The notes under the pieces: model-generated | What the model was told of the DNA's origin: nothing | The model's input: only the letters and a program-made list of their open reading frames with translations | Databases searched by the model: none | Part shown: one piece after another, positions 1-64,000 of the stretch | Numbering within the stretch: the first letter of the stretch is position 1 | How the letters are laid out: every line of letters begins with the position of its first letter | Origin: Ochrobactrum sp. RH2CCR150 | GTDB lineage: Bacteria > Pseudomonadota > Alphaproteobacteria > Rhizobiales > Rhizobiaceae | DNA length: 64,000 nucleotides | Assembly (NCBI GenBank): GCA_014138095.1 | Contig: JACGXE010000003.1 | Span: forward strand, 434,001-498,000 | Reading direction: 5' to 3' | Made by a program: the position numbers and the translations under genes

Positions 1-2354
1 TCATTCAGTTCAGCCAGCGTAAAGGCGGGCAGGATCTGGCGCATTCCTTCATGGATTCGCAGCCGGAAGGCACGGTTATTTCCGATTCTCGCGGCCAGAT
101 TGTTTATGCCAATCAGGCCTATGCCAATATGACCGGCGTCGCCAATGCCGATGGCATCCGCTCGCTCGACAATGTGCTGACGGCTGAACCTGCGGCATCC
201 GACGCGATTTATCGTCTGACCAATGCAGTGCGCGATGGTCTCTCCGGGCAGGAAGAAGTGCGGTTGTCTGGCGGACTGTCCCGCGAGGCGCACGGTTCTT
301 TGGCACCCGTCTGGTATCGGATCAAGTCTCGCCCCATTGAAGCCGGGCAGGACTACAAAGGCCCGCTCGTCGCATGGCAGATTGCCGATATTTCCGAGGA
401 ACGCGCCGAGCAGGAGCGTTTCTTTCAGGAACTGCAGGAAGCGATCAATCATCTCGATCATGCACCGGCTGGTTTCTTTTCTGCCGATCCGTCGGGACGC
501 ATCATCTATCTCAACGCCACTTTGGCGGAATGGCTGGGCGTCGATCTGACAGCCTTCACACCGGGTTCGCTGACGCTCAATGAGATCGTCGCGGGCAGCG
601 GCATGGCGCTCATCAAGGCCGTCAAGGCGGAGCCCGGCACCAGCCGCAACACGGTGATCGATCTCGATCTTATCAAGCGCAATGGTCAAAGCCTGGCCGT
701 GCGCTTTTATCATCGTGTGCAGGCGGCCCGTGATGGCACGCGCGGAACGAGCCGTACTATCGTTCTGGATCGCGCAGAGGGCGATGATTCCTCGGCAGCA
801 CTGCGTTCGGCAGAAGTGCGGTTCACGCGCTTCTTCAATTCCGCTCCAATGGCAATTGCTGCCGTCGATGCGCAGGGCCACACTCTGCGTACCAATGCGC
901 GCTTCCTCGACATTTTCTCGTCCGTCGTGGATCGCGATTCCGTTGATCGCCGCGTGAAGCTGGAAAATGTCGTGCATGAGCGTGACCGCGAAGTGTTCAC
1001 CAAGGCGCTTGCGGCGGCATTTGCCGGGCAGGCGAGTATCTCGCCGGTCGACACCGTTCTTCCGGGTAACGAGGAACGGCATATCCGTTTCTATATGAGC
1101 CCGGTCAGCGATATGGGTGGGGAGTCGTCGGAAGAGGCGGCAATCATTTCCGCCGTTGAAACGACGGAACAGAAAGCGCTCGAAAACCAGATGGCGCAGA
1201 GCCAGAAGATGCAGGCTGTTGGTCAGCTTGCCGGTGGCATTGCCCACGACTTCAACAACGTTCTGACGGCGATCATTATGTCGTCGGACCTGTTGTTGAC
1301 CAATCATCGCGCATCCGATCCGTCTTTCCCGGACATCATGAACATCAAGCAGAACGCAAACCGCGCAGCTTCGCTTGTGCGCCAGCTGCTTGCGTTCTCG
1401 CGTCGCCAGACGCTGCGTCCGGAAGTGCTGGATTTGACCGATGTTCTGGCCGATCTGCGCATGCTGCTTGCACGCCTCGTCGGCAAGGATATCGAACTGA
1501 AAATCGATCATGGCCGCGATCTTTGGCCGGTTAAAGCCGATCTTGGCCAGTTCGAACAGGTTGCCGTCAATCTTGCAGTCAATGCGCGTGATGCAATGCC
1601 TGAGGGCGGTGCAATCACGCTGCGGACCCGCAACGTGCCTGTCCACGAAGCGGCAAAACTCACCTATCGTGATCTTCCGGAAGCCGATTATGTTGTCTTC
1701 GAGGTCGAAGACACCGGCACCGGTATTCCAGCCGATGTGCTTGAGAAGATTTTTGAGCCGTTCTTCACCACGAAGGAAGTCGGCAAGGGCACCGGGCTCG
1801 GCCTGTCGATGGTCTATGGCATCATCAAACAGACCGGAGGCTTCATCTATTGCGATTCCGAAGTCGGCAAGGGAACGACGTTCAAGATATTCCTGCCGCG
1901 CCTGATCGTGGAGAAGAGCGCTGAGGATGTGCCTGTCGCCGTCAAGGAAAAGAAGGTCGAAAAGGCGACCGACCTTTCCGGTTCCGCTACGGTTCTGCTC
2001 GTGGAAGACGAAGACGCTGTGCGTATGGGCGGGGTGCGCGCACTCCAGTCGCGCGGCTATACGGTGCATGAAGCGGCTTCCGGCGTAGAGGCTCTGGAAA
2101 TCATGGAAGAACTTGGCGGCGAGGTGGATATCGTCGTGTCCGACGTGGTCATGCCCGAAATGGACGGCCCGACGCTGTTGCGCGAGTTGCGCAAGACCTA
2201 TCCGGATATCAAATTCGTGTTCGTATCCGGTTATGCTGAAGACGCTTTTGCACGCAACCTGCCTGCGGACGCCAAGTTCGGATTCCTGCCAAAGCCGTTC
2301 TCGCTCAAGCAGTTGGCGACCACTGTGAAGGAAATGCTGGAGAAGCAGGACTGA
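1..2354 (+). CDS. cckA: Hybrid sensor histidine kinase CckA (5' end outside window)
   Basis: Cell-cycle hybrid kinase that in alphaproteobacteria feeds phosphate through ChpT to CtrA. The frame is open to the left edge (codons readable from base 3), so the true start and probably the N-terminal membrane segments lie outside the window; the ATG at 51 is internal. Counting from that ATG, PAS-like sensory domains fill about residues 1-370, the HisKA box GGIAHDFNN has its phospho-acceptor at H399, an HATPase domain with the GTGLGLS G-box follows, and a C-terminal receiver domain has the phospho-acceptor at D698 ([12 protein letters not shown]). The HisKA-HATPase-REC order with PAS domains is typical of CckA. 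The flavoprotein gene follows 33 bp downstream on the same strand. Confidence 0.93.
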
Positions 2355-2387
2355 TGAATTTCACGTGCACTTCCCGGCAAGACAGTC

Positions 2388-3584
2388 ATGTGTAGCGGCC
2401 GCATTGCGGTTTTCGGCGGCGGTCCATCTGGCCTGATTGCAGCCGAAAGACTGTCGACGCTTGGATATGCTGTAACCGTCTATGAGCAGATGCCGACTGT
2501 TGGACGGAAATTTCTACTGGCTGGAAAGTCAGGTCTTAACATCACCCATGCGGAAGATTTTTCGACCTTCGTGAACCGCTTTGGCGCAGCCAACGCCCGA
2601 CTTCTGCCAATGCTGCAAAAGTTCGGGCCGCAGGATCTGCGTAATTGGGCAGACGCGCTTGGCGCTGAAACCTTCGTCGGGTCGTCGGATCGCGTCTTTC
2701 CCAAGGCGATGAAGGCTTCCCCGCTGTTGCGCGCGTGGGGACATCGGCTGGAAGCGCAAGGCGTGCGCGTTCTGACACGGCATCGCTGGGTCGGTTTTGA
2801 TGGCGACATGCCGATCGTAGAGACTGCCACTGGCCGCGAAACCGTTGAGTGCGATGCAGCGCTTTTCGCTTTCGGCGGCGCGAGCTGGCCGAAACTCGGT
2901 TCGAACGGTGCCTGGGTGCCGCATTTTACCGAAAAAGGCATTACAATTGCGCCGTTGCGCTCCGCAAATTGCGGCTTCGATGTCGCATGGAGTGAGCATC
3001 TGGCAAGCCGTTTTGCAGGCGAACCAGTCAAATCCGTCACCATCACGAGCGCCGCCGGAACGACGCAGGGCGAATTCGTGATCACCAAGACGGGTGTTGA
3101 GGGTAGTCTTGTTTATGCCCACGCGGCGGCGTTACGCGATGCACTGACGGCAGAGGGGCAAGCCAATCTGGTGCTTGATCTTGCGCCGGGGCGCAGCTTC
3201 GAGCGTCTCAAAGCTGATCTGGAACGGCAGGACAGCAAGCTCAGTTTCGGGAATCTATTGCGTAAGGGCGCTGGCCTGACGGGTGTGAAGGCTGCACTTG
3301 TCACGGAATTTCTGCGCGATAAAAATCCTGACAAGCTGGCACATGCCATCAAGGCACTACACGTTCCTCTATTGCGCACTCGTCCGATAGAGGAAGTTAT
3401 CTCTTCTGCTGGTGGTATTGTCTGGGATGAGATTGATCAGAATCAGATGCTGCGGAAATTGCCCGGCATCTTTGTTGCGGGTGAAATGGTCGATTGGGAA
3501 GCGCCGACTGGTGGCTATCTTCTGACGGCGTGTTTCGCAATGGGTGTTGCCGCTGCCGAGGGTATCGACGGCTGGCTACAATAA
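2388..3584 (+). CDS. HI0933-family FAD/NAD(P)-dependent oxidoreductase
   Basis: A 398-aa flavoprotein of the HI0933/BaiN-like family (TIGR03862-type); its physiological substrate is unknown. An N-terminal dinucleotide-binding motif GGGPSG lies at residues 9-14. The family signature [16 protein letters not shown] lies near residues 45-60, and the C-terminal FAD-contact region [18 protein letters not shown] near 364-381 is well conserved. No signal peptide or membrane segment, so cytosolic. It follows cckA by 33 bp and could be co-transcribed with it. The ATG has only a weak upstream Shine-Dalgarno sequence, but no better in-frame start is visible. It ends 19 bp before the convergent tRNA-Arg gene. 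Confidence 0.85.
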
Positions 3585-3602
3585 CCCTGAGATATTGGAA
3601 AA

Positions 3603-3679
3603 TGGCGCACCCGACAGGATTCGAACCTGTGACCTCTGCCTTCGGAGGGCAGCACTCTATCCAGCTGAGCTACGGGTGC
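3603..3679 (-). tRNA. tRNA-Arg (anticodon CCG)
   Basis: Read on the minus strand, a full 77-nt cloverleaf is present. The acceptor stem is GCACCCG/CGGGTGC, followed by discriminator G and an encoded CCA. The D arm is AGCTCAGCTGGAT-like. The anticodon stem is CTGCC/GGCAG with loop CTCCGAA, giving anticodon CCG, which reads the arginine codon CGG. The T arm contains GGTTCGAATCC. It converges with the flavoprotein gene. I saw no duplicated 3' end that would mark an integrated element. Confidence 0.96.
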
Positions 3680-3806
3680 AAACTGGATGGCTGAAAGCCT
3701 GATCTGCCGCGTTTCTAGCTGAACCACGCAATTGCATCAATGACTTATTTTCATAAACCAGACTAAATCTGACGCGGGCTGCGTGAATGAGTAACGCGGC
3801 GTAAGA

Positions 3807-3832
3807 CTCCTGGCCGAAAGGTCAGCCAGGAG
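3807..3832 (-). terminator. Hairpin downstream of the MFS gene
   Basis: Perfect 8-bp stem CTCCTGGC / GCCAGGAG with a 10-nt loop, 18 bp past the MFS stop codon. A T-run (GGTTTTT) lies on the plus-strand side, so as a canonical rho-independent terminator it reads better left to right. It probably serves as a transcript end for the MFS gene or as a barrier in both directions. Confidence 0.5.
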
Positions 3833-3849
3833 CTTGGTTTTTGAAATAC

Positions 3850-5154
3850 CTATGCGGAATGCTTGGCCAGTTCGCCTCTGCCATTTCGCGCCCGTAGTCC
3901 GATCAAAACAACGATGGCAAGGGCGCATAGAAGAGCCAGAACGTAGAACCCGGCATCGTGATTGCCGACGGCAACATCGGCCCAATTCTTGATCTGCGGC
4001 GCGAAGAATGCACCGAGATTGCCGATGGAAACGATGAAGGCGATACCGCTTGCCGCGCCAACGCCACCGAGATAGCGCGTAGGGAGGCTCCAGAAAACCG
4101 GCTGCGACGCCGTTAGCCCCGGCACCGCAATACATGCCGCAATCAGCATGATCCATGCGTTTCCAGTCAGGCCGATCATCCCCAAGGCGATGGTACCAGC
4201 GGTCACCATCAGCGCGCAGATCAGCCGATGTTTGCCGGTATTATCCGCAAGCACGGTGAAATAGCGCGTTGCGATCACCGAACATAGCCACGGAAGGCTC
4301 AAAAGCGTGCCGATGAAGAGGTTCATCTCGCCGCCAGATGCCGCATCGGCGAATCGTGACGGGAAGTAGAACGTCAGCGGTGCGGTGCCAATCTGCAGGA
4401 AGAAATAGATCGCGATGAACGCCCACACTCTGGCGTCTTTCAGAACAGAAAGCGCTGAATGTTTGTGGGTGTTTTCCTTGGCAGCTTCTTCCGCTCTCAC
4501 GACAGTGGTCAGCGCGTCTCTTTCTTCAGGCGTGAGCCAGCTTGCCTTTTCAGGCCGGTCGGTCAGATAGAAGAGTGCGATGATGCCCATGAGCGAGGCG
4601 CCTAGACCTTCGACAAGGAACATCCATTGCCAGTTTGTCAGCCCGAAAACACCGTGATGGGTGAGAAGCCAACCGGATAAGGGGCTGCCCAACACCAGTG
4701 CCAAAGGCACGCCGAGATAAAACAGACCCGTCGCCTTCGCGCGTTCCTTCGCCGGAAACCAGTAGGTCAGATAAAGCAGAACGCCGGGATAGAAACCGGC
4801 TTCGCAAACACCCAGCAGAAAACGCAGCGAATAGAACACGGTTTCCGTATGGGCGAACATCATCGCCGCCGATACAAGACCCCAGCTGATCATGATACGG
4901 CTAAGCCAGAGCCGCGCCCCGACTTTGTGCAGGATAATGTTGCTCGGCACTTCAAACAGAGCGTAACCGATGAAGAATATGCCCGCGCCAAAGGCGTAGG
5001 CGGCGTCGCTTAAGCCAGTATCGAGCTGGAATTCCTTTTTGGCAAAGCCGATATTTGCGCGATCCAGAAAGGCCATGATCAGCATCAGCGCCAGAAATGG
5101 CAGCAGTCGCCGCGTGGCTTTCCGAACAGCAGTATCAATATGTGCAGCACTCAT
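3850..5154 (-). CDS. MFS transporter, anion:cation symporter (ACS) type
   Basis: A 434-aa inner-membrane permease with about 12 hydrophobic segments. The early FLDRANIGFAKK stretch and the loop YWFPAKERAKATG are hallmarks of the ACS family, which takes up organic acid anions such as tartrate, phthalate or hexuronates. The exact substrate cannot be read. The chosen ATG (5154) gives the protein start MSAAHIDTAV and is preceded by AGGAGGA about 10 nt upstream. An ATG 24 bp earlier (5178) would place that Shine-Dalgarno sequence inside the coding region and is less likely. The gene stands alone, with no regulator or catabolic enzymes beside it. Confidence 0.85.
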   Translation of the reverse strand: MSAAHIDTAVRKATRRLLPFLALMLIMAFLDRANIGFAKKEFQLDTGLSDAAYAFGAGIFFIGYALFEVPSNIILHKVGARLWLSRIMISWGLVSAAMMFAHTETVFYSLRFLLGVCEAGFYPGVLLYLTYWFPAKERAKATGLFYLGVPLALVLGSPLSGWLLTHHGVFGLTNWQWMFLVEGLGASLMGIIALFYLTDRPEKASWLTPEERDALTTVVRAEEAAKENTHKHSALSVLKDARVWAFIAIYFFLQIGTAPLTFYFPSRFADAASGGEMNLFIGTLLSLPWLCSVIATRYFTVLADNTGKHRLICALMVTAGTIALGMIGLTGNAWIMLIAACIAVPGLTASQPVFWSLPTRYLGGVGAASGIAFIVSIGNLGAFFAPQIKNWADVAVGNHDAGFYVLALLCALAIVVLIGLRARNGRGELAKHSA

Positions 5155-5766
5155 CCCGATGTGTCTCCTCCTCATCACCTCAAGAATGCGCGCAAGCTAA
5201 TGGAAACCCGTATATGGATAAAGACTGCAAATATAAATACATGGAGACGTAGGTGGGGTTTTGAGGGGTATAATTTCGGTTATGGACCGCTGCAGAAGCA
5301 TCGCAACATGAGATAATTTATATACAAATATATGGTAGCCCTAATGAATTTATTGATATTATAAACAAATATTACCGATTGTATTAAAGCGTTGATTTGA
5401 TGATCCGCGATTCGCGGAAATCGCCTGTTTCGGCCATCGTTTGACCTTCCTCGGCCTTCGGAATTACCAACGGAGAAGTCATCACGTTAAACAATTATCC
5501 GCCTGATCGGGCGGATTTAAAGTTAGTAAAACGCCAGTTTTCGCTCAAAAAAGTACAAAATAGGGGTTTTCTAGAAAAATTGGACGCGGAGACAAGTTTC
5601 AGGATTCTACGCTAACGACAGAACCAACCCGCACGGCTATCGTCAATCATCCAATAAAGAACATCCAAAACCAATGATTATGGTGTCCACATCTCTGTGG
5701 CTGCTGGGGTGTCTCTTTGCGTTTGAAGAATTGACATAAACCGGATGAGTATCGCGGGAGGTTTTT
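5155..5766. other. AT-rich intergenic region between the MFS gene and the polysaccharide operon
   Basis: About 610 bp with no convincing coding sequence, clearly richer in AT than its flanks. It must hold the MFS promoter (minus) and the polysaccharide operon promoter (plus). Two small inverted repeats are visible: TCCGCG-att-CGCGGA at 5404-5418 and ATCCGCC-N6-GGCGGAT at 5497-5516. A TTGACA at about 5734 lies close to the GTG start but has no good -10 partner. I cannot assign a specific promoter. Confidence 0.5.
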
Positions 5767-6780
5767 GTGAGCATCATCTTCAAATCTTCGAGTATATCCG
5801 CAGAGCGCATGTCAACGCGTCGTATCCTTGTTGCTGGCGGAGCAGGGTTCCTCGGTTCGCATCTTTGTGAGCGGCTCCTGCGCGAAGGCAATTTCGTTAT
5901 CTGCGTCGATAATTTTTCCACGGGTCGTATTGAGAACCTGCGCAATCTCCTGCGCTATGACACATTCAGCTTCGTTCGCCACGATATTGTCCATCCGCTC
6001 GATCTGCCGGTTGATGAAATCTACAATTTGGCTTGCCCGGCTTCGCCGCCGCATTATCAGGCTGATCCGGTTCACACCATGAAGACGAGCGTAATCGGCT
6101 CGCTCAATCTGCTGGAACTTGCCGCCCATTATCAGGCACGGATTTTCCAGGCTTCGACATCCGAAGTCTATGGCGATCCCCAGGTGCATCCGCAGCCTGA
6201 ATCCTATTGGGGCAACGTAAATTCCTTCGGCCCGCGCTCCTGCTACGACGAAGGCAAGCGGTCGGCTGAAACGCTGTTTTATGATTTCCATAAGCAATAC
6301 GGCGTCGATATTCGCATTGTGCGCATCTTCAACACCTACGGTCCGCGCATGCGCCCAGATGACGGCCGCGTCGTATCCAACTTCATCGTACAAGCCCTTA
6401 AGGGCGACGATATCACCATCTATGGCGATGGCTCCCAGACGCGCTCCTTCTGCTATGTCGATGATCTTATTGAAGGTTTCTGCCGCCTGATGGGCAGCCA
6501 GCCAGCCATCCACACGCCAGTCAATCTCGGTAATCCAGGTGAGTTCACAGTGCGTGAACTGGCTGAACAGATCATCGCTCTGACCGGTTCGTCATCGCGA
6601 ATTGTGCAACGCCCGTTGCCAACCGATGACCCGCGCCAGCGTCGCCCGGACATCACGGTTGCCAAGCGCGAGCTTGGCTGGGAACCAGCGATTGCCCTGA
6701 CAGAAGGTCTGAAGTCGACGATCTCCTATTTTGAGCGCCAGTTGGTCCGACCTTCGGGAGAGCTTGTTGAGGTGGCATGA
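5767..6780 (+). CDS. UDP-glucuronate decarboxylase (UDP-xylose synthase)
   Basis: Extended short-chain dehydrogenase/reductase that converts UDP-glucuronate to UDP-xylose using tightly bound NAD+. The Rossmann motif GGAGFLGSH is near residues 23-31. The active-site block is YDEGKR (YxxxK), and the family-diagnostic segments [21 protein letters not shown] and YWGNVN separate it from GalE and RmlB. At 337 aa it matches bacterial UXS. I take GTG at 5767 as start because GGGAGG sits 4 nt upstream; the ATG 42 bp further in has a weaker site. First gene of a seven-gene operon; its stop overlaps the galE start (ATGA). Ugd, three genes downstream, makes its substrate. Confidence 0.9.
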
Positions 6781-7766
6781 TGACCCAGCAAAACGTACTC
6801 GTTGCCGGCGGTGCTGGCTTTATCGGCAGCCATACGGCCAAGCTTTTGGCCGGGCACGGTTTTTCGCCGGTCGTCTATGACAATCTGTCGACCGGTCATA
6901 AGGCTTCGGTACGTTGGGGCGAATTCGTCGAAGGCGATATTCTCTCGCAGGACAAGCTCATCGCAGCGATTGAGACCTACGATCCTGTTGCAGTCATCCA
7001 CTTTGCGGCTTCGGCCTATGTCGGGGAGTCCGTCACGGACCCAGCCAAGTATTACCGGAACAATGTCTGCGGCACGCAATCGCTTCTGGAAGCGTGCCGT
7101 TTGACGGGCGGTCGTCCGGTCATCTTCTCGTCTAGCTGCGCCACCTATGGCATTCCCGATCGCTTGCCGATCCGCGAAGGCGAGGTGCAGCGCCCAATCA
7201 ATCCTTATGGGCGCACCAAGCTGATCGCAGAACATATGCTTGCCGATTATTCGGCAGCCTATGGCATGCGTTATGCGGCGCTGCGTTATTTCAACGCTTG
7301 CGGCGCCGATATCGACGGGGAACTGGGCGAAAAGCACGACCCTGAAACCCATCTTATCCCGCGCGCCATGCTGGCTGCCGCTGGAAACGCCGATGTTCTT
7401 GAAGTCTTCGGCGATGATTACGACACGCCGGACGGCACCTGCATTCGCGATTATATCCATGTTGTCGATCTGGCGCGGGCTCACGTGCTGGCCGTCGAAC
7501 ATCTGGTGAATGGCGGTGGTAATCTGGTTCTCAATCTTGGAACCGGGCGCGGCACGTCGATCAAGGAAATCGTCGATGCCATCGGTCGTGTTACAGGACG
7601 TCAGGTGCCGGTTGCGATGCGCGCGCGTCGAGCAGGCGATCCGCCAGCACTTTATGCCGATCCGGCGGAAGCTGCAGCAAAGCTTGGCTTCACAACGCTC
7701 CATTCTGATCTCGATACGATTATTCGTACTGCTGCTCCATTTTTTGGTCTGGAGGCGCGGTCATGA
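6777..7766 (+). CDS. galE: UDP-glucose 4-epimerase
   Basis: Interconverts UDP-glucose and UDP-galactose in the cytosol. The 329-aa protein shows GGAGFIGSH near residues 10-18, the SSS(C)ATYG block around 119-126, the catalytic YGRTK (YxxxK) motif near 143-147, and a conserved [11 protein letters not shown] segment. It overlaps the upstream gene by 4 bp and the downstream synthase by 4 bp, so all three are probably translationally coupled. Context suggests it supplies UDP-galactose for the polysaccharide made by this operon rather than for galactose catabolism, since no galK or galT is nearby. Confidence 0.93.
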
Positions 7767-9613
7767 AGACGCCCCGGATTCCTCTGGTTGCAGACAATAA
7801 GGAACCATTGCTGACGCCCATTTTCACTGGCCGCAAACGGGTGGAATATATTGTCGGCATCATTCTCTGGGCTATGGCCATCGCCTATTTCTGGCAGTGG
7901 TGGCTGATCAGCGCCGAACATATCCATCCGGTTGGTTCTGTTCTGGTTACTGCGCTTTTGGCCTGGATAACCATCCTGCCTCTCTATTTCATCCTGATTT
8001 TCTTCCATGCTGCGCGCCCGACCGGTCCGTTGCGACTGCCGGAAGGAAGCCGCGTGGCCATGGTGGTCACCAAGGCACCGTCTGAGCCGTTTGAAGTTGT
8101 ATCGGAAACACTGCTGGCCATGCTGGCCCAGAATGTCCCGCATGACACATGGCTTGCCGACGAAGATCCGTCACCATCAACGCTGGCATGGTGTCGTGAG
8201 CATGGCGTGTTCGTTTCGACGCGCAAGGGACGTGCGGATTATCACCGGCAAACCTGGCCACGCCGTACACGGTGCAAGGAAGGCAATCTGGCGTTCTTTT
8301 ACGATCATTACGGCTATGAGCGCTATGACTTCGTATCGCAGCTCGATGCGGATCATGTGCCGGAACCGGACTATCTTTACAACATTCTGCGTCCATTCGC
8401 AGACCCGGCAATCGGCTATGTTTCAGCGCCAAGCATCTGTGATCGCAATGCACATGAAAGCTGGTCGGCACGCGGACGTCTCTATGTCGAGGCGAGTATG
8501 CATGGCTCGTTGCAGGCGGGTTACAATGGCGGCTTTGCGCCTGTGTGCATCGGTTCGCATTATGCGGTGCGAACGGCTGCGCTGAAGGAAATCGGCGGCC
8601 TTGGTCCCGAACTTGCCGAGGATCATTCGACGACCCTGTTCATGAATGCGCATGGCTGGCGCGGCGTTCACGCACTAGATGCGATTGCCCATGGCGATGG
8701 TCCGCGAACCTTTGGCGATCTCGTGACGCAGGAATTTCAGTGGTCACGCAGTCTGGTCATGATCCTTTTGCAGTACACGCCGAAGCTGATCAGCCGTTTG
8801 CCGCTGCGCCTGAAGTTCCAGTTTCTGTTTTCACAGATCTGGTATCCGCTCTATGCCTTCTTCCTGGCTATGACCTTCCTGCTGCCGATAATTATCCTTG
8901 CCTATGGCGATAATTTTGTCAGCGTCACATATCCGGATTTCCTGCTTCACTTCATGCCGCAGTCGCTGATGATTTTGTTCCTCGCGTTCTGGTGGCGGTC
9001 GAGCAAGACGTTCCGTCCTGTCGATGGCAAGATTTTCAGCTGGGAAGCGATGCTGTTTCTGCTGGCGCGTTGGCCCTGGGTATTGGCCGGAACCTTTGCA
9101 GCATTTCGTGACTGGGCAACAGGTTCATTCGTCGACTTCCGCGTTACGCCGAAGGGTTCTTCTGAAGTCGATCCGGTGCCGTTTCGAGTGCTTGCACCCT
9201 ATGCCTTCATCTCCATGCTGTCGCTTGTTCCGGTTCTGTTGGTCGACGACGCTGATCAAACACGCGGCTTCTACGTCTTCGCCATCATCAATGCGGGCTT
9301 CTACCTGTTTCTGATCGGCATGATCATTGTGCAACATGCACGCGAGAATAAGGTGCGGATGCAAAGCCGCTTCTATCAGCCGGTCCTCGCGAGCAGCTTT
9401 ATGGCGCTTGTCATGGTCACAGGTTTTACGACCGCTGAACGGGGCCGCGACGGCATTGAAGCACTGACCTGGGGTACGTTGAGCTTTTCAGTATTCGACG
9501 ACCAATTCTCGGTAGCCGGAGCAGGCGTCGGCGGACGCGACACTCACAAGACAATATTCAACCCTCGTTGGCGCGAGAACCCGTTCAACGGGTCGAGCAA
9601 CGAAAGCAAATAG
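7763..9613 (+). CDS. Membrane GT2 glycan synthase, cellulose-synthase-like
   Basis: Processive-type family 2 glycosyltransferase of 616 aa. Two hydrophobic segments lie near residues 28-80. A cytosolic GT-A domain follows, with the donor-binding DAD at D195/D197, a later acidic AED (around residue 288) in the position of the catalytic TED, and then QEFQW at 323-327 where cellulose synthases have QxxRW. Several C-terminal membrane helices lie between about 355 and 570. It lacks a PilZ domain, so direct c-di-GMP control is not apparent. Product linkage and sugar are unknown; the operon suggests a beta-glycan made from UDP-GlcA, UDP-xylose, UDP-galactose or UDP-glucose. Overlaps galE by 4 bp. 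Confidence 0.85.
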   Translation: MKTPRIPLVADNKEPLLTPIFTGRKRVEYIVGIILWAMAIAYFWQWWLISAEHIHPVGSVLVTALLAWITILPLYFILIFFHAARPTGPLRLPEGSRVAMVVTKAPSEPFEVVSETLLAMLAQNVPHDTWLADEDPSPSTLAWCREHGVFVSTRKGRADYHRQTWPRRTRCKEGNLAFFYDHYGYERYDFVSQLDADHVPEPDYLYNILRPFADPAIGYVSAPSICDRNAHESWSARGRLYVEASMHGSLQAGYNGGFAPVCIGSHYAVRTAALKEIGGLGPELAEDHSTTLFMNAHGWRGVHALDAIAHGDGPRTFGDLVTQEFQWSRSLVMILLQYTPKLISRLPLRLKFQFLFSQIWYPLYAFFLAMTFLLPIIILAYGDNFVSVTYPDFLLHFMPQSLMILFLAFWWRSSKTFRPVDGKIFSWEAMLFLLARWPWVLAGTFAAFRDWATGSFVDFRVTPKGSSEVDPVPFRVLAPYAFISMLSLVPVLLVDDADQTRGFYVFAIINAGFYLFLIGMIIVQHARENKVRMQSRFYQPVLASSFMALVMVTGFTTAERGRDGIEALTWGTLSFSVFDDQFSVAGAGVGGRDTHKTIFNPRWRENPFNGSSNESK

Positions 9614-9632
9614 CGGAGAGGCGGGACTTGTT

Positions 9633-11069
9633 ATGAAGATCGCTGTCATTGGAACGGGTTATGTCGGTTTGGTCAGCGGCACCTGCTTCGCCGCCTGGGG
9701 GCATGAGGTTGTCTGCGTGGATAAGGACGCGCAGAAGATTTCCGGACTGGAACGCGGCGTCGTGCCCATTTACGAACCGGGGCTCGATGAACTGGTCGAG
9801 CGCAATTTTGCCTTTGGCCGTCTCAGCTTCACCTGCAATCTGGCGGACGCCGTCAACGGCGCGCAGCTCGTGCTCATCGCTGTCGGTACGCCGGCACGCG
9901 CCGGACATGGCGATGCCGACCTGTCATTCGTCTATATGGCGGCGCGTGAACTGGCTCCGCTGATCGATGACAATACGGTTGTCGTCGTGAAGTCCACCGT
10001 TCCGGTCGGCACCGGCGATGTGGTGCAGAAGATTATCGGTTCGGTGCGCAAGCCCGGCACATTTTCCGTCGCATCCAACCCTGAATTCCTGCGCGAAGGC
10101 GTTGCCATTCGCGATTTTCTGGAACCGGACCGCGTGGTGATCGGCGTTGAAGACGAGCGGGCGCGCAAGCTTCTCGTCGAGCTTTACAGCGCGGCGCTTG
10201 AGGCAAACCAGACGCCCATCGTGGTGACGCAACGCCGCACATCCGAGCTGATCAAATATGCGGCGAATGCCTTCCTCGCTACCAAAATCACCTTCATCAA
10301 CGAACTCGCCGATCTCTGCGAGGAAGTGGGCAGCGACGTTACCGATCTGGCTCTGGGCATGGGGCTGGACAAGCGGATCGGCACCAGCTTTCTGAATGCA
10401 GGTCCGGGCTATGGCGGCTCCTGCTTCCCGAAGGATACGATTGCCCTGCTGCGCACTGCGCAGGACCATGGTGTGGCCCTGCGTCTGGTTGAGGAAACCG
10501 TGACCGCGAATGAAGCGCGCAAGCGTCGCATGGCACTGAAGGTCATGGATGCGCTCGGCGGAGATATTGAGGGCCGGACGATTGCTGTTCTTGGACTGAC
10601 CTTTAAGCCGGATACAGACGATATGCGCGATGCGCCGTCCATTCCACTGATCGAAACCTTACAGCGTTTTGGTGCCCGTATACGGGCGCACGACCCGGTT
10701 GGGATCGAAAATGCGCGCCGCATCCTGACCGATGTGGAGTTTTTCGAGAACCCCTATGACTGCGTCGCCGATGCAGACGCTGCTGTGATCGTGACCGAAT
10801 GGGACAGCATTCGCAAACTCGACCTCGCTCGCATGAAGCGCCTGATGCGCCGGGCGGTTCTCGTTGATCTCAGAAATGTTTTTTCCCGAACCGCGGCCGA
10901 AAGACTTGGATTTCGTGTTTCGACCATCGGTCGCCCCGTTCATCTGCGGCAGGAAATAAAACAAATAAACCCGCTGCCGCAGGCGCGCGTCCGCCCACCA
11001 CAAGAACCCCAGGCGGGCGCGCGCAATCTCAAAGTTGTGGGAGGATCAAATGAAACTATCGATGTTTGA
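9633..11069 (+). CDS. ugd: UDP-glucose 6-dehydrogenase
   Basis: Oxidises UDP-glucose to UDP-glucuronate with 2 NAD+. N-terminal Rossmann motif GTGYVGLVSG at residues 7-16. The catalytic cysteine is C264 in GYGGSCFPKD. The central helix contains the conserved KYAANAFLATK, and the C-terminal nucleotide-binding domain carries GLTFKPDTDDMRDAPS. Length 478 aa, with about 40 extra, probably disordered, Gln/Pro-rich residues at the C terminus. A GGAGAGGCGGGA-type Shine-Dalgarno region lies 5' of ATG 9633. Together with the first gene it forms the path UDP-Glc to UDP-GlcA to UDP-Xyl. Its 3' end overlaps the next gene by 20 bp. Confidence 0.95.
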   Translation: MKIAVIGTGYVGLVSGTCFAAWGHEVVCVDKDAQKISGLERGVVPIYEPGLDELVERNFAFGRLSFTCNLADAVNGAQLVLIAVGTPARAGHGDADLSFVYMAARELAPLIDDNTVVVVKSTVPVGTGDVVQKIIGSVRKPGTFSVASNPEFLREGVAIRDFLEPDRVVIGVEDERARKLLVELYSAALEANQTPIVVTQRRTSELIKYAANAFLATKITFINELADLCEEVGSDVTDLALGMGLDKRIGTSFLNAGPGYGGSCFPKDTIALLRTAQDHGVALRLVEETVTANEARKRRMALKVMDALGGDIEGRTIAVLGLTFKPDTDDMRDAPSIPLIETLQRFGARIRAHDPVGIENARRILTDVEFFENPYDCVADADAAVIVTEWDSIRKLDLARMKRLMRRAVLVDLRNVFSRTAAERLGFRVSTIGRPVHLRQEIKQINPLPQARVRPPQEPQAGARNLKVVGGSNETIDV

Positions 11070-11622
11070 TACCGGCCGCTCTTTCAGCCGCCGAGGTACG
11101 ATGGCTCTGGCATCTCTTGCTCTGATGGCTGGCCTGACGGGGCTTGCCGCAGGCACTGCCGACGCCGCCACCATGCCCGGTGACAACACACCTGCCGGCA
11201 CGCGTGTGATGACGCCGTTTGAAATCTACACGCTTTACCGTGACAAGAACTGGCAATGGGCCGACGGCTCAGGTCAGATGCAGATCACGGATCGTCGTTT
11301 CACCGCGCGCGTCGATGGCGAAAAGGGCAAAGCCTGGGCCGAAGGTCGCTGGATGATCACCAAGACCGGGCTGATGTGCCTGAAGGCTGATTGGCATACC
11401 GATCAGGGCAAGTTTCCGGTCAAGACATGCTTTTCGCACCGTATTGGTGATGGCGTTGTCTATCAAAAGCGCGAGCCCAATGGCGTTTGGTACGTCTTCC
11501 GTCATGCCGACGGTCGGGCGGACGACGAAGCGCGCAAGCTCGTATCCATCAGTCTTTCAACGGAACAAAAGAATGGCGCGCTGAAAGCGGAAGCAACAAC
11601 TCCGCAATCGCCAAAACAATAG
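11050..11622 (+). CDS. Secreted DUF995 protein (first copy)
   Basis: A 190-aa exported protein with the DUF995 fold, restricted largely to rhizobial relatives; biochemical role unknown. The start is ATG 11050, preceded by GGGAGG, rather than the GTG 15 bp upstream. The N terminus has RR followed by a hydrophobic run (ALASLALMAGLTGLAAGT) and a likely cleavage site at ADAA, so Sec or possibly Tat export. The mature domain carries the conserved pattern K-x-WxW-x-DG, KGKAWAEGRW, a pair of cysteines (CLKADW and TCFSHR) and VYQKR...WYVFRH. The gene overlaps ugd. A second copy is encoded two genes downstream; the two resemble each other along their whole mature length. Confidence 0.8.
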   Translation: MKLSMFDTGRSFSRRGTMALASLALMAGLTGLAAGTADAATMPGDNTPAGTRVMTPFEIYTLYRDKNWQWADGSGQMQITDRRFTARVDGEKGKAWAEGRWMITKTGLMCLKADWHTDQGKFPVKTCFSHRIGDGVVYQKREPNGVWYVFRHADGRADDEARKLVSISLSTEQKNGALKAEATTPQSPKQ

Positions 11623-11635
11623 AAGGGAGGGGGCC

Positions 11636-12580
11636 ATGAAAACCCCTTATAAGCTAGCCTCTATTTTGCTCTGCGGAGCGCTTGTCTCCACTGCCGTTTA
11701 TGCCGCGAGCGGCGTTTCCGGTGCGACAGTGGATACGCGCAATCTGTTCCACGACAAGCGCCCGGTCATCACGCCGAATTCGATCAAGCCCGGCGCTTAC
11801 GATCCACACGGGGATTATACAAACGATCCCAATTCCAAGATCGAACATCTGTTCTTGCCTTGGGAAGATGTGGATCTGACGAGCCTCGCCCAGGCGGATT
11901 CCTATGCGCAGGAACGCGGTCGCGAACTGCTGATCACTATCGAACCCTGGTCTTGGGCACGTGACTGGCGCGTCGCGCCCGATGCGCTTTTGAGCGGGAT
12001 CGAAAACGGTCGCTACGACTCCAACATGGGCGCCGTCTGTTCGGCAGCGTCTAAACTGAAAAGCCCAGTGACCATTCGCTGGGCACAGGAAATGGACGAC
12101 AAGTCGGGGCAGTTCACCTGGTCCTACTGGTCGCCGCAGGGATACATCGCCGCTTACCAGCATGTGGTCAAGGTTTGCAAAAAGACTTTGCCAAACGCCA
12201 AATATATGTGGTCCCCAAAGGGAGAAGAGGGGCTTCAGGCCTACTATCCCGGTGACGCTTTCGTGGATGTGATCGGCCTTTCGGTGTTCGGCTACGAGCC
12301 TTACGACAAGCTGGAGGTTGGTCGCCCCACGAGTTTCGTCGAACGCGCAAAGCCGGGTTATGACCGGGTCGTGGCCTTCAACAAGCCGATCGTGATTGCG
12401 GAACTCGGTTATGAAGGCAGCGACGATTATGTCCGAGCATGGGCTGCAGAGGCCAACAAGCCTCAACCGGAATTCCCGGCGCTGACAGCCGTCGTCTATT
12501 TCAACGACCGCGAAGTTTATCCTTGGCCAAGGGGTGTCGGACGGCCTGACTGGCGCGTTGCAAACCATCCTTTGGATTAA
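11636..12580 (+). CDS. Secreted GH26-like glycoside hydrolase
   Basis: A 314-aa protein with an N-terminal signal sequence (hydrophobic residues 6-22, AYA/ASG cleavage region) and a TIM-barrel glycosidase domain. E152 in RWAQEMD fits the acid/base of GH26 (usually W/RxHEMN) and E256 in VIAELGY fits the nucleophile; the spacing of 104 residues is close to that of known GH26 mannanases. Conserved aromatic-rich blocks EPWSWARDW and SYWSPQGYIAAYQHV support a substrate cleft. Likely role: periplasmic trimming, length control or release of the glycan made by the GT2 synthase in this operon. Substrate (mannan, glucan, xylan) not deducible. A GGGAGG Shine-Dalgarno sequence lies 5' of ATG. Confidence 0.75.
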   Translation: MKTPYKLASILLCGALVSTAVYAASGVSGATVDTRNLFHDKRPVITPNSIKPGAYDPHGDYTNDPNSKIEHLFLPWEDVDLTSLAQADSYAQERGRELLITIEPWSWARDWRVAPDALLSGIENGRYDSNMGAVCSAASKLKSPVTIRWAQEMDDKSGQFTWSYWSPQGYIAAYQHVVKVCKKTLPNAKYMWSPKGEEGLQAYYPGDAFVDVIGLSVFGYEPYDKLEVGRPTSFVERAKPGYDRVVAFNKPIVIAELGYEGSDDYVRAWAAEANKPQPEFPALTAVVYFNDREVYPWPRGVGRPDWRVANHPLD

Positions 12581-12628
12581 AACTGAACGTCTAACCCCGA
12601 CCGTTAAACGATTGGACAGGAAAGCAAA

Positions 12629-13153
12629 ATGTTTTCGATCCGTTTCACAGCCGTGAGTGCGGCGCTGTCCGTACTCCTCGTGGCAGGTGTAGCCGAAGCT
12701 GCACCAAAGCCAAAAACCGACGATGCAACGGCCAAGCTGGCCGCTGCAGCATCACCAATGTCCGCACAGGCGCTAGAGGCGATCTATGCGGGCAAGACAT
12801 GGAAATGGAAGGATGGCGGCGGCTTCTTTTCAGCCGACGGTCACAAATTCACCGCGTGGTCTCAAAAAGGTAAAGCCTGGTCCTATGGTGAAGGGCGCTG
12901 GTACGCGACTGACGGCGGAAAGCTCTGCATGCAGGCTTACTGGCGCAACAAGGCGAGCGGCGGTGGCGGCGATATAACCTGCTTCCAGCACCGCGAGAAG
13001 GCAGGCGTGATCTACCAGAAGCGCTCTATTGGCGGTGACTGGTACGTATTCCGGAATAACCCTCCGAAACCGACCGATGAAGCGCAAAAGATTGTGCGGG
13101 GCGATCTGGTCGGCAAGGGATTGGACCGCATGAAAGCGATGGCCAAAAAATAA
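12629..13153 (+). CDS. Secreted DUF995 protein (second copy)
   Basis: A 174-aa exported protein with a signal peptide (residues 1-25, cleavage near EAA/AP) and one DUF995 domain. It shares the first copy's key pattern: GKTWKWKDG near residue 54, KGKAW...GEGRW, two cysteines (LCMQAYW and TCFQHR), IYQKR and WYVFRN. Last gene of the polysaccharide operon, 48 bp after the glycosidase, with GACAGGAAAG as ribosome binding site. Function unknown; the pairing with a glycan synthase and a secreted glycosidase suggests polysaccharide export, binding or attachment at the cell surface. Confidence 0.78.
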   Translation: MFSIRFTAVSAALSVLLVAGVAEAAPKPKTDDATAKLAAAASPMSAQALEAIYAGKTWKWKDGGGFFSADGHKFTAWSQKGKAWSYGEGRWYATDGGKLCMQAYWRNKASGGGGDITCFQHREKAGVIYQKRSIGGDWYVFRNNPPKPTDEAQKIVRGDLVGKGLDRMKAMAKK

Positions 13154-13171
13154 AAGGCGGGGAAACCGGCT

Positions 13172-13212
13172 CGCCAACTTCGTGCGTTAGGAGTGCATGA
13201 GCGGAGTTGGCG
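13172..13212 (+). terminator. Inverted repeat at the end of the polysaccharide operon
   Basis: Perfect 8-bp arms CGCCAACT (13172-13179) and AGTTGGCG (13205-13212), about 20 bp after the last stop codon. The 25-nt loop is long and no U-tract follows, so it may be a transcript-end or stabilising structure rather than a classic terminator. Confidence 0.4.
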
Positions 13213-13288
13213 GGCTGGTCTTTGGAAGCCGACATTTGCATCCTCAATCAAGAGCAATGCAAATGCCGGATTCGGACCACGAACATGA

Positions 13289-13594
13289 TTAGTCTCGCAT
13301 GAAGCAGCGCGACTTTTGACCAAAGCCGCTCGGCGTGCAGACATAGGAATTGCCGCCGAAATATTGCGAAGCCGAGACTTTAATCACCTTACCCATGGGG
13401 TTTTTATTGTAACGGACTTCGTTATTGACGCGATACTTGACGAGATAAACGGAACGCGTGTCATTCTTGGGCTTGTGGTTGTCTTTTGCCTGAGCGTTTG
13501 CGGACAGGCACAAAGAAGCTGCTATACCGATTGCCGCCGTTGCTACCCATTTTACGCTTTCACGGCGTACAGCATTGAAAAATACATTGTTCAT
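13289..13594 (-). CDS. Small secreted hypothetical protein
   Basis: A 101-aa protein on the minus strand with a strong AGGAGG Shine-Dalgarno sequence 7 nt before its ATG. Signal peptide over residues 1-35 (AAIGIAASLCLSANAQA, cleavage after AQA). The short mature part of about 65 residues is basic, contains two cysteines (YVCTPS and SRCFMRD) that could form a disulfide, and has no family I recognise. It stands convergent to the polysaccharide operon and is preceded by an AT-rich region. Good signal peptide and ribosome site make it a probable real gene; function unknown. Confidence 0.65.
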   Translation of the reverse strand: MNNVFFNAVRRESVKWVATAAIGIAASLCLSANAQAKDNHKPKNDTRSVYLVKYRVNNEVRYNKNPMGKVIKVSASQYFGGNSYVCTPSGFGQKSRCFMRD

Positions 13595-14004
13595 GTGACT
13601 GCCTCCTGTTGGTTATTTTGGAGGTGTTTTAGCAAGCGCGTTTTAATATTCCTGCCGGAAATTCGAGACAATTTTCATCAAATGGGATGCGCAGCATATA
13701 TCCCATGAAAGGCGCGCGCCTGTCTACTGTTAGCTATTGCTAATATAGCCTGCGAAGGTAGACAGATAGCAACAAAGCCTCTTAGCGATTGGATTTGCTT
13801 AAGAATTTGATTTACGAATGGGCGTTGAATGATTTTTTCTAAAATGGAGAAATAAAGACAAGTTTTTACTTTTATACATGAAACTAATTTAATCTTTCGT
13901 CGGCGAATTCGATTTATTTAATTTTACCGAATGCTATTATCTTAGCATAAAGTCTAATACCGAAATGCATCGCCCGAACTGAGCGGTGAAATTAGGGATT
14001 TTCC
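13595..14004. other. AT-rich intergenic region with nested inverted repeats
   Basis: About 410 bp without a coding sequence, divergent between the small secreted protein (minus) and the AraC regulator (plus). It contains CTGTCTAC (13720-13727) pairing with GTAGACAG (13758-13765), with TTAGC-tatt-GCTAA at 13730-13743 inside, and ATGGGA/TCCCAT at 13682-13706. These could form a cruciform, be operator DNA or be a transcript end; no promoter could be assigned with confidence. Confidence 0.45.
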
Positions 14005-15153
14005 GTGACGTCCGACAATGACAAGACCGGGCAAGATTTGAATTCGAAATTTGTCGAACGTCGACAGTCGGTGCGCGTGCCGGTTTCGCCATTGGGCGAA
14101 ACTACTGGCAGCGTTGAGCTGTTGGAGCCTCTGGTTTTCACCACAGAGAGATTTGAGCCATCCGATCAGTTTTCCGCCTGGCAACAGCACATGGCGCCGT
14201 TGCTGGACTTGCGTTTACCAGATGGAACTCGCCCCAGTGAGGGCTTTATAGCCTGTCAAACCGTGTGGGACCTGGGTGGCATGCTCCTCATCCAGCAGAC
14301 CGCACCAGCTTTCAGCTATGAACGCCCGAAGGAAAAGGTTCGTTTCAGCTCGATCGATCATTGGCAGATCAGCTTCTTGCGCAGCGGTCATAGCTGGACA
14401 GGCGTTGACGGTCGTGTTGCAGAAAACGAGCCGGGCATGATCGATGTACGCTCGCTCGGCTATCCGTTCCGGGGGCGAGCGATTGCTTCGGAATCTGTGT
14501 CCCTGATCATTCCCGTTGATCAGTTTGCCGGTCGCGGCGGCATGCCCGAAGCCAGCAACAATGTCACTCTGGGCGGTTACCGCGCCAAGTTGTTGATCGA
14601 TTTCGTTACAAGCCTTGAGGATGGTCTCGGTCGCGCTACCAATGAAGACTTGCCGGGTTTGCGAGACAGCCTGCGGCAGATCATATTCGATACGATTGCG
14701 CCGCTCGTAAAGAAAATCGATGTCAGCGAGCAGATTTCCCAATTGGGATTGATGACCAAGGCGCGGCGTTTCATTCAGAAAAATCTCATGTCGCGGGATT
14801 TGACGCCGGAAGCTTTAAGCCGTGAGCTGGCCGTTTCACGCACGCACTTGTACCAGCTTTTTGAAGGATCAGGCGGCGTCCTGAATTACATTCGGCAAAG
14901 GCGTTTGTTTGGAGCCCATGCAATACTGGCAGACGCTAGCGAGAATCGAAGGGTGTCGGATGTTGCAACGGCTTTCGGTTTTGATTCCGCCGCCAATTTT
15001 ACCCGGGCGTTCACGCAGCAGTTTGGCTACAGCCCAAGCAGCGTGCGCAAGGCATCTTCAAGAACAGATGCGGTCGCGGATACGCAGCAGGATCAGAACC
15101 AGCCAGCGACGTTCGAAACATTGTTACGAACGCTCGCGATGTTCGACGCATGA
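14005..15153 (+). CDS. AraC-family transcriptional regulator
   Basis: A 382-aa DNA-binding regulator. The N-terminal about 230 residues resemble the AraC-binding-like (cupin-type) domain that senses a ligand or partner. The C-terminal two helix-turn-helix module spans about residues 255-350, with AVSRTHLYQLFEGSGGV as the first recognition region and the family signature DVATAFGFDSAANFTRAFTQQFGYSPS. The C-terminal tail of about 30 residues is polar. Start is GTG 14005 with AGGGA 7 nt upstream; the protein start MTSDNDKTGQ is hydrophilic. It is a monocistronic gene next to the polysaccharide operon, but no sequence evidence ties it to that operon's control. Confidence 0.85.
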   Translation: MTSDNDKTGQDLNSKFVERRQSVRVPVSPLGETTGSVELLEPLVFTTERFEPSDQFSAWQQHMAPLLDLRLPDGTRPSEGFIACQTVWDLGGMLLIQQTAPAFSYERPKEKVRFSSIDHWQISFLRSGHSWTGVDGRVAENEPGMIDVRSLGYPFRGRAIASESVSLIIPVDQFAGRGGMPEASNNVTLGGYRAKLLIDFVTSLEDGLGRATNEDLPGLRDSLRQIIFDTIAPLVKKIDVSEQISQLGLMTKARRFIQKNLMSRDLTPEALSRELAVSRTHLYQLFEGSGGVLNYIRQRRLFGAHAILADASENRRVSDVATAFGFDSAANFTRAFTQQFGYSPSSVRKASSRTDAVADTQQDQNQPATFETLLRTLAMFDA

Positions 15154-15187
15154 GGAACTTTTAGGGAAAGGGTAGGCCGGGAAGCAT

Positions 15188-15210
15188 AAAAAAGGCGCCA
15201 CTGGCGCCTT
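15188..15210 (-). terminator. Rho-independent terminator of the GlsB-like gene
   Basis: Stem GGCGCC / GGCGCC with a 3-nt loop (extended by AA/TT pairs), followed on the minus strand by six T. It lies 4 bp past the GlsB-like stop codon and also ends the plus-strand AraC gene region. Confidence 0.85.
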
Positions 15211-15213
15211 GTT

Positions 15214-15474
15214 TCATGAGCTGATCATTCGTCCAATCCATATGAGGATACAGGCTCCGACAAAGCCGGAAATCAGATAGCCAAGCCAACCGCCGAAAGA
15301 GACACCGAGAAAACCGAATATGAAGCTCGCCACTGCGGCACCGATGATGCCGAGTATGATATTCATGAATATGCCTGTGTTGCTATTCATGAAATTGGAA
15401 GCAATCCAGCCAGCGAGACCACCAATGATGATGGCAGCAATCCAGCCTACACCTGCACCGCTCATTTGATCCAC
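15214..15474 (-). CDS. GlsB/YeaQ/YmgE-family small membrane protein
   Basis: An 86-aa, very hydrophobic protein with three membrane segments rich in Gly and Ala (AAIIIGGLAGWIASNFM, NIILGIIGAAVASFIFGFLG, WLGYLISGFVGACILIWIG). This is the pattern of the transglycosylase-associated/GlsB family, linked to envelope stress in other bacteria though its mechanism is unknown. AAAGGAG lies upstream of the ATG at good spacing. Monocistronic, ended by a strong terminator. Confidence 0.88.
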   Translation of the reverse strand: MDQMSGAGVGWIAAIIIGGLAGWIASNFMNSNTGIFMNIILGIIGAAVASFIFGFLGVSFGGWLGYLISGFVGACILIWIGRMISS

Positions 15475-15731
15475 TCCTTTAATCCCGGCTCAGCAAGCAC
15501 CATGTTTGGTCAAGCCAAGCCTTGAAACACGTCTTCCAAAGTTGGGGCCGAAAAGCGGACCCGCTTAGGAAACGAACATGTGTGACAACAGGTTCCCGAA
15601 GTTGCTGCGCTTTACGCCAGGCCTCGAGAAATCGGATCGATCGTTCGAACAGTCGACAAATGCTTGGAACAACGGCTTATCAATCGGGATAAACTCTTCG
15701 CTCCAAGCATCTGTTAATAAACGCGTTATGC

Positions 15732-15753
15732 GGCCGGAAGTTCCCAACCGGCC
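15732..15753 (-). terminator. Hairpin downstream of the DUF3597 gene
   Basis: GGCCGG / CCGGCC arms with a 10-nt loop, 10 bp after the minus-strand stop at 15763. No U-tract follows on the minus strand, so this is a terminator-like structure only. The remaining DNA from 15475 to 15731 shows no convincing gene. Confidence 0.4.
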
Positions 15754-15762
15754 ACAAAAATA

Positions 15763-16173
15763 TCAGAGCCCGGCAGGCACAATGCCGCCATTGTCCTTCA
15801 GCTTTTGAATGACCTGCTTGTGCAGCCAGACATTCATCGTCGCGGAATCGCTGGTGTCACCCGTATAGCCGAGCTCCTTGGCAAGTTCCTTGCGATGTTC
15901 GAGGCTGCTGTCGAGGCCAAGCGCCTTCATCAGATCGACGATAGACGTTTTCCAGTTGAGCTTCTGACCACTTTTCGCCACTGCCGCATCAAGGACAGCG
16001 CTAACATCAACTGCGCCCGTGGCTGCAGGTGCTGACGAAGAGGGAGCTGCCGTCGCGGAAGGTGCTGCTGCCGTCGTCTGGCTTGGTTCGGCGGTTGCGG
16101 TCGTTTCCGGGGCAGGTGTCGCTGCTTGTGCCTGACCCCAGATTGCGCCCTTGATCTTGTCGAAAATGCCCAT
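15763..16173 (-). CDS. DUF3597 domain protein
   Basis: A 136-aa cytosolic protein, MGIFDKIKGAIWG at the N terminus, then a low-complexity Ala/Pro/Ser/Thr linker (about residues 17-58), then a compact DUF3597 domain ending in KQVIQKLKDNGGIVPAGL. The domain resembles a small helical, LysM-associated-like module of unknown function. The ATG at 16173 has GGAG upstream; an ATG 75 bp earlier would add unrelated sequence. Monocistronic. Confidence 0.78.
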   Translation of the reverse strand: MGIFDKIKGAIWGQAQAATPAPETTATAEPSQTTAAAPSATAAPSSSAPAATGAVDVSAVLDAAVAKSGQKLNWKTSIVDLMKALGLDSSLEHRKELAKELGYTGDTSDSATMNVWLHKQVIQKLKDNGGIVPAGL

Positions 16174-16373
16174 GTCGAACTCCGTTTGTAAAACAGGTGG
16201 CCCGACCGGTGAATTGTCTGAAGAGACATGGTCGGACACGTCAATCACCCAAAGACAATGGATGACTGTGCCGAACAGAATGCATTATTTTGCAGTTGGT
16301 TCCAGACAATATTGCATGTCAGCAATCGATTACTGAATTTATGTCTGTATATATCTTTTTAAATGAATGGTCT

Positions 16374-16616
16374 TCAGCTCGAAATATAGGGTGTTCGTTC
16401 GGTCTGGTGAATATAATAATGCTCGATAGCAACATCTGGAAGTTCGGACAGATAAAACGATTGCCCATCTGCCGTTTTGGATGTTCCTTCACCTGTCCCG
16501 CTTGTGCTAGCATCGCTCTTTAGTGGCACCGCAACAGACAGGCCGTAAAGAACGACGCCCCAGATCACGAAGGGCGAGGCGGCGATAAGTACGAAGATGT
16601 ACTGAGCTGTTTCCAT
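16374..16616 (-). CDS. Putative small membrane protein
   Basis: An 80-aa frame starting METAQYIFVLIAASPFV, with one hydrophobic segment (residues 5-30) and a polar, Ser/Thr-rich then Tyr/His-rich tail. The upstream Shine-Dalgarno sequence is weak, and the frame continues open for a further 77 codons upstream whose translation looks non-coding. It is divergent to ntrY. No family recognised; the membrane segment is the main argument that it is real. Confidence 0.35.
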   Translation of the reverse strand: METAQYIFVLIAASPFVIWGVVLYGLSVAVPLKSDASTSGTGEGTSKTADGQSFYLSELPDVAIEHYYIHQTERTPYISS

Positions 16617-16806
16617 ATTCTGAATTTTGAAGTCATCATCTCTAAACGTCAAAGAACAGACGACCTGCGTTGGGATGGTTGTGCGCTTTGATTTCCCAAT
16701 CATAGCCGCAAACTGGGGAATAAAAATTCTGGCTATTCCGCGCAAAGCGTTCCACGAACCAACACTCGTTATGCGTGTGCTGTTGATTATCAACAATCTC
16801 CGAAAA

Positions 16807-16855
16807 CAAACGTTGCATTTTCGCCACAATGCGTTGCATAGATGCAACGCTATTG
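16807..16855 (+). promoter_or_regulatory. Cluster of CAA-N3-5-TTG motifs and a palindrome before ntrY
   Basis: Three matches to CAA-N3-5-TTG lie within 49 bp: 16807-16815 (N3), 16827-16836 (N4) and 16845-16855 (N5). An almost perfect palindrome GCGTTGCAT-ag-ATGCAACGC covers 16831-16850 between the second and third. CAAN2-5TTG has been described as an NtrX-binding pattern in rhizobial relatives, so autoregulation of ntrYX is a reasonable inference. The cluster ends 6 bp before the ATG I chose for ntrY. Confidence 0.5.
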
Positions 16856-16861
16856 GGTATC

Positions 16862-19144
16862 ATGGTTAATATGAACGCAACGAATCTGACCACAGATATG
16901 GATAAGACGGAACAATCGTCGCGCAAGGGCGAGGGGCGCAGGCTTCTGGCATTGCCCGGCATTATTACCGTCGTTTCGGCGCTTGTTACAGCGTCGATTT
17001 CGTTTGCGATTCTGATTGGCATTACCCCGATCACGCCTGATCGCACTGTCACGCTGGCCCTGGTCATTATCAATGTCGCGTTGATTTTGTTTCTGATTTT
17101 GCTGATTTGTCGCGAGGTCTATCGCATCGTAACAGCACGCCGTTCTGGCAAGGCGGCATCGCGACTGCATGTTCGTATCGTCGCCTTGTTCTCCCTGATC
17201 GCCGCAGTTCCGGCGATTGTGGTGGCGATCGTTGCGTCGGTAACACTCAATCTCGGTCTGGATCGCTGGTTCGATACCAATACGCGCGATATCGTGAATT
17301 CCTCGCAGAGCCTGACGACGGCCTATATTCGCGAGACGGCGCTTAATCTCCAAAGCACGTCCTATTCGATGTTGCAGGATCTGGATGCACAGCGCACGCT
17401 TTACAGTCTGGATCGGGGCGGTTTCATTGAATTGCTGACATTGCAGACGCGCGGACGCGGGCTGCTTGGTGCATTTCTGGTGCGTGAAAACGGCTCCATC
17501 GTGGTGAAAAGTGACACCGGTATGGAGACACGGTTGCCGCCGCCGACGGAAGACGCCCTGAAAACCGCGACCGATGGCAAGCCCGTCATCATCCCGCCGG
17601 GCAACCTCAATTTCGTTGGCGCTATCATCAAGATGCGCGAAATTCCGGACGTGTTTCTTTACACGGTGCGTGCTGTGGATCCGCAGATTCTCGACGCAAT
17701 GCGCTTGATGGAAGCCAACACGCAGCGCTATCAGGAAATGGATGCGAACCGCATTCCAACGCAAATTGCGTTTGCGCTTTTGTATTTCGGTCTGACGCTG
17801 ATCGTCCTTCTGTCTGCAATCTGGACTGGTATCGCGGTCGCGGATCGTCTGGTGCGCCCGATCCGCCTGCTGATTGGTGCAGCCGATGACGTAACCGCCG
17901 GTGATCTCGACGTATCCGTTCCCGTTCGCTCTTCAGATGGCGACGTGGGCGCCTTGTCGGGCACCTTCAACAACATGGTTGCGGAGCTGAAGAGCCAGCG
18001 CAACGAACTGATTTCTGCCAAAGATCAGATCGACGAACGTCGCCGCTTCTCGGAAGCCGTGCTTTCGGGCGTCACGGCGGGCGTGATCGGTATCGAAACC
18101 GATGGATCGATCTCGATTCTCAACCGCTCGGCGGAACACATGTTCGGCGTTACATCGCAGGACGCTGTTGGCAAGAGCCTGAGCAGTATTGCGCCGGAAG
18201 TCGGTCAGGCTTTCGAAGTCGCGCGGACTGCCGACAAGACGGTTCACCGCGAACAGGTGAGCATGACGCGCAACGGTGTGGCGCGTACATTCAACGTGCA
18301 GGTCACCGTCGAAGACATTGAATCTGAAGATCATTCTTACGTCGTGACAGTGGATGACATCACGGATCTCGTGCAAGCGCAGCGCACCTCCGCTTGGGCT
18401 GATGTTGCGCGCCGCATCGCGCATGAAATCAAGAACCCGCTGACCCCGATCCAGCTTTCGGCTGAACGCATTCGCCGTCGTTATGGCAAGGTCATTACCG
18501 AGGACCGTGAAGTCTTCGATCAATGCACCGACACTATTATCCGGCAGGTTGGTGATATTGGCCGCATGGTTGACGAGTTCTCCGCTTTTGCGCGCATGCC
18601 GAAGCCGGAAATGCGGCAGATGGATATGCGCGAAGCCTTGCGCGAAGCATCGTTCCTGATCGAAGTCAGCCGCAGCGACATCAAATTCGAAAATGATTTC
18701 GGACCGGAGAAACTGACTGGTTCTTTTGACAGCCGTCTGATCGGTCAGGCTTTCGGTAATGTCATCAAGAATGCGAGCGAAGCGATTGATGCCGTTGCCA
18801 AGGAAGAACGCGGTGAAGGGCACATTCTCATTCGATCTTACAAGGCGGATGGCCAGTTGTTTGTCGACGTGATCGACAATGGCAAGGGGCTGCCCGGCGA
18901 TGACCGTCAGAAGCTGCTTGAGCCTTATATGACCACGCGTGAAAAGGGTACGGGGCTAGGCCTCGCCATCGTTCGCAAGATCGTTGAGGATCACGGCGGA
19001 CATCTCGAATTGCATGACGCGCCAGCGGATTTCCACGGAGGTCGTGGCGCAATGATACGGATGGTCTTTCCAGATACGCAGGCCGGTATGACCGAGGCTG
19101 CCAATGGAAATGACACGACAAAGATAGTTGGACAGGTGAATTGA
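16862..19144 (+). CDS. ntrY: Nitrogen/redox sensor histidine kinase NtrY
   Basis: Membrane sensor kinase partner of NtrX, involved in nitrogen and, in Brucella, microoxic control. About 760 aa from ATG 16862. Two N-terminal hydrophobic segments, a third near residue 85-110, an extracytoplasmic domain, then a membrane helix near residue 305, a HAMP domain (VADRLVRPIRLLIGAADDV), a PAS domain, the HisKA box RRIAHEIKNPLTPIQ with H521, and HATPase boxes ending in GTGLGLAIV. The start is uncertain: ATG 16829 lies inside the palindrome upstream and ATG 16871 is also possible. ntrX follows after 1 bp. Unlike many Rhizobiales, no ntrBC lies directly upstream here. Confidence 0.93.
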   Translation: MVNMNATNLTTDMDKTEQSSRKGEGRRLLALPGIITVVSALVTASISFAILIGITPITPDRTVTLALVIINVALILFLILLICREVYRIVTARRSGKAASRLHVRIVALFSLIAAVPAIVVAIVASVTLNLGLDRWFDTNTRDIVNSSQSLTTAYIRETALNLQSTSYSMLQDLDAQRTLYSLDRGGFIELLTLQTRGRGLLGAFLVRENGSIVVKSDTGMETRLPPPTEDALKTATDGKPVIIPPGNLNFVGAIIKMREIPDVFLYTVRAVDPQILDAMRLMEANTQRYQEMDANRIPTQIAFALLYFGLTLIVLLSAIWTGIAVADRLVRPIRLLIGAADDVTAGDLDVSVPVRSSDGDVGALSGTFNNMVAELKSQRNELISAKDQIDERRRFSEAVLSGVTAGVIGIETDGSISILNRSAEHMFGVTSQDAVGKSLSSIAPEVGQAFEVARTADKTVHREQVSMTRNGVARTFNVQVTVEDIESEDHSYVVTVDDITDLVQAQRTSAWADVARRIAHEIKNPLTPIQLSAERIRRRYGKVITEDREVFDQCTDTIIRQVGDIGRMVDEFSAFARMPKPEMRQMDMREALREASFLIEVSRSDIKFENDFGPEKLTGSFDSRLIGQAFGNVIKNASEAIDAVAKEERGEGHILIRSYKADGQLFVDVIDNGKGLPGDDRQKLLEPYMTTREKGTGLGLAIVRKIVEDHGGHLELHDAPADFHGGRGAMIRMVFPDTQAGMTEAANGNDTTKIVGQVN

Positions 19145-19145
19145 T

Positions 19146-20507
19146 ATGGCAGCCGATATTCTTGTAGTTGATGACGAAGCGGATATCCGGGAGCTCGTAG
19201 CTGGTATTCTCAGCGATGAGGGTCATGAAACCCGTACCGCCTTCGATGCGGATAGTGCACTGGCGGCCATTGGTGACCGCGTGCCGCGACTGGTGTTTCT
19301 GGACATCTGGCTTCAGGGCAGCCGTCTTGACGGTCTGGCTTTGCTGGATGAAATCAAGAAATTGCATCCTGATCTGCCGGTGGTCATGATATCCGGTCAC
19401 GGCAATATCGAGACGGCGGTTTCCGCTATCCGACGCGGTGCTTACGACTTTATCGAAAAGCCCTTCAAGGCAGATCGATTGATCCTCGTTGCCGAGCGCG
19501 CGTTGGAAACCTCCAAGCTGAAACGCGAAGTTTCCAATCTGCGCAAGCGTTCCGGCGAAAGTATGGAGCTGATCGGCGCATCGCTGGCCATGAGCCAGTT
19601 GAAACAGACCATTGAGCGCGTCGCGCCTACCAACAGCCGTATCATGATCACTGGCCCTTCGGGTGCTGGTAAGGAACTAGCGGCCCGTGCCATTCACGCG
19701 CAATCGACCCGCGCCAACGGACCTTTTGTCACCGTGAACGCTGCGACGATCACGCCGGAGCGCATGGAGATCGAGCTTTTCGGCACGGAAATGGATGGTG
19801 GCGAGCGCAAGGTCGGGGCTCTGGAAGAAGCGCATGGCGGCATTCTCTATCTCGACGAAGTCGCCGATATGCCGCGCGAAACGCAAAATAAGATTCTGCG
19901 CGTACTGGTTGATCAACAGTTTGAGCGCGTCGGCGGCACCAAGCGCGTCAAGGTTGATGTGCGCATCATTTCGTCAACGGCACAGAATCTGGAAGGGATG
20001 ATTGCCGAAGGCACATTCCGTGAAGACCTGTTCCATCGCCTGTCGGTTGTGCCGGTGCAGGTTCCGCCGCTCGCAGCGCGTCGCGAAGACATTCCGTCGC
20101 TTGTCGAATATTTCATGACCCAGATCGCCGGGCAGGCAGGCATCAAACCACGCAAGATCGGTGCCGATGCCATGGCCGTGCTTCAGGCCCATAGCTGGCC
20201 GGGCAATATTCGTCAGCTTCGCAACAATGTGGAACGCCTGATGATTCTGGCCCGCGGTGACGATGCCGATGCACCGGTGACGGCTGATCTTCTGCCTGCC
20301 GAAATCGGGGACACGCTGCCGCGTGCGCCAACGGAATCAGACCAGCACATCATGGCTCTGCCGCTGCGTGAAGCGCGCGAGCGTTTCGAAAAGGAATATC
20401 TGATCGCTCAGATCAACCGTTTTGGTGGCAATATTTCGCGCACTGCGGAATTTGTCGGCATGGAACGCTCCGCTCTTCATCGTAAATTGAAATCACTCGG
20501 CGTATAA
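19146..20507 (+). CDS. ntrX: Response regulator NtrX
   Basis: NtrC-like regulator, 453 aa: receiver domain with phospho-acceptor D53, AAA+ domain with Walker A GPSGAGKE at 170-177 and Walker B GGILYLDEVADMP near 230-242, and a Fis-type helix-turn-helix at the C terminus (ISRTAEFVGMERSALHRKLKSL). The sigma-54-contacting GAFTGA loop is absent: after ELFGTE comes MDGGERKVGALEE. This implies that it does not activate sigma-54 in the usual way, which agrees with NtrX proteins acting as sigma-70-type regulators in other alphaproteobacteria. Start ATG lies 1 bp after the ntrY stop; translational coupling likely. Confidence 0.94.
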   Translation: MAADILVVDDEADIRELVAGILSDEGHETRTAFDADSALAAIGDRVPRLVFLDIWLQGSRLDGLALLDEIKKLHPDLPVVMISGHGNIETAVSAIRRGAYDFIEKPFKADRLILVAERALETSKLKREVSNLRKRSGESMELIGASLAMSQLKQTIERVAPTNSRIMITGPSGAGKELAARAIHAQSTRANGPFVTVNAATITPERMEIELFGTEMDGGERKVGALEEAHGGILYLDEVADMPRETQNKILRVLVDQQFERVGGTKRVKVDVRIISSTAQNLEGMIAEGTFREDLFHRLSVVPVQVPPLAARREDIPSLVEYFMTQIAGQAGIKPRKIGADAMAVLQAHSWPGNIRQLRNNVERLMILARGDDADAPVTADLLPAEIGDTLPRAPTESDQHIMALPLREARERFEKEYLIAQINRFGGNISRTAEFVGMERSALHRKLKSLGV

Positions 20508-20537
20508 GCACCTGGTGATTTTACAAGCGGAGCAGCC

Positions 20538-21914
20538 ATGCGGGTGATCGTATGCGGAGCGGGGCAGGTCGGCTATGGCATAGCCGAGCGACTGGCCGCC
20601 GAGGAAAACGACGTTTCCGTCATCGATACGTCGGCGCGTCACATCGAAATCGTGCGTGACACGCTGGATGTGCGCGGATTCGTCGGTCATGGCTCGCAGC
20701 CGGACGTATTGGCTGCCGCTGGCGCAGACGAAGCGGACATGATTATCGCCGTTACGCTGTCTGACGAAGTGAACATGGTCGCCTGTCAGGTCGCGCATTC
20801 GGTGTTCAACGTGCCAACGAAGATTGCGCGCATCCGCGCCCAGTCTTATCTACAGGCCGAATATCAGGACCTGTTTCTCCGCGAAAACCTGCCGATCGAT
20901 GTGATCATTTCGCCCGAGCTGGAAGTGGGCGAGGTGGTGCTGCGCCGTATCGCCTTGCAGGGCGCGACGGATGTTTTGCGCTTCGCAGATGATCGCGTCA
21001 TCGGTCTTGCCATCGAATGTCTTGAAGAATGCCCGGTCATCAACACACCGCTGAAGCAATTGACCGATCTGTTTCCCGATCTGGCGGCAACGGTGGTGGG
21101 CGTGGTGCGCAATGAAAACCTGTTCATTCCGCGCTCGTCCGATGAGCTGAATGCAGGCGACCTCGCTTATGTGGTCACCACCCGCGAGCAGGTGCGCCGC
21201 ACGTTGTCACTGTTCGGACATGAAAAGCCGGAAGCGCGCCGCATCGTTATCGCGGGCGGTGGCAATATTGGGCTTTATGTCGCCAAGGCTATCGAAGACC
21301 GGAAATGGCAGACCCGTGTGAAGATGATCGAAAGCGATCATGAGCGCGCTTTCGCAATTGCCGATCAGTTGAAGCGGACCATGGTACTGCATGGTAGCGC
21401 GCTGGATCAGGCTTTGCTGCAAGAGGCCGATATTCAGGATGCCGATCTGATGGTGGCGCTCACCAATCAGGATCAGGTGAATATTCTATCCAGCATCATG
21501 GCGAAACGCCTTGGCTGCAAAAGCAATATGGCCTTGCTCAACACGGTCGCCTATCAGGATTTCACCCACATGGTGGGGATCGACGCCTATATCAATCCGA
21601 AGGCGGTAACCGTTTCCAAAATTCTCCAGCATGTGCGTCGCGGCCGCATCCGTGCAGTCTACAGCGTCTATCGCGACATGGCGGAAATCATTGAAGCTGA
21701 AGCGCTGGAAACATCGTCGCTCGTCGGCGCGCCGTTGCGTGATCTCGATCTGCCGGTCGGCTTGCGAATCGGCGCAATCTACCGGGACGGGCAGGTGATC
21801 CGCCCCAATGGCGATGTTCGCATCAAGCCGAAGGACCGGGTGGTGATTTTCGCCACGGCAGAAGCCGTCAAACATGTGGAACAGATGTTCCGCGTCAGCC
21901 TCGAATTCTTTTAA
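20538..21914 (+). CDS. trkA: Trk potassium uptake regulatory protein TrkA
   Basis: Peripheral, NAD(H)-binding subunit that gates Trk K+ channels at the inner membrane. The 458-aa protein has two RCK halves, each a Rossmann domain (GAGQVGYGIAERL at residues 6-18; GGGNIGLYVAKAI around 239-251) followed by a TrkA-C domain. This is the full-length duplicated form. It follows ntrX by 30 bp with AAGCGGAG as ribosome binding site and is probably part of the ntrYX-trkA transcription unit. No trkH is present in the window, so the channel subunit must be encoded elsewhere. Confidence 0.95.
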   Translation: MRVIVCGAGQVGYGIAERLAAEENDVSVIDTSARHIEIVRDTLDVRGFVGHGSQPDVLAAAGADEADMIIAVTLSDEVNMVACQVAHSVFNVPTKIARIRAQSYLQAEYQDLFLRENLPIDVIISPELEVGEVVLRRIALQGATDVLRFADDRVIGLAIECLEECPVINTPLKQLTDLFPDLAATVVGVVRNENLFIPRSSDELNAGDLAYVVTTREQVRRTLSLFGHEKPEARRIVIAGGGNIGLYVAKAIEDRKWQTRVKMIESDHERAFAIADQLKRTMVLHGSALDQALLQEADIQDADLMVALTNQDQVNILSSIMAKRLGCKSNMALLNTVAYQDFTHMVGIDAYINPKAVTVSKILQHVRRGRIRAVYSVYRDMAEIIEAEALETSSLVGAPLRDLDLPVGLRIGAIYRDGQVIRPNGDVRIKPKDRVVIFATAEAVKHVEQMFRVSLEFF

Positions 21915-21957
21915 TCGTAGAAATCTGATATAGTTAATTAAGTATGAGTGATATAAA

Positions 21958-21987
21958 CCTCCAAGTTTTATTTCTTGGGGGCTTTTT
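21958..21987 (+). terminator. trkA terminator hairpin that also buries the next gene's ribosome binding site
   Basis: CCTCCAAG (21958-21965) pairs with CTTGGGGG (21974-21981) around an 8-nt loop and is followed by C and five T, so it reads as an intrinsic terminator. The GGGGG of the 3' arm is also the only Shine-Dalgarno sequence for ATG 21988, paired by the anti-Shine-Dalgarno CCTCC. The structure could act as terminator, attenuator or temperature-sensitive translation switch. Confidence 0.7.
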
Positions 21988-22818
21988 ATGGACATTTGTA
22001 CCTTTTGGTACGGACCTCGCTTACGTGAAGTCGATCAGATTTGTCTGGCGTCGATGGTCATGACGGGTCAGCGCGTGAAACTTTTTGCATACGCGCCAAT
22101 TGAAAATGTACCCGCTGGCGTGGAATTGCATGACGCCAACACGATCTTGCCTGAACTCGCTTTCAAACGGCTTGATCCTGGCTATCCGGCCTTTCGTTCG
22201 TCACGCACCATTGTCCAGTTTAGCGATATTTTCCGTATCATGTTGATGAAGCACCGGCAGGGCGTGTGGCTCGACACCGATGTGTTTCTCGCGAAACAGT
22301 TCCATCCCGATCCGGCGAAGCCCTATCTTGCGCGCGAAAACAAATATCGGGTGGGCGTATCAGCGCTTTATTTCCCGCATGATCATCCGATCATTGGCGA
22401 GTTCGAAGCCTATATGTCCGCGACCTATCCTCTGCCGCGATGGCTGGGATTGCGACGCGGTCGATTACGGCCACTCTATTACCGGACGATTGGCAAGGAA
22501 GTCACACCTGCCTCCATCGGGATCACGGTATTCGGCAATGACGGTATTTCGCGGCTCGCCCGCAAATACGGGATTTTCAAGAACGCGGCACCGCGTGAGA
22601 ATTTCTACTATTGGGTCGGCAAGGATGCGACCCGTATCTACGATCCAGCCTACGGTCTGGAGCCACTCAACCATCCGGACTTTATAGGCTTCCATGTCCA
22701 TAAAAAACACAAGGCTGTTGTTTCATTACAACCCGGCAGTTTTTACATGTGGATGAGGGATCAGGTGAAACCATTGCCCGAAAGTAATGATAATATTGAG
22801 CTTTCCAAGGCAAGCTGA
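21988..22818 (+). CDS. DXD-motif glycosyltransferase (GT32-like)
   Basis: A 276-aa protein with a sugar-binding DXD block: GVWLDTDVFL with D96 and D98, preceded by the family-typical segment SDIFRIMLMKHRQG. This matches the capsular/GT32-type alpha-glycosyltransferases that use UDP- or GDP-sugars with a divalent metal. No signal peptide or membrane helix, so cytosolic, probably membrane-associated and acting on lipopolysaccharide or another surface glycan; acceptor unknown. It lies between trkA and hfq, with its ribosome binding site inside the hairpin described just upstream. Confidence 0.7.
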   Translation: MDICTFWYGPRLREVDQICLASMVMTGQRVKLFAYAPIENVPAGVELHDANTILPELAFKRLDPGYPAFRSSRTIVQFSDIFRIMLMKHRQGVWLDTDVFLAKQFHPDPAKPYLARENKYRVGVSALYFPHDHPIIGEFEAYMSATYPLPRWLGLRRGRLRPLYYRTIGKEVTPASIGITVFGNDGISRLARKYGIFKNAAPRENFYYWVGKDATRIYDPAYGLEPLNHPDFIGFHVHKKHKAVVSLQPGSFYMWMRDQVKPLPESNDNIELSKAS

Positions 22819-23006
22819 TCACGCTGCGCTAACGTTGCTACCAATATTTGACACGTGTTCAACAAAATTGTCGGTTGCGCAAAGATTCCCATCCTGTTAA
22901 CCGAAAGCTGAGGGCGAAGCAGTTGTCTTTCCACAGCAATTGCAGTTCCGTACTGGGGTCTGGCGTTCCGGTGCTTGATTTATGCAAATGCGCATGCTCG
23001 TCTACA

Positions 23007-23140
23007 GCACTTCCCGCAAAAGTGTGAAACGGTTTTGCGTTAGGAAATGCGACAAGGAATAACGGCATTTCCAGCAAAAGTCTGAAACGGTTTTGCTGGT
23101 CCAGAAATGCATGAAAACAAATAGATAGAGCGGGTTCACC
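23007..23140. repeat. Two tandem RIME-like palindromic repeats upstream of hfq
   Basis: In the 372-bp gap before hfq, two hairpin units follow each other: 23007-23050 and 23065-23110. Both have the form GCA-TTTCC-n-GCAAAAGT-CTGAAAC-GGTTTTGC-n-GGAAATGC, and the second is followed by ATGAAAACAAATAGATAGAGCGG. The same element recurs at 49567 and 52702. These fit the mosaic intergenic repeats known from Rhizobium and Brucella relatives. The hfq promoter must lie within or just after them. The rest of 22819-23190 shows nothing clear. Confidence 0.75.
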
Positions 23141-23190
23141 GCTTTCACGTATCGCGAACAGGCTGCTGATCGATTAAAGGAATAAAAACA

Positions 23191-23427
23191 ATGGCTGAAC
23201 GATCGCAAAATCTTCAAGACCTTTTTCTGAACTCCGTACGCAAACAGAAGATCTCCCTGACGATTTTTCTGATCAATGGCGTAAAACTGACCGGTATTGT
23301 GACGTCTTTCGACAATTTCTGCGTGCTGCTGCGCCGCGATGGTCATTCGCAGCTTGTTTATAAGCACGCAATTTCGACGATCATGCCGAGCCAGCCGGTT
23401 CAGATGTTCGAAGGTGAGGAAGCCTGA
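23191..23427 (+). CDS. hfq: RNA chaperone Hfq
   Basis: A 78-aa Sm-like protein that binds small RNAs and mRNAs as a hexamer. Sm1 region: [28 protein letters not shown] in parts; the Sm2 core [11 protein letters not shown] (the usual YKHAIST) is intact, and the N-terminal QNLQDLFLN is the classic proximal-face start. AAAGGAA lies 5' of ATG. hfq followed by hflX is the common bacterial order. Confidence 0.97.
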
Positions 23428-23612
23428 CGCTTTCCGAATTCCATTCGGGTGTAGCGGCTTCGTCCATCGATGTCGCGTCGCCCTGATGTATTGTTAGGCG
23501 ATTATTCCGGGTTCCAGCCATGGGACTCGGATACAATTGCTTTAACGCCCGGGGCGTCTTCTATTTGAAACACGCATAGCGGCGACCTATTTGTGCTTGA
23601 TGATGGAGCGCA

Positions 23613-25076
23613 ATGTCTCTGCTCTCCCCGGAGAATATTTATTTGTCCAAATTCAAGGATAAAAACGCGTCGTCTTTCGACGCGCATAAAGACGATGCAA
23701 ACAAGGGCTACGGCCTTTCCGAACAAGAACCGACCAGAGCTGCCGTTGTCGTTCCCATTTTGCCGGAGCGCTATAATGCCAACGGTTCAGGCGAAGAAGG
23801 TGCACGCACGCAGTTTCAGCGCTCCAGTGAAGCGCGCTTGGAAGAAGCTGTCGGTCTGGCGCGCGCTATCGATCTTGAAATCATTCATGCCGAGGTCGCG
23901 GTCATTGCCAATCCGCGACCCGCAACTTTGCTTGGCGCGGGCAAGGTCGAAGCCATTGCCGATACGGTCAAGGAAAACGACATCGGGCTGGTTATTGTCG
24001 ATCATGCTCTGACGCCGGTACAACAGCGTAATCTCGAAAAGGAATGGAACGTCAAGGTCATCGACCGCACGGGCCTGATTCTTGAGATTTTCGGCGAGCG
24101 CGCACGTACCAAGGAAGGTGCGTTGCAGGTCGAACTGGCGCATCTGAATTATCAGAAGGGCCGTCTGGTTCGCAGCTGGACCCACCTGGAGCGTCAGCGC
24201 GGTGGTGGCGGCTTCCTTGGCGGTCCGGGTGAAACCCAGATCGAAGCCGACCGTCGGCTGTTGCAGGACAAGATTCTGAAGATCAAGCGTGAACTTGAAA
24301 CAGTTGTTCGCACACGCACGCTGCATCGCCAGAAGCGGCGCAAGGTGCCGCATCCGATTGTTGCGCTTGTCGGCTATACCAATGCCGGTAAATCGACGCT
24401 GTTCAACCGCATGACCGGTGCCGAAGTACTGGCCGAAGATATGCTCTTCGCCACGCTTGATCCGACACTGCGCCGCATTCGTCTGCCTCATGGCGAGACG
24501 GTGATCCTGTCCGATACGGTGGGCTTCATTTCCAATCTGCCGCACCATCTGGTGGCAGCCTTCCGCGCCACGCTGGAAGAAGTGGTGGAGGCCGATCTCA
24601 TTTTGCACGTGCGCGATATTTCCGACCCGGATAATGCCGCGCAGGCAGAAGATGTCGAGAATATCCTTGCTGGTCTCGGTATCGAGCCGCAGGATCGCAA
24701 GCGCGTCGTGGAAATCTGGAACAAGATTGACAATCTCGACGAGAGCGGCCGCGAGGCGGCATTGCGTCTGGCCGCTGCCGGTGGTGATGAAGGCCGCCCG
24801 ATACCCCTGTCAGCCATCACAGGCGAGGGCGTTGATCGCTTGCTTAGTCTGATCGAAACACGGATAGCGGGCGTGCTTGGCGCTATCGATATCGTTCTTT
24901 CGCCTTTCGAACTGCACATACTGAACTGGATCTACGAGCACGGCAGTGAAGTGCAGCGCGAAGACCGGGAAGACGGTTCGGTTCGGGTCAAGGCGCGTCT
25001 CACGGAAGTGGCGCGCCGGACGCTCGACGACAAGCGCGGCATCAAGCCGGAGAAGCCGGAAAACGACTGGGATTAG
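23613..25076 (+). CDS. hflX: Ribosome-associated GTPase HflX
   Basis: A 487-aa GTPase that splits stalled or heat-damaged ribosomes. N-terminal HflX domain with NPRPATLLGAGKVE and a glycine-rich helical linker (RGGGGFLGGPGETQIE). The G domain has G1 GYTNAGKST, G3 DTVGFI and G4 NKID, with a C-terminal domain after about residue 400. The N terminus has about 50 extra polar residues before the conserved region, so a downstream start is possible, but GGAG precedes the ATG at 23613. It lies 185 bp after hfq. Confidence 0.94.
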   Translation: MSLLSPENIYLSKFKDKNASSFDAHKDDANKGYGLSEQEPTRAAVVVPILPERYNANGSGEEGARTQFQRSSEARLEEAVGLARAIDLEIIHAEVAVIANPRPATLLGAGKVEAIADTVKENDIGLVIVDHALTPVQQRNLEKEWNVKVIDRTGLILEIFGERARTKEGALQVELAHLNYQKGRLVRSWTHLERQRGGGGFLGGPGETQIEADRRLLQDKILKIKRELETVVRTRTLHRQKRRKVPHPIVALVGYTNAGKSTLFNRMTGAEVLAEDMLFATLDPTLRRIRLPHGETVILSDTVGFISNLPHHLVAAFRATLEEVVEADLILHVRDISDPDNAAQAEDVENILAGLGIEPQDRKRVVEIWNKIDNLDESGREAALRLAAAGGDEGRPIPLSAITGEGVDRLLSLIETRIAGVLGAIDIVLSPFELHILNWIYEHGSEVQREDREDGSVRVKARLTEVARRTLDDKRGIKPEKPENDWD

Positions 25077-25192
25077 TCATGATTCCGTGAGGGACCGAGC
25101 ACCACTTGCGGAACAGGGGCGCAACGCCCTATGTATGGTAGTCCGACGATTCAAATCCACTCAATTCGCATCATTACATCCAGAGGCCCATA

Positions 25193-25822
25193 ATGAGAGA
25201 TCCGATTGAAACCGTCATGAACCTCGTGCCGATGGTGGTCGAGCAGACCAACCGTGGCGAGCGGGCCTATGATATTTTCTCGCGCCTTCTGAAAGAGCGC
25301 ATCATCTTCGTCAACGGACCGGTCGAAGACGGCATGTCGATGCTGGTTTGCGCGCAGCTTCTGTTCCTTGAAGCCGAGAATCCGAAAAAAGAGATCAACA
25401 TGTACATCAACTCGCCGGGTGGCGTGGTGACGTCCGGCATGGCGATCTACGACACGATGCAGTTCATCCGTCCGCCGGTATCCACGCTCTGCATGGGGCA
25501 GGCCGCATCGATGGGCTCACTGCTTCTGACGGCAGGTGCAACCGGCCAGCGTTATGCGCTGCCAAATGCCCGCATCATGGTTCACCAGCCTTCGGGCGGC
25601 TTCCAGGGTCAGGCGTCCGATATCGAACGTCATGCGCAGGACATCATCAAGATGAAGCGCCGTCTGAACGAAGTTTATGTGAAGCACACGGGCCGCGACT
25701 ACGAAACCATCGAACGCACGCTCGACCGCGATCATTTCATGACCGCCCAGGAAGCGCTCGAATTCGGTCTCATCGACAAGGTCGTTGAAGCACGCGATGT
25801 GAGCGCCGACGAATCGAAGTGA
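25193..25822 (+). CDS. clpP: ATP-dependent Clp protease proteolytic subunit
   Basis: Serine protease subunit of ClpXP/ClpAP, a double heptameric ring in the cytosol. The 209-aa protein has the complete triad: S106 in GQAASMGS, H131 in RIMVHQP, and D180 in TLDRDHFM. The start [13 protein letters not shown] with AGAGG upstream gives a short N-terminal propeptide. Upstream of clpX but separated from it by 383 bp, so clpX has its own promoter. Confidence 0.97.
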
Positions 25823-26205
25823 GCCTGAATCCGGCTCGCTTCCAATTTTTGGCCCCTTTTGCCACAAAAGGGGCTCAATTCTTGGACCAACGTGAAGGTT
25901 AACGCGCCGCGTTAAGCATCTGTTGGGCATCAAGGCGCTAAAGTTGGTCAGATCAGGCCGAATCTTTGCCGGGAACTTATTTTTTGTTTGTTCGAAGGTT
26001 CAGGTTCTGCAAAAGTCACTGAAAGACTCCTTCGGTCGGGGAGTCTGCGGTGAACGGAAACCTAGAGACTACAGGGACAGTGCGTATCAACTGTCATTGT
26101 GACCGGTAGAAGGAGTGTTTTTCCTTCTTTACTGGGTCCGAACCGGAAGAAACGATCGGAATGAACAGCCCAAGGTTCGTTTCGGTTTATTGAAAGGAAA
26201 CTGCA
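25823..26205. other. clpP-clpX intergenic region with hairpins
   Basis: No gene seen in 383 bp. A strong stem GCCCCTTTT (25852-25860) / AAAAGGGGC (25866-25874) with a 5-nt loop sits 30 bp after clpP and is a plausible transcript end, though the following sequence has no clean T-run. Further down, AGAAGGA (26108-26114) / TCCTTCT (26122-26128) forms a stem in what is probably the clpX leader. Promoter not identified; heat-shock (RpoH) control is likely from family knowledge but not visible. Confidence 0.5.
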
Positions 26206-27480
26206 ATGAGCAAAGTCAGCAACAGCGGCGGCGATTCCAAGAATACGCTTTATTGCTCGTTCTGCGGCAAAAGCCAGCATGAAGTGCGCAAGCTGATTGC
26301 AGGCCCGACCGTTTTCATCTGCGACGAATGCGTCGAACTCTGCATGGATATTATCCGCGAGGAAAACAAATCCTCGATGGTGAAGTCCCGCGAGGGCGTG
26401 CCTACGCCGCAGGAAATCATGGCCGTTCTTGACGACTACGTCATCGGCCAGAAGGATGCCAAGCGCGTTCTGTCGGTCGCGGTGCACAATCACTACAAGC
26501 GTCTCGCGCATCAGTCGAAGAGCAACGATATCGAACTGGCGAAGTCGAATATTCTTCTCGTCGGTCCGACCGGCTGCGGCAAGACCTATCTTGCCCAGAC
26601 GCTCGCTCGCATCATCGATGTGCCATTCACCATGGCCGACGCGACGACACTCACGGAAGCCGGTTATGTCGGTGAAGACGTTGAAAACATCATCCTGAAA
26701 CTGCTTCAGGCTGCTGATTACAACGTCGAGCGCGCGCAGCGCGGCATCGTCTATATCGACGAAGTGGACAAGATCAGCCGCAAGTCCGACAACCCGTCCA
26801 TCACGCGCGATGTATCGGGTGAAGGCGTGCAGCAGGCGCTTCTCAAGATCATGGAAGGTACTGTCGCATCGGTTCCTCCGCAGGGTGGTCGCAAGCATCC
26901 GCAGCAGGAGTTCCTGCAGGTGGATACGACGAACATCCTGTTCATCTGTGGCGGTGCTTTTGCCGGTCTCGACAAGATCATCTCCGCACGTGGCGAGAAG
27001 ACCTCCATCGGCTTCGGCGCAACGGTCCGCTCCGTTGACGAGCGTCGTATCGGTGCGGTGTTCCGCGAGCTGGAACCGGAAGATCTGCTGAAATTCGGTC
27101 TCATTCCGGAATTCGTTGGTCGTCTGCCAGTTATCGCAACGCTCGAAGACCTCGACGTTGATGCACTGGTTCAGATCCTGACCGAGCCGAAGAACGCGCT
27201 CGTGAAGCAGTATCAGCGCCTGTTCGATATGGAAAATGTCGAGCTGGTGTTCCACGACGACGCTCTGCGCGCCATTGCCAACAAGGCAGTTGAACGCAAG
27301 ACGGGTGCTCGTGGTCTGCGCTCGATCATGGAAAAGATCCTGCTCGACACGATGTTCGAATTGCCGACACTGGAAGGTGTTCGCGAAGTCGTGATCTCCG
27401 GTGATGTTGTGGATGGCAGTGCCCGTCCTCTGTACATCTATGCGGAACGCCAGGACGAGAAGGGCAACGTTTCGGCTTAA
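26206..27480 (+). CDS. clpX: ATP-dependent Clp protease ATPase subunit ClpX
   Basis: Hexameric AAA+ unfoldase that feeds ClpP; in alphaproteobacteria it also degrades CtrA. 424 aa, with the N-terminal zinc-binding domain (CSFCGK ... CDECVELC, four cysteines), Walker A GPTGCGKT around residue 121, Walker B VYIDEVDK, the pore loop GYVGE, sensor motifs, and the IGF-loop region IGFGATV that docks ClpP. AAAGGAAA precedes ATG. All key residues are intact. Confidence 0.98.
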
Positions 27481-27498
27481 GAGATTGAAAATATCCTC

Positions 27499-27525
27499 AA
27501 AAGGCCGCGAAAGCGGCCTTTTTTG
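27499..27525 (+). terminator. Rho-independent terminator of clpX
   Basis: AAGGCCGC (27501-27508) and GCGGCCTT (27513-27520) with a GAAA tetraloop, then six T in a row counting the stem end. The following 260 bp to lon show no gene; the lon promoter should be there. Confidence 0.92.
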
Positions 27526-27785
27526 TTGCCAGTCTGACAATTCGCCTTAGTGTTATAGGCTTATTGCTCTTGTATCGGGGCATATCTAAAGCGGCATATT
27601 GTGCAAATTGCCGGGACGGCGCAGGATAGTTAACGATTCTATGAAAGCCGCCCCGATACTGGCTATTGAATTGCTGGGCTTGGCTCTCCAAGTATGAACC
27701 GAAGCACGCTGTGCGACCTGCCTCATGATGAAAGGGGGCGTCGGCGTGGCAGTCGGGTCGAAAGGCCTGAGAAAGGACTTGAGTT

Positions 27786-30224
27786 ATGACGGGTATTGAA
27801 GACAAGACCCCGATGGGTGGAGCAGAAGCGGGCGGTGCAGACGGGCTTTATGCCGTTCTTCCGTTGCGCGATATTGTGGTCTTCCCGCACATGATCGTTC
27901 CGCTTTTTGTCGGACGCGAAAAGTCTATTCGCGCTCTGGAAGAAGTGATGGGCGTCGACAAGCAGATATTGCTTGCGACCCAGAAGAACGCCGCCGATGA
28001 CGATCCGGCGCCAGACGCGATTTACGAAATTGGCACGATTGCCAATGTGCTTCAGCTTTTGAAGCTGCCGGACGGCACCGTAAAGGTACTGGTCGAGGGC
28101 ACAGCGCGCGCCAAGATTTCCAAGTTTACGGATCGCGAAGACTATCACGAAGCTTATGCTGCGGCTTTGCCGGAGCCCGAAGAAGATGCCGTCGAGATTG
28201 AGGCACTAGCCCGTTCGGTGGTTTCCGACTTCGAAAACTACGTCAAGCTGAACAAGAAGATTTCGCCGGAAGTGGTTGGCGCTGCCAGCCAGATCGACGA
28301 TTATTCCAAGCTTGCCGATACGGTTGCTTCGCATCTCGCGATCAAGATTCCTGAAAAGCAGGAAATGCTGTCCATTCTCTCGGTGCGTGAGCGTCTTGAG
28401 AAGGCTCTTTCCTTCATGGAAGCCGAAATTTCGGTTCTGCAGGTTGAGAAGCGCATCCGCTCGCGCGTCAAGCGCCAGATGGAGAAGACGCAGCGCGAAT
28501 ATTATCTCAATGAGCAGATGAAGGCGATTCAGAAGGAGCTTGGTGACGGCGAGGATGGTCGCGATGAAGCGGCTGAATTGGAAGAACGCATCAACAAGAC
28601 AAAGCTTTCCAAGGAAGCGCGTGAAAAGGCCCAGGCTGAGCTGAAGAAGCTCCGCACCATGAGCCCGATGTCTGCCGAAGCGACAGTTGTGCGCAACTAT
28701 CTCGACTGGTTGCTTTCCATTCCGTGGGGCAAGAAGTCGAAGGTCAAGCAGGACCTGAATTTTGCGGAAGAAGTGCTCAACAATGATCACTTCGGTCTCG
28801 ATAAGGTCAAGGAACGCATTGTCGAATATCTCGCGGTGCAAGCTCGTTCGACCAAGATCAAGGGCCCGATCATCTGCCTCGTTGGACCTCCCGGCGTCGG
28901 CAAGACCTCGCTTGCTCGCTCCATCGCCAAGGCAACTGGTCGTGAATATGTGCGTATGTCGCTTGGCGGCGTGCGCGACGAAGCTGAAATCCGCGGTCAC
29001 CGCCGCACCTATATCGGCTCGATGCCCGGCAAGGTCATCCAGTCGATGAAGAAAGCGAAGAAGTCCAATCCGCTCTTCCTGCTCGATGAAATCGACAAGA
29101 TGGGTCAGGATTTCCGCGGTGATCCGTCGTCGGCGATGCTTGAGGTGCTGGATCCGGAACAGAATGCAACCTTCATGGATCATTACCTTGAGGTTGAGTA
29201 CGACCTGTCCAACGTCATGTTCGTGACGACCGCTAATACGCTGAACATCCCCGGTCCGTTGCTGGATCGTATGGAGATCATCCGTATCGCCGGTTACACC
29301 GAGGATGAAAAGCTGGAAATCGCCAAGCGGCACCTGCTGCCGAAGGCCATCAAGGATCATGCATTGCAGCCGAAGGAGTTCTCGCTCACGGACGATGCAC
29401 TGCGCAATGTGATCCGCCTCTACACCCGGGAAGCCGGTGTGCGTAGCCTTGAGCGCGAGATGATGACTCTCGCCCGTAAGGCCGTCACCGAAATCCTGAA
29501 GACGAAGAAGAAGTCGGTGAAGATTACCGACAAGAATCTCTCCGACTATCTGGGTGTGGAGCGTTTCCGCTTTGGTCAGATCGACGGCGAAGATCAGGTC
29601 GGTGTTGTTACCGGCTTGGCATGGACGGAAGTTGGCGGCGAATTGCTGACTATCGAAGGTGTCATGATGCCCGGCAAGGGTCGCATGACCGTCACGGGTA
29701 ACCTGCGTGACGTGATGAAGGAATCGATTTCCGCTGCGGCATCCTATGTCCGCTCGCGGGCCGTTGATTTCGGCATCGAGCCTCCGCTGTTCGACAAGCG
29801 TGACATCCACGTCCATGTACCGGAAGGTGCGACGCCGAAGGACGGTCCGTCCGCCGGTATCGCCATGGTCACGACCATCGTTTCCGTGCTGACCGGCATT
29901 CCGGTTCGTAAGGATATCGCGATGACCGGTGAAGTGACGCTGCGCGGTCGGGTTCTGCCGATTGGCGGCCTGAAGGAAAAGCTTCTCGCGGCTCTGCGCG
30001 GTGGCATCAAGAAGGTTCTGATCCCGGAAGAAAACGCCAAGGATCTGGCGGAGATTCCGGACAATGTGAAGAATAATCTTGAGATCGTTCCGGTGTCTCG
30101 CGTTGGTGAAGTTCTGAAGCACGCACTCGTGCGTCAGCCCGAACCGATCGAGTGGACGGAGCCCGAAGCACCTGCAAATGTGGCCGCTGTTGACGATGAA
30201 GCAGGCGCTACAACAGCGCATTGA
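27786..30224 (+). CDS. lon: ATP-dependent protease La (Lon)
   Basis: Cytosolic AAA+ serine protease for damaged proteins and regulators such as CcrM in alphaproteobacteria. 812 aa: an N-terminal substrate-binding domain ([20 protein letters not shown]), a coiled-coil linker, an AAA+ domain with Walker [10 protein letters not shown] and Walker [10 protein letters not shown], and a C-terminal peptidase domain with the Ser/Lys dyad S689 (KDGPSAGIA) and K732 (GGLKEK). Length and motifs are typical. A hairpin terminator follows. Confidence 0.98.
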
Positions 30225-30249
30225 CAGTCGATAAGACGACCAACAAACG

Positions 30250-30280
30250 AAATGCCGGGCCAAAAGCCCGGCATTTCTGT
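30250..30280 (+). terminator. Terminator of lon
   Basis: AAATGCCGGGC (30250-30260) pairs perfectly with GCCCGGCATTT (30266-30276) around loop CAAAA, followed by a short T-rich stretch. It separates lon from hupB, whose promoter must lie in the next 120 bp (a TTGACA is visible at about 30313, -10 unclear). Confidence 0.85.
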
Positions 30281-30402
30281 GTTTAACCCCAGAAAACCGG
30301 GCTTTTTTGCCATTGACAGGCTTGGTTTGGCGAGCGTTTCGAATAAACTCCGCCCAATCCGGTCACGTTATCCGTTCCGGTAGGTAAAGAAAGGAAATGC
30401 CA

Positions 30403-30678
30403 ATGAACAAGAACGAATTGGTTGCCGCAGTCGCGGAAAAGGGCGGTTTGACGAAGGCTGATGCCGGTACGGCTGTTGACGCTGTGCTCGCTGCTGTCAC
30501 CGGCGCACTGAAGGCTGGTGAAGAAGTCCGCCTGCCAGGCTTCGGCGTTTTCTCCGTTTCGCACCGTGCAGCTTCGACCGGCCGCAATCCGTCGACCGGC
30601 AAGGAAGTTGCTATTCCGGCTCGCAACGTGCCGAAGTTCTCGGCCGGCAAGGGCCTGAAGGATGCCGTAAACGGCTAA
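30403..30678 (+). CDS. hupB: DNA-binding protein HU
   Basis: A 91-aa histone-like protein that bends and compacts DNA as a dimer. Start MNKNELVAAVAEK at 30403, where AAGGAA has proper spacing; an ATG 6 bp earlier touches the Shine-Dalgarno sequence and is unlikely. The HU signature GFGVFSVSHRAASTGRNPSTG and the C-terminal FSAGKGLKDAVNG are intact. lon-hupB is the usual order in proteobacteria. It is transcribed separately, between two terminators. Confidence 0.97.
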   Translation: MNKNELVAAVAEKGGLTKADAGTAVDAVLAAVTGALKAGEEVRLPGFGVFSVSHRAASTGRNPSTGKEVAIPARNVPKFSAGKGLKDAVNG

Positions 30679-30688
30679 TGCATGATCT

Positions 30689-30710
30689 CGGAAAGCCGAT
30701 AGGCTTTTCG
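30689..30710. other. Short hairpin after hupB
   Basis: CGGAAAGCC (30689-30697) and GGCTTTTCG (30702-30710) form a stem with one G-T pair and a 4-nt loop, flanked by GCATGATCT and AAGCATTTATG. It may be one end of a small intergenic repeat, but I saw no second copy in the window. Confidence 0.35.
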
Positions 30711-30773
30711 AAGCATTTATGTTTGAAGGCAAGATTTCGGTCGCTGCGGTATAACGCGAGCGGCTGTCGAGAA

Positions 30774-30798
30774 GGCCCGGTTCGTCCGGGCTTTTTTC
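30774..30798 (+). terminator. Terminator of hupB
   Basis: GCCCGG (30775-30780) / CCGGGC (30786-30791) around a 5-nt loop, followed by six T: a clean rho-independent terminator about 100 bp after hupB. Confidence 0.88.
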
Positions 30799-30925
30799 GT
30801 TTTTGCGGACAGGGTTGCTTGGTTGCCTTCGCATCCGTCGGGAATCCGAGATGTGCTACTATGAGTTGATGAGCGCTCGTTGTCACAGCGAACGCCTTAT
30901 TTGATATCCATCTGGAGCACCGCCC

Positions 30926-31567
30926 TTGCAGATCGATAAAAATGATGAAGCTATCTTATATGAAGAGTTTCAACGCACTCATGCTGGTGGCTTGATTACG
31001 CCTGCGTCGCAAGACGTTCCTAACGTTGACTTCTCCAGCGATGGCACAGCCCGTGAGTGTCGAATATGGGAAGGTTATCTTGATGCGAGCTGTCTGCTTC
31101 TTAAGACAGTCGTAGATGAATGGCCTCGCACGAACAATCTCATCTTTCCAGCTTTGTTTAATCTTCGTCACGCTATCGAGGTCGCTCTGAAGTGGCATAT
31201 TAAGTATGCCGGAGGCACCGTTCCCAAACGAGCTGGACATGACCTCCGCATCTTGATGGATACTTTTTGCAGTGTCGCTGCTGAATTAGACGATGAAGAC
31301 AGCTGTATCGCGCCTGAAAACTTCTTAAGATGTATTGGGGAGATAGCTTCTCTCGATCCCCGCGGCATAACATTTCGCTATTCGTCCGAGCATGACGGCT
31401 CACCAATCAGGATAACGTCTGAGGTTTGGGATATCCGTGCGTTGTATTTTGCGGTCTCGGATTTCGGCGTCGTTTTGGATGATCTTTCAAATAGGATCGA
31501 GCGTAGTTGGCTTAAATCTGATCGGAAAGACCGAAATTTGGAAACTTCCGTGTCAGAGGATTTATGA
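30926..31567 (+). CDS. Orphan hypothetical protein, helical, HEPN-like segment
   Basis: A 213-aa protein starting at TTG 30926 with GGAG 8 nt upstream. No signal peptide or membrane helix. Residues 72-92 (IFPALFNLRHAIEVALKWH in part) look like the amphipathic helix typical of HEPN-like and related nucleotide- or RNA-associated orphan proteins, but the catalytic R-x4-6-H motif of HEPN ribonucleases is not present in the usual spacing. Acidic C terminus. It is flanked by a terminator on each side, has a lower GC feel than hupB and uvrA, and interrupts two housekeeping genes, so it is probably an accessory gene. Function unknown. Confidence 0.6.
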   Translation: MQIDKNDEAILYEEFQRTHAGGLITPASQDVPNVDFSSDGTARECRIWEGYLDASCLLLKTVVDEWPRTNNLIFPALFNLRHAIEVALKWHIKYAGGTVPKRAGHDLRILMDTFCSVAAELDDEDSCIAPENFLRCIGEIASLDPRGITFRYSSEHDGSPIRITSEVWDIRALYFAVSDFGVVLDDLSNRIERSWLKSDRKDRNLETSVSEDL

Positions 31568-31568
31568 A

Positions 31569-31597
31569 AAAAGCCGGGCGCTTGGACCCGGCTTTTT
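31569..31597. terminator. Bidirectional terminator between the orphan gene and uvrA
   Basis: AAGCCGGG (31571-31578) / CCCGGCTT (31587-31594) with an 8-nt loop, flanked by six A on the left and five T on the right. It can end both the plus-strand orphan and the convergent uvrA transcript. Confidence 0.88.
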
Positions 31598-31622
31598 ATT
31601 TATCACGTCTGTCGAGCCGCGC

Positions 31623-34547
31623 TTATTCCGCAGCCTCAGAACTCCGCTTGGGGCGTCGCTCCAGCAGTTCCTTGAGGAAATGGCCGGTATAAGAGCGCTT
31701 TTCCTTCACGATGTCTTCCGGGCGTCCTACAGCAACGATCTCACCGCCGCCGTCACCACCTTCTGGGCCGAGGTCGATCACCCAGTCGGCAGTCTTGATG
31801 ACTTCGAGATTGTGTTCGATCACCACAACGGTATTACCCTGTTCGACCAGCTCATGCAGCACTTCGAGTAGCTTCGCCACATCGTGGAAATGCAGGCCTG
31901 TGGTCGGCTCATCAAGGATATAGAGCGTGCGTCCGGTGGCGCGGCGCGACAATTCCTTGGCAAGTTTCACACGCTGCGCTTCACCGCCTGAAAGCGTCGT
32001 TGCCTGCTGCCCGACCTTGATGTAACCAAGGCCAACCTTGACCAGCGTTTCCAGCTTGTCGCGCACGGCGGGCACGGCGGAGAAGAATTCCGCGCCTTCT
32101 TCAACAGTCATATCCAGCACATCAGCGATGGACTTACCCTTGAACAGCACTTCCAGCGTTTCACGGTTGTAGCGTTTGCCGTGGCAGACGTCACAGGTCA
32201 CATACACGTCCGGCAGGAAGTGCATTTCGATCTTGATAACACCGTCGCCCTGACAGGCTTCACAACGTCCGCCCTTCACATTGAAGGAGAAGCGACCCGG
32301 CTGATAACCGCGCGCCTTGGCTTCGGGCAGGCCGGCGAACCAGTCGCGGATCGGCGTGAAAGCGCCGGTATAGGTCGCCGGATTGGAGCGCGGCGTGCGT
32401 CCAATCGGCGACTGGTCGATATCGATCACCTTGTCGAGGAACTCCAGTCCCTCAATGCGGTCGTGTTCCGCCGGATGCTCGCGTGAACCCATGATCCGGC
32501 GCGATGCAGCCTTGAACAGCGTTTCGATCAGGAAGGTGGACTTGCCGCCGCCTGAAACGCCCGTCACAGCCGTAAAAGTGCCAAGCGGAATATCTGCCGA
32601 TACATTTTTCAAATTGTTGCCACGTGCGCCGACAACACGAATACGCTTGGTCTTGGAAATCTTGCGACGTTCCGACGGAACAGCGACTTCCATAACGCCC
32701 GACAGATATTTGCCGGTCAGCGAATTGGTATTCGACATCACGTCTTTCGGCGTGCCCTGTGCAATCACCTTGCCGCCGTGGACACCGGCTGCCGGGCCGA
32801 TATCGACCACATAGTCGGCCGTCAGGATGGCGTCTTCATCATGCTCCACCACGATAACCGTATTGCCGAGATCGCGCAGATGGCGAAGCGTGTCCAGCAG
32901 GCGGGCATTGTCGCGCTGATGCAGGCCGATGGACGGCTCGTCCAGCACGTAGAGAACACCGGTCAGACCGGAGCCGATCTGAGAGGCGAGGCGGATACGC
33001 TGGCTTTCGCCACCGGAAAGCGTGCCGGAATTGCGCGCCAAAGTCAGATAATCGAGGCCGACATCATTGAGGAACTGCAGGCGCTCGCGGATTTCCTTGA
33101 GGATGCGCGCTGCAATTTCCCGTTGCTTATCATTAAAGCTGCCATCGACGTCGCGGAACCAGGCATCCGCCTTGCGGATGGACATTTCAGTGATTTCGCC
33201 GATGTGCTTCATGCCGATTTTCACGGCAAGCGCTTCCGGCTTCAGGCGATAACCATTGCAAGCCGGGCAGGGCGTCGAAGACATGAAGCGTTCAATCTCT
33301 TCACGCGACCAGGCGGAATCGGTTTCCTTCCAGCGACGTTCTAGGTTTGGAATGACGCCTTCGAAAGGTTTGGTGGTCTGATAAGAGCGCAGGCCGTCGT
33401 CATATTGGAAGGTAATCTCCTTGCCGTCCGTGCCATGAAGAATGGCGCGTTGCGCTTCCTTGGGCAGATCTGACCAGCGGGTGCCTATCTTGAAGCCATA
33501 GGCCTTGCCCAGCGCTTCCAGTGTCTGATTGTAATAAGGCGAGGACGACCGTGCCCATGGAGCAATCGCTCCGTCTTTCAGCGCAGCGCTTTCATCGGGA
33601 ACAATCAGGTTCGGATCGATGGCTTGCTGCGTACCAAGACCGTCGCAGGTCGGGCAGGCGCCGAATGGATTGTTGAACGAGAAAAGCCGCGGCTCGATTT
33701 CCGGAATGGTGAAGCCGGAAACAGGGCAGGCGAATTTTTCCGAGAACAGCACACGTTCGTGGGTCTCGTTGGCCGACTTGTTGGCCGCACCACCTTCCGC
33801 CGTTTCTTCCGGTGGAAGCGGCTTGTCTGCAAATTCTGCGATAGCCAGACCTTCGGCGAGTTTCAGACAGGTTTCGAGGCTGTCTGCAAGGCGCGAGGTG
33901 AGGTCAGGGCGCACGACGACGCGGTCTACCACCACATCGATATCGTGCTTGTATTTCTTGTCCAGTGCCGGAACATCGGCAATCTCATAGAACGTGCCGT
34001 CAACCTTGACGCGCTGAAAGCCCTTCTTGAGAAGCTCCGCCAGTTCCTTCTTGTACTCGCCCTTACGCCCGCGCACGATCGGCGCCAGAATGTACAGACG
34101 CGTGCCTTCTTCCAATGCAATGATGCGGTCCACCATCTGGCTGACGGTCTGGCTTTCGATGGGGAGGCCAGTCGCTGGCGAATAGGGCACGCCGACACGC
34201 GCGAAAAGAAGGCGCATATAGTCGTAGATTTCTGTGACCGTGCCGACCGTCGAGCGCGGATTGCGGCTGGTCGTTTTCTGTTCGATGGAAATGGCGGGCG
34301 ACAGACCGTCGATCTGGTCCACATCCGGCTTCTGCATCATTTCCAGAAACTGGCGCGCATAGGCCGAGAGGCTTTCCACGTAGCGGCGCTGGCCTTCCGC
34401 ATAAATAGTGTCGAAGGCAAGCGATGACTTGCCCGAACCGGAAAGGCCCGTCATGACGATCAGCTTGTCGCGTGGCAAATCCAGATCGACATTTTTAAGA
34501 TTGTGCTCGCGCGCGCCACGTATGGAAATGAATTTCTGATCGCTCAT
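31623..34547 (-). CDS. uvrA: Excinuclease ABC subunit A
   Basis: DNA damage-recognition ATPase of nucleotide excision repair. 974 aa from ATG 34547 (protein start [19 protein letters not shown]); an ATG 66 bp upstream adds non-conserved residues. Two ABC ATPase halves: Walker [10 protein letters not shown] near residue 33 and GVSGGGKST in the second half; ABC signatures [12 protein letters not shown] and [12 protein letters not shown]; zinc-finger cysteine pairs CPACNGY and CEACQGDG...CDVCHGKRY. Full length. A LexA box lies about 140 bp upstream inside its predicted promoter. Confidence 0.98.
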
Positions 34548-34674
34548 TCCGCGTCCTGCCTGCTTCGTGATGCCATGGATAGACTGGCTTCGGCACTGAT
34601 GCTGCCGCGCCAATCCCGTAATATGGGGCGACGCCCTCCAAAGAAGAAGGGGTTAGGTCATCCTAATTTGCGCT

Positions 34675-34703
34675 CTTGTAGCACCGGAACAAATATCGAA
34701 CAA
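34675..34703 (-). promoter_or_regulatory. uvrA promoter with LexA (SOS) box
   Basis: On the minus strand GTTC-GATATTT-GTTC (34701 to 34687) matches the alphaproteobacterial LexA direct repeat GTTC-N7-GTTC exactly. It overlaps a plausible promoter: -35 TTGTTC (34703-34698), 17-bp spacer, -10 TACAAG (34680-34675). Bound LexA would block RNA polymerase. Confidence 0.85.
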
Positions 34704-35273
34704 CCAGCCTTCTGATAGGCGATACGAAATGTGAACGCAAGAGCGTTGACTGTCACTCCTGACAGGTGCACACTTTGGTTACTCGCTGCTAGCGGAGAGG
34801 TATTGCGGAGGGATGACGCAATATCGGCAAGAGGTTCGCAGGAAGCGGGAAAATCCGGTAGGGAGGTAAAGGAGCATGAGTCCACCTGACTACACTGCGT
34901 AGCTTTCACACAGATGAAAGCACAGTCGATCTTGGTCGCGGATGCATTTTTTCGCAAGGAACCATGCATCGTTGATAAGAAGTTCGATTGCCGACAATTT
35001 ATATATGCGCGGAAAACGAATGGCCGCGCGCCTTCGAATTCCGAAAGATTTTGTCGACGAATTAATGCCGACATATGAGCTTTGCTCAAACCCCAAGCCC
35101 CGCGCGCCAAAGAAACAGTGAGCGGCGGGGCTTTTCCTTGTGGAATGATGGTTGAGAGTTGCGCGGATGTGGCGGGAGCCAGCGAGTGGCTTTGTAGCTC
35201 AGAAATCCACGCAAATTCATCCATGCAGTTCTCTGAAAATTGGGAGAGGCGCAGTTTTTGATGATGCAAAAGC

Positions 35274-35302
35274 TTGCATTTTGAACAAAACAAGAACATA
35301 AA
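35274..35302 (+). promoter_or_regulatory. ssb promoter with LexA (SOS) box
   Basis: GAAC-AAAACAA-GAAC (35283-35297) is the reverse complement of GTTC-N7-GTTC. It sits in the 17-bp spacer between -35 TTGCAT (35274-35279) and -10 CATAAA (35297-35302). The start codon of ssb is about 185 bp downstream. Confidence 0.82.
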
Positions 35303-35485
35303 CTCTGTGGACATTGGCATTTCGCTGTACTGGAATTGAGCGCTCCACGCGTCAGTCCTGTAAGGTAAATGAATGAGTTTCAGGTGATGGCGCAATTCAT
35401 GCGCCTGATCCTTCTTTTGGTAAGCGCTCTTGTCGGGGTTAAGAATATCCGAAGAGACGCGAATGAGACCCGGAGTGGATTTTCG

Positions 35486-36010
35486 ATGGCTGGTAGCGTC
35501 AATAAGGTCATTCTGGTCGGCAATCTCGGTGCCGATCCGGAAATTCGTCGTCTGAACTCAGGCGATGTGGTTGCCAATCTGCGTATTGCGACATCGGAAA
35601 GCTGGCGTGATCGTCAGTCCGGCGAGCGCAAGGACCGCACCGAATGGCACAGCGTTGTCATTTTCAACGAGAACCTTGCCAAGGTCGCAGAACAATATCT
35701 GAAGAAGGGCGCCAAGGTTTATATCGAAGGTGCGCTCCAGACCCGTAAGTGGCAGGATCAGAACGGCAACGACCGTTATTCGACGGAAGTTGTGCTGCAG
35801 AAGTTCCGCGGTGAGCTTCAGATGCTCGACAGCCGTGGCGAGGGCGGCGATCAGGGCCGTTCGTTTGACCGTGGCAGCGGCGGCGGACGCAACCAGATGT
35901 CGGATTATTCCGGTGGCGGCGGTGATTTCGGTTCGTCCGGCCCGTCTTCTTCGGGCGGCGGCGGTGGCGGCGGTTTTTCCCGCGATCTCGACGACGAAAT
36001 TCCGTTCTGA
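35486..36010 (+). CDS. ssb: Single-stranded DNA-binding protein
   Basis: Binds ssDNA as a tetramer and recruits repair and replication proteins through its acidic tip. 174 aa from ATG 35486 ([15 protein letters not shown]), with GGAG about 10 nt upstream; the frame is open for 39 codons further up but those are not conserved. OB fold over residues 1-112 with EWHSVVIF and RKWQDQNG, then a Gly/Ser/Arg-rich linker, then the canonical C-terminal tip DDEIPF. SOS-controlled by the box upstream. Confidence 0.97.
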
Positions 36011-36084
36011 TGATCCGTTGGCTTGCCCGTGAGAAATATATTAGTGCGGCATTTTCATTGAGATTGAATAGCTGATGCAATTGG

Positions 36085-36124
36085 TTTCGGCCTCCAGATC
36101 ACACATGTGAACTGGAGGCCGAAA
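36085..36124 (+). terminator. 40-bp near-perfect inverted repeat after ssb
   Basis: TTTCGGCCTCCAG (36085-36097) pairs with CTGGAGGCCGAAA (36112-36124), and TCACA (36099-36103) with TGTGA (36106-36110) inside it. Only an A/A mismatch and the central CA are unpaired. It lies 74 bp after ssb at the left edge of the AT-rich insert. The strong stem could end ssb transcripts, although no U-tract follows (TATATAG). Confidence 0.6.
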
Positions 36125-36405
36125 TATATAGTAAGTTTGGGTGTGTAAAATAGCGTTGCCGTACTCAGTCACCATCTACAGAATATAATGACATGGGTAT
36201 TTTTCGACTGTTTTCGTGCGTGCACCTAGGATTCGCTGGCCTTTAATTACCCCAAAACTAAGAGGGCAACAAAAAGCGACCTCTAATTTTGGATTGATTG
36301 CAAAAAAATATAATATTACATTAATAAGAATTTAAGTTTACTAATAAAGTATTGTAAGCTAATTTTATAGAATTTATAATAGAAGTATTAAGGTGTAAAT
36401 TGTCC
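36125..36405. other. AT-rich leader of the foreign-looking gene
   Basis: About 280 bp, very AT-rich (runs of A and T, TTAATAAGAATTTAAG-type sequence), unlike the GC-rich backbone. It has many possible -10 elements and no coding frame. AAGGTG at 36390-36395 is the ribosome binding site of the next gene. Confidence 0.5.
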
Positions 36406-37056
36406 ATGTTAGATATGCATCCGGAACTTGTCTTTCTAAGAAATATATTGCTGGCTCAACGTTTGAATGAATATGGTTTTCTTTTCCAGCCGGATAACAC
36501 AATTGCTTCAGATGGCGGGATTTTTTCATTAAGAAACACCGAGAATCTAGGAAATAATGTAAAAAAGATCCATATTACCAAATGTAATGATCATAGAGTA
36601 ATTTCGAACTATTGGTATCCTTACGTACACGGTGCGGCTGGTTCTATTTCTGTTCCCAAGAATATTCCTGATGGGACATTGATTTTAACTGGTGGCATGA
36701 ATGGATGCGCTCTGCATGTAGAAGATGGGGGAGATCATTACGTATTCTTTCATGATCTGAATGGGAGATACTGCAAGCGTGGGTTAAAAACTATATGCAG
36801 GGTAGAATACAGAGATTATGCTGGGAGAATTGGGATTTCAGGTATTGGTCATGGTGTTCATATGGCACAATGCAAGTATGGAACGGAAAAAACACAGCGG
36901 ACGTATACAGAAAATAGTAATATTTGCTTAAAAGTAAATGGTACTATTAACGTATACTCGTCAGGCGTCATATCGTATGATGAAGGAGACCATAGACGTC
37001 GAATTCATCATCCATACCAATCGTCATTATTCCAGATTATTACTAGCTTTCGGTGA
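36406..37056 (+). CDS. Low-GC orphan with CNF1-like Cys/His signature
   Basis: A 216-aa protein from ATG 36406 (TTG 36400 also possible; both share the AAGGTG site). Its base composition is far lower in GC than its neighbours, indicating recent transfer. No signal peptide or membrane helix. The segment LILTGGMNGCALHV followed by YVFFHD has C101 and H116 in the same LxGC...H arrangement (15 residues apart) as the catalytic Cys866/His881 of cytotoxic necrotizing factor 1, a glutamine deamidase; BLF1 has a related layout. No secretion gene, immunity gene or VgrG/PAAR neighbour is visible. Family assignment is an inference from this one motif; it could be an unrelated beta-rich protein. Confidence 0.5.
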   Translation: MLDMHPELVFLRNILLAQRLNEYGFLFQPDNTIASDGGIFSLRNTENLGNNVKKIHITKCNDHRVISNYWYPYVHGAAGSISVPKNIPDGTLILTGGMNGCALHVEDGGDHYVFFHDLNGRYCKRGLKTICRVEYRDYAGRIGISGIGHGVHMAQCKYGTEKTQRTYTENSNICLKVNGTINVYSSGVISYDEGDHRRRIHHPYQSSLFQIITSFR

Positions 37057-37077
37057 GTTATACAGTGTTTGATTTTG

Positions 37078-37112
37078 ATAGGTCGCTGGTTTTGCGTGTG
37101 GCAGCGATCTAT
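37078..37112. terminator. Hairpin between the orphan gene and phnF
   Basis: ATAGGTCGCT (37078-37087) and AGCGATCTAT (37103-37112) form a 10-bp stem with one G-T pair. It lies 20 bp after the orphan stop and 50 bp after the end of phnF on the other strand, so it can serve as a convergent transcript end. Confidence 0.45.
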
Positions 37113-37163
37113 GAATCGGACGTGCTATGAATTGTATCAAAACAATATTCCCTGGCAGGTATT

Positions 37164-37919
37164 TTACCCAATGTCTTTGGGATATGTCTCGATTGAAAAC
37201 TCCATGCGGTCTGCGGAAAAGCGCGTCAGCGAATACTGGATCGGGTGACCATCTGTATCGACATTGATCGCACGTGCCATTAGCACAATGGCTCCGGGCG
37301 AGAGTTTCAGATGTTTCAGATCATCTGAATCGGCATGTTGGGCCGAAATGGTTGTCGACTTGCGGAAATAATCCTCAATCCCGGCTTTCCGGAGCGCCCA
37401 GGTGATGGACCCGTTTTCAGCATAGTCGGCGGCAAAATCGGGAAAACGCGCGGCATTCACCCAATGCGTCGCGCGCGATACCGGACGTCCATCTGCACTG
37501 TGTGCCGTTTCAAGTTTCGTGACTTCGCTGCCGACAGCAATGCCCAAGGCGTCCGCTATGTCAGCAGTTGCCGCTTCGGTATCACTGCTGAGCAATATGC
37601 CTTTGACTTCGCTTGCCTGCGTACCCAGCGATTGAGAAATACGGGTGCGTTGCCCGATCTGATAGGTCAGACGCTTGGCATTGGCAACGAATGTGCCGCG
37701 GCCCTGTTCAGCGCGGAGAACGCCTTCCTGTGTCAATGCGGCGATGGCGCTTCGTACCGTATGCCGGTTGACACCGAAGCGATCTGCCAGTTCCATCTCG
37801 GCAGGCATGCGTGCACCGGACTGAAGTTTTCCGGCCATGATGTCGCCGCGTATCTCATCGGCAATCTGCCGCCAGATGGCCACACCGCTGTTTCGTTCAA
37901 TTCGTTTGGTCTTTGTCAT
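37164..37919 (-). CDS. phnF: GntR/HutC-family phosphonate regulator PhnF
   Basis: Transcriptional repressor of C-P lyase genes. 251 aa from ATG 37919 (TTG 37922 adds one residue). N-terminal winged helix-turn-helix: PAEMELADRFGVNRHTVRSAIAALTQEGVLR, read here in two parts, at about residues 40-70; then GRGTFV and a C-terminal UTRA ligand-binding domain. Divergent from phnG, with a palindrome and a PHO box in the 118-bp gap. The ligand is probably a phosphonate or a pathway intermediate. Confidence 0.9.
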   Translation of the reverse strand: MTKTKRIERNSGVAIWRQIADEIRGDIMAGKLQSGARMPAEMELADRFGVNRHTVRSAIAALTQEGVLRAEQGRGTFVANAKRLTYQIGQRTRISQSLGTQASEVKGILLSSDTEAATADIADALGIAVGSEVTKLETAHSADGRPVSRATHWVNAARFPDFAADYAENGSITWALRKAGIEDYFRKSTTISAQHADSDDLKHLKLSPGAIVLMARAINVDTDGHPIQYSLTRFSADRMEFSIETYPKDIG

Positions 37920-37922
37920 CAA

Positions 37923-37956
37923 CTGTCATCGTCCTGTCATTGGCAGGGAGTATTAA
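37923..37956 (+). promoter_or_regulatory. PHO box and -10 of the phnG promoter
   Basis: CTGTCAT (37923-37929), four bases, CTGTCAT (37934-37940): a perfect copy of the PhoB direct repeat described for Sinorhizobium. A -10 candidate TATTAA (37951-37956) starts 10 bp after it, the distance expected for PhoB-activated promoters. This would drive phnG onward under phosphate limitation. The box abuts the phnF start. Confidence 0.85.
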
Positions 37957-37972
37957 TTCTGTTATTGTATGG

Positions 37973-37992
37973 TTGTCTAGATAAATAGACAA
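37973..37992. promoter_or_regulatory. Probable PhnF operator
   Basis: Palindrome TTGTCTA (37973-37979), six bases, TAGACAA (37986-37992). Its position about 10 bp after the predicted phnG transcription start, between phnF and phnG, and the GntR/HutC type of PhnF suggest it is the PhnF site acting as a block to elongation or open-complex formation. Confidence 0.7.
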
Positions 37993-38037
37993 ATATGCGA
38001 AGCAAGTCAACAGGATTGAAACAGGGCGGAAAAGCTC

Positions 38038-38580
38038 ATGCAAACGACAGAGCCCAAGGCAGGCAATGGCACTGCCGCCGGTGGGATCCACGCCTCGGCC
38101 AGCAATGACAGATCCGGAAACGGCACGGCGCTTGATGCGATGCAGGCTGCACGTCAGGCCAGCATGGCAACACTTGCGCAGGCGAGCGGCGAAGAGCTGA
38201 AAGCTTTCTGGCTGGAATGGTCGGACAAGCCCGATTTTGAAATTCTCCGTGGTCCGGAAACCGGACTGGTGATGCTGCGCGGCCGTATTGGCGGCGGCGG
38301 TGCGCCGTTCAATGTCGGCGAGGCGACGGTGACACGCGCAACGGTGCGTCTGGCCGATGGTTCGGTCGGGCATTCCTATGCGCTTGGTCGTGATCAGGAC
38401 AAGGCGCGGCTGGCCGCTCTGTTCGATGCGCTCTGGATCGACGAAGAGCGACGCGACGCGGTGGAGCGTCAGATCCTCGACGTCTTGCGCAACCGGCTGG
38501 CGCAGGCCGATGCAAAGCAGCGTAGCGAAGCCGCTGCCACGAAAGTTGATTTCTTCACCATGGTCCGGGGAGACAATTGA
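38038..38580 (+). CDS. phnG: C-P lyase core complex subunit PhnG
   Basis: Subunit of the PhnGHIJ complex that attaches ribose-triphosphate to a phosphonate and cleaves the C-P bond. 180 aa, longer than the roughly 150-aa E. coli protein because of about 35 low-complexity residues at the N terminus. The core carries GLVMLRGRIGGGG, PFNVGEATVTRATVRL and GHSYALGRDQDKA. Starts the phnGHIJK run; its stop overlaps the phnH ATG by 1 bp. GGCGGA lies 5' of ATG. Confidence 0.93.
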   Translation: MQTTEPKAGNGTAAGGIHASASNDRSGNGTALDAMQAARQASMATLAQASGEELKAFWLEWSDKPDFEILRGPETGLVMLRGRIGGGGAPFNVGEATVTRATVRLADGSVGHSYALGRDQDKARLAALFDALWIDEERRDAVERQILDVLRNRLAQADAKQRSEAAATKVDFFTMVRGDN

Positions 38581-39203
38581 TGCTTCATTCTTCACCCCAT
38601 TCTTCTCCGGCCTTTGAAGGCGGTCTCGCCAATCCGGTCACGGACGCCCAATCGGCCTTTCATGCGGTCATGCATGCGATGGCGAATCCGGGCCGCGTTT
38701 ACGCTTTGGCGCGTGCAGCCACGCCGCCTCAACCATTGACGCCGGAACTGGGCGTCATTGCCGCCACCTTGCTCGACCATGACGCCACCGTCTGGTGCGA
38801 CCGCGCCATTGCAGCCAATGCAGACGCCACAGCCTGGCTAACCTTTCAGACCGGCGCGCCGCAGGTGGACGGCTCGGCTTCCGCGCAATTCGCACTGGTT
38901 ACCGATGCTTCGCTGTTGCCAGCATTGGCAGAATTCTCGCAAGGGCTGCCTGAGTTTCCAGACCGCTCGACGACGGTGGTTCTGGCGGTCAAGTCCTTTG
39001 AAAGCGGGCAGGGCCTTGTTCTGAAAGGCCCCGGCATCGACGGTGAGCGGGAAGTTCACATCGATGGTCTTCCGCAGAACTTCGTTGCGCAATGGCGTGA
39101 CAACGGTACGCAATTTCCACTTGGCGTCGATCTGGTTCTGGTGAGCGACGGTGCTGTCATCGCATTTCCGCGCACCACGCGCATAACCAAACTGGAGGGC
39201 TGA
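38580..39203 (+). CDS. phnH: C-P lyase core complex subunit PhnH
   Basis: Homodimeric PLP-transferase-fold subunit without PLP, part of the PhnGHIJ core. 207 aa from ATG 38580. Conserved blocks: FHAVMHAMANPGR near residue 22 and the C-terminal PLGVDLVLV...AFPRTT. Overlaps phnG by 1 bp and precedes phnI by 2 bp, so translationally coupled. Confidence 0.93.
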   Translation: MLHSSPHSSPAFEGGLANPVTDAQSAFHAVMHAMANPGRVYALARAATPPQPLTPELGVIAATLLDHDATVWCDRAIAANADATAWLTFQTGAPQVDGSASAQFALVTDASLLPALAEFSQGLPEFPDRSTTVVLAVKSFESGQGLVLKGPGIDGEREVHIDGLPQNFVAQWRDNGTQFPLGVDLVLVSDGAVIAFPRTTRITKLEG

Positions 39204-39205
39204 AC

Positions 39206-40327
39206 ATGTATGTTGCCGTAAAGGGTGGCGAAACAGCCATCCGTAACGCCCACCGGCTTCTCGATGATCGCCGCCGTGGTGATCGTGCGGTGCCTGCACT
39301 GCGTCTGGATCAGATTGTCGAACAGCTTGCGCTGGCCGTTGATCGCGTAATGGCAGAAGGTTCGCTCTATGATCGCGAGCTGGCCGCACTTGCCGTGCGC
39401 CAATCGCGAGGCGATCTGATCGAGGCAATATTCCTCGTGCGTGCTTATCGCACTACATTGCCGCGTTTTGGCTATTCGCGCCCGATGGAAACCGGGCAGA
39501 TGCTGATCGAGCGACGCATCTCCGCGACCTATAAGGATCTTCCGGGCGGCCAGCTGCTTGGTCCGACCTTCGATTACACCCACCGTCTTCTCGATCCTGA
39601 TCTGGCGGGAGATGTTACGGTACCGGAGCCTGAAGCGCGCGAAACCGAGAAGGAAGAGACGCCTCGCGTCACCGATATTCTCGGTGTGAACGGCATGATC
39701 GAAGACGATGGCTCTCTGCCGGAAGGCCACGAGCCGGGCGACCTGACACGCGAGCCGTGGACATTCCCGATGGAACGCGATCTGCGCTTGCAGGCGCTGG
39801 CGCGGGGCGATGAAGGCTTCCTTCTCGCACTCGGCTATTCCACCCAGCGCGGCTATGGCAACACCCATCCCTTCGTCGGAGAAATTCGCATTGGCGAAGT
39901 GGAGGTCGAATTCGACGTGCCGGAACTGGGCTTTGCCGTCTCGCTAGGCCGGGTGCAATTGACCGAATGCCAGATGATCAACCAGTTCAAGGGCTCGGCA
40001 AAGCAGCCGCCGCAATTCACACGCGGCTATGGTCTGGTGTTCGGCCAGAGTGAGCGCAAGGCCATGTCCATGTCGCTCTGCGACCGCGCCTTGCGGGTTC
40101 GCGAATTCGATACTGATGTGACCGCGCCTGCACAGGACGAGGAATTTGTCATTTCCCACTCCGACAATGTGCAGTCGACTGGCTTCGTTGAGCATCTGAA
40201 ACTGCCGCATTACGTCGATTTTCAGGCTGAACTCGAACTCATCCGCAGCATGCGTGCAGAATATGAGAAAACGCAGAGCGAGGCTGAAGGCACAGTGGAC
40301 GGTCAAGCGAAGGAGGCCGCAGAATGA
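39206..40327 (+). CDS. phnI: C-P lyase core complex subunit PhnI
   Basis: Catalytic subunit that, with PhnG, H and L, replaces the adenine of ATP by a phosphonate to give alpha-D-ribose 1-phosphonate 5-triphosphate. 373 aa, usual length. Characteristic start MYVAVKGGETAI and blocks QSRGDLIEAIFLVRAYRTTLPR and GYSTQRGYGNTHPFVGEIR (read in parts). Ends with a charged tail. Overlaps phnJ by 4 bp. Confidence 0.96.
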   Translation: MYVAVKGGETAIRNAHRLLDDRRRGDRAVPALRLDQIVEQLALAVDRVMAEGSLYDRELAALAVRQSRGDLIEAIFLVRAYRTTLPRFGYSRPMETGQMLIERRISATYKDLPGGQLLGPTFDYTHRLLDPDLAGDVTVPEPEARETEKEETPRVTDILGVNGMIEDDGSLPEGHEPGDLTREPWTFPMERDLRLQALARGDEGFLLALGYSTQRGYGNTHPFVGEIRIGEVEVEFDVPELGFAVSLGRVQLTECQMINQFKGSAKQPPQFTRGYGLVFGQSERKAMSMSLCDRALRVREFDTDVTAPAQDEEFVISHSDNVQSTGFVEHLKLPHYVDFQAELELIRSMRAEYEKTQSEAEGTVDGQAKEAAE

Positions 40328-41217
40328 GCGATCTGGCCAATTACAATTTCGCCTATCTGGACGAACAGACCAAGCGAATGATCCGCCGCGCCATACTGAA
40401 GGCCATTGCGGTGCCCGGTTATCAGGTGCCTTTTGCCAGCCGCGAAATGCCGATGCCTTATGGCTGGGGCACGGGTGGCGTGCAGGTGACGGCCTCTATT
40501 CTTGGGCCGGATGATGTGCTGAAGGTTATCGATCAGGGTGCTGACGACACCACCAATGCTGTTTCGATCCGGGCGTTTTTCCAGAAGACCGCCGATGTGG
40601 CTGTGACGACCAGCACCGGCGAGGCGACGATCATCCAGACGCGCCACCGTATACCGGAATATCCGCTGACCGAAGGGCAGGTGATTGTCTATCAGGTGCC
40701 GATCCCGGAACCGCTGCGCTTTCTGGAACCCCGCGAAACGGAAACGCGCAAGATGCACGCGCTCGCCGAATATGGTCTCATGCATGTGAAGCTCTATGAG
40801 GATATTGCGCGTCACGGCCAGATCGCCAAAACCTATGATTATCCGGTGATGATCGAAGGACGCTACGTGATGGCTCCATCTCCGACGCCGAAATTCGACA
40901 ATCCGAAAATGCATATGTCGCCTGCCTTGCAGCTGTTCGGCGCGGGTCGCGAAAAGCGCATCTATGCGGTTCCGCCATACACGCAGGTCGTGAGCCTCGA
41001 TTTCGAGGATCATCCGTTCGAAGTGCAGAAGTTCAAGGAACCTTGTGCACTCTGCGGTGCAAGGGGCGTTTATCTGGACGAAGTCGTGCTGGATGATCGC
41101 GGTGGCTCGATGTTCGTGTGCTCGGACACCGACTATTGCGAAGACCGTCAGGCAAAAGGCCATTTCGGTCATCTGGCCGCCAATAACGAGGCTGCAGCCA
41201 AGGAAACGGTAAGATGA
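40324..41217 (+). CDS. phnJ: C-P lyase, radical SAM subunit PhnJ
   Basis: Radical SAM-type iron-sulfur enzyme that cleaves the C-P bond of ribose 1-phosphonate 5-phosphate. 297 aa. The cysteine pattern C241-x2-C244-x21-C266 (cluster ligands) and C272 (thiyl radical) is complete and has the same numbering as in E. coli PhnJ. Overlaps phnI by 4 bp and phnK by 4 bp. All key residues are present, so the locus should be active. Confidence 0.97.
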   Translation: MSDLANYNFAYLDEQTKRMIRRAILKAIAVPGYQVPFASREMPMPYGWGTGGVQVTASILGPDDVLKVIDQGADDTTNAVSIRAFFQKTADVAVTTSTGEATIIQTRHRIPEYPLTEGQVIVYQVPIPEPLRFLEPRETETRKMHALAEYGLMHVKLYEDIARHGQIAKTYDYPVMIEGRYVMAPSPTPKFDNPKMHMSPALQLFGAGREKRIYAVPPYTQVVSLDFEDHPFEVQKFKEPCALCGARGVYLDEVVLDDRGGSMFVCSDTDYCEDRQAKGHFGHLAANNEAAAKETVR

Positions 41218-41990
41218 GTGACGAACCTCTGCTGAGAGTGAACAGCCTTTCGAAGTTCTATGGCAGCCGTCGTGGCTGCGAGGATATCTCCTTCAATCTT
41301 TGGCCCGGTGAAGTTCTGGCAATCGTTGGTGAATCCGGCTCGGGCAAGACGACGCTGCTCAACAGCCTTGCAACCCGGCTAGAACCGACATCCGGAACTG
41401 TTGAATACCGGATGCGCGATGGCGAATTCCGCGATCTGTACAAGATCGGTGAGGCCGAGCGCCGTTTCCTGATGCGCACCGATTGGGGTTTTGTCCACCA
41501 GAACCCCGCTGACGGATTGCGCATGACGGTTTCGGCTGGGGCCAATGTCGGCGAGCGCCTCATGGCCGTGGGTGAACGCCACTATGGCAACATCCGCTCC
41601 ACGGCGACTGAGTGGCTTGGCCGCGTGGAAATCGCATCTGACCGTATCGACGACCAGCCGCGCGCCTTTTCCGGCGGTATGCGTCAGCGTTTGCAGATCG
41701 CTCGCAATCTCGTCACCGCACCGCGACTGGTATTCATGGACGAGCCGACCGGCGGTCTCGACGTTTCGGTGCAGGCGCGCCTGCTCGACCTGTTGCGCGG
41801 GCTGGTCAACGATCTGGGGCTTTCAGTCATCATCGTGACGCATGATTTGGCCGTAGCGCGGCTTCTGTCGCACCGCATCATGGTCATGAAAGACGGTCAT
41901 ATTGTCGAGCAAGGGCTGACAGATCGCGTGCTGGATGACCCTCAAGCGCCTTATACGCAGTTGCTCGTATCGTCGATCTTGCAGGTATAG
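41214..41990 (+). CDS. phnK: C-P lyase-associated ABC ATPase PhnK
   Basis: ABC-type ATPase that binds the PhnJ dimer of the C-P lyase core rather than a transporter. 258 aa, with Walker A GESGSGKTT around residue 39, signature FSGGMRQRLQIARN, Walker B LVFMDEPTGGLD, and the H-loop VTHDLAVARLL. Overlaps phnJ by 4 bp. A 68-bp gap with a small inverted repeat precedes phnL. Confidence 0.95.
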   Translation: MSDEPLLRVNSLSKFYGSRRGCEDISFNLWPGEVLAIVGESGSGKTTLLNSLATRLEPTSGTVEYRMRDGEFRDLYKIGEAERRFLMRTDWGFVHQNPADGLRMTVSAGANVGERLMAVGERHYGNIRSTATEWLGRVEIASDRIDDQPRAFSGGMRQRLQIARNLVTAPRLVFMDEPTGGLDVSVQARLLDLLRGLVNDLGLSVIIVTHDLAVARLLSHRIMVMKDGHIVEQGLTDRVLDDPQAPYTQLLVSSILQV

Positions 41991-42058
41991 ATCAATTAAA
42001 ACAGATATTTATCGCATGGTTTTGCCAAATTGGCGGAACTTCATGCGTGAGGTGAAAA

Positions 42059-42793
42059 ATGTCTATGTTGCAAACATCCGCTTCGCAATCCATGCCACCA
42101 CTGGTCGTATCCGGCGTAACCAAGACCTTCACCATGCATTTGCAGGGCGGCATTGAACTGCCCGTCGTGCATGGCGTGAATTTTGAACTCAATGCCGGTG
42201 AATGTGCCGTGCTGGGCGGTCCATCAGGTGCAGGCAAAAGCTCGATCCTGAAGATGGTCTACGGCAATTATGCGGTGAATGGCGGCTCCATCCTGATCCG
42301 TCATGCGGATCGCGCCGTCGATCTGGCCAAGGCTGATCCCCGCGAAGTGCTTGGCGTTCGTCGTGACACCATTGGCTATGTCAGCCAGTTTCTGCGCACA
42401 CTGCCGCGTGTAGCGGCGATTGATGTCGTCGCCGAGCCGTTGATTGCTCGCGGTGCCGACCACAACATGGCGCTGGACCGCGCCCGGGAATTGTTAGCCA
42501 AGCTCAACCTGCCGGAACGTCTCTGGGCGCTTCCGCCTGCAACCTTTTCCGGCGGTGAACAGCAGCGCGTCAACATTGCTCGCGGTTTCATCACCGATCA
42601 TCCGGTGTTGCTGCTGGACGAACCAACGGCTTCGCTCGATGCGAAAAACCGTGCGGTTGTGGTCGATCTGATCAAGACCAAAAAGGCCGAAGGCGTTGCC
42701 ATGCTCGGCATTTTCCACGACGAAGATGTGCGTGAGGAAGTGGCAGACCGCATCATCGACGTGACTGCCTTTTCTCCGAGGGCAGTTGCATGA
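42059..42793 (+). CDS. phnL: C-P lyase-associated ABC ATPase PhnL
   Basis: Second non-transport ABC ATPase of the C-P lyase system. 244 aa, with Walker [10 protein letters not shown] near residue 60, signature [14 protein letters not shown], Walker [13 protein letters not shown]. Ribosome site GAGGTG, 4 nt before ATG. Overlaps the acyltransferase gene by 4 bp. Start of a second sub-operon (phnL to phnN) or continuation of the first after the 68-bp gap. Confidence 0.95.
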
Positions 42794-43449
42794 CGAAGCT
42801 CTCGGTCGAACCACTGGTTCATGAAACGGCAGATGTCAGCGGCAGCAGGCTTGGCCGCTACACGGAAGTCGGCGCACGCAGCCGCCTGTCGGAAACGGTG
42901 CTGGAGGACTATTCCTATCTCGGCATCGATTGCGAAATCTGGTGTGCGGAAATCGGCAAATTCTCCAACATTGCCAGTCATGTGCGCATCAACGCCACCA
43001 ATCATCCGACATGGCGACCGACCCTGCATCATTTCACCTATCGCGCAGGCGATTACTGGCCGGATGCGGAGAATGAAACCGAGTTCTTCGATTGGCGTCG
43101 TGGCAATGCGGTGAAGATCGGCCATGACACATGGCTCGGTCACGGCTCGACCATTCTGCCGGGCGTTACCGTGGGCAATGGTGCGGTGATCGGCGCTGGC
43201 GCAGTCGTCAGCAAGGATGTTGCACCTTACACGATTGTCGGCGGTGTACCGGCGCGTCTTATCCGTGAGCGCTTTGACGCTGCGACCGGCAATCGTCTCG
43301 ACCGGCTGGCCTGGTGGGACTGGAGCCATGAACGCCTGCGCGGCGCGCTCGATGACTTCCGCGCGCTCGATATCGAAACTTTTCTCTCGAAATATGAAAC
43401 TGCCGCCAATACCGAGGCGGTCATGAAAGAGCTTTCTCATGGCGAATGA
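42790..43449 (+). CDS. Hexapeptide-repeat acyltransferase of phosphonate loci
   Basis: A 219-aa left-handed beta-helix protein (LbH/DapH-GlmU-like), family TIGR03308 type, found inside C-P lyase operons. Repeats of the I-G-x-A/G type run from residue 10 to 160: [21 protein letters not shown] is the clear end block, read in parts. It probably acetylates an aminoalkylphosphonate or a ribosyl intermediate, as PhnO does in E. coli by another fold; substrate not proven. Overlaps phnL by 4 bp and phnM by 11 bp. Confidence 0.85.
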
Positions 43450-44578
43450 AATCGTTCTCAAAAATGCACGTATCGTGCTTGCCGACGAGGTCGTTTCCGG
43501 CTCCATCCTGATCCGCGACGGCAAGATCGCCGCCATTGATCAGGGCAACGTGAATGGCGGCGAGGATATGGATGGCGATTATGTCATTCCCGGCCTGATC
43601 GAACTCCATACCGACCAGCTGGAATCGCATTATGCGCCGCGCCCCAAGGTGCGCTGGAACGTGGATGCCGCCGTTCAGGCCCACGACGCGCAGGTTGCCG
43701 CATCGGGCATCACCACTGTCTTCGATGCGATGCGGGTCGGTTCCGATTATGATCGCGACTTCGTCGGCAAAGATATGCGTCTGCTGGCCGATGCGATTGA
43801 AAGCGGTGTGCGCGAAAACCGTCTGCGCGCCGACCATTTCCTGCATCTGCGTTGCGAAGTTTCGGCAGCGGACTGCCTTGAAGGCTTTGCGCTGTTTGAA
43901 AACGACGATCGGGTGAAGCTTGCTTCGCTGATGGATCATGCGCCGGGGCAGCGCCAGTTTGCGGAGGTCGAAACCTACCGCACCTATTATATGCGCAAGC
44001 TGAAACTCAACGACGAAGAGTTTCGTTTGCATTGCGAAAGGCGCATGGCGGACTCGGACGCCTATTCGGCCAAGCATCGCCGGGCGATTGCCGATCTGGC
44101 GGGTGCGCGTGGCATCGTGCTGGCAAGCCATGATGACGCCACAAGCGCCCATGTCGATGAATCGCTCGATCACGGCGTCCGGATTGCCGAGTTTCCGACC
44201 ACACTGGAAGCGGCTTCGGCTTCGAAGGGCGCAGGCCTGTCCATCCTGATGGGCGCGCCGAATATCGTGCGCGGCGGTTCGCATTCCGGCAATATTGCCG
44301 CCCGTGATCTGGTGGATAATGGCAGCCTGGACATTCTGTCGTCGGATTATATCCCGTTCAGCCTGATCCAGTCGGCCTTCGGGCTTGCTTCCGGCGAGCG
44401 CCCGATTGGGCTTCCCGAAGCCATCCGCCTCGTCAGCAAGAACCCCGCCGATGCAATGCGTATGGATGATCGTGGCGAAATTGCTGTCGGCAAGCGCGCC
44501 GATCTGGTACGAGCCCGCACGAGAAGTGCAATTCCGGTGGTACGCACTGTCTGGCGTGAAGGCGAGCGGGTGCTCTGA
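43439..44578 (+). CDS. phnM: Ribose 1-alkylphosphonate 5-triphosphate diphosphatase PhnM
   Basis: Amidohydrolase-fold enzyme that removes pyrophosphate from ribose 1-phosphonate 5-triphosphate before C-P cleavage. 379 aa; metal-ligand blocks [15 protein letters not shown] (HxD type), [15 protein letters not shown] and LSSDYIP. Overlaps the acyltransferase by 11 bp and touches phnN (last base of the stop is the A of ATG). The normal family length and motifs are intact. Confidence 0.95.
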
Positions 44579-45162
44579 TGCGTATGGAGAATATTCAGCC
44601 GAAAGGCTGTTTCGTTGCCGTTGTCGGCCCCAGCGGGGCCGGCAAGGATACGATCATGGATGGCGCGCGCATTGCCCTTGCAGGCGATGCGCGATTTCAC
44701 TTTGTGCGCCGCACCGTCACGCGCCCGCAAATGCCGGGAACTGAAGATCACGACAGTCTGGATGAAGCAGCTTTTGCAAAAGCCGCAGGCGAGGGTGCCT
44801 TTGCGCTGCATTGGCGTGCTCATGGCCTCGATTATGGTCTGCCAAAGTCGCTCGATACGCTCATTGATGGCGGAACAGTGGTGATTGCCAACCTCTCACG
44901 CCGCGTTCTGGACGACATGCGCAAGCTCTATCCATCGCGTTCAGTGGTTGTGATCAGTGCCCGTCCGGAGGTTCTGGCTGAGCGGCTGGCAGCGCGCGGA
45001 CGAGAGAGCAGAGAAGAGATCGCCTTGCGCCTTTCGCGCGAAGTAAGCTTCGACAACGGGGCTGGCGATGTTGTCATAATAGACAATTCCGGCGATGTCG
45101 TTGAATCCACTGATGCATTCATTCGTCACCTGATGGAAATTCAAGGAAAAACAATAGTTTAA
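44578..45162 (+). CDS. phnN: Ribose 1,5-bisphosphate phosphokinase PhnN
   Basis: Phosphorylates ribose 1,5-bisphosphate to PRPP, returning the C-P lyase sugar product to metabolism. 194 aa, guanylate-kinase fold with P-loop GPSGAGKD at residues 18-25, the FVRRTVTRP block, and the lid region LAARGRESREEIALRL. Overlaps phnM by 1 bp. phnP, whose cyclic phosphodiesterase acts before it in E. coli, is not in the window. Confidence 0.93.
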   Translation: MRMENIQPKGCFVAVVGPSGAGKDTIMDGARIALAGDARFHFVRRTVTRPQMPGTEDHDSLDEAAFAKAAGEGAFALHWRAHGLDYGLPKSLDTLIDGGTVVIANLSRRVLDDMRKLYPSRSVVVISARPEVLAERLAARGRESREEIALRLSREVSFDNGAGDVVIIDNSGDVVESTDAFIRHLMEIQGKTIV

Positions 45163-45176
45163 ATAATGGACTTCGA

Positions 45177-45226
45177 GTGACGTGTAAATTTACACAAACG
45201 TCACGATGCTTTCATTGCAGTGTCAT
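45177..45226 (+). promoter_or_regulatory. phnC promoter: nested palindrome and PHO box
   Basis: CTTTCAT (45209-45215), TGCA, GTGTCAT (45220-45226) is a degenerate PHO box (5 of 7 or better in each half). Just upstream is GTGTAAA-TTTACAC (45182-45195), a perfect 14-bp palindrome, nested in GTGACG (45177-45182) / CGTCAC (45199-45204). The palindrome does not look like the PhnF site and could bind another regulator. Confidence 0.65.
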
Positions 45227-45264
45227 GGAAGCAATTCAGAGTGAGCATGAATGGAGATGAATTC

Positions 45265-46092
45265 ATGCTTCAACTGAAAAACGTAACGCGCCGCTATAAT
45301 GACAAGGTGGCGGTTTCGGGGGTTGACCTCGAGATCGAACCCGGCACGTTTGTGGGAATTATCGGGCGTTCGGGCGCGGGTAAATCGACGCTTCTGCGTA
45401 TGATCAACCGCCTCGTCGAACCGTCCGAAGGAACCATTCATTGGGACGGGCGCGACGTGACCGGGCTGAAAGGCTCCGGACTTCGCGATTGGCGCGCGCA
45501 ATGCGCTATGATTTTTCAGCATTTCAATCTGGTCGATCGTCTCGATGTTCTGACCAATGTGCTGATGGGGCGTCTCAATTACGTTTCGACCCCAAAGTCG
45601 CTCTTGCGTATCTGGAGCGATGAAGAACGCCTGATCGCACTGTCCGCCTTGCAGCAGTTCGATATCGCCCATCTGGCCGCTCACCGCGCCGATGAGCTGT
45701 CCGGTGGCCAGCAGCAGCGCGTGGCGATTGCCCGAGCACTGGTTCAGCAGCCACGCATTATCCTCGCCGATGAACCGATCGCCTCACTCGATCCGCGTAA
45801 TACCCGCAGCGTCATGGACGCCTTGCGCCGCATCAACCGCGAATATGGCATTACGGTTCTCTGCAATCTGCATTCACTCGATATCGCGCGCAGCTACTGC
45901 GACCGCCTGGTCGGCATGTCTGCTGGCAAGGTTGTGTTCCGCGGCACGCCATCGATGCTGACCGATATGGCATCGCGCGACCTTTACGGCATGGAAGCCG
46001 CCGACGTTGTCGATAGTGACGACACGGTTGATGCGATGCCTGCACCGGTTCCGCAGTCGGCTGAAGCCGCTCTGCGCCAGATTTCCGCCTGA
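45265..46092 (+). CDS. phnC: Phosphonate ABC transporter ATP-binding protein PhnC
   Basis: ATPase of the phosphonate importer. About 275 aa from ATG 45265, chosen because GGAG lies 9 nt upstream and because ATG 45220 falls inside the PHO box; ATG 45247 is also possible. Walker [10 protein letters not shown], signature [14 protein letters not shown], Walker [13 protein letters not shown], then a long C terminus. First gene of phnCDEE, separated from phnN by its own PHO box. Confidence 0.94.
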
Positions 46093-46149
46093 GCAACTAA
46101 CGCTCCGGAAAAAAACTCGCTCCAAACTCAGGATTAACAGGAGAGACTT

Positions 46150-47076
46150 ATGCTTAACCGTAGAACTTTTCTGGCGGCTGTTGCGCTCACCGCTACGATG
46201 ACCTTCCATGCTCAGGCTGCTGACTGGAGCAAAGATTATCCGGAACTCGTTCTGGGCGTCATTCCGTCTGAAAATGCTTCGACCACCAGTGATCGCTATG
46301 CAGCCCTGACCGCCTATCTCGGCAAGGAGCTCGGCACCAAGGTTACGCTGCGCGTTGCAAACGACTACGCCGCCGTTATCGAAGGCCAGCGCGCTGGCAA
46401 TATCCAGATCGCTTTTTACGGCCCGGCCTCCTATGCACGCGCCGTCATGACCGGCGTTGAAACCACACCGCTCGTCAATCAGCGTCACGACACCGGCGTT
46501 AACGGCTATTATTCGGTCGTTTATGTGCGCTCCAACAGCCCGTACCAGAAAATGGAAGACCTGAAGGGCAAGAGCATCGCGCTCGTCGACCCGAACTCCA
46601 CCTCGGGCAACAATGCGCCACGCTACTTCCTGAACCGCGATGGCTATAGCGTTGATACGTTCTTCGGTAAGAACTTCTTTGCTGGCAGCCATGAAAATGC
46701 CGTTCTGGCGCTTGCTCAGGGAACCGCTGACGCTGCCGCCAATTCCTGGAACTCGGAAGACGATTCCAACCTGACCCGCATGATCAGCCGTGGCGTTCTC
46801 AAGGATGCAGACGGCAAGGCGCTGACCAAGGAAGATTTCCGTATCGTCTTCAAGTCGGACTTCCTGCCGGAAGGCCCGTTTTCTGTGCTCAACTCTCTGC
46901 CTGACCAGCTCAAGGCTGACATCAAGCAGGCTTTCCTCGACATGCCAAAGAAGGACAAGGCTGGCTTTGACGCCCTTTCCGACGGCAAGGACCAGGAATT
47001 CGTGGCAACCGAAGCCAAGGAATATGAGCCGATCATCGAGATGCTGAAGTTCAACGACAAGGCACGCAAGTCCTAA
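46150..47076 (+). CDS. phnD: Phosphonate ABC transporter substrate-binding protein PhnD
   Basis: Periplasmic binding protein, 308 aa. Signal peptide over residues 1-23 (RRTFLAAVALTATMTFHAQA, cleavage after QAA; the RRTF could allow Tat export). Mature part is the PhnD/SsuA-like phosphonate-binding fold with LGVIPSENA, QIAFYGPASYARAV and GNNAPRYFL. AGGAGAGA before ATG. A terminator follows, which should make phnD more abundant than the permeases. Confidence 0.95.
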   Translation: MLNRRTFLAAVALTATMTFHAQAADWSKDYPELVLGVIPSENASTTSDRYAALTAYLGKELGTKVTLRVANDYAAVIEGQRAGNIQIAFYGPASYARAVMTGVETTPLVNQRHDTGVNGYYSVVYVRSNSPYQKMEDLKGKSIALVDPNSTSGNNAPRYFLNRDGYSVDTFFGKNFFAGSHENAVLALAQGTADAAANSWNSEDDSNLTRMISRGVLKDADGKALTKEDFRIVFKSDFLPEGPFSVLNSLPDQLKADIKQAFLDMPKKDKAGFDALSDGKDQEFVATEAKEYEPIIEMLKFNDKARKS

Positions 47077-47091
47077 TCCGTAGAACAATCG

Positions 47092-47126
47092 AAATGCCCG
47101 AAGCCGCAAAAGCTTCGGGCATTTTT
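47092..47126 (+). terminator. Attenuating terminator between phnD and phnE
   Basis: AAATGCCCGAAGC (47092-47104) / GCTTCGGGCATTT (47112-47124) with 7-nt loop and five T. It lies inside the phnCDEE operon, so partial read-through would set PhnD above PhnE levels, a usual arrangement for binding proteins. Confidence 0.85.
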
Positions 47127-47141
47127 GTTAGGGAATCTCGC

Positions 47142-48014
47142 ATGACGATATCCTCTCTCGACGGCAGCGGCTCCAAGGACCTGCTCGCCGAGTATCGCAG
47201 GGAAGTCGGGAAACGACGCCTTTACGGTATCGGTTTCCTCTTCATCCTGGTCGTTATCGCCATAGCTGCCTCTGTTGTTGCCGATGTTCGGCTGGGCACA
47301 CTGGTTGAAAATCTCTATCGTTTTACAAGTTATCTCGGCCGCATTCTCCCGGACCTGACCATTGCCAATTTCGGGGGCGATATCGCCGCGTGGTACTGGA
47401 ATATCGGCGGTTGGCTCAAGATGCTCTTTGAGACGCTGCTGATCGCCTATCTTGCGACGCTGATCGGCGCGACGATTGCTTTTGCCGCATCGTTTGCAGC
47501 TTCTTCGAATATGGCGCCCAATTCGACGGTGCGCTTCATCGTTCGCCGCGGACTGGAACTGCTGCGGACCGTTCCTGAAATCGTCTTCGCCCTGCTGTTC
47601 GTCATTGCTTTCGGTCTGGGACCGATGGCCGGTGTGCTGGCTCTGATGCTTCACACCACGGGCGCACTTGGCAAACTTTTCTCGGAAGTGGTCGAAAACA
47701 TCGATATGCGACCGGTGGAAGGCATTCGCGCTTCGGGCGGATCCGGCCTTCAGGTCATCCGTTTTGCCGTGCTGCCTCAGGTCGCCGCCAATTTCGCCTC
47801 TTACGGGCTGCTGCGCTTTGAAATCAATGTGCGTGGTGCTTCCGTCATGGGCTTTGTCGGGGCAGGCGGCATCGGTCAGGAACTGCTCACTTCCATCCGG
47901 CAATTCTACTACAGCGATGTCAGCGCCATCCTGTTGCTGATCATCGTGACGATCTTTGTCATCGATCTCTTCACGCAGCGTGTTCGTCACGCTCTTCTGG
48001 GTCGTATAGGTTGA
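47142..48014 (+). CDS. phnE: Phosphonate ABC transporter permease PhnE (first)
   Basis: Inner-membrane permease, 290 aa from ATG 47142 (AGGGA upstream); an ATG at 47094 would lie in the terminator stem and is rejected. About six hydrophobic segments and the permease EAA-like loop EGIRASGGSGLQVIRFAVLPQ. Paired with a second permease, likely as a heterodimer. Confidence 0.93.
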   Translation: MTISSLDGSGSKDLLAEYRREVGKRRLYGIGFLFILVVIAIAASVVADVRLGTLVENLYRFTSYLGRILPDLTIANFGGDIAAWYWNIGGWLKMLFETLLIAYLATLIGATIAFAASFAASSNMAPNSTVRFIVRRGLELLRTVPEIVFALLFVIAFGLGPMAGVLALMLHTTGALGKLFSEVVENIDMRPVEGIRASGGSGLQVIRFAVLPQVAANFASYGLLRFEINVRGASVMGFVGAGGIGQELLTSIRQFYYSDVSAILLLIIVTIFVIDLFTQRVRHALLGRIG

Positions 48015-48027
48015 AGGAGAGCTTAAC

Positions 48028-48900
48028 ATGACTGATATTGCACAAAGCCTCTCCCGCGATGCCCATGCGCATGAAAAGGAATTGCGCGCGGAATATGCCT
48101 CGCTCTTTGGAAACGGGCGTGTCTGGCGCAATTTGACGATAATCAGCCTGCTGCTGGTCGCTTCGTTGTGGTTTGCCTTCTACTGGCTCGATTTCTCGTT
48201 TCTGAGGATCATGAACGGGCTTGGGCGGTTGGGCGACTTCGCACTCATGATGCTGCCTCCCGCATCCAATGGCCGTTTCAGTCTTTATCTCTGGTCTATG
48301 CTGGAAACGCTCGCGATTGCCTATCTGGGCACATTGTTGGCGGCAATTCTCGCCTTTCCGTTCGGCTTTCTGGCGGCGAAGAACATCATCCCGAATGTGT
48401 TCCTGCATTTCGGCATACGCCGCTTTCTCGATACCATCCGTGGCGTCGATACGCTGATCTGGGCCTTGATCTGGGTGTCTGTGGTGGGTCTTGGACCCTT
48501 CGCCGGTATTCTGGCTATTGCCTGTTCCGATTTTGGCGCTTTCGGCAAGCTTTTCTCGGAAGCCATTGAAGGCGCGGACAAGAAGCCGGTCGAAGGCGTG
48601 CTGTCATCCGGCGGCAACCGCCTGCACGGCTATCGTTTCGGCGTGCTGCCGCAGGTTCTGCCGTTGATCGGCAGTCAGGTGCTCTATTTTTTCGAATCCA
48701 ACACGCGCTCGGCAACGATTATCGGTATTGTCGGGGCAGGCGGCATCGGCGCGCATCTGGCGGAACAGATCAAGGTTCTGAACCTTCAGGACGTTTCGTT
48801 CCTGATTATCATGATCCTGATTGCGGTTGCGGTTATCGACTGGTTCTCGTCCAAGCTGCGCCACGCCATGATCGGCAAGAAGGCGCAGAAATCGGCCTAA
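48028..48900 (+). CDS. phnE2: Phosphonate ABC transporter permease PhnE (second)
   Basis: A 290-aa permease resembling the first, with the EAA-like loop EGVLSSGGNRLHGYRFGVLPQ and the conserved VGAGGIGAHLAEQIK region. Starts 13 bp after the first permease with AAGGAGAG as ribosome site. Last gene of the phn locus; its stop overlaps convergent marC by 4 bp. Confidence 0.93.
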   Translation: MTDIAQSLSRDAHAHEKELRAEYASLFGNGRVWRNLTIISLLLVASLWFAFYWLDFSFLRIMNGLGRLGDFALMMLPPASNGRFSLYLWSMLETLAIAYLGTLLAAILAFPFGFLAAKNIIPNVFLHFGIRRFLDTIRGVDTLIWALIWVSVVGLGPFAGILAIACSDFGAFGKLFSEAIEGADKKPVEGVLSSGGNRLHGYRFGVLPQVLPLIGSQVLYFFESNTRSATIIGIVGAGGIGAHLAEQIKVLNLQDVSFLIIMILIAVAVIDWFSSKLRHAMIGKKAQKSA

Positions 48901-49526
48901 CCACTGATAAGCGTCTTGATGCCGTCGGCGACGAACTGCACGGCAAGTGCTGCCAGAATGACACCCAGCAAGCGGGTAAGAATGGATCGACCGGTTTCGC
49001 CAAGAAACCGGTCGACGCGTTCAGCGAGCAGAAGCACGACATAGGTAATGAGCAGGCAGATGAAGATCACGCCAACGAGGGCCGCACGCGGGCCGATGCC
49101 GTGGAAGGAGTTCGATGTCAGCACGATAGCCGAAATCGCGCCAGGGCCCGCAATAAGCGGAATTGCGAGCGGGAAGGCGGCAATGTTGCGGATATGATCC
49201 TTGGTGATGGCGACTTCGGCGCTCTTTTCCTTACGCTCCGTCCGCTTTTCGAAGATCATTTCAAATGCGATCCAGAACAGAAGCAAACCACCGGCAACGC
49301 GGAATGCGCCGATGGAAATGCCGAACATGCCAAGAATTTGCACGCCCGCCACGGCAAACAGCGCCATGACGATGAAGCCGATGATGGAAGCCCGCAGCGC
49401 GACCTGACCGCGATGACTGCGATCCATACCCGGTGTGAGCGCCAGAAACAGCGGCGCCAGACCGGGCGGGTCTATTGTGACGAGAAGGGTGACGAAAGCG
49501 CTGAAAACAGTGTCGTAAAAACCCAT
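48897..49526 (-). CDS. marC: MarC-family integral membrane protein
   Basis: A 209-aa protein with about six membrane helices, of the MarC/UPF0056 family; role unclear, despite the name not shown to give multiple resistance. Start is ATG 49526 (MGFYDTVFSAFVTLLV); the frame is open 33 codons further up into the repeat region but those residues are not conserved. Family blocks: TIDPPGLAPLFLALT and FPLAIPLIAGPGAI. Monocistronic, convergent with phnE2. Confidence 0.9.
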   Translation of the reverse strand: MGFYDTVFSAFVTLLVTIDPPGLAPLFLALTPGMDRSHRGQVALRASIIGFIVMALFAVAGVQILGMFGISIGAFRVAGGLLLFWIAFEMIFEKRTERKEKSAEVAITKDHIRNIAAFPLAIPLIAGPGAISAIVLTSNSFHGIGPRAALVGVIFICLLITYVVLLLAERVDRFLGETGRSILTRLLGVILAALAVQFVADGIKTLISG

Positions 49527-49566
49527 GCTGCTCGCGCCCCTCTTTTTGATCGGCCGTGATCGAACT

Positions 49567-49665
49567 CTAGAGCATTTCCAGCAACAGTGTGAAGCTGTTT
49601 CGCGATTGGAAATGCATGAAAACAAATAGATAGAGCGGTTTTGACGATTCCGTCAAAACTGGAGC
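49567..49665. repeat. RIME-like palindromic repeat between marC and gyrA
   Basis: CTAGAGCATTTCCAGCAACA-type start, hairpin GCAACAGTGTGAAGCTGTTTCGC-like, then GGAAATGCATGAAAACAAATAGATAGAGCGG and a small TTTTGACG/CGTCAAAA stem. Same family as the copies at 23007 and 52702, with several base changes. The rest of 49527-49867 holds the marC and gyrA promoters, not resolved. Confidence 0.72.
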
Positions 49666-49867
49666 CGCCCCAGACAATGGAGACGCATTGGTTGATGCAA
49701 AGCGCCGGATCGGGCAACAAGCTTGCGCCATGTTTATGTGAATATCTTATAAGCCATTGATTTATAACAGCGATTTAACCCGCCGAAACGGTCTCGAAAT
49801 TGGCGTTTTGCGCTGCTTTCCTTTATAAAGAGACTTTATCGATTCTGTTGAGAAAGATATCTGAATA

Positions 49868-52672
49868 GTGTCAGATCAAACCCCTCCACCCGGTTCCGAC
49901 GATATGAATGGCGGCCCGAGCGGTATTGAGCCGATTTCCATTATTGAGGAAATGCAGCGCTCATATCTCGATTACGCAATGAGCGTTATCGTGAGCCGCG
50001 CTCTGCCTGATGTGCGCGACGGCCTGAAGCCTGTCCATCGTCGTATCCTTCATGCCATGAACGAGATGAATCTCGCCTATAATCGCCCCTACCGTAAATC
50101 GGCAGGTGTGATCGGTGAGGTCATGGGTAAGTATCACCCGCATGGCGACTCTTCGATTTACGACGCCCTCGTGCGTATGGCGCAGGACTTTTCCATGCGC
50201 GATCCGCTTGTCGACGGGCAGGGCAATTTCGGCTCCATCGACGGCGATCCACCGGCGGCGATGCGTTATACCGAGTGCCGTCTGGAAAAGCTCACCGAAG
50301 CTCTCTTGTCGGACATCGACAAGGATACGGTCAATTTTCAGGACAATTACGACGGTCGCGAACGTGAGCCGGTGGTTATGCCGGCGCGTTTCCCGAACCT
50401 GCTCGTCAATGGGTCTGGTGGTATCGCGGTCGGTATGGCGACCAATATTCCGCCGCACAACCTTGGCGAAGTCATCGATGGCTGCATCGCGTTGATTAAC
50501 AATCCGGCTATCGAGCTGGAAGAGATCATGGAAATTATACCCGGTCCGGATTTTCCGACGGGTGGTATTATTCTTGGACGCGCTGGCATCAATTCGGCCT
50601 ATACGACGGGTCGCGGCTCAGTGATCATGCGCGGACGCGCTGCAATCGAACCGATGCGCGGCGACCGCGAAGCCATTATCATCACCGAGATTCCGTATCA
50701 GGTGAATAAGGCTTCGATGATCGAGAAAATGGCCGAGCTGGTGCGCGACAAGCGTATCGAAGGCATTTCCGATCTGCGCGACGAATCTGATCGCGAAGGC
50801 TATCGCGTTGTGGTCGAGTTGAAGCGTGACGCCGTAGCCGACGTCGTGCTGAACCAGCTCTATCGTTATACGCCGTTGCAGACCTCTTTCGGTTGCAACA
50901 TGGTTGCGTTGAACGGTGGCAAGCCCGAACAGCTGACACTGCTCGATATGCTGCGCGCCTTCGTGGCCTTCCGTGAGGAAGTTGTCACGCGCCGCACCAA
51001 GTTCCTGCTCAACAAGGCGCGTGACCGCGCGCATGTGTTGGTTGGTCTGGCGATTGCTGTTGCCAATATCGATGAAGTGATCGCACTGATCCGTCGCGCG
51101 CCCGATCCAACAACGGCGCGTGAGCAGTTGATGGAACGTCGCTGGCCTGCTGTCGACGTTGCGCCGTTGATCCGCCTGATCGACGATCCGCGTCACCGCA
51201 TCAATGACGACAACACCTACAACCTCTCCGAAGAACAGGCTCGCGCCATTCTCGATCTGCGTCTGCAGCGCCTAACCGCGCTTGGTCGCGATGAAGTGGC
51301 CGACGAACTGAACAAGATCGGTGAGGAAATTCGCGATTATCTCGACATTCTCAGCTCGCGCCTGCGCGTGATGACGATTGTCACAGACGAAATGATCGCA
51401 GTTCGTGACGAGTTCGCCACGCCGCGCCGCACCGAATTCGGTCTTGGTGGCGCGGAAATGGACGATGAAGACCTCATTGCCCGCGAAGATATGGTCGTCA
51501 CCGTCAGCCATGCTGGTTATATCAAGCGTGTGCCACTGGCGACCTATCGTGCACAGCGTCGCGGCGGCAAGGGCCGTTCCGGCATGGCGACGAAGGACGA
51601 AGATTTCGTCACGCGCCTGTTTGTCGCCAATACGCATACGCCGGTACTGTTCTTCTCTTCACGTGGCATTGTCTACAAGGAGAAGGTCTGGCGTCTGCCG
51701 GTCGGCAATCCGCAATCACGCGGCAAGGCGCTCATCAACATGCTGCCATTGCAGCAGGGTGAGCGTATTACGACCATCATGCCGTTGCCGGAGGATGAAG
51801 ATTCCTGGGCAAATCTGGACGTCATGTTCTCGACGACGCGCGGTACGGTTCGCCGTAACAAGCTGTCGGACTTCGTTCAGGTCAACCGCAACGGCAAGAT
51901 CGCCATGAAGCTCGAGGATGAGGGGGATGAAATCCTCTCCGTCGATACCTGTACGGAATTCGATGACGTGCTTCTGACCTGTGCTGGCGGCCAGTGTATC
52001 CGCTTCCCGGTAACCGATGTGCGCGTCTTCGCAGGTCGCAATTCCATCGGCGTGCGCGGCATCAATCTGGCGGATGGCGACAAGGTCATCTCCATGGCTA
52101 TCCTCCACCATGTCGATGCTGATGCTTCGCAGCGTTCTGCCTATCTCAAGCGTTCGATTGCCGAACGTCGCGCGCAGGGTGCAGACGACGCTGATGATAT
52201 CGTTGTTGTCGGTGAAGAAGTCGGTACGGACGCCGAGCTTTCCGAAGACCGGTATCAGGAACTGAAGGCTCGCGAACAGACCGTGCTGACGGTTAGCGAA
52301 TATGGCTACGGCAAGCGTTCCTCGTCTTACGAGTTCCGTGTTTCGGGCCGTGGCGGCAAGGGTATCCGAGCAACAGATACGTCGAAGACCGACGAAATCG
52401 GCAAGCTCGTCTCGCTGTTCCCGGTCGAAGCGAGCGACCAGATCCTGCTCGTCTCCGATGGCGGACAGCTTATTCGTGTGCCGGTCGACGGTATTCGTCT
52501 AGCAGGCCGTTCGACCAAGGGCGTGACGATCTTCAATACGGCTGACGGGGAAAAGGTCGTCTCCGTCGAGCGCATTTCCGAAACGGAAAGCGACGAAGAA
52601 GGCAGCAATGGTGACGTCGAGGGTGGCGAATCCGCTCCCGAAGGCGAAGCCCCAACGGCGACCGAAGAATAA
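49868..52672 (+). CDS. gyrA: DNA gyrase subunit A
   Basis: Breakage-rejoining subunit of gyrase. 934 aa from GTG 49868; longer than E. coli (875). Quinolone-resistance-determining region reads GDSSIYD, with S95 and D99 in the positions of E. coli S83 and D87: both the sensitive residues. Active-site tyrosine in RYTECRL (about residue 136). C-terminal beta-pinwheel with the GyrA-box QRRGGKG at about residue 560, and an acidic tail of about 35 residues. Ribosome site weak. Confidence 0.97.
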
Positions 52673-52701
52673 GGCGAACTGGCCGGGCGCATTCGTCCGG
52701 T

Positions 52702-52805
52702 TAGAGCATTTCCAGCAAAAGTGCGTAGCGGTTTTGCGCAGGATAATGCGTAAAAACGAATGGATAGAGCGGTTCCACGATTCCGTTTTAACCGAAACCG
52801 CTCTA
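52702..52805. repeat. RIME-like repeat with terminal TAGAGC/GCTCTA
   Basis: Complete-looking element of 104 bp with inverted ends TAGAGC (52702-52707) and GCTCTA (52800-52805). Inside: GCATTTCC, GCAAAAGTGCGTAGC, GGTTTTGCGC, AATGCG, AAAACGAATGGATAGAGCGG and an ATTCCG end. This copy best shows the element's boundaries. Confidence 0.78.
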
Positions 52806-52820
52806 GGGCAAGCACAACGA

Positions 52821-52852
52821 AAAAGGCCGATGGTTTTACCATCGGCCTTTTT
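52821..52852 (+). terminator. Terminator of gyrA
   Basis: AAAGGCCGATGGT (52822-52834) / ACCATCGGCCTTT (52838-52850) with a 3-nt loop and five T: strong bidirectional terminator. It lies 150 bp after gyrA, beyond the repeat. The DNA from 52853 to 53036 shows no gene. Confidence 0.92.
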
Positions 52853-53036
52853 CAGATGCCAAGACTGGAGGAATTGGCGATCTTCTAACCAGATCACGTC
52901 TATGAGACGGCGATAAGATGCTGATATTTAAGTTATTCAGTGCGAGATATTTAGAAGATTAGCGTAACGGCGATGTGTTCTTCTGGCGCTTTATCTCAAG
53001 CCGATAAGGCGAGACTTCAGGCCAAAAAGATGCGGA

Positions 53037-53192
53037 TTATCGCGAACGCATATTCCGGATGCTGTTGAGGTCGAATGCCACCTGACGCACGCGCTGGCGT
53101 TTGGCTTCGTTCTCCTCAAGGAGCAGTATGATTGCCGATGCGGCCATTGCGACCATCATGGATAATGCCAGAAGAAAGATCATCATCGTCAT
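53037..53192 (-). CDS. Small membrane protein, 51 aa
   Basis: A short minus-strand frame, ATG at 53192, TAA at 53037, with AAAGGAT 3 nt upstream of ATG. It encodes MTMMIFLLALSMMV at the N terminus, a hydrophobic helix over about residues 4-25 and a basic, charged tail (EENEAKRQRVRQ...RNMRSR). This is the plan of a single-span inner-membrane microprotein. Function unknown. It is divergent from coaD. Confidence 0.6.
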   Translation of the reverse strand: MTMMIFLLALSMMVAMAASAIILLLEENEAKRQRVRQVAFDLNSIRNMRSR

Positions 53193-53380
53193 ATCCTTTC
53201 AGCATACATACGCTTCAGAAACGAAAAGGTTGCACCAAACTTGCGCCTATTCTGGTAAATCGGTTGTGAACTTGCTGTGAAAACCGCGTTCACAACGCGT
53301 TCAATTGGTTTCTTGGTTTCTATTTTCTTATCGCTGTGGTTCTTGTTGAAAATCCTGTCAGAAAAGGCTAGCTGGAAGAA

Positions 53381-53875
53381 ATGACAATCGCGATATATGC
53401 GGGCTCCTTCGACCCGGTGACAAACGGCCATATGGATGTCCTGAAAGGCGCTCTGCGCCTTGCCGATGAGGTTATTGTCGCCATTGGCGTGCATCCCGGC
53501 AAGAAACCGCTGTTCAGTTTTGACGAGCGCGTAGAGCTGATCGGCCAGAGCGCGAAAGCTGTTCTTGCCAGCGATGCGGCCCGCATTTCCGTTATCTCCT
53601 TTGATGGACTGGTGATCGACTCAGCGCGCAAGCATAAGGCGCAGCTGATGGTGCGCGGCCTGCGCGACGGCACCGATCTTGATTATGAAATGCAGATGGC
53701 GGGGATGAACGGCACCATGGCGCCGGAATTGCAGACCGTTTTCCTGCCAGCCGATCCCGCCGTGCGCACGATTACCGCCACATTGGTTCGCCAGATTGCG
53801 TCGATGGGAGGCGATATCAAGCCTTTCGTACCGGCTGTTGTTGCCGCTGCCCTTGAAGCAAAATTCAAATCCTGA
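53381..53875 (+). CDS. coaD: Phosphopantetheine adenylyltransferase
   Basis: Fourth step of coenzyme A synthesis: 4'-phosphopantetheine + ATP to dephospho-CoA. 164 aa, with the nucleotidyltransferase motif [13 protein letters not shown] at residues 8-20 and [16 protein letters not shown] around 87-102, all conserved. The AGCTGGAAGAA region 5' of ATG provides the ribosome site. Followed by two cyclophilins, the usual order in Brucella relatives. Confidence 0.97.
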
Positions 53876-53895
53876 GGTTTGGGAGTTTTTCGATC

Positions 53896-54471
53896 ATGAA
53901 ATTTATTCGTTCGGCGCTCGCCGCTGCCGCGATCCTGACACTGTCTCAAGGCGTGATGGCCTCCGTCGCCAATGCGGCGGACACGCTCGTTCTGCAGCTC
54001 AAGGACGGCGATGTCGCGATCCAGCTGCGTCCCGACCTCGCGCCGAAGCATGTGGCCCAGATCGAAAAGCTGGTCAGCGACGGCGCCTATGACGGCGTTG
54101 CCTTCCACCGCGTCATTCCGGGATTCATGGCCCAGACTGGCGATGTCCAGTACGGCAATATGGACAAGGGCTTCAACGCTCAGAGCGTTGGCACCGGCGG
54201 CTCCAAATATCCGGACATCAAGGCTGAGTTCTCGAAGGAACCTTTCGTGCGCGGCACGGTTGGTATGGCGCGCAGCCAGAGCCCGAATTCCGCTAACTCG
54301 CAGTTCTTCATCATGTTCGATGACGGCGCATTCCTGAACGGCCAGTACACTGTGGTCGGCAAGGTTGTCAGCGGCATGGAAGCCGTGGACAAGATAAAGA
54401 AGGGCAGCGAATCCGATAACGGATCCGTGGAAAACCCGGACAAGATCGTCAAGGCGACCATTCAGAAATAA
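53896..54471 (+). CDS. ppiA: Periplasmic cyclophilin-type peptidyl-prolyl isomerase
   Basis: A 191-aa protein with a signal peptide (residues 1-30, cleavage after ANA) and a cyclophilin domain with FHRVIPGFMAQTGD (catalytic Arg in FHRVI) and NSANSQFFIMF. It helps folding of exported proteins. 20 bp after coaD, with GAGG-like site. Paired with a cytosolic copy immediately downstream. Confidence 0.92.
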   Translation: MKFIRSALAAAAILTLSQGVMASVANAADTLVLQLKDGDVAIQLRPDLAPKHVAQIEKLVSDGAYDGVAFHRVIPGFMAQTGDVQYGNMDKGFNAQSVGTGGSKYPDIKAEFSKEPFVRGTVGMARSQSPNSANSQFFIMFDDGAFLNGQYTVVGKVVSGMEAVDKIKKGSESDNGSVENPDKIVKATIQK

Positions 54472-54521
54472 CTATCCAATACAACGCGTCTTATTGAACG
54501 CATTGAAACAGGAGAGGCCAA

Positions 54522-55028
54522 ATGGCTTACAAAGACCCCGAAAACACGCTCGTTCTCGAAACCACCAAGGGCAATGTCGTGCTCGAACTCTATCCGGACC
54601 TGGCACCGAGCCACGTTGAGCGCATCAAGGAACTGGCACGCGAAGGCGCTTATGACGGCGTTGTGTTCCATCGCGTGATCGACGGCTTCATGGCGCAGAC
54701 CGGCGACGTGAAGTTCGGCAAGTCGGGCGGCGCAGATTTCAATGGCTCGCGCGCTGGCATGGGCGGTTCCGACAAGCCGGACCTGAAGGCTGAGTTCTCC
54801 AACACCCAGCACAAGCGCGGCACGGCTTCGATGGCACGCAGCCAGAACCCGAATTCGGCCAACTCGCAGTTCTTCATCTGCTTCACCGACGCTCCTTGGC
54901 TCGACCGCCAGTACACCGTCTGGGGTCAGGTCATCGAAGGCATGGACAATGTCGACACGATCAAACGCGGCGAGCCGGTCACCGATCCGGACAAGATCGT
55001 AACTGCGCGTATCGCAGCCGACATCTGA
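54522..55028 (+). CDS. ppiB: Cytosolic cyclophilin-type peptidyl-prolyl isomerase
   Basis: A 168-aa cyclophilin without signal peptide; FHRVIDGFMAQTGD and NSANSQFFICF carry the active site. CAGGAGAGG before ATG. Similar to the upstream periplasmic protein along the whole domain, so a local duplication with change of location is likely, a pair conserved in this group. Confidence 0.93.
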   Translation: MAYKDPENTLVLETTKGNVVLELYPDLAPSHVERIKELAREGAYDGVVFHRVIDGFMAQTGDVKFGKSGGADFNGSRAGMGGSDKPDLKAEFSNTQHKRGTASMARSQNPNSANSQFFICFTDAPWLDRQYTVWGQVIEGMDNVDTIKRGEPVTDPDKIVTARIAADI

Positions 55029-55096
55029 TCGATTATTTCCAATGAAAATTGCGGCTCCGGTTCATGCCGGGGCCGCAGCTATGTACGAGGCCCATC

Positions 55097-56167
55097 ATGC
55101 GTGTTGATCTTTTTGATTTCGATCTGCCGGAAGAGCGTATCGCTTTGCGCCCAGCAGAGCCCCGTGACCATGCGAAGCTTTTGCGCGTTGTTCCGGGACA
55201 GCCTTTCGAGGATCGCCACGTCTATGATCTGCCCGATCTTCTGCAGCCGGGTGATGCGCTTGTATTCAATGATACCAAGGTGATACCGGCGCAACTTGAA
55301 GGTATGCGCGAGCGCGATGGCAATATCAGCCAAGTCAGCGCAACCTTGCATATGCGTATGGGGCCTGATCGCTGGGCGGCGTTTCTGCGTCCGGCCAAGC
55401 GCGTCAAGGAAGGCGACCGTATCCGCTTCGGCCATTCCGGTTCAAGCTGCTTCCTCGGAACACTCGACGCAACCGTTGCCGAGAAAGGCGACGCAGGCGA
55501 GGCGCTTTTGGTGTTCGACCTGTCCAGCGCGATGCTCGACGAGGCCATCGCCGCAGTCGGACATATTCCGCTTCCACCCTATATCGCTTCGAAGCGCGCG
55601 GAAGACGACCGCGACCGCAGCGACTATCAAACTGTTTATGCCCGTGAGGAAGGCGCTGTCGCAGCTCCGACCGCCGGGCTTCATTTCACGCCCGACCTTC
55701 TGGAAAAGATCAAGGCCAAGGGTATTGAAGAGCATTTCGTGACATTGCATGTCGGGGCGGGGACTTTCCTGCCCGTCAAGGCCGATGACACAAACGATCA
55801 CAAGATGCATTCCGAGATCGGTTATGTTTCGCAAAAGACCGCCGATGCGCTGAATGCGGTGCATGCGCGCGGCGGCCGCGTTGTCTGTGTCGGCACGACG
55901 TCGCTGCGGCTCATTGAAAGTGCAGCCGGTGAAGATGGCATCATCCGTCCGTGGTCCGGTCCGACCGACATTTTCATCACGCCGGGCTATAAATTCCGCG
56001 CTGTCGACATGCTGATGACCAATTTCCATCTGCCGCGTTCGACGCTGTTCATGTTGGTTTCCGCGTTCAGTGGCCTAGACACGATGCGCGCCGCCTATGA
56101 ACGGGCCATTGAAACCGGCTATCGCTTCTATTCCTATGGCGACGGCAGCTTGCTTGAACGCGCTTGA
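55097..56167 (+). CDS. queA: tRNA S-adenosylmethionine ribosyltransferase-isomerase
   Basis: Makes epoxyqueuosine in tRNA from preQ1 and SAM. 356 aa from ATG 55097 ([16 protein letters not shown]), with CGAGG 6 nt upstream; an ATG 48 bp earlier is not conserved. Blocks: [34 protein letters not shown] and [17 protein letters not shown]. Followed after 17 bp by tgt, the partner in queuosine formation. Confidence 0.96.
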
Positions 56168-56184
56168 CATATTAGACAACGGCC

Positions 56185-57318
56185 ATGACCAGCGAAAATT
56201 TTGAATTCAAAGTCCTCGCCCGCGACGGCGCGGCCCGTCAGGGTGAAATTTCCATGCCGCGCGGCGTGGTGCGCACGCCTGCCTTCATGCCTGTCGGCAC
56301 AGCCGGAACCGTCAAAGCCATGTATATGGATCAGGTGAAGGAGCTCGGCGCGGATATCATCCTCGGCAATACCTATCATCTCATGCTGCGCCCCGGTGCG
56401 GAGCGCGTTGCCCGCCTCGGCGGATTGCACGAATTTGGCGGCTGGAAAGGCCCGATCCTGACCGATTCCGGCGGCTTTCAGGTCATGTCTCTGGCGCAGC
56501 TGCGCAAGCTGGACGAGAAGGGCGTAACCTTCCGCTCGCATATTGACGGCAAAGCCTATGAGATGACGCCGGAGCGTTCCATCGAAATTCAGGGCTTGCT
56601 GGATAGCGATATCCAGATGCAGCTCGATGAATGCGTAGCGCTGCCTTCGCCGGAAAAGAACACCGAACGCGCAATGGAGCTTTCACTCCGCTGGGCCGAA
56701 CGCTGCAAGGTGGCCTTTGGCGACCAGCCCGGCAAAGCCATGTTCGGCATTGTGCAGGGCGGCGATAATGCCCGCCTGCGCGAACGTTCCGCAGAAGCGC
56801 TGAAAGCCATGGACCTCAAGGGCTATTCGGTCGGTGGTCTTGCTGTCGGTGAACCGCAGGACGTCATGCTGGATATGCTGCAAGTGGTTTGCCCGATCCT
56901 GCCAGCTGAAAAGCCGCGCTATCTGATGGGCGTCGGCACGCCAGACGATATTCTGAAATCAGTTGCGCGCGGCATCGACATGTTCGATTGCGTAATGCCG
57001 ACCCGCGCAGGGCGTCATGGTCTGGCCTTCACACGTTTTGGCAAGGTCAATCTGCGCAATGCACGCCATGCCGACGATCACCGTCCGCTCGATCCGGAAT
57101 CCGATTGCCCGGCTTCGCGCGACTACAGCCGCGCCTATCTGCATCATCTGGTGAAATCCGGGGAGGCACTGGGCGCAATGCTGCTGACCTGGAACAATCT
57201 GGCCTATTACCAGTATCTGATGAAGGGCATCCGCGCAGCGATTGCTGATGGTCGCTTCAACGATTTTGCCGCTGAAACCACCGCAGGGTGGGAGCGGGGA
57301 GACATCCCGGCTCTGTGA
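56185..57318 (+). CDS. tgt: tRNA-guanine transglycosylase
   Basis: Exchanges guanine-34 for preQ1 in tRNAs with GUN anticodons. 377 aa, with the catalytic aspartates in [13 protein letters not shown] and GVGTPDDIL...FDCVMPTR. The zinc-binding loop reads [17 protein letters not shown]: only C308 remains where most Tgt have Cys at three places (here S306, C308, S311). The overall fold is otherwise normal. 17 bp after queA, so one operon. Confidence 0.95.
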
Positions 57319-57336
57319 TTCGCAAACTGCTAAAAT

Positions 57337-57362
57337 AAAGGGGCGCTGAGCGCCCTTTTTTC
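57337..57362. terminator. Terminator between tgt and the TetR gene
   Basis: GGGCGC (57341-57346) / GCGCCC (57350-57355) with 3-nt loop, extended by AAAG/TTTT pairs, followed by six T. Serves tgt and, in the other direction, the TetR gene. Confidence 0.9.
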
Positions 57363-57372
57363 TTAAATACTG

Positions 57373-57954
57373 TCAGTTTTCTGTCAGCATGTTTTCCAAA
57401 CGGCAGAGAACGGCACGCTGTTCTTCATCCGTTACAATCTCGCATTCCATCAATTTAGAACACTCAAGTCCGGCCACGGCCAGATAGACGATCAGCGCCG
57501 TATCAGGGTCGGTCGTATCCTTGATCATGCGGTCGAGAAACGTCCGGTGATACTGGCGAACGGGCACCATGAAACCCGGATCTTCGGCAAGTGCGGCAAG
57601 AACACCGCATGCTGGCGGTTCATCATCGGCCTGAACGCGATAAACATCGAGAAAAGCCCGCGCAACGCGGTTTTTATCGCCGGACTGAAGCGTTTCCTGA
57701 ACCTCCATCGCCCGTTCGTGTTCTTTCATATATTCTTCGACAACGCCTTCGAGCAGCTTTGCCTTGGTCGGAAAAGAATAAAGCAATCCACCCTTCGACA
57801 GCCCGGCACGGGCCGCAACGGCGTCGAGTGAAATGTGCGCTGGCCCCACTTCCCGGGCAAGTTCCACGGCCGCGCGTAAAATACGCTCGCGCGAAGAGAC
57901 CTTCTTTTTAGCTAACAACTTCGACGGGTCTCCTGACAGTTCATGAGTTGACAA
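57373..57954 (-). CDS. TetR-family repressor of the adjacent RND pump
   Basis: 193-aa TetR regulator: N-terminal helix-turn-helix at about residues 22-66 with ISLDAVAARAGLSKGGLLYSFPTKAKLLEG, read in parts, and a C-terminal ligand domain. The only in-frame starts are TTG 57954 and TTG 57918; the latter has AGGAG about 11 nt upstream and may be the real one. It is divergent from the RND operon. The palindrome that abuts its start lies in the pump promoter, so repression of both is likely. Confidence 0.87.
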   Translation of the reverse strand: MSTHELSGDPSKLLAKKKVSSRERILRAAVELAREVGPAHISLDAVAARAGLSKGGLLYSFPTKAKLLEGVVEEYMKEHERAMEVQETLQSGDKNRVARAFLDVYRVQADDEPPACGVLAALAEDPGFMVPVRQYHRTFLDRMIKDTTDPDTALIVYLAVAGLECSKLMECEIVTDEEQRAVLCRLENMLTEN

Positions 57955-57977
57955 TACCGTCCAGACGGTACAGTTAT
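57948..57977 (+). promoter_or_regulatory. RND operon promoter with TetR operator
   Basis: TTGACA (57948-57953) and a -10 candidate AGTTAT (57972-57977) with an 18-bp spacer that contains the perfect palindrome TACCGTC-ca-GACGGTA (57955-57970). A TetR dimer bound there would exclude RNA polymerase. Confidence 0.8.
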
Positions 57978-58097
57978 TCGCTCCGCTAATTCAAGTAAAA
58001 TACGCGCGACCTTTGTGTGATTGCGAAAGGGTGCGCTCAACGTCCCCCCTCGACGCTTTTTAACAGCGTTCAGGGCACCACCCGGAGTACAACCGCA

Positions 58098-59285
58098 ATG
58101 ATAAAGCGCCTAATTCTGGCAATCGTGTTCCTGGTGATCGTCGTCGGGGGGCTTGTTGGCTTCAATCTGTTCAGATCGAAGGCCATCAAGGACTTTTTCG
58201 CTACCATGCAGCAGCCAGCGCAGACGGTTTCCACCACCACGGTCGAGCCGGGCACATGGCAGCCGGGTGTTGAAGCCATCGGCACGGCCCACGCGCTGAA
58301 CGGCGTTGACCTGACGGTTCAGCTCGACGGCATCGTGCAGAAGATCAACTTCACCTCCAATCAGGACGTGAAGGAAGGCGACGTACTGCTTCAGCTGGAA
58401 GACAGCATCCAGAAGGCTGACCTTGTTGCCGCCGAAGCGCAGGCTGTTCTTGCCCAGCAGAACCTGAAGCGCGCCGACACGCTGCGCACACGCGGCGTGG
58501 GTGCTGTTTCCAACGTCGATACCACGGCATCGGTTGCTAATGCTGCGGAAGCGGCAGTTGAGAAGATGCGTGCAACGCTGGCACAGAAGACCGTGAAAGC
58601 GCCGTTCTCCGGCGTTATCGGTATCGCCAAGGTCGATATCGGTCAGTATCTGACGCCCGGCACGGTGATCGCCACCTTGCAGGACACCAACATGATGCGC
58701 ATCGACTTCACGGTGCCGGAACAGTCGCTGACCTCGATCAAGCTCGGCCAGACCGTCAAGGTCGGCTCAACCGCTGACAAACTCGATTTCACCGGCACGA
58801 TTGTTGGTATTGATCCGAAGATCGACCCGACCACGCGCCTTGTTTCGGTGCGCGCCGAGGTCAAGAACCCGGATCACAAGCTGACACCTGGCCAGTTCGT
58901 GCAGGTTCGCGTTGAACTGCCGGAAGAAAGCAATGTGTTTGCCATTGCACAGACGTCCATCGTGTCGAGCCTTTACGGCGACTATGTCTATGCCGTTCGT
59001 CCCGAAAAGAAGGCAGAAGACGGCAAGGCCAATGCAGAAGCAGCAAAGCCTGCCGAAGAAGCCAAGACGCCTGCTGCCGATGCAAAGCCCGCAGACGGCG
59101 AAAAGCTGGTCGCACAGCAAGTCTTCGTCAAGCTTGGCCGTCGCTATAACGGCGTGGTGGAAATCACCAGCGGTCTCAATGCTGGCGACGTCATCATCAC
59201 CGCTGGACAGAACAGGCTTTCGCCCGGCGTTCCGGTGAACATCGACAATGCGGTTAACCCGGCCAATCCGGCTGACAAGAAATAG
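58098..59285 (+). CDS. RND efflux periplasmic adaptor subunit
   Basis: Membrane-fusion protein, 395 aa from ATG 58098 (GGAG 10 nt upstream). N-terminal hydrophobic anchor over residues 5-25 without lipobox, so a membrane-anchored adaptor; then biotinyl-lipoyl (GIVQKINFTSNQDVKEGD) and alpha-hairpin and beta-barrel domains. A Lys/Ala/Pro-rich insert (about residues 305-336) in the C-terminal domain is unusual. Pairs with the RND pump 9 bp downstream. No outer-membrane channel gene in the operon, so TolC-like partner elsewhere. Confidence 0.92.
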   Translation: MIKRLILAIVFLVIVVGGLVGFNLFRSKAIKDFFATMQQPAQTVSTTTVEPGTWQPGVEAIGTAHALNGVDLTVQLDGIVQKINFTSNQDVKEGDVLLQLEDSIQKADLVAAEAQAVLAQQNLKRADTLRTRGVGAVSNVDTTASVANAAEAAVEKMRATLAQKTVKAPFSGVIGIAKVDIGQYLTPGTVIATLQDTNMMRIDFTVPEQSLTSIKLGQTVKVGSTADKLDFTGTIVGIDPKIDPTTRLVSVRAEVKNPDHKLTPGQFVQVRVELPEESNVFAIAQTSIVSSLYGDYVYAVRPEKKAEDGKANAEAAKPAEEAKTPAADAKPADGEKLVAQQVFVKLGRRYNGVVEITSGLNAGDVIITAGQNRLSPGVPVNIDNAVNPANPADKK

Positions 59286-59293
59286 GCGAACCG

Positions 59294-62200
59294 ATGAGTT
59301 TTTCAGACATTTTCATCCGGCGACCCGTTCTTGCAACGGTGGTCGCTCTCATGATCATTCTCCTCGGCCTTCAGGGTATCGCGCAGCTTTCCGTGCGCGA
59401 ATATCCGAAGGTTGACGAAACGGTCATCACCATCACCACCAACTATGCTGGTGCAAGCGCTGAACTCATTCAGGGCTTCATCACCGCACCTATCGCTGAA
59501 TCGGTCGCAACGACCGAAAATATCGACTATGTGACGTCGTCCAGCCGCCCATCGTCGAGCACGGTGACAGTGCAGATGAAGCTCGGCGCTAATCCGGATG
59601 CTGCGCTGACGGAAGTCATCGCCAAGGTCAATCAGGTTCGCGGCGATCTGCCGGACGAATCCGATGATCCGATTATCGTCAAGGGAACGGGCCAAAGCTT
59701 CGCAACCATGTATCTGGCTGCGCAGAACCCGAACATGACGAGCGAGCAGATCACCGAATATCTGGAACGCGTCATCCAGCCGCGCATGTCCACCATTCAG
59801 GGCGTCGCCAAGGCTGAAATCCTCGGCGGTCAGGTCTATTCGATGCGCGTCTGGCTCGATCCGATCCAGCTGGCGGCGCGTCAGATAACGGCACCGGAAG
59901 TGCTGGCCGCAATCAATGCGTCCAACTTCCTGTCCGCACCGGGCACGACGAAGAACGAATATGTTGCGTCTTCGATCACGCTGAAATCGACGCTGCAAAC
60001 GCCTGAAGCCTTTGGCGCAATGCCGATCAAGACTTCGGGTGACGAAATCGTGCGTCTGCGCGATGTGGCGAAGGTGGAACTGGCGGCCAAGAGCACCGAC
60101 ACCATCGTGTCGTTCAATGGCTCGGCTGGTACATTCCTCGGCGTCTACCCGACACCAGCAGCAAACCCGATCGACATGGCGGCTGCCGTCAACAAGGAAC
60201 TGCCATCGATCCAGAACTCGCTGCCGGAAGGCATGTCGCTCGTTCTCGTCTATGACGCGACCGAACAGATCAGCTCGTCGATCAAGGAAGTCTTCACGAC
60301 CATCGGCGAAGCTGTGGCCATCGTTATTCTGGTCATCATCGTCTTCCTTGGTTCGTTCCGTTCGGTTTTGATCCCGATTGTAACCATTCCGATTTCGCTG
60401 ATCGGCGTGTGCTTCTTCCTGTTCGCACTCGGTTTCTCGATCAATCTTCTCTCGCTGCTCGCCATGGTTCTGGCTATCGGCCTCGTGGTCGATGACGCGA
60501 TCGTCGTTCTGGAGAATATTCACCGCCATATCGAAGAGGGTCTGCGTCCAATGGATGCCGCCTTCAAGGGTATGAAGGAAATCACCGGCTCGATCATCGC
60601 CATGACGATCACGCTGGCTGCCGTGTTCGCTCCGCTCGGTTTCACCGGCGGCCTGACCGGCGCACTGTTCCGCGAATTCGCCTTCACGCTGGCGGGTGCC
60701 GTTATCATTTCCGGTGTAGCGGCTTTGACCATCTCGCCGATGATGTGCTCGCGTATGCTTAAGCACGGCGAGGCAACGCGGTTCCAGAAGTTCATCGACC
60801 GCACCTTCTCGCGCGTGGAAAAGTGGTATCACCGTCGCGTCACGAACTCGCTGAACTATCGCGGTATCACGCTGATGATCGTCATAGCGCTGATGGGCCT
60901 GACGGGCTTCCTGTTCATGAACACGTCGAGCGAACTGGCTCCTGAAGAAGATTCGGGCGCGCTGTTCTCGATGTTCCAGGCTCCGCAATATGCGACTTCG
61001 GCCTATACCAACCTTTATGCCGAACAGATCGATGAACTGACGAAAGATCTGCCAGAACAGAAGACCCGATTCCAGATCGTCGGCATGGATGGCGGCACGA
61101 CCTCGGGTATCGCACTCTGGGTGCTGAGCGACTGGAACGACCGTACCCGTTCGCAGAAGCAGATTCAGGAAGACCTGACAAATCGTCTGAACAAGGTGGC
61201 TGGTGTGCAGGCCTTCGTCTTCGCTCCGCCTTCGCTTCCAGGCACCGGCGGCGGCCTGCCGATCTCGATTGCCTTGCAGTCGACCGGCCCGGCGGACACG
61301 GTTTTCGCACTGGCCGAAGAGATCAAGAACGAAGCGCAGGCTTCGGGACAGTTCATCATCGTGCAGAACTCGCTTTCCTTCAACGCACCGGAAACGACGA
61401 TCACCATCGACCGCGACCGTGCAGCAACGCTTGGCGTGCAGGTCAGCGATATCGGTGCAACGCTTGGTCTTCTGACTGGCGGCGCGTCGGTTGCCAAGTT
61501 TGACCGCGATTCGAACAGCTATGACATCATCACTCAGGTGCCGGATGCCTATCGCTCGAATCCCGAGAAGCTCGGTGAGTTCTATGTTCGCAGCGTTTCG
61601 GGCTCGATGATCCCGCTGTCGTCGGTCATCACGATCACACAGAACGCATCGCCTGCCGCAATCGAGCAGTTCAACCAGCTCAATTCGGCAACGATCTCCG
61701 CGCTGCCTCTGCCGGGCGTGACCACGGGCCAAGGCCTGCAAACGCTTGTCGATCTGACCAAGGCCAAGATGCCGGAAGGCTTCTTCCTTGATTATTCCGG
61801 CCAGTCGCGTCTGGAAGTAGAGCAGGGCAACACGATCCTGATCGCCTTCGGTCTTGCCGTTGTCGTCATCTATCTGGTTCTCGCTGCGCAGTTCGAAAGC
61901 TTCCGCGATCCGTTCATCATCATGATGTCGGTGCCGCTTTCGATCTTCGGCGCTATCGTGCCGCTCAATATCGGTCTCGGCACGCTGAACATCTACACGC
62001 AGGTTGGTCTCATCACCCTTGTCGGGTTGATTACCAAGCACGGCATTCTGATGGTGGAATTCGCCAATCAGCAGCGCCGTCTGCACGGACTTTCGCGTCG
62101 CGATGCTATCATCGCCGCCGCTGAAACCCGTCTGCGTCCGATCCTGATGACCACTGCGGCCATGGCGCTTGGCGTTGTTCCGCTGATCATCGCAACAGGT

Positions 62201-62383
62201 GCCGGTGCCGCCGCCCGTTATTCAATGGGTCTGGTGATTTTCACCGGTATTGTGATCGGCACGATGTTCACGCTGTTCGTGGTGCCGATGTTCTACACCT
62301 TCATCGCAAAGAAGGACGTGGAAGGCGAGTATGTGGTTAAGCCGGAAGAGGGGCATGATTCAGCCCCGGCACAGCCGCACTAA
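59294..62383 (+). CDS. RND multidrug efflux permease (AcrB/MexB-like)
   Basis: Inner-membrane proton-driven trimeric pump, 1029 aa. Twelve membrane helices; N-terminal MSFSDIFIRRPVLATVV, the conserved FFRPVFA-type start. Proton-relay Asp pair in GLVVDDAIVVLEN (helix 4, two Asp) and a Lys in helix 10 region. Large periplasmic porter loops with APQYATSAYT region. Near-full HAE-1 length. Substrate not predictable; TetR regulation suggests induction by a toxic compound. Confidence 0.95.
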   Translation: MSFSDIFIRRPVLATVVALMIILLGLQGIAQLSVREYPKVDETVITITTNYAGASAELIQGFITAPIAESVATTENIDYVTSSSRPSSSTVTVQMKLGANPDAALTEVIAKVNQVRGDLPDESDDPIIVKGTGQSFATMYLAAQNPNMTSEQITEYLERVIQPRMSTIQGVAKAEILGGQVYSMRVWLDPIQLAARQITAPEVLAAINASNFLSAPGTTKNEYVASSITLKSTLQTPEAFGAMPIKTSGDEIVRLRDVAKVELAAKSTDTIVSFNGSAGTFLGVYPTPAANPIDMAAAVNKELPSIQNSLPEGMSLVLVYDATEQISSSIKEVFTTIGEAVAIVILVIIVFLGSFRSVLIPIVTIPISLIGVCFFLFALGFSINLLSLLAMVLAIGLVVDDAIVVLENIHRHIEEGLRPMDAAFKGMKEITGSIIAMTITLAAVFAPLGFTGGLTGALFREFAFTLAGAVIISGVAALTISPMMCSRMLKHGEATRFQKFIDRTFSRVEKWYHRRVTNSLNYRGITLMIVIALMGLTGFLFMNTSSELAPEEDSGALFSMFQAPQYATSAYTNLYAEQIDELTKDLPEQKTRFQIVGMDGGTTSGIALWVLSDWNDRTRSQKQIQEDLTNRLNKVAGVQAFVFAPPSLPGTGGGLPISIALQSTGPADTVFALAEEIKNEAQASGQFIIVQNSLSFNAPETTITIDRDRAATLGVQVSDIGATLGLLTGGASVAKFDRDSNSYDIITQVPDAYRSNPEKLGEFYVRSVSGSMIPLSSVITITQNASPAAIEQFNQLNSATISALPLPGVTTGQGLQTLVDLTKAKMPEGFFLDYSGQSRLEVEQGNTILIAFGLAVVVIYLVLAAQFESFRDPFIIMMSVPLSIFGAIVPLNIGLGTLNIYTQVGLITLVGLITKHGILMVEFANQQRRLHGLSRRDAIIAAAETRLRPILMTTAAMALGVVPLIIATGAGAAARYSMGLVIFTGIVIGTMFTLFVVPMFYTFIAKKDVEGEYVVKPEEGHDSAPAQPH

Positions 62384-62420
62384 TATTGTCTGATCACTCT
62401 TAGTTGCTTTGAATTAAGTA

Positions 62421-62454
62421 TAGGGCGCCCTATTTCTAGGGTGCCCTATTTCTT
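62421..62454 (+). terminator. Terminator of the RND operon, built from a direct repeat
   Basis: AGGGCGCCCTATTTCT is followed at once by AGGGTGCCCTATTTCT: a near-exact 16-bp direct repeat. The two palindromic halves can pair with each other as one long hairpin or each fold alone, followed by T-rich DNA. Confidence 0.75.
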
Positions 62455-62497
62455 TGCGGTCGTTGTAACCGCAGTACTCAATCCCATATGAGCCAGT

Positions 62498-63481
62498 ATG
62501 ATACCTTTATCCGTACTCGATCTTTCGCCCGTTCCCGATAACAGCGATGCCGGTCAGTCTCTGCGCAACACGCTTGAGCTTGCACAGCATGCGGAGAAAC
62601 TTGGCTTTCATCGCTATTGGCTGGCTGAACATCACAATATGCCAGGCATCGCCAGCGCGGCCACGTCTGTCGTGATCGGCTATGTCGCCAATGGCACTTC
62701 GACAATCCGCGTCGGCGCAGGCGGCATCATGCTGCCGAACCATTCGCCGCTAGTGATTGCTGAACAGTTTGGCACGCTGGCCTCGCTCTTTCCAGGCCGT
62801 ATCGACCTCGGGCTTGGCCGCGCACCGGGAACCGACCAGATCACGGCCCATGCGCTGCGCCGCAATCTCGATGGCGATGCCAGCGCATTCCCGCAGGACG
62901 TGGTTGAACTGCTCAACTATTTCAAACCAGCCGAACCCGCCCAGCGCGTTCGCGCCGTTCCGGGCGAGGGGCTTGAGGTTCCGGTCTGGATTCTCGGCTC
63001 AAGCCTGTTCGGCGCGCAACTGGCTGCCATGCTGGGTCTGCCTTACGCCTTCGCATCGCATTTTGCGCCAGCGGAAATGGAACGCGCCATCGCGCTTTAT
63101 CGCGAGCGTTTCGAGCCGTCGGAATATATGCAGAAGCCTTATGTGATGCTTGGCCTCAATGTCATCGCCGCGGATACAGACGAAGAGGCGCATTATCTCT
63201 TCACTTCGCAATTGCAGGCTTTCGTGAACCTGCGGAGCGGTCGTCCGGGCAAGCTTCCGGCACCGGTAGAAGGTTACATGGAACAGCTCGACCCGCCAGC
63301 GCAAGCGCTTGTCCGTCAGATGCTGTCATGCCGCGTCGTCGGTGGGCCAGAAACGGTGGCAAAGGGCATTCAGGCTTTTGCTGAAAGCACCGGCGCTGAT
63401 GAACTGATGATCACTGGCATGATTCATGATCACAAGAAGCGCCTGCGCTCCTATGAGATTGTCAGCAACTCGATTGCGTGA
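62498..63481 (+). CDS. LLM-class (luciferase-like) flavin-dependent monooxygenase
   Basis: A 327-aa TIM-barrel flavoprotein of the bacterial luciferase-like family (MsnO8 type), with [12 protein letters not shown] at the N terminus, [35 protein letters not shown] and [12 protein letters not shown], read in parts. It uses reduced FMN from a separate reductase; substrate unknown. Ribosome site weak; start could be different by a few codons. Its 3' end overlaps the convergent LysR gene by 31 bp. Confidence 0.88.
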
Positions 63482-64000
63482 GGATCGAATTCGCGATTGA
63501 CTTCACCCAGAAGCCAATCGCGAAACGCATTCACCGCAGGCGTGTTGGTGCGCGCCTTCGGTGTGACGAAATAATAGCTGCTCGGGCTTTTGACCGTGTG
63601 CGGATAGGCCACCACGAGTTGCCCGCTATCAATTTCCGACCGGGTCAGAAAAAGCGGCATGAGGGCGACACCCAAGCCCGCAATACAAGCTTGGGAAACA
63701 TTGGAAAACTGTTCAAACCGCATGCCGCCCGGCGCTGGCACGGTAATGTCGAGGCTACGGAACCAGTGATCCCACGCGCCCGGTCGCGAAGCCATATTGA
63801 ACAGTGGCAGCCGCAGAAGATCGGAGGGCGCTGACACCGGGTTCTCCCTCAGAAAAGCCGGGCTGCACACCGGCGCAACCGTCTCATCCATCAGAAACAC
63901 GCAATCCGCATTGGGCCAGTCAGGCTGACCGATGTGAATGGCCGCGTCCAGACCTTCGCGGTCGAAATCAAATTGACCAATGCGGGTTGCGAAATTCAGA
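63451..64000 (-). CDS. LysR-family regulator, C-terminal part (N terminus outside window)
   Basis: The minus-strand frame is open to the right edge; 182 codons of the effector-binding domain are visible. It carries the GcvA-like block [20 protein letters not shown] (read on the minus strand near 63990-63930), [10 protein letters not shown] and [21 protein letters not shown] in parts. The helix-turn-helix lies beyond the window, so it is partial. It is convergent with the monooxygenase; a GcvA-type regulator of unknown target. Confidence 0.88.

Follow-up and report, generated by a model that had tools for sequence, protein, structure and literature searches.

The window analysed in this study is a 64,000-nucleotide stretch of DNA from Ochrobactrum sp. 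RH2CCR150, the genome of which amounts to 5.54 Mb in 40 contigs. Between positions 5767 and 13153, the window carries seven open reading frames on the + strand, all of which were confirmed at these positions in an ORF check. The first two encode a predicted UDP-glucuronate decarboxylase (UDP-xylose synthase; uxs1, 5767-6780), which matches PF16363 and PF01370, and a GalE-type UDP-xylose/UDP-glucose 4-epimerase (uxe, 6777-7766), which scores 400.9 bits against the galE model TIGR01179 and exceeds its cut-off. They are followed by apsS (7763-9613), which encodes a membrane GT2 polysaccharide synthase (PF13632, E = 2.6e-17), and ugd (9633-11069), which encodes a UDP-glucose 6-dehydrogenase with three domains (PF03721, PF00984, and PF03720). 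The last three products are predicted to be exported: apsH1 (11035-11622, for which the ATG at 11050 is a likelier start than 11035) and apsH2 (12629-13153) encode DUF995 proteins (PF06191; 4.8e-53 and 179.1 bits, and 1.8e-54 and 183.7 bits, respectively, with a cut-off of 20), and apsE (11636-12580), which lies between them, encodes a GH26-like glycosidase (PF02156; 3.6e-6, 27.0 bits with a cut-off of 20.2). The uxs1/uxe and uxe/apsS junctions are 4-base overlaps, ugd also overlaps apsH1, and the remaining intergenic gaps in the run are 19, 13, and 48 bases.

Three further features flank the run. A small, convergently encoded secreted protein (13289-13594, - strand) carries the C-terminal motif CTPSGFG, and cuxR (14005-15153, + strand) encodes a predicted AraC-type, c-di-GMP-responsive activator. 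Upstream of uxs1, a tandem direct repeat at 5582-5619 (+ strand) is a candidate CuxR operator. An earlier sequence-only reading had described a dedicated seven-gene polysaccharide operon with a GT2 synthase, two DUF995 proteins, and a GH26-like protein, three of whose products are exported; the ORFs, the Pfam matches, and the signal-like N-termini of all three proteins bear this out. Chance can be ruled out, because the known families are intact and the gene order is shared with other genera. The closest named relatives of ApsE among the best 80 of 396 relatives, both at 99% identity, are those of a Rhizobiales isolate and of Brucella haematophila, which we take to be an Ochrobactrum-type species.

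In S. meliloti, the APS operon has the order uxs1-uxe-apsS-apsH1-apsE-apsH2 and is controlled by c-di-GMP and CuxR, according to excerpts from two papers (PMC7902896, PMC9495663); APS itself is an arabinose-containing, Congo-red-binding polysaccharide, the production of which is raised by c-di-GMP via CuxR (PMC7902896). The window proteins were compared gene by gene, as best tblastn pieces, with the stretch of S. meliloti pSymB in question, where the pSymB record is unannotated. Identities were 73% for uxs, 69% for uxe, 68% for apsS, 57% for apsE, and 45% for CuxR; the DUF995 matches were 47% over 119 residues at the apsH1 position and 43% over 129 residues at the apsH2 position, and the small ORF has a counterpart of 56% identity over 32 residues. 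The published gene order is thus found in the window, with one inserted gene, ugd. Gene content, gene order, homology, and the RxxxR motif conserved in CuxR can be read directly in the sequence, and the region is very probably orthologous to the APS operon of S. meliloti together with CuxR, and would make a c-di-GMP-activated, arabinose-containing surface polysaccharide. The earlier reading had recognised no well-described system here and had named a match to a characterised exopolysaccharide cluster as grounds for abandoning that view; the APS operon is such a match, gene for gene. Two observations call for restraint in carrying the S. meliloti phenotype over. The DUF995 proteins, at only 43-47% identity, count against full equivalence, and R. 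favelukesii carries an APS cluster yet did not form wrinkled colonies in the study excerpted (PMC7902896), which counts against simple transfer of the APS phenotype. Searching the literature for the aps gene names and for the locus tags from S. meliloti returned only PMC6024577 and PMC7902896.

We infer c-di-GMP control, the sugar route, and the polymer of the window operon from the work on S. meliloti. There, Uxs forms UDP-Xyl from UDP-GlcA by decarboxylation, and UDP-Xyl and UDP-Ara are converted into one another by Uxe (PMC6024577, citing Gu 2011). In the window, Ugd would make UDP-GlcA, Uxs would convert it to UDP-xylose by decarboxylation, and Uxe would epimerise UDP-xylose to UDP-arabinose; since Ugd is present, the operon would span the whole route from UDP-Glc to UDP-Ara. 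ApsS, in the inner membrane, would polymerise and extrude the chain, and the end product would be a Congo-red-binding surface polysaccharide containing arabinose. For the later steps we offer little more than guesses, i.e., that ApsE, outside the inner membrane, trims or releases the polymer and that ApsH1 and ApsH2 bind it or pass it on. The predicted polymer sugar is arabinose, reached by 4-epimerisation of UDP-xylose, and the xylose- or uronate-containing glycan proposed earlier gives way to this prediction. The genome contains two more ugd-like genes elsewhere, at 48% identity. We infer that the copy in the operon frees the pathway from the expression of housekeeping ugd, and the extra ugd could also mean that GlcA enters the polymer.

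Three motifs were located in ApsS, DADH at position 195, AEDH at 285, and QEFQW at 323. A long ApsS match was obtained in 79 of the best 80 of 396 loci; all three motifs, QEFQW included, are the same in every one of these, with or without ugd. The score against the CelA model is 57.9 bits, far under the cut-off of 699.1. In ApsE, Glu152 and Glu256 are invariant in 12 of 12 diverse sequences. Glu152 is aligned to the RWAYE segment of the β-1,3-xylanase XYL4, which is its only support, the alignment with endoglucanase H being shifted there, and Glu256 is aligned to IIIAEF of endoglucanase H. The aligned residues in the PDB entries are presumably the catalytic ones; Glu152 and Glu256 are named as candidate catalytic residues of the predicted glycosidase, which combines the GH26 profile match with the two glutamates.

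The best PDB match of the protein encoded at 14005-15153 is entry 5nla (E = 8.7e-93 over residues 17-358), which on our reading is CuxR, since the sequence of the entry and the pSymB gene agree when aligned. The RxxxR motif, formed by R20 and R24, is present in the window protein and invariant in four of four aligned CuxR orthologues. CuxR binds c-di-GMP via RxxxR (excerpt of PMC9045272) and is entered in a table of PMC10519070 with 6.7 μM and a cupin domain. At high c-di-GMP, the window CuxR would bind c-di-GMP via RxxxR and activate transcription from the uxs promoter. The statement that no PilZ protein is encoded here stood for the ten proteins scanned, but the c-di-GMP receptor would be the neighbouring CuxR; a missing PilZ domain does not mean missing c-di-GMP control, because a CuxR orthologue adjoins the operon.

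The candidate operator was found by footprinting over 79 uxs upstream regions, those of the window and S. meliloti included, in which common words occur far above the level of single-base shuffles, with relatedness contributing to the excess. Two words are exactly 36 bases apart in 40 of the 79 regions, with further conservation between them. A promoter matrix built from 37 unique cores was run over the best 80 of 396 loci; in 76 of them, 37 of which played no part in building it, its best hit in the locus falls directly before uxs. The four misses comprise L102 and L142, in which uxs is unmatched, L122, in which the contig starts just before uxs, and L126, which is a true miss; the hit in L118 is weak (1.7 bits). 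In S. meliloti, the matrix score is 27.3 at this position, compared with -23.1 at the next best place. The window element at 5582-5619 reads GGAC-N5-G-NN-AA followed by GGAT-N5-G-NN-AA with a period of 20 bp, and then CGAC. For this GGAY-N5-G-NN-AA direct repeat, half-site identity is 0.525 at an offset of 20 and 0.16-0.34 at 17 other offsets. The strict pattern, which was partly drawn from the window sequence itself, fits 18 of the 79 regions, or 27 if the first half is relaxed, and occurs at a single site in the 5.54-Mb genome, with none for a reversed-pattern control. An AraC-type dimer would use such a direct-repeat layout. The tandem repeat upstream of uxs is thus probably the CuxR operator, on which a CuxR dimer would most likely sit, and a concrete candidate operator is offered for this AraC-type c-di-GMP receptor. 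In L076, L097, L101, and L108, the element is present and a CuxR-like match is absent within the stretch examined; L126 has no element. L094, a locus with two CuxR-like genes, carries another strong copy of the putative operator at position 1650 (42.4 bits).

The 80 named aps loci are the best 80 of 396 ApsE relatives found, and a gene was counted as present in them if tblastn, with queries from the window or from S. meliloti, gave a match at E ≤ 1e-4. Among these best 80, apsS and apsE are matched in 80 each, uxe in 79, uxs in 78, and a CuxR-like gene in 73, and uxs is followed by uxe in 78. A ugd gene is matched in 56 of the 80, and the 24 loci without it include all 8 loci of Sinorhizobium, Ensifer, and Neorhizobium. 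The range of the APS operon is thereby widened to numerous genera of the order, and in the majority of loci the operon has a ugd of its own. Several loci have peculiarities of their own. In L007 (Shinella sp. HZN7 pShin-11; 1351-6991), a Tn3-family transposon interrupts apsS, and the remaining aps operon follows. Extra ApsE-like matches of 30-43% identity lie on the opposite strand in L116, L117, L124, L128, L129, and L142 (downstream), in L077 (upstream), and in L148. L121, from a record titled Bacillus subtilis SK6B4, is a complete aps locus with a small ORF like that of Pseudochrobactrum loci, and the assembly is probably contaminated or mislabelled. L089, from Paracoccus methylarcula, which we take to belong to the Rhodobacterales, outside the order, is an aps locus with ugd, one DUF995 gene, and a CuxR-like gene; horizontal transfer is a possible origin.

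In Pfam, the sole match of the DUF995 proteins is a family without a known function, and NCBIfam gave none; a literature search on DUF995 turned up a single paper, which is unrelated. Sequence comparison gave no convincing solved relative, the one hit being at chance level (E = 0.18). The AlphaFold2 model of residues 25-174 of ApsH2 (pLDDT 94.3) was compared with lipocalin-like barrels for a shared fold, and a Foldseek search of the PDB yielded no confident match (none at E ≤ 0.001). The earlier reading had linked DUF995 to GT2 and GH26-like genes and asked for a check of their co-occurrence. Among 397 genomes of the order, 28 have a DUF995 match, which scores above 90 bits in 20 of them and 20-54 bits in the other 8; ApsE was found in 22 at E < 1e-90 and more weakly (4e-35 to 7e-14) in 4. 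All 20 genomes with strong DUF995 are among the 22 with ApsE: both occur in 20, DUF995 alone in 0, ApsE alone in 2, and neither in 375 (Fisher p = 1e-31, uncorrected for kinship; the 20 genomes span 9 genera). Most of the loci behind the ApsE profile had been located by way of DUF995, and at most five ApsE candidates were scored per genome. The aps locus itself contains DUF995 in 18 of the 20, namely the window and 17 genomes for which stretches were fetched. The two exceptions, G098 and G224, belong to one genus and have uxs-uxe-apsS-ugd-apsE elsewhere in the genome (L148 and L150). The suggested link holds in these genomes, and the opposite case, DUF995 genes lying mostly far from glycan synthases, was rejected on these counts. 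For the order as sampled, this links DUF995, a family with no assigned role, to a single characterised system.

The association is not a strict rule in either direction. At least one DUF995 gene is matched in 78 of the best 80 of 396 aps loci (two in 68, one in 9, and three in 1). In L119, L140, G357, and G372, uxs, uxe, apsS, and apsE are kept and DUF995 was not found in the locus, the last two being the genomes with ApsE alone; DUF995 is therefore not essential to every version of the operon. In the eight genomes with weak DUF995 matches, the fetched stretches contain no aps genes, except for the DUF995 match itself in three. Sampled across the class, 385 genomes yielded five with DUF995 but no ApsE match at E ≤ 1e-10: G724, in which a DUF995 match of 82.6 bits lies beside an apparent calcium-binding-repeat protein, and four with DUF995 at 20-29 bits. 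These weak and class-wide matches run against a strict DUF995-aps rule.

The product of 13289-13594 is an exported protein of about 100 amino acids ending in YVCTPSGFGQKSRCF, and in other genera it resembles a lipoprotein; it matches no Pfam or NCBIfam family. Of the best 80 of 396 aps loci, 76 have a match to the small ORF, several of them via the C-terminal motif only. In the 397 genomes, a profile made from aps loci only, with at most 12 candidates scored per genome, gave 18 genomes matched at E ≤ 1e-5, all of them ApsE-carrying aps genomes, including the two in which DUF995 was not found in the locus, each having its match inside the aps locus. With the ApsE and small-ORF profiles built in these ways, distant relatives outside aps loci may be missed. 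In some genomes (e.g., G023, G281, G149, and G316), the small ORF lies beyond uxs rather than after apsH2, and it is unmatched in four aps genomes (G098, G224, G250, and G264). Outside the aps genomes there is one poor match (E = 0.007), which contains a stop, and the next match in the source genome itself has only E = 0.7. This small conserved secreted protein is named here as a possible aps partner.

The presence of ugd raises the question of the product. If ApsS used the products of Ugd and Uxs directly, the ugd-bearing operon would make a different polymer, e.g., a glucuronate- or xylose-containing heteroglycan. The distribution of ugd (56 of the best 80 of 396 loci, and 0 of the 8 in Sinorhizobium, Ensifer, and Neorhizobium) fits this, as do the two other ugd-like genes in the genome, given which UDP-Xyl synthesis does not strictly depend on a dedicated copy. 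We nevertheless regard it as unlikely, since the operon has one synthase, ApsS is 68% identical to that of S. meliloti with its three motifs constant in 79 of 79 of these loci whether ugd is there or not, and uxe is kept in 79 of the 80. The epimerase could instead act mainly as GalE, supplying UDP-galactose for a galactose-rich glycan; it does score above the galE cut-off, and S. meliloti Uxe is reportedly bifunctional and able to replace ExoB. The position of uxe after uxs in 78 of the best 80 of 396 loci fits UDP-Xyl/UDP-Ara, however, and makes a galactose-rich product very unlikely.

That the operon represents an altogether new kind of polysaccharide secretion, without kinship to a described cluster, is scarcely tenable. 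This idea was rejected on the orthology to the APS operon: the gene-for-gene match, with CuxR, refutes it as to identity. What speaks for it is that no Wzx, Wzy, PilZ, BcsB, or BcsC domain was found among the ten proteins scanned (Pfam, E ≤ 0.001), i.e., neither the flippase and polymerase of Wzx/Wzy-dependent export nor the PilZ-bearing BcsA and adjoining BcsB of a Bcs complex, and that DUF995 has no counterpart of known function in Pfam or NCBIfam. In a non-systematic inspection by eye, no obvious outer-membrane exporter was seen among the ORFs of six variant loci. With an APS operon as the preferred reading, a wider proposal is that the module, as a dedicated system, exceeds the six genes in print by the tandem CuxR operator, the recurrent ugd, two aps-dedicated DUF995 barrels, and the small CTPSGFG protein. 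Together these would let a synthase-only glycan be exported or anchored through small periplasmic barrels, in place of any known outer-membrane exporter; we consider this doubtful.

Compared with known systems, ApsS resembles BcsA in being a membrane GT2 protein with DxD and xED motifs (profile match, E = 8.1e-15), whereas no PilZ domain was found in it and it carries QEFQW where BcsA aligns QRGRW, which might reflect a pentose donor. The likeness to the S. meliloti APS operon includes all six genes in the same order, an adjoining, putatively c-di-GMP-responsive AraC activator, the small ORF in convergent orientation, and a tandem element that can be recognised upstream. The window differs in having ugd between apsS and apsH1, and in that its cuxR lies downstream on the same strand, whereas that of S. 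meliloti is divergent and upstream of uxs1. The seven-gene order including ugd is identical in Phyllobacterium zundukense (NZ_CP104972) and Ochrobactrum quorumnocens (NZ_CP022605, an unannotated record), and ugd is found at the same place also in Shinella; in Phyllobacterium, in contrast to the window, cuxR is divergent and upstream. The system is therefore one already known, to which the window adds ugd within the operon and a few testable details.
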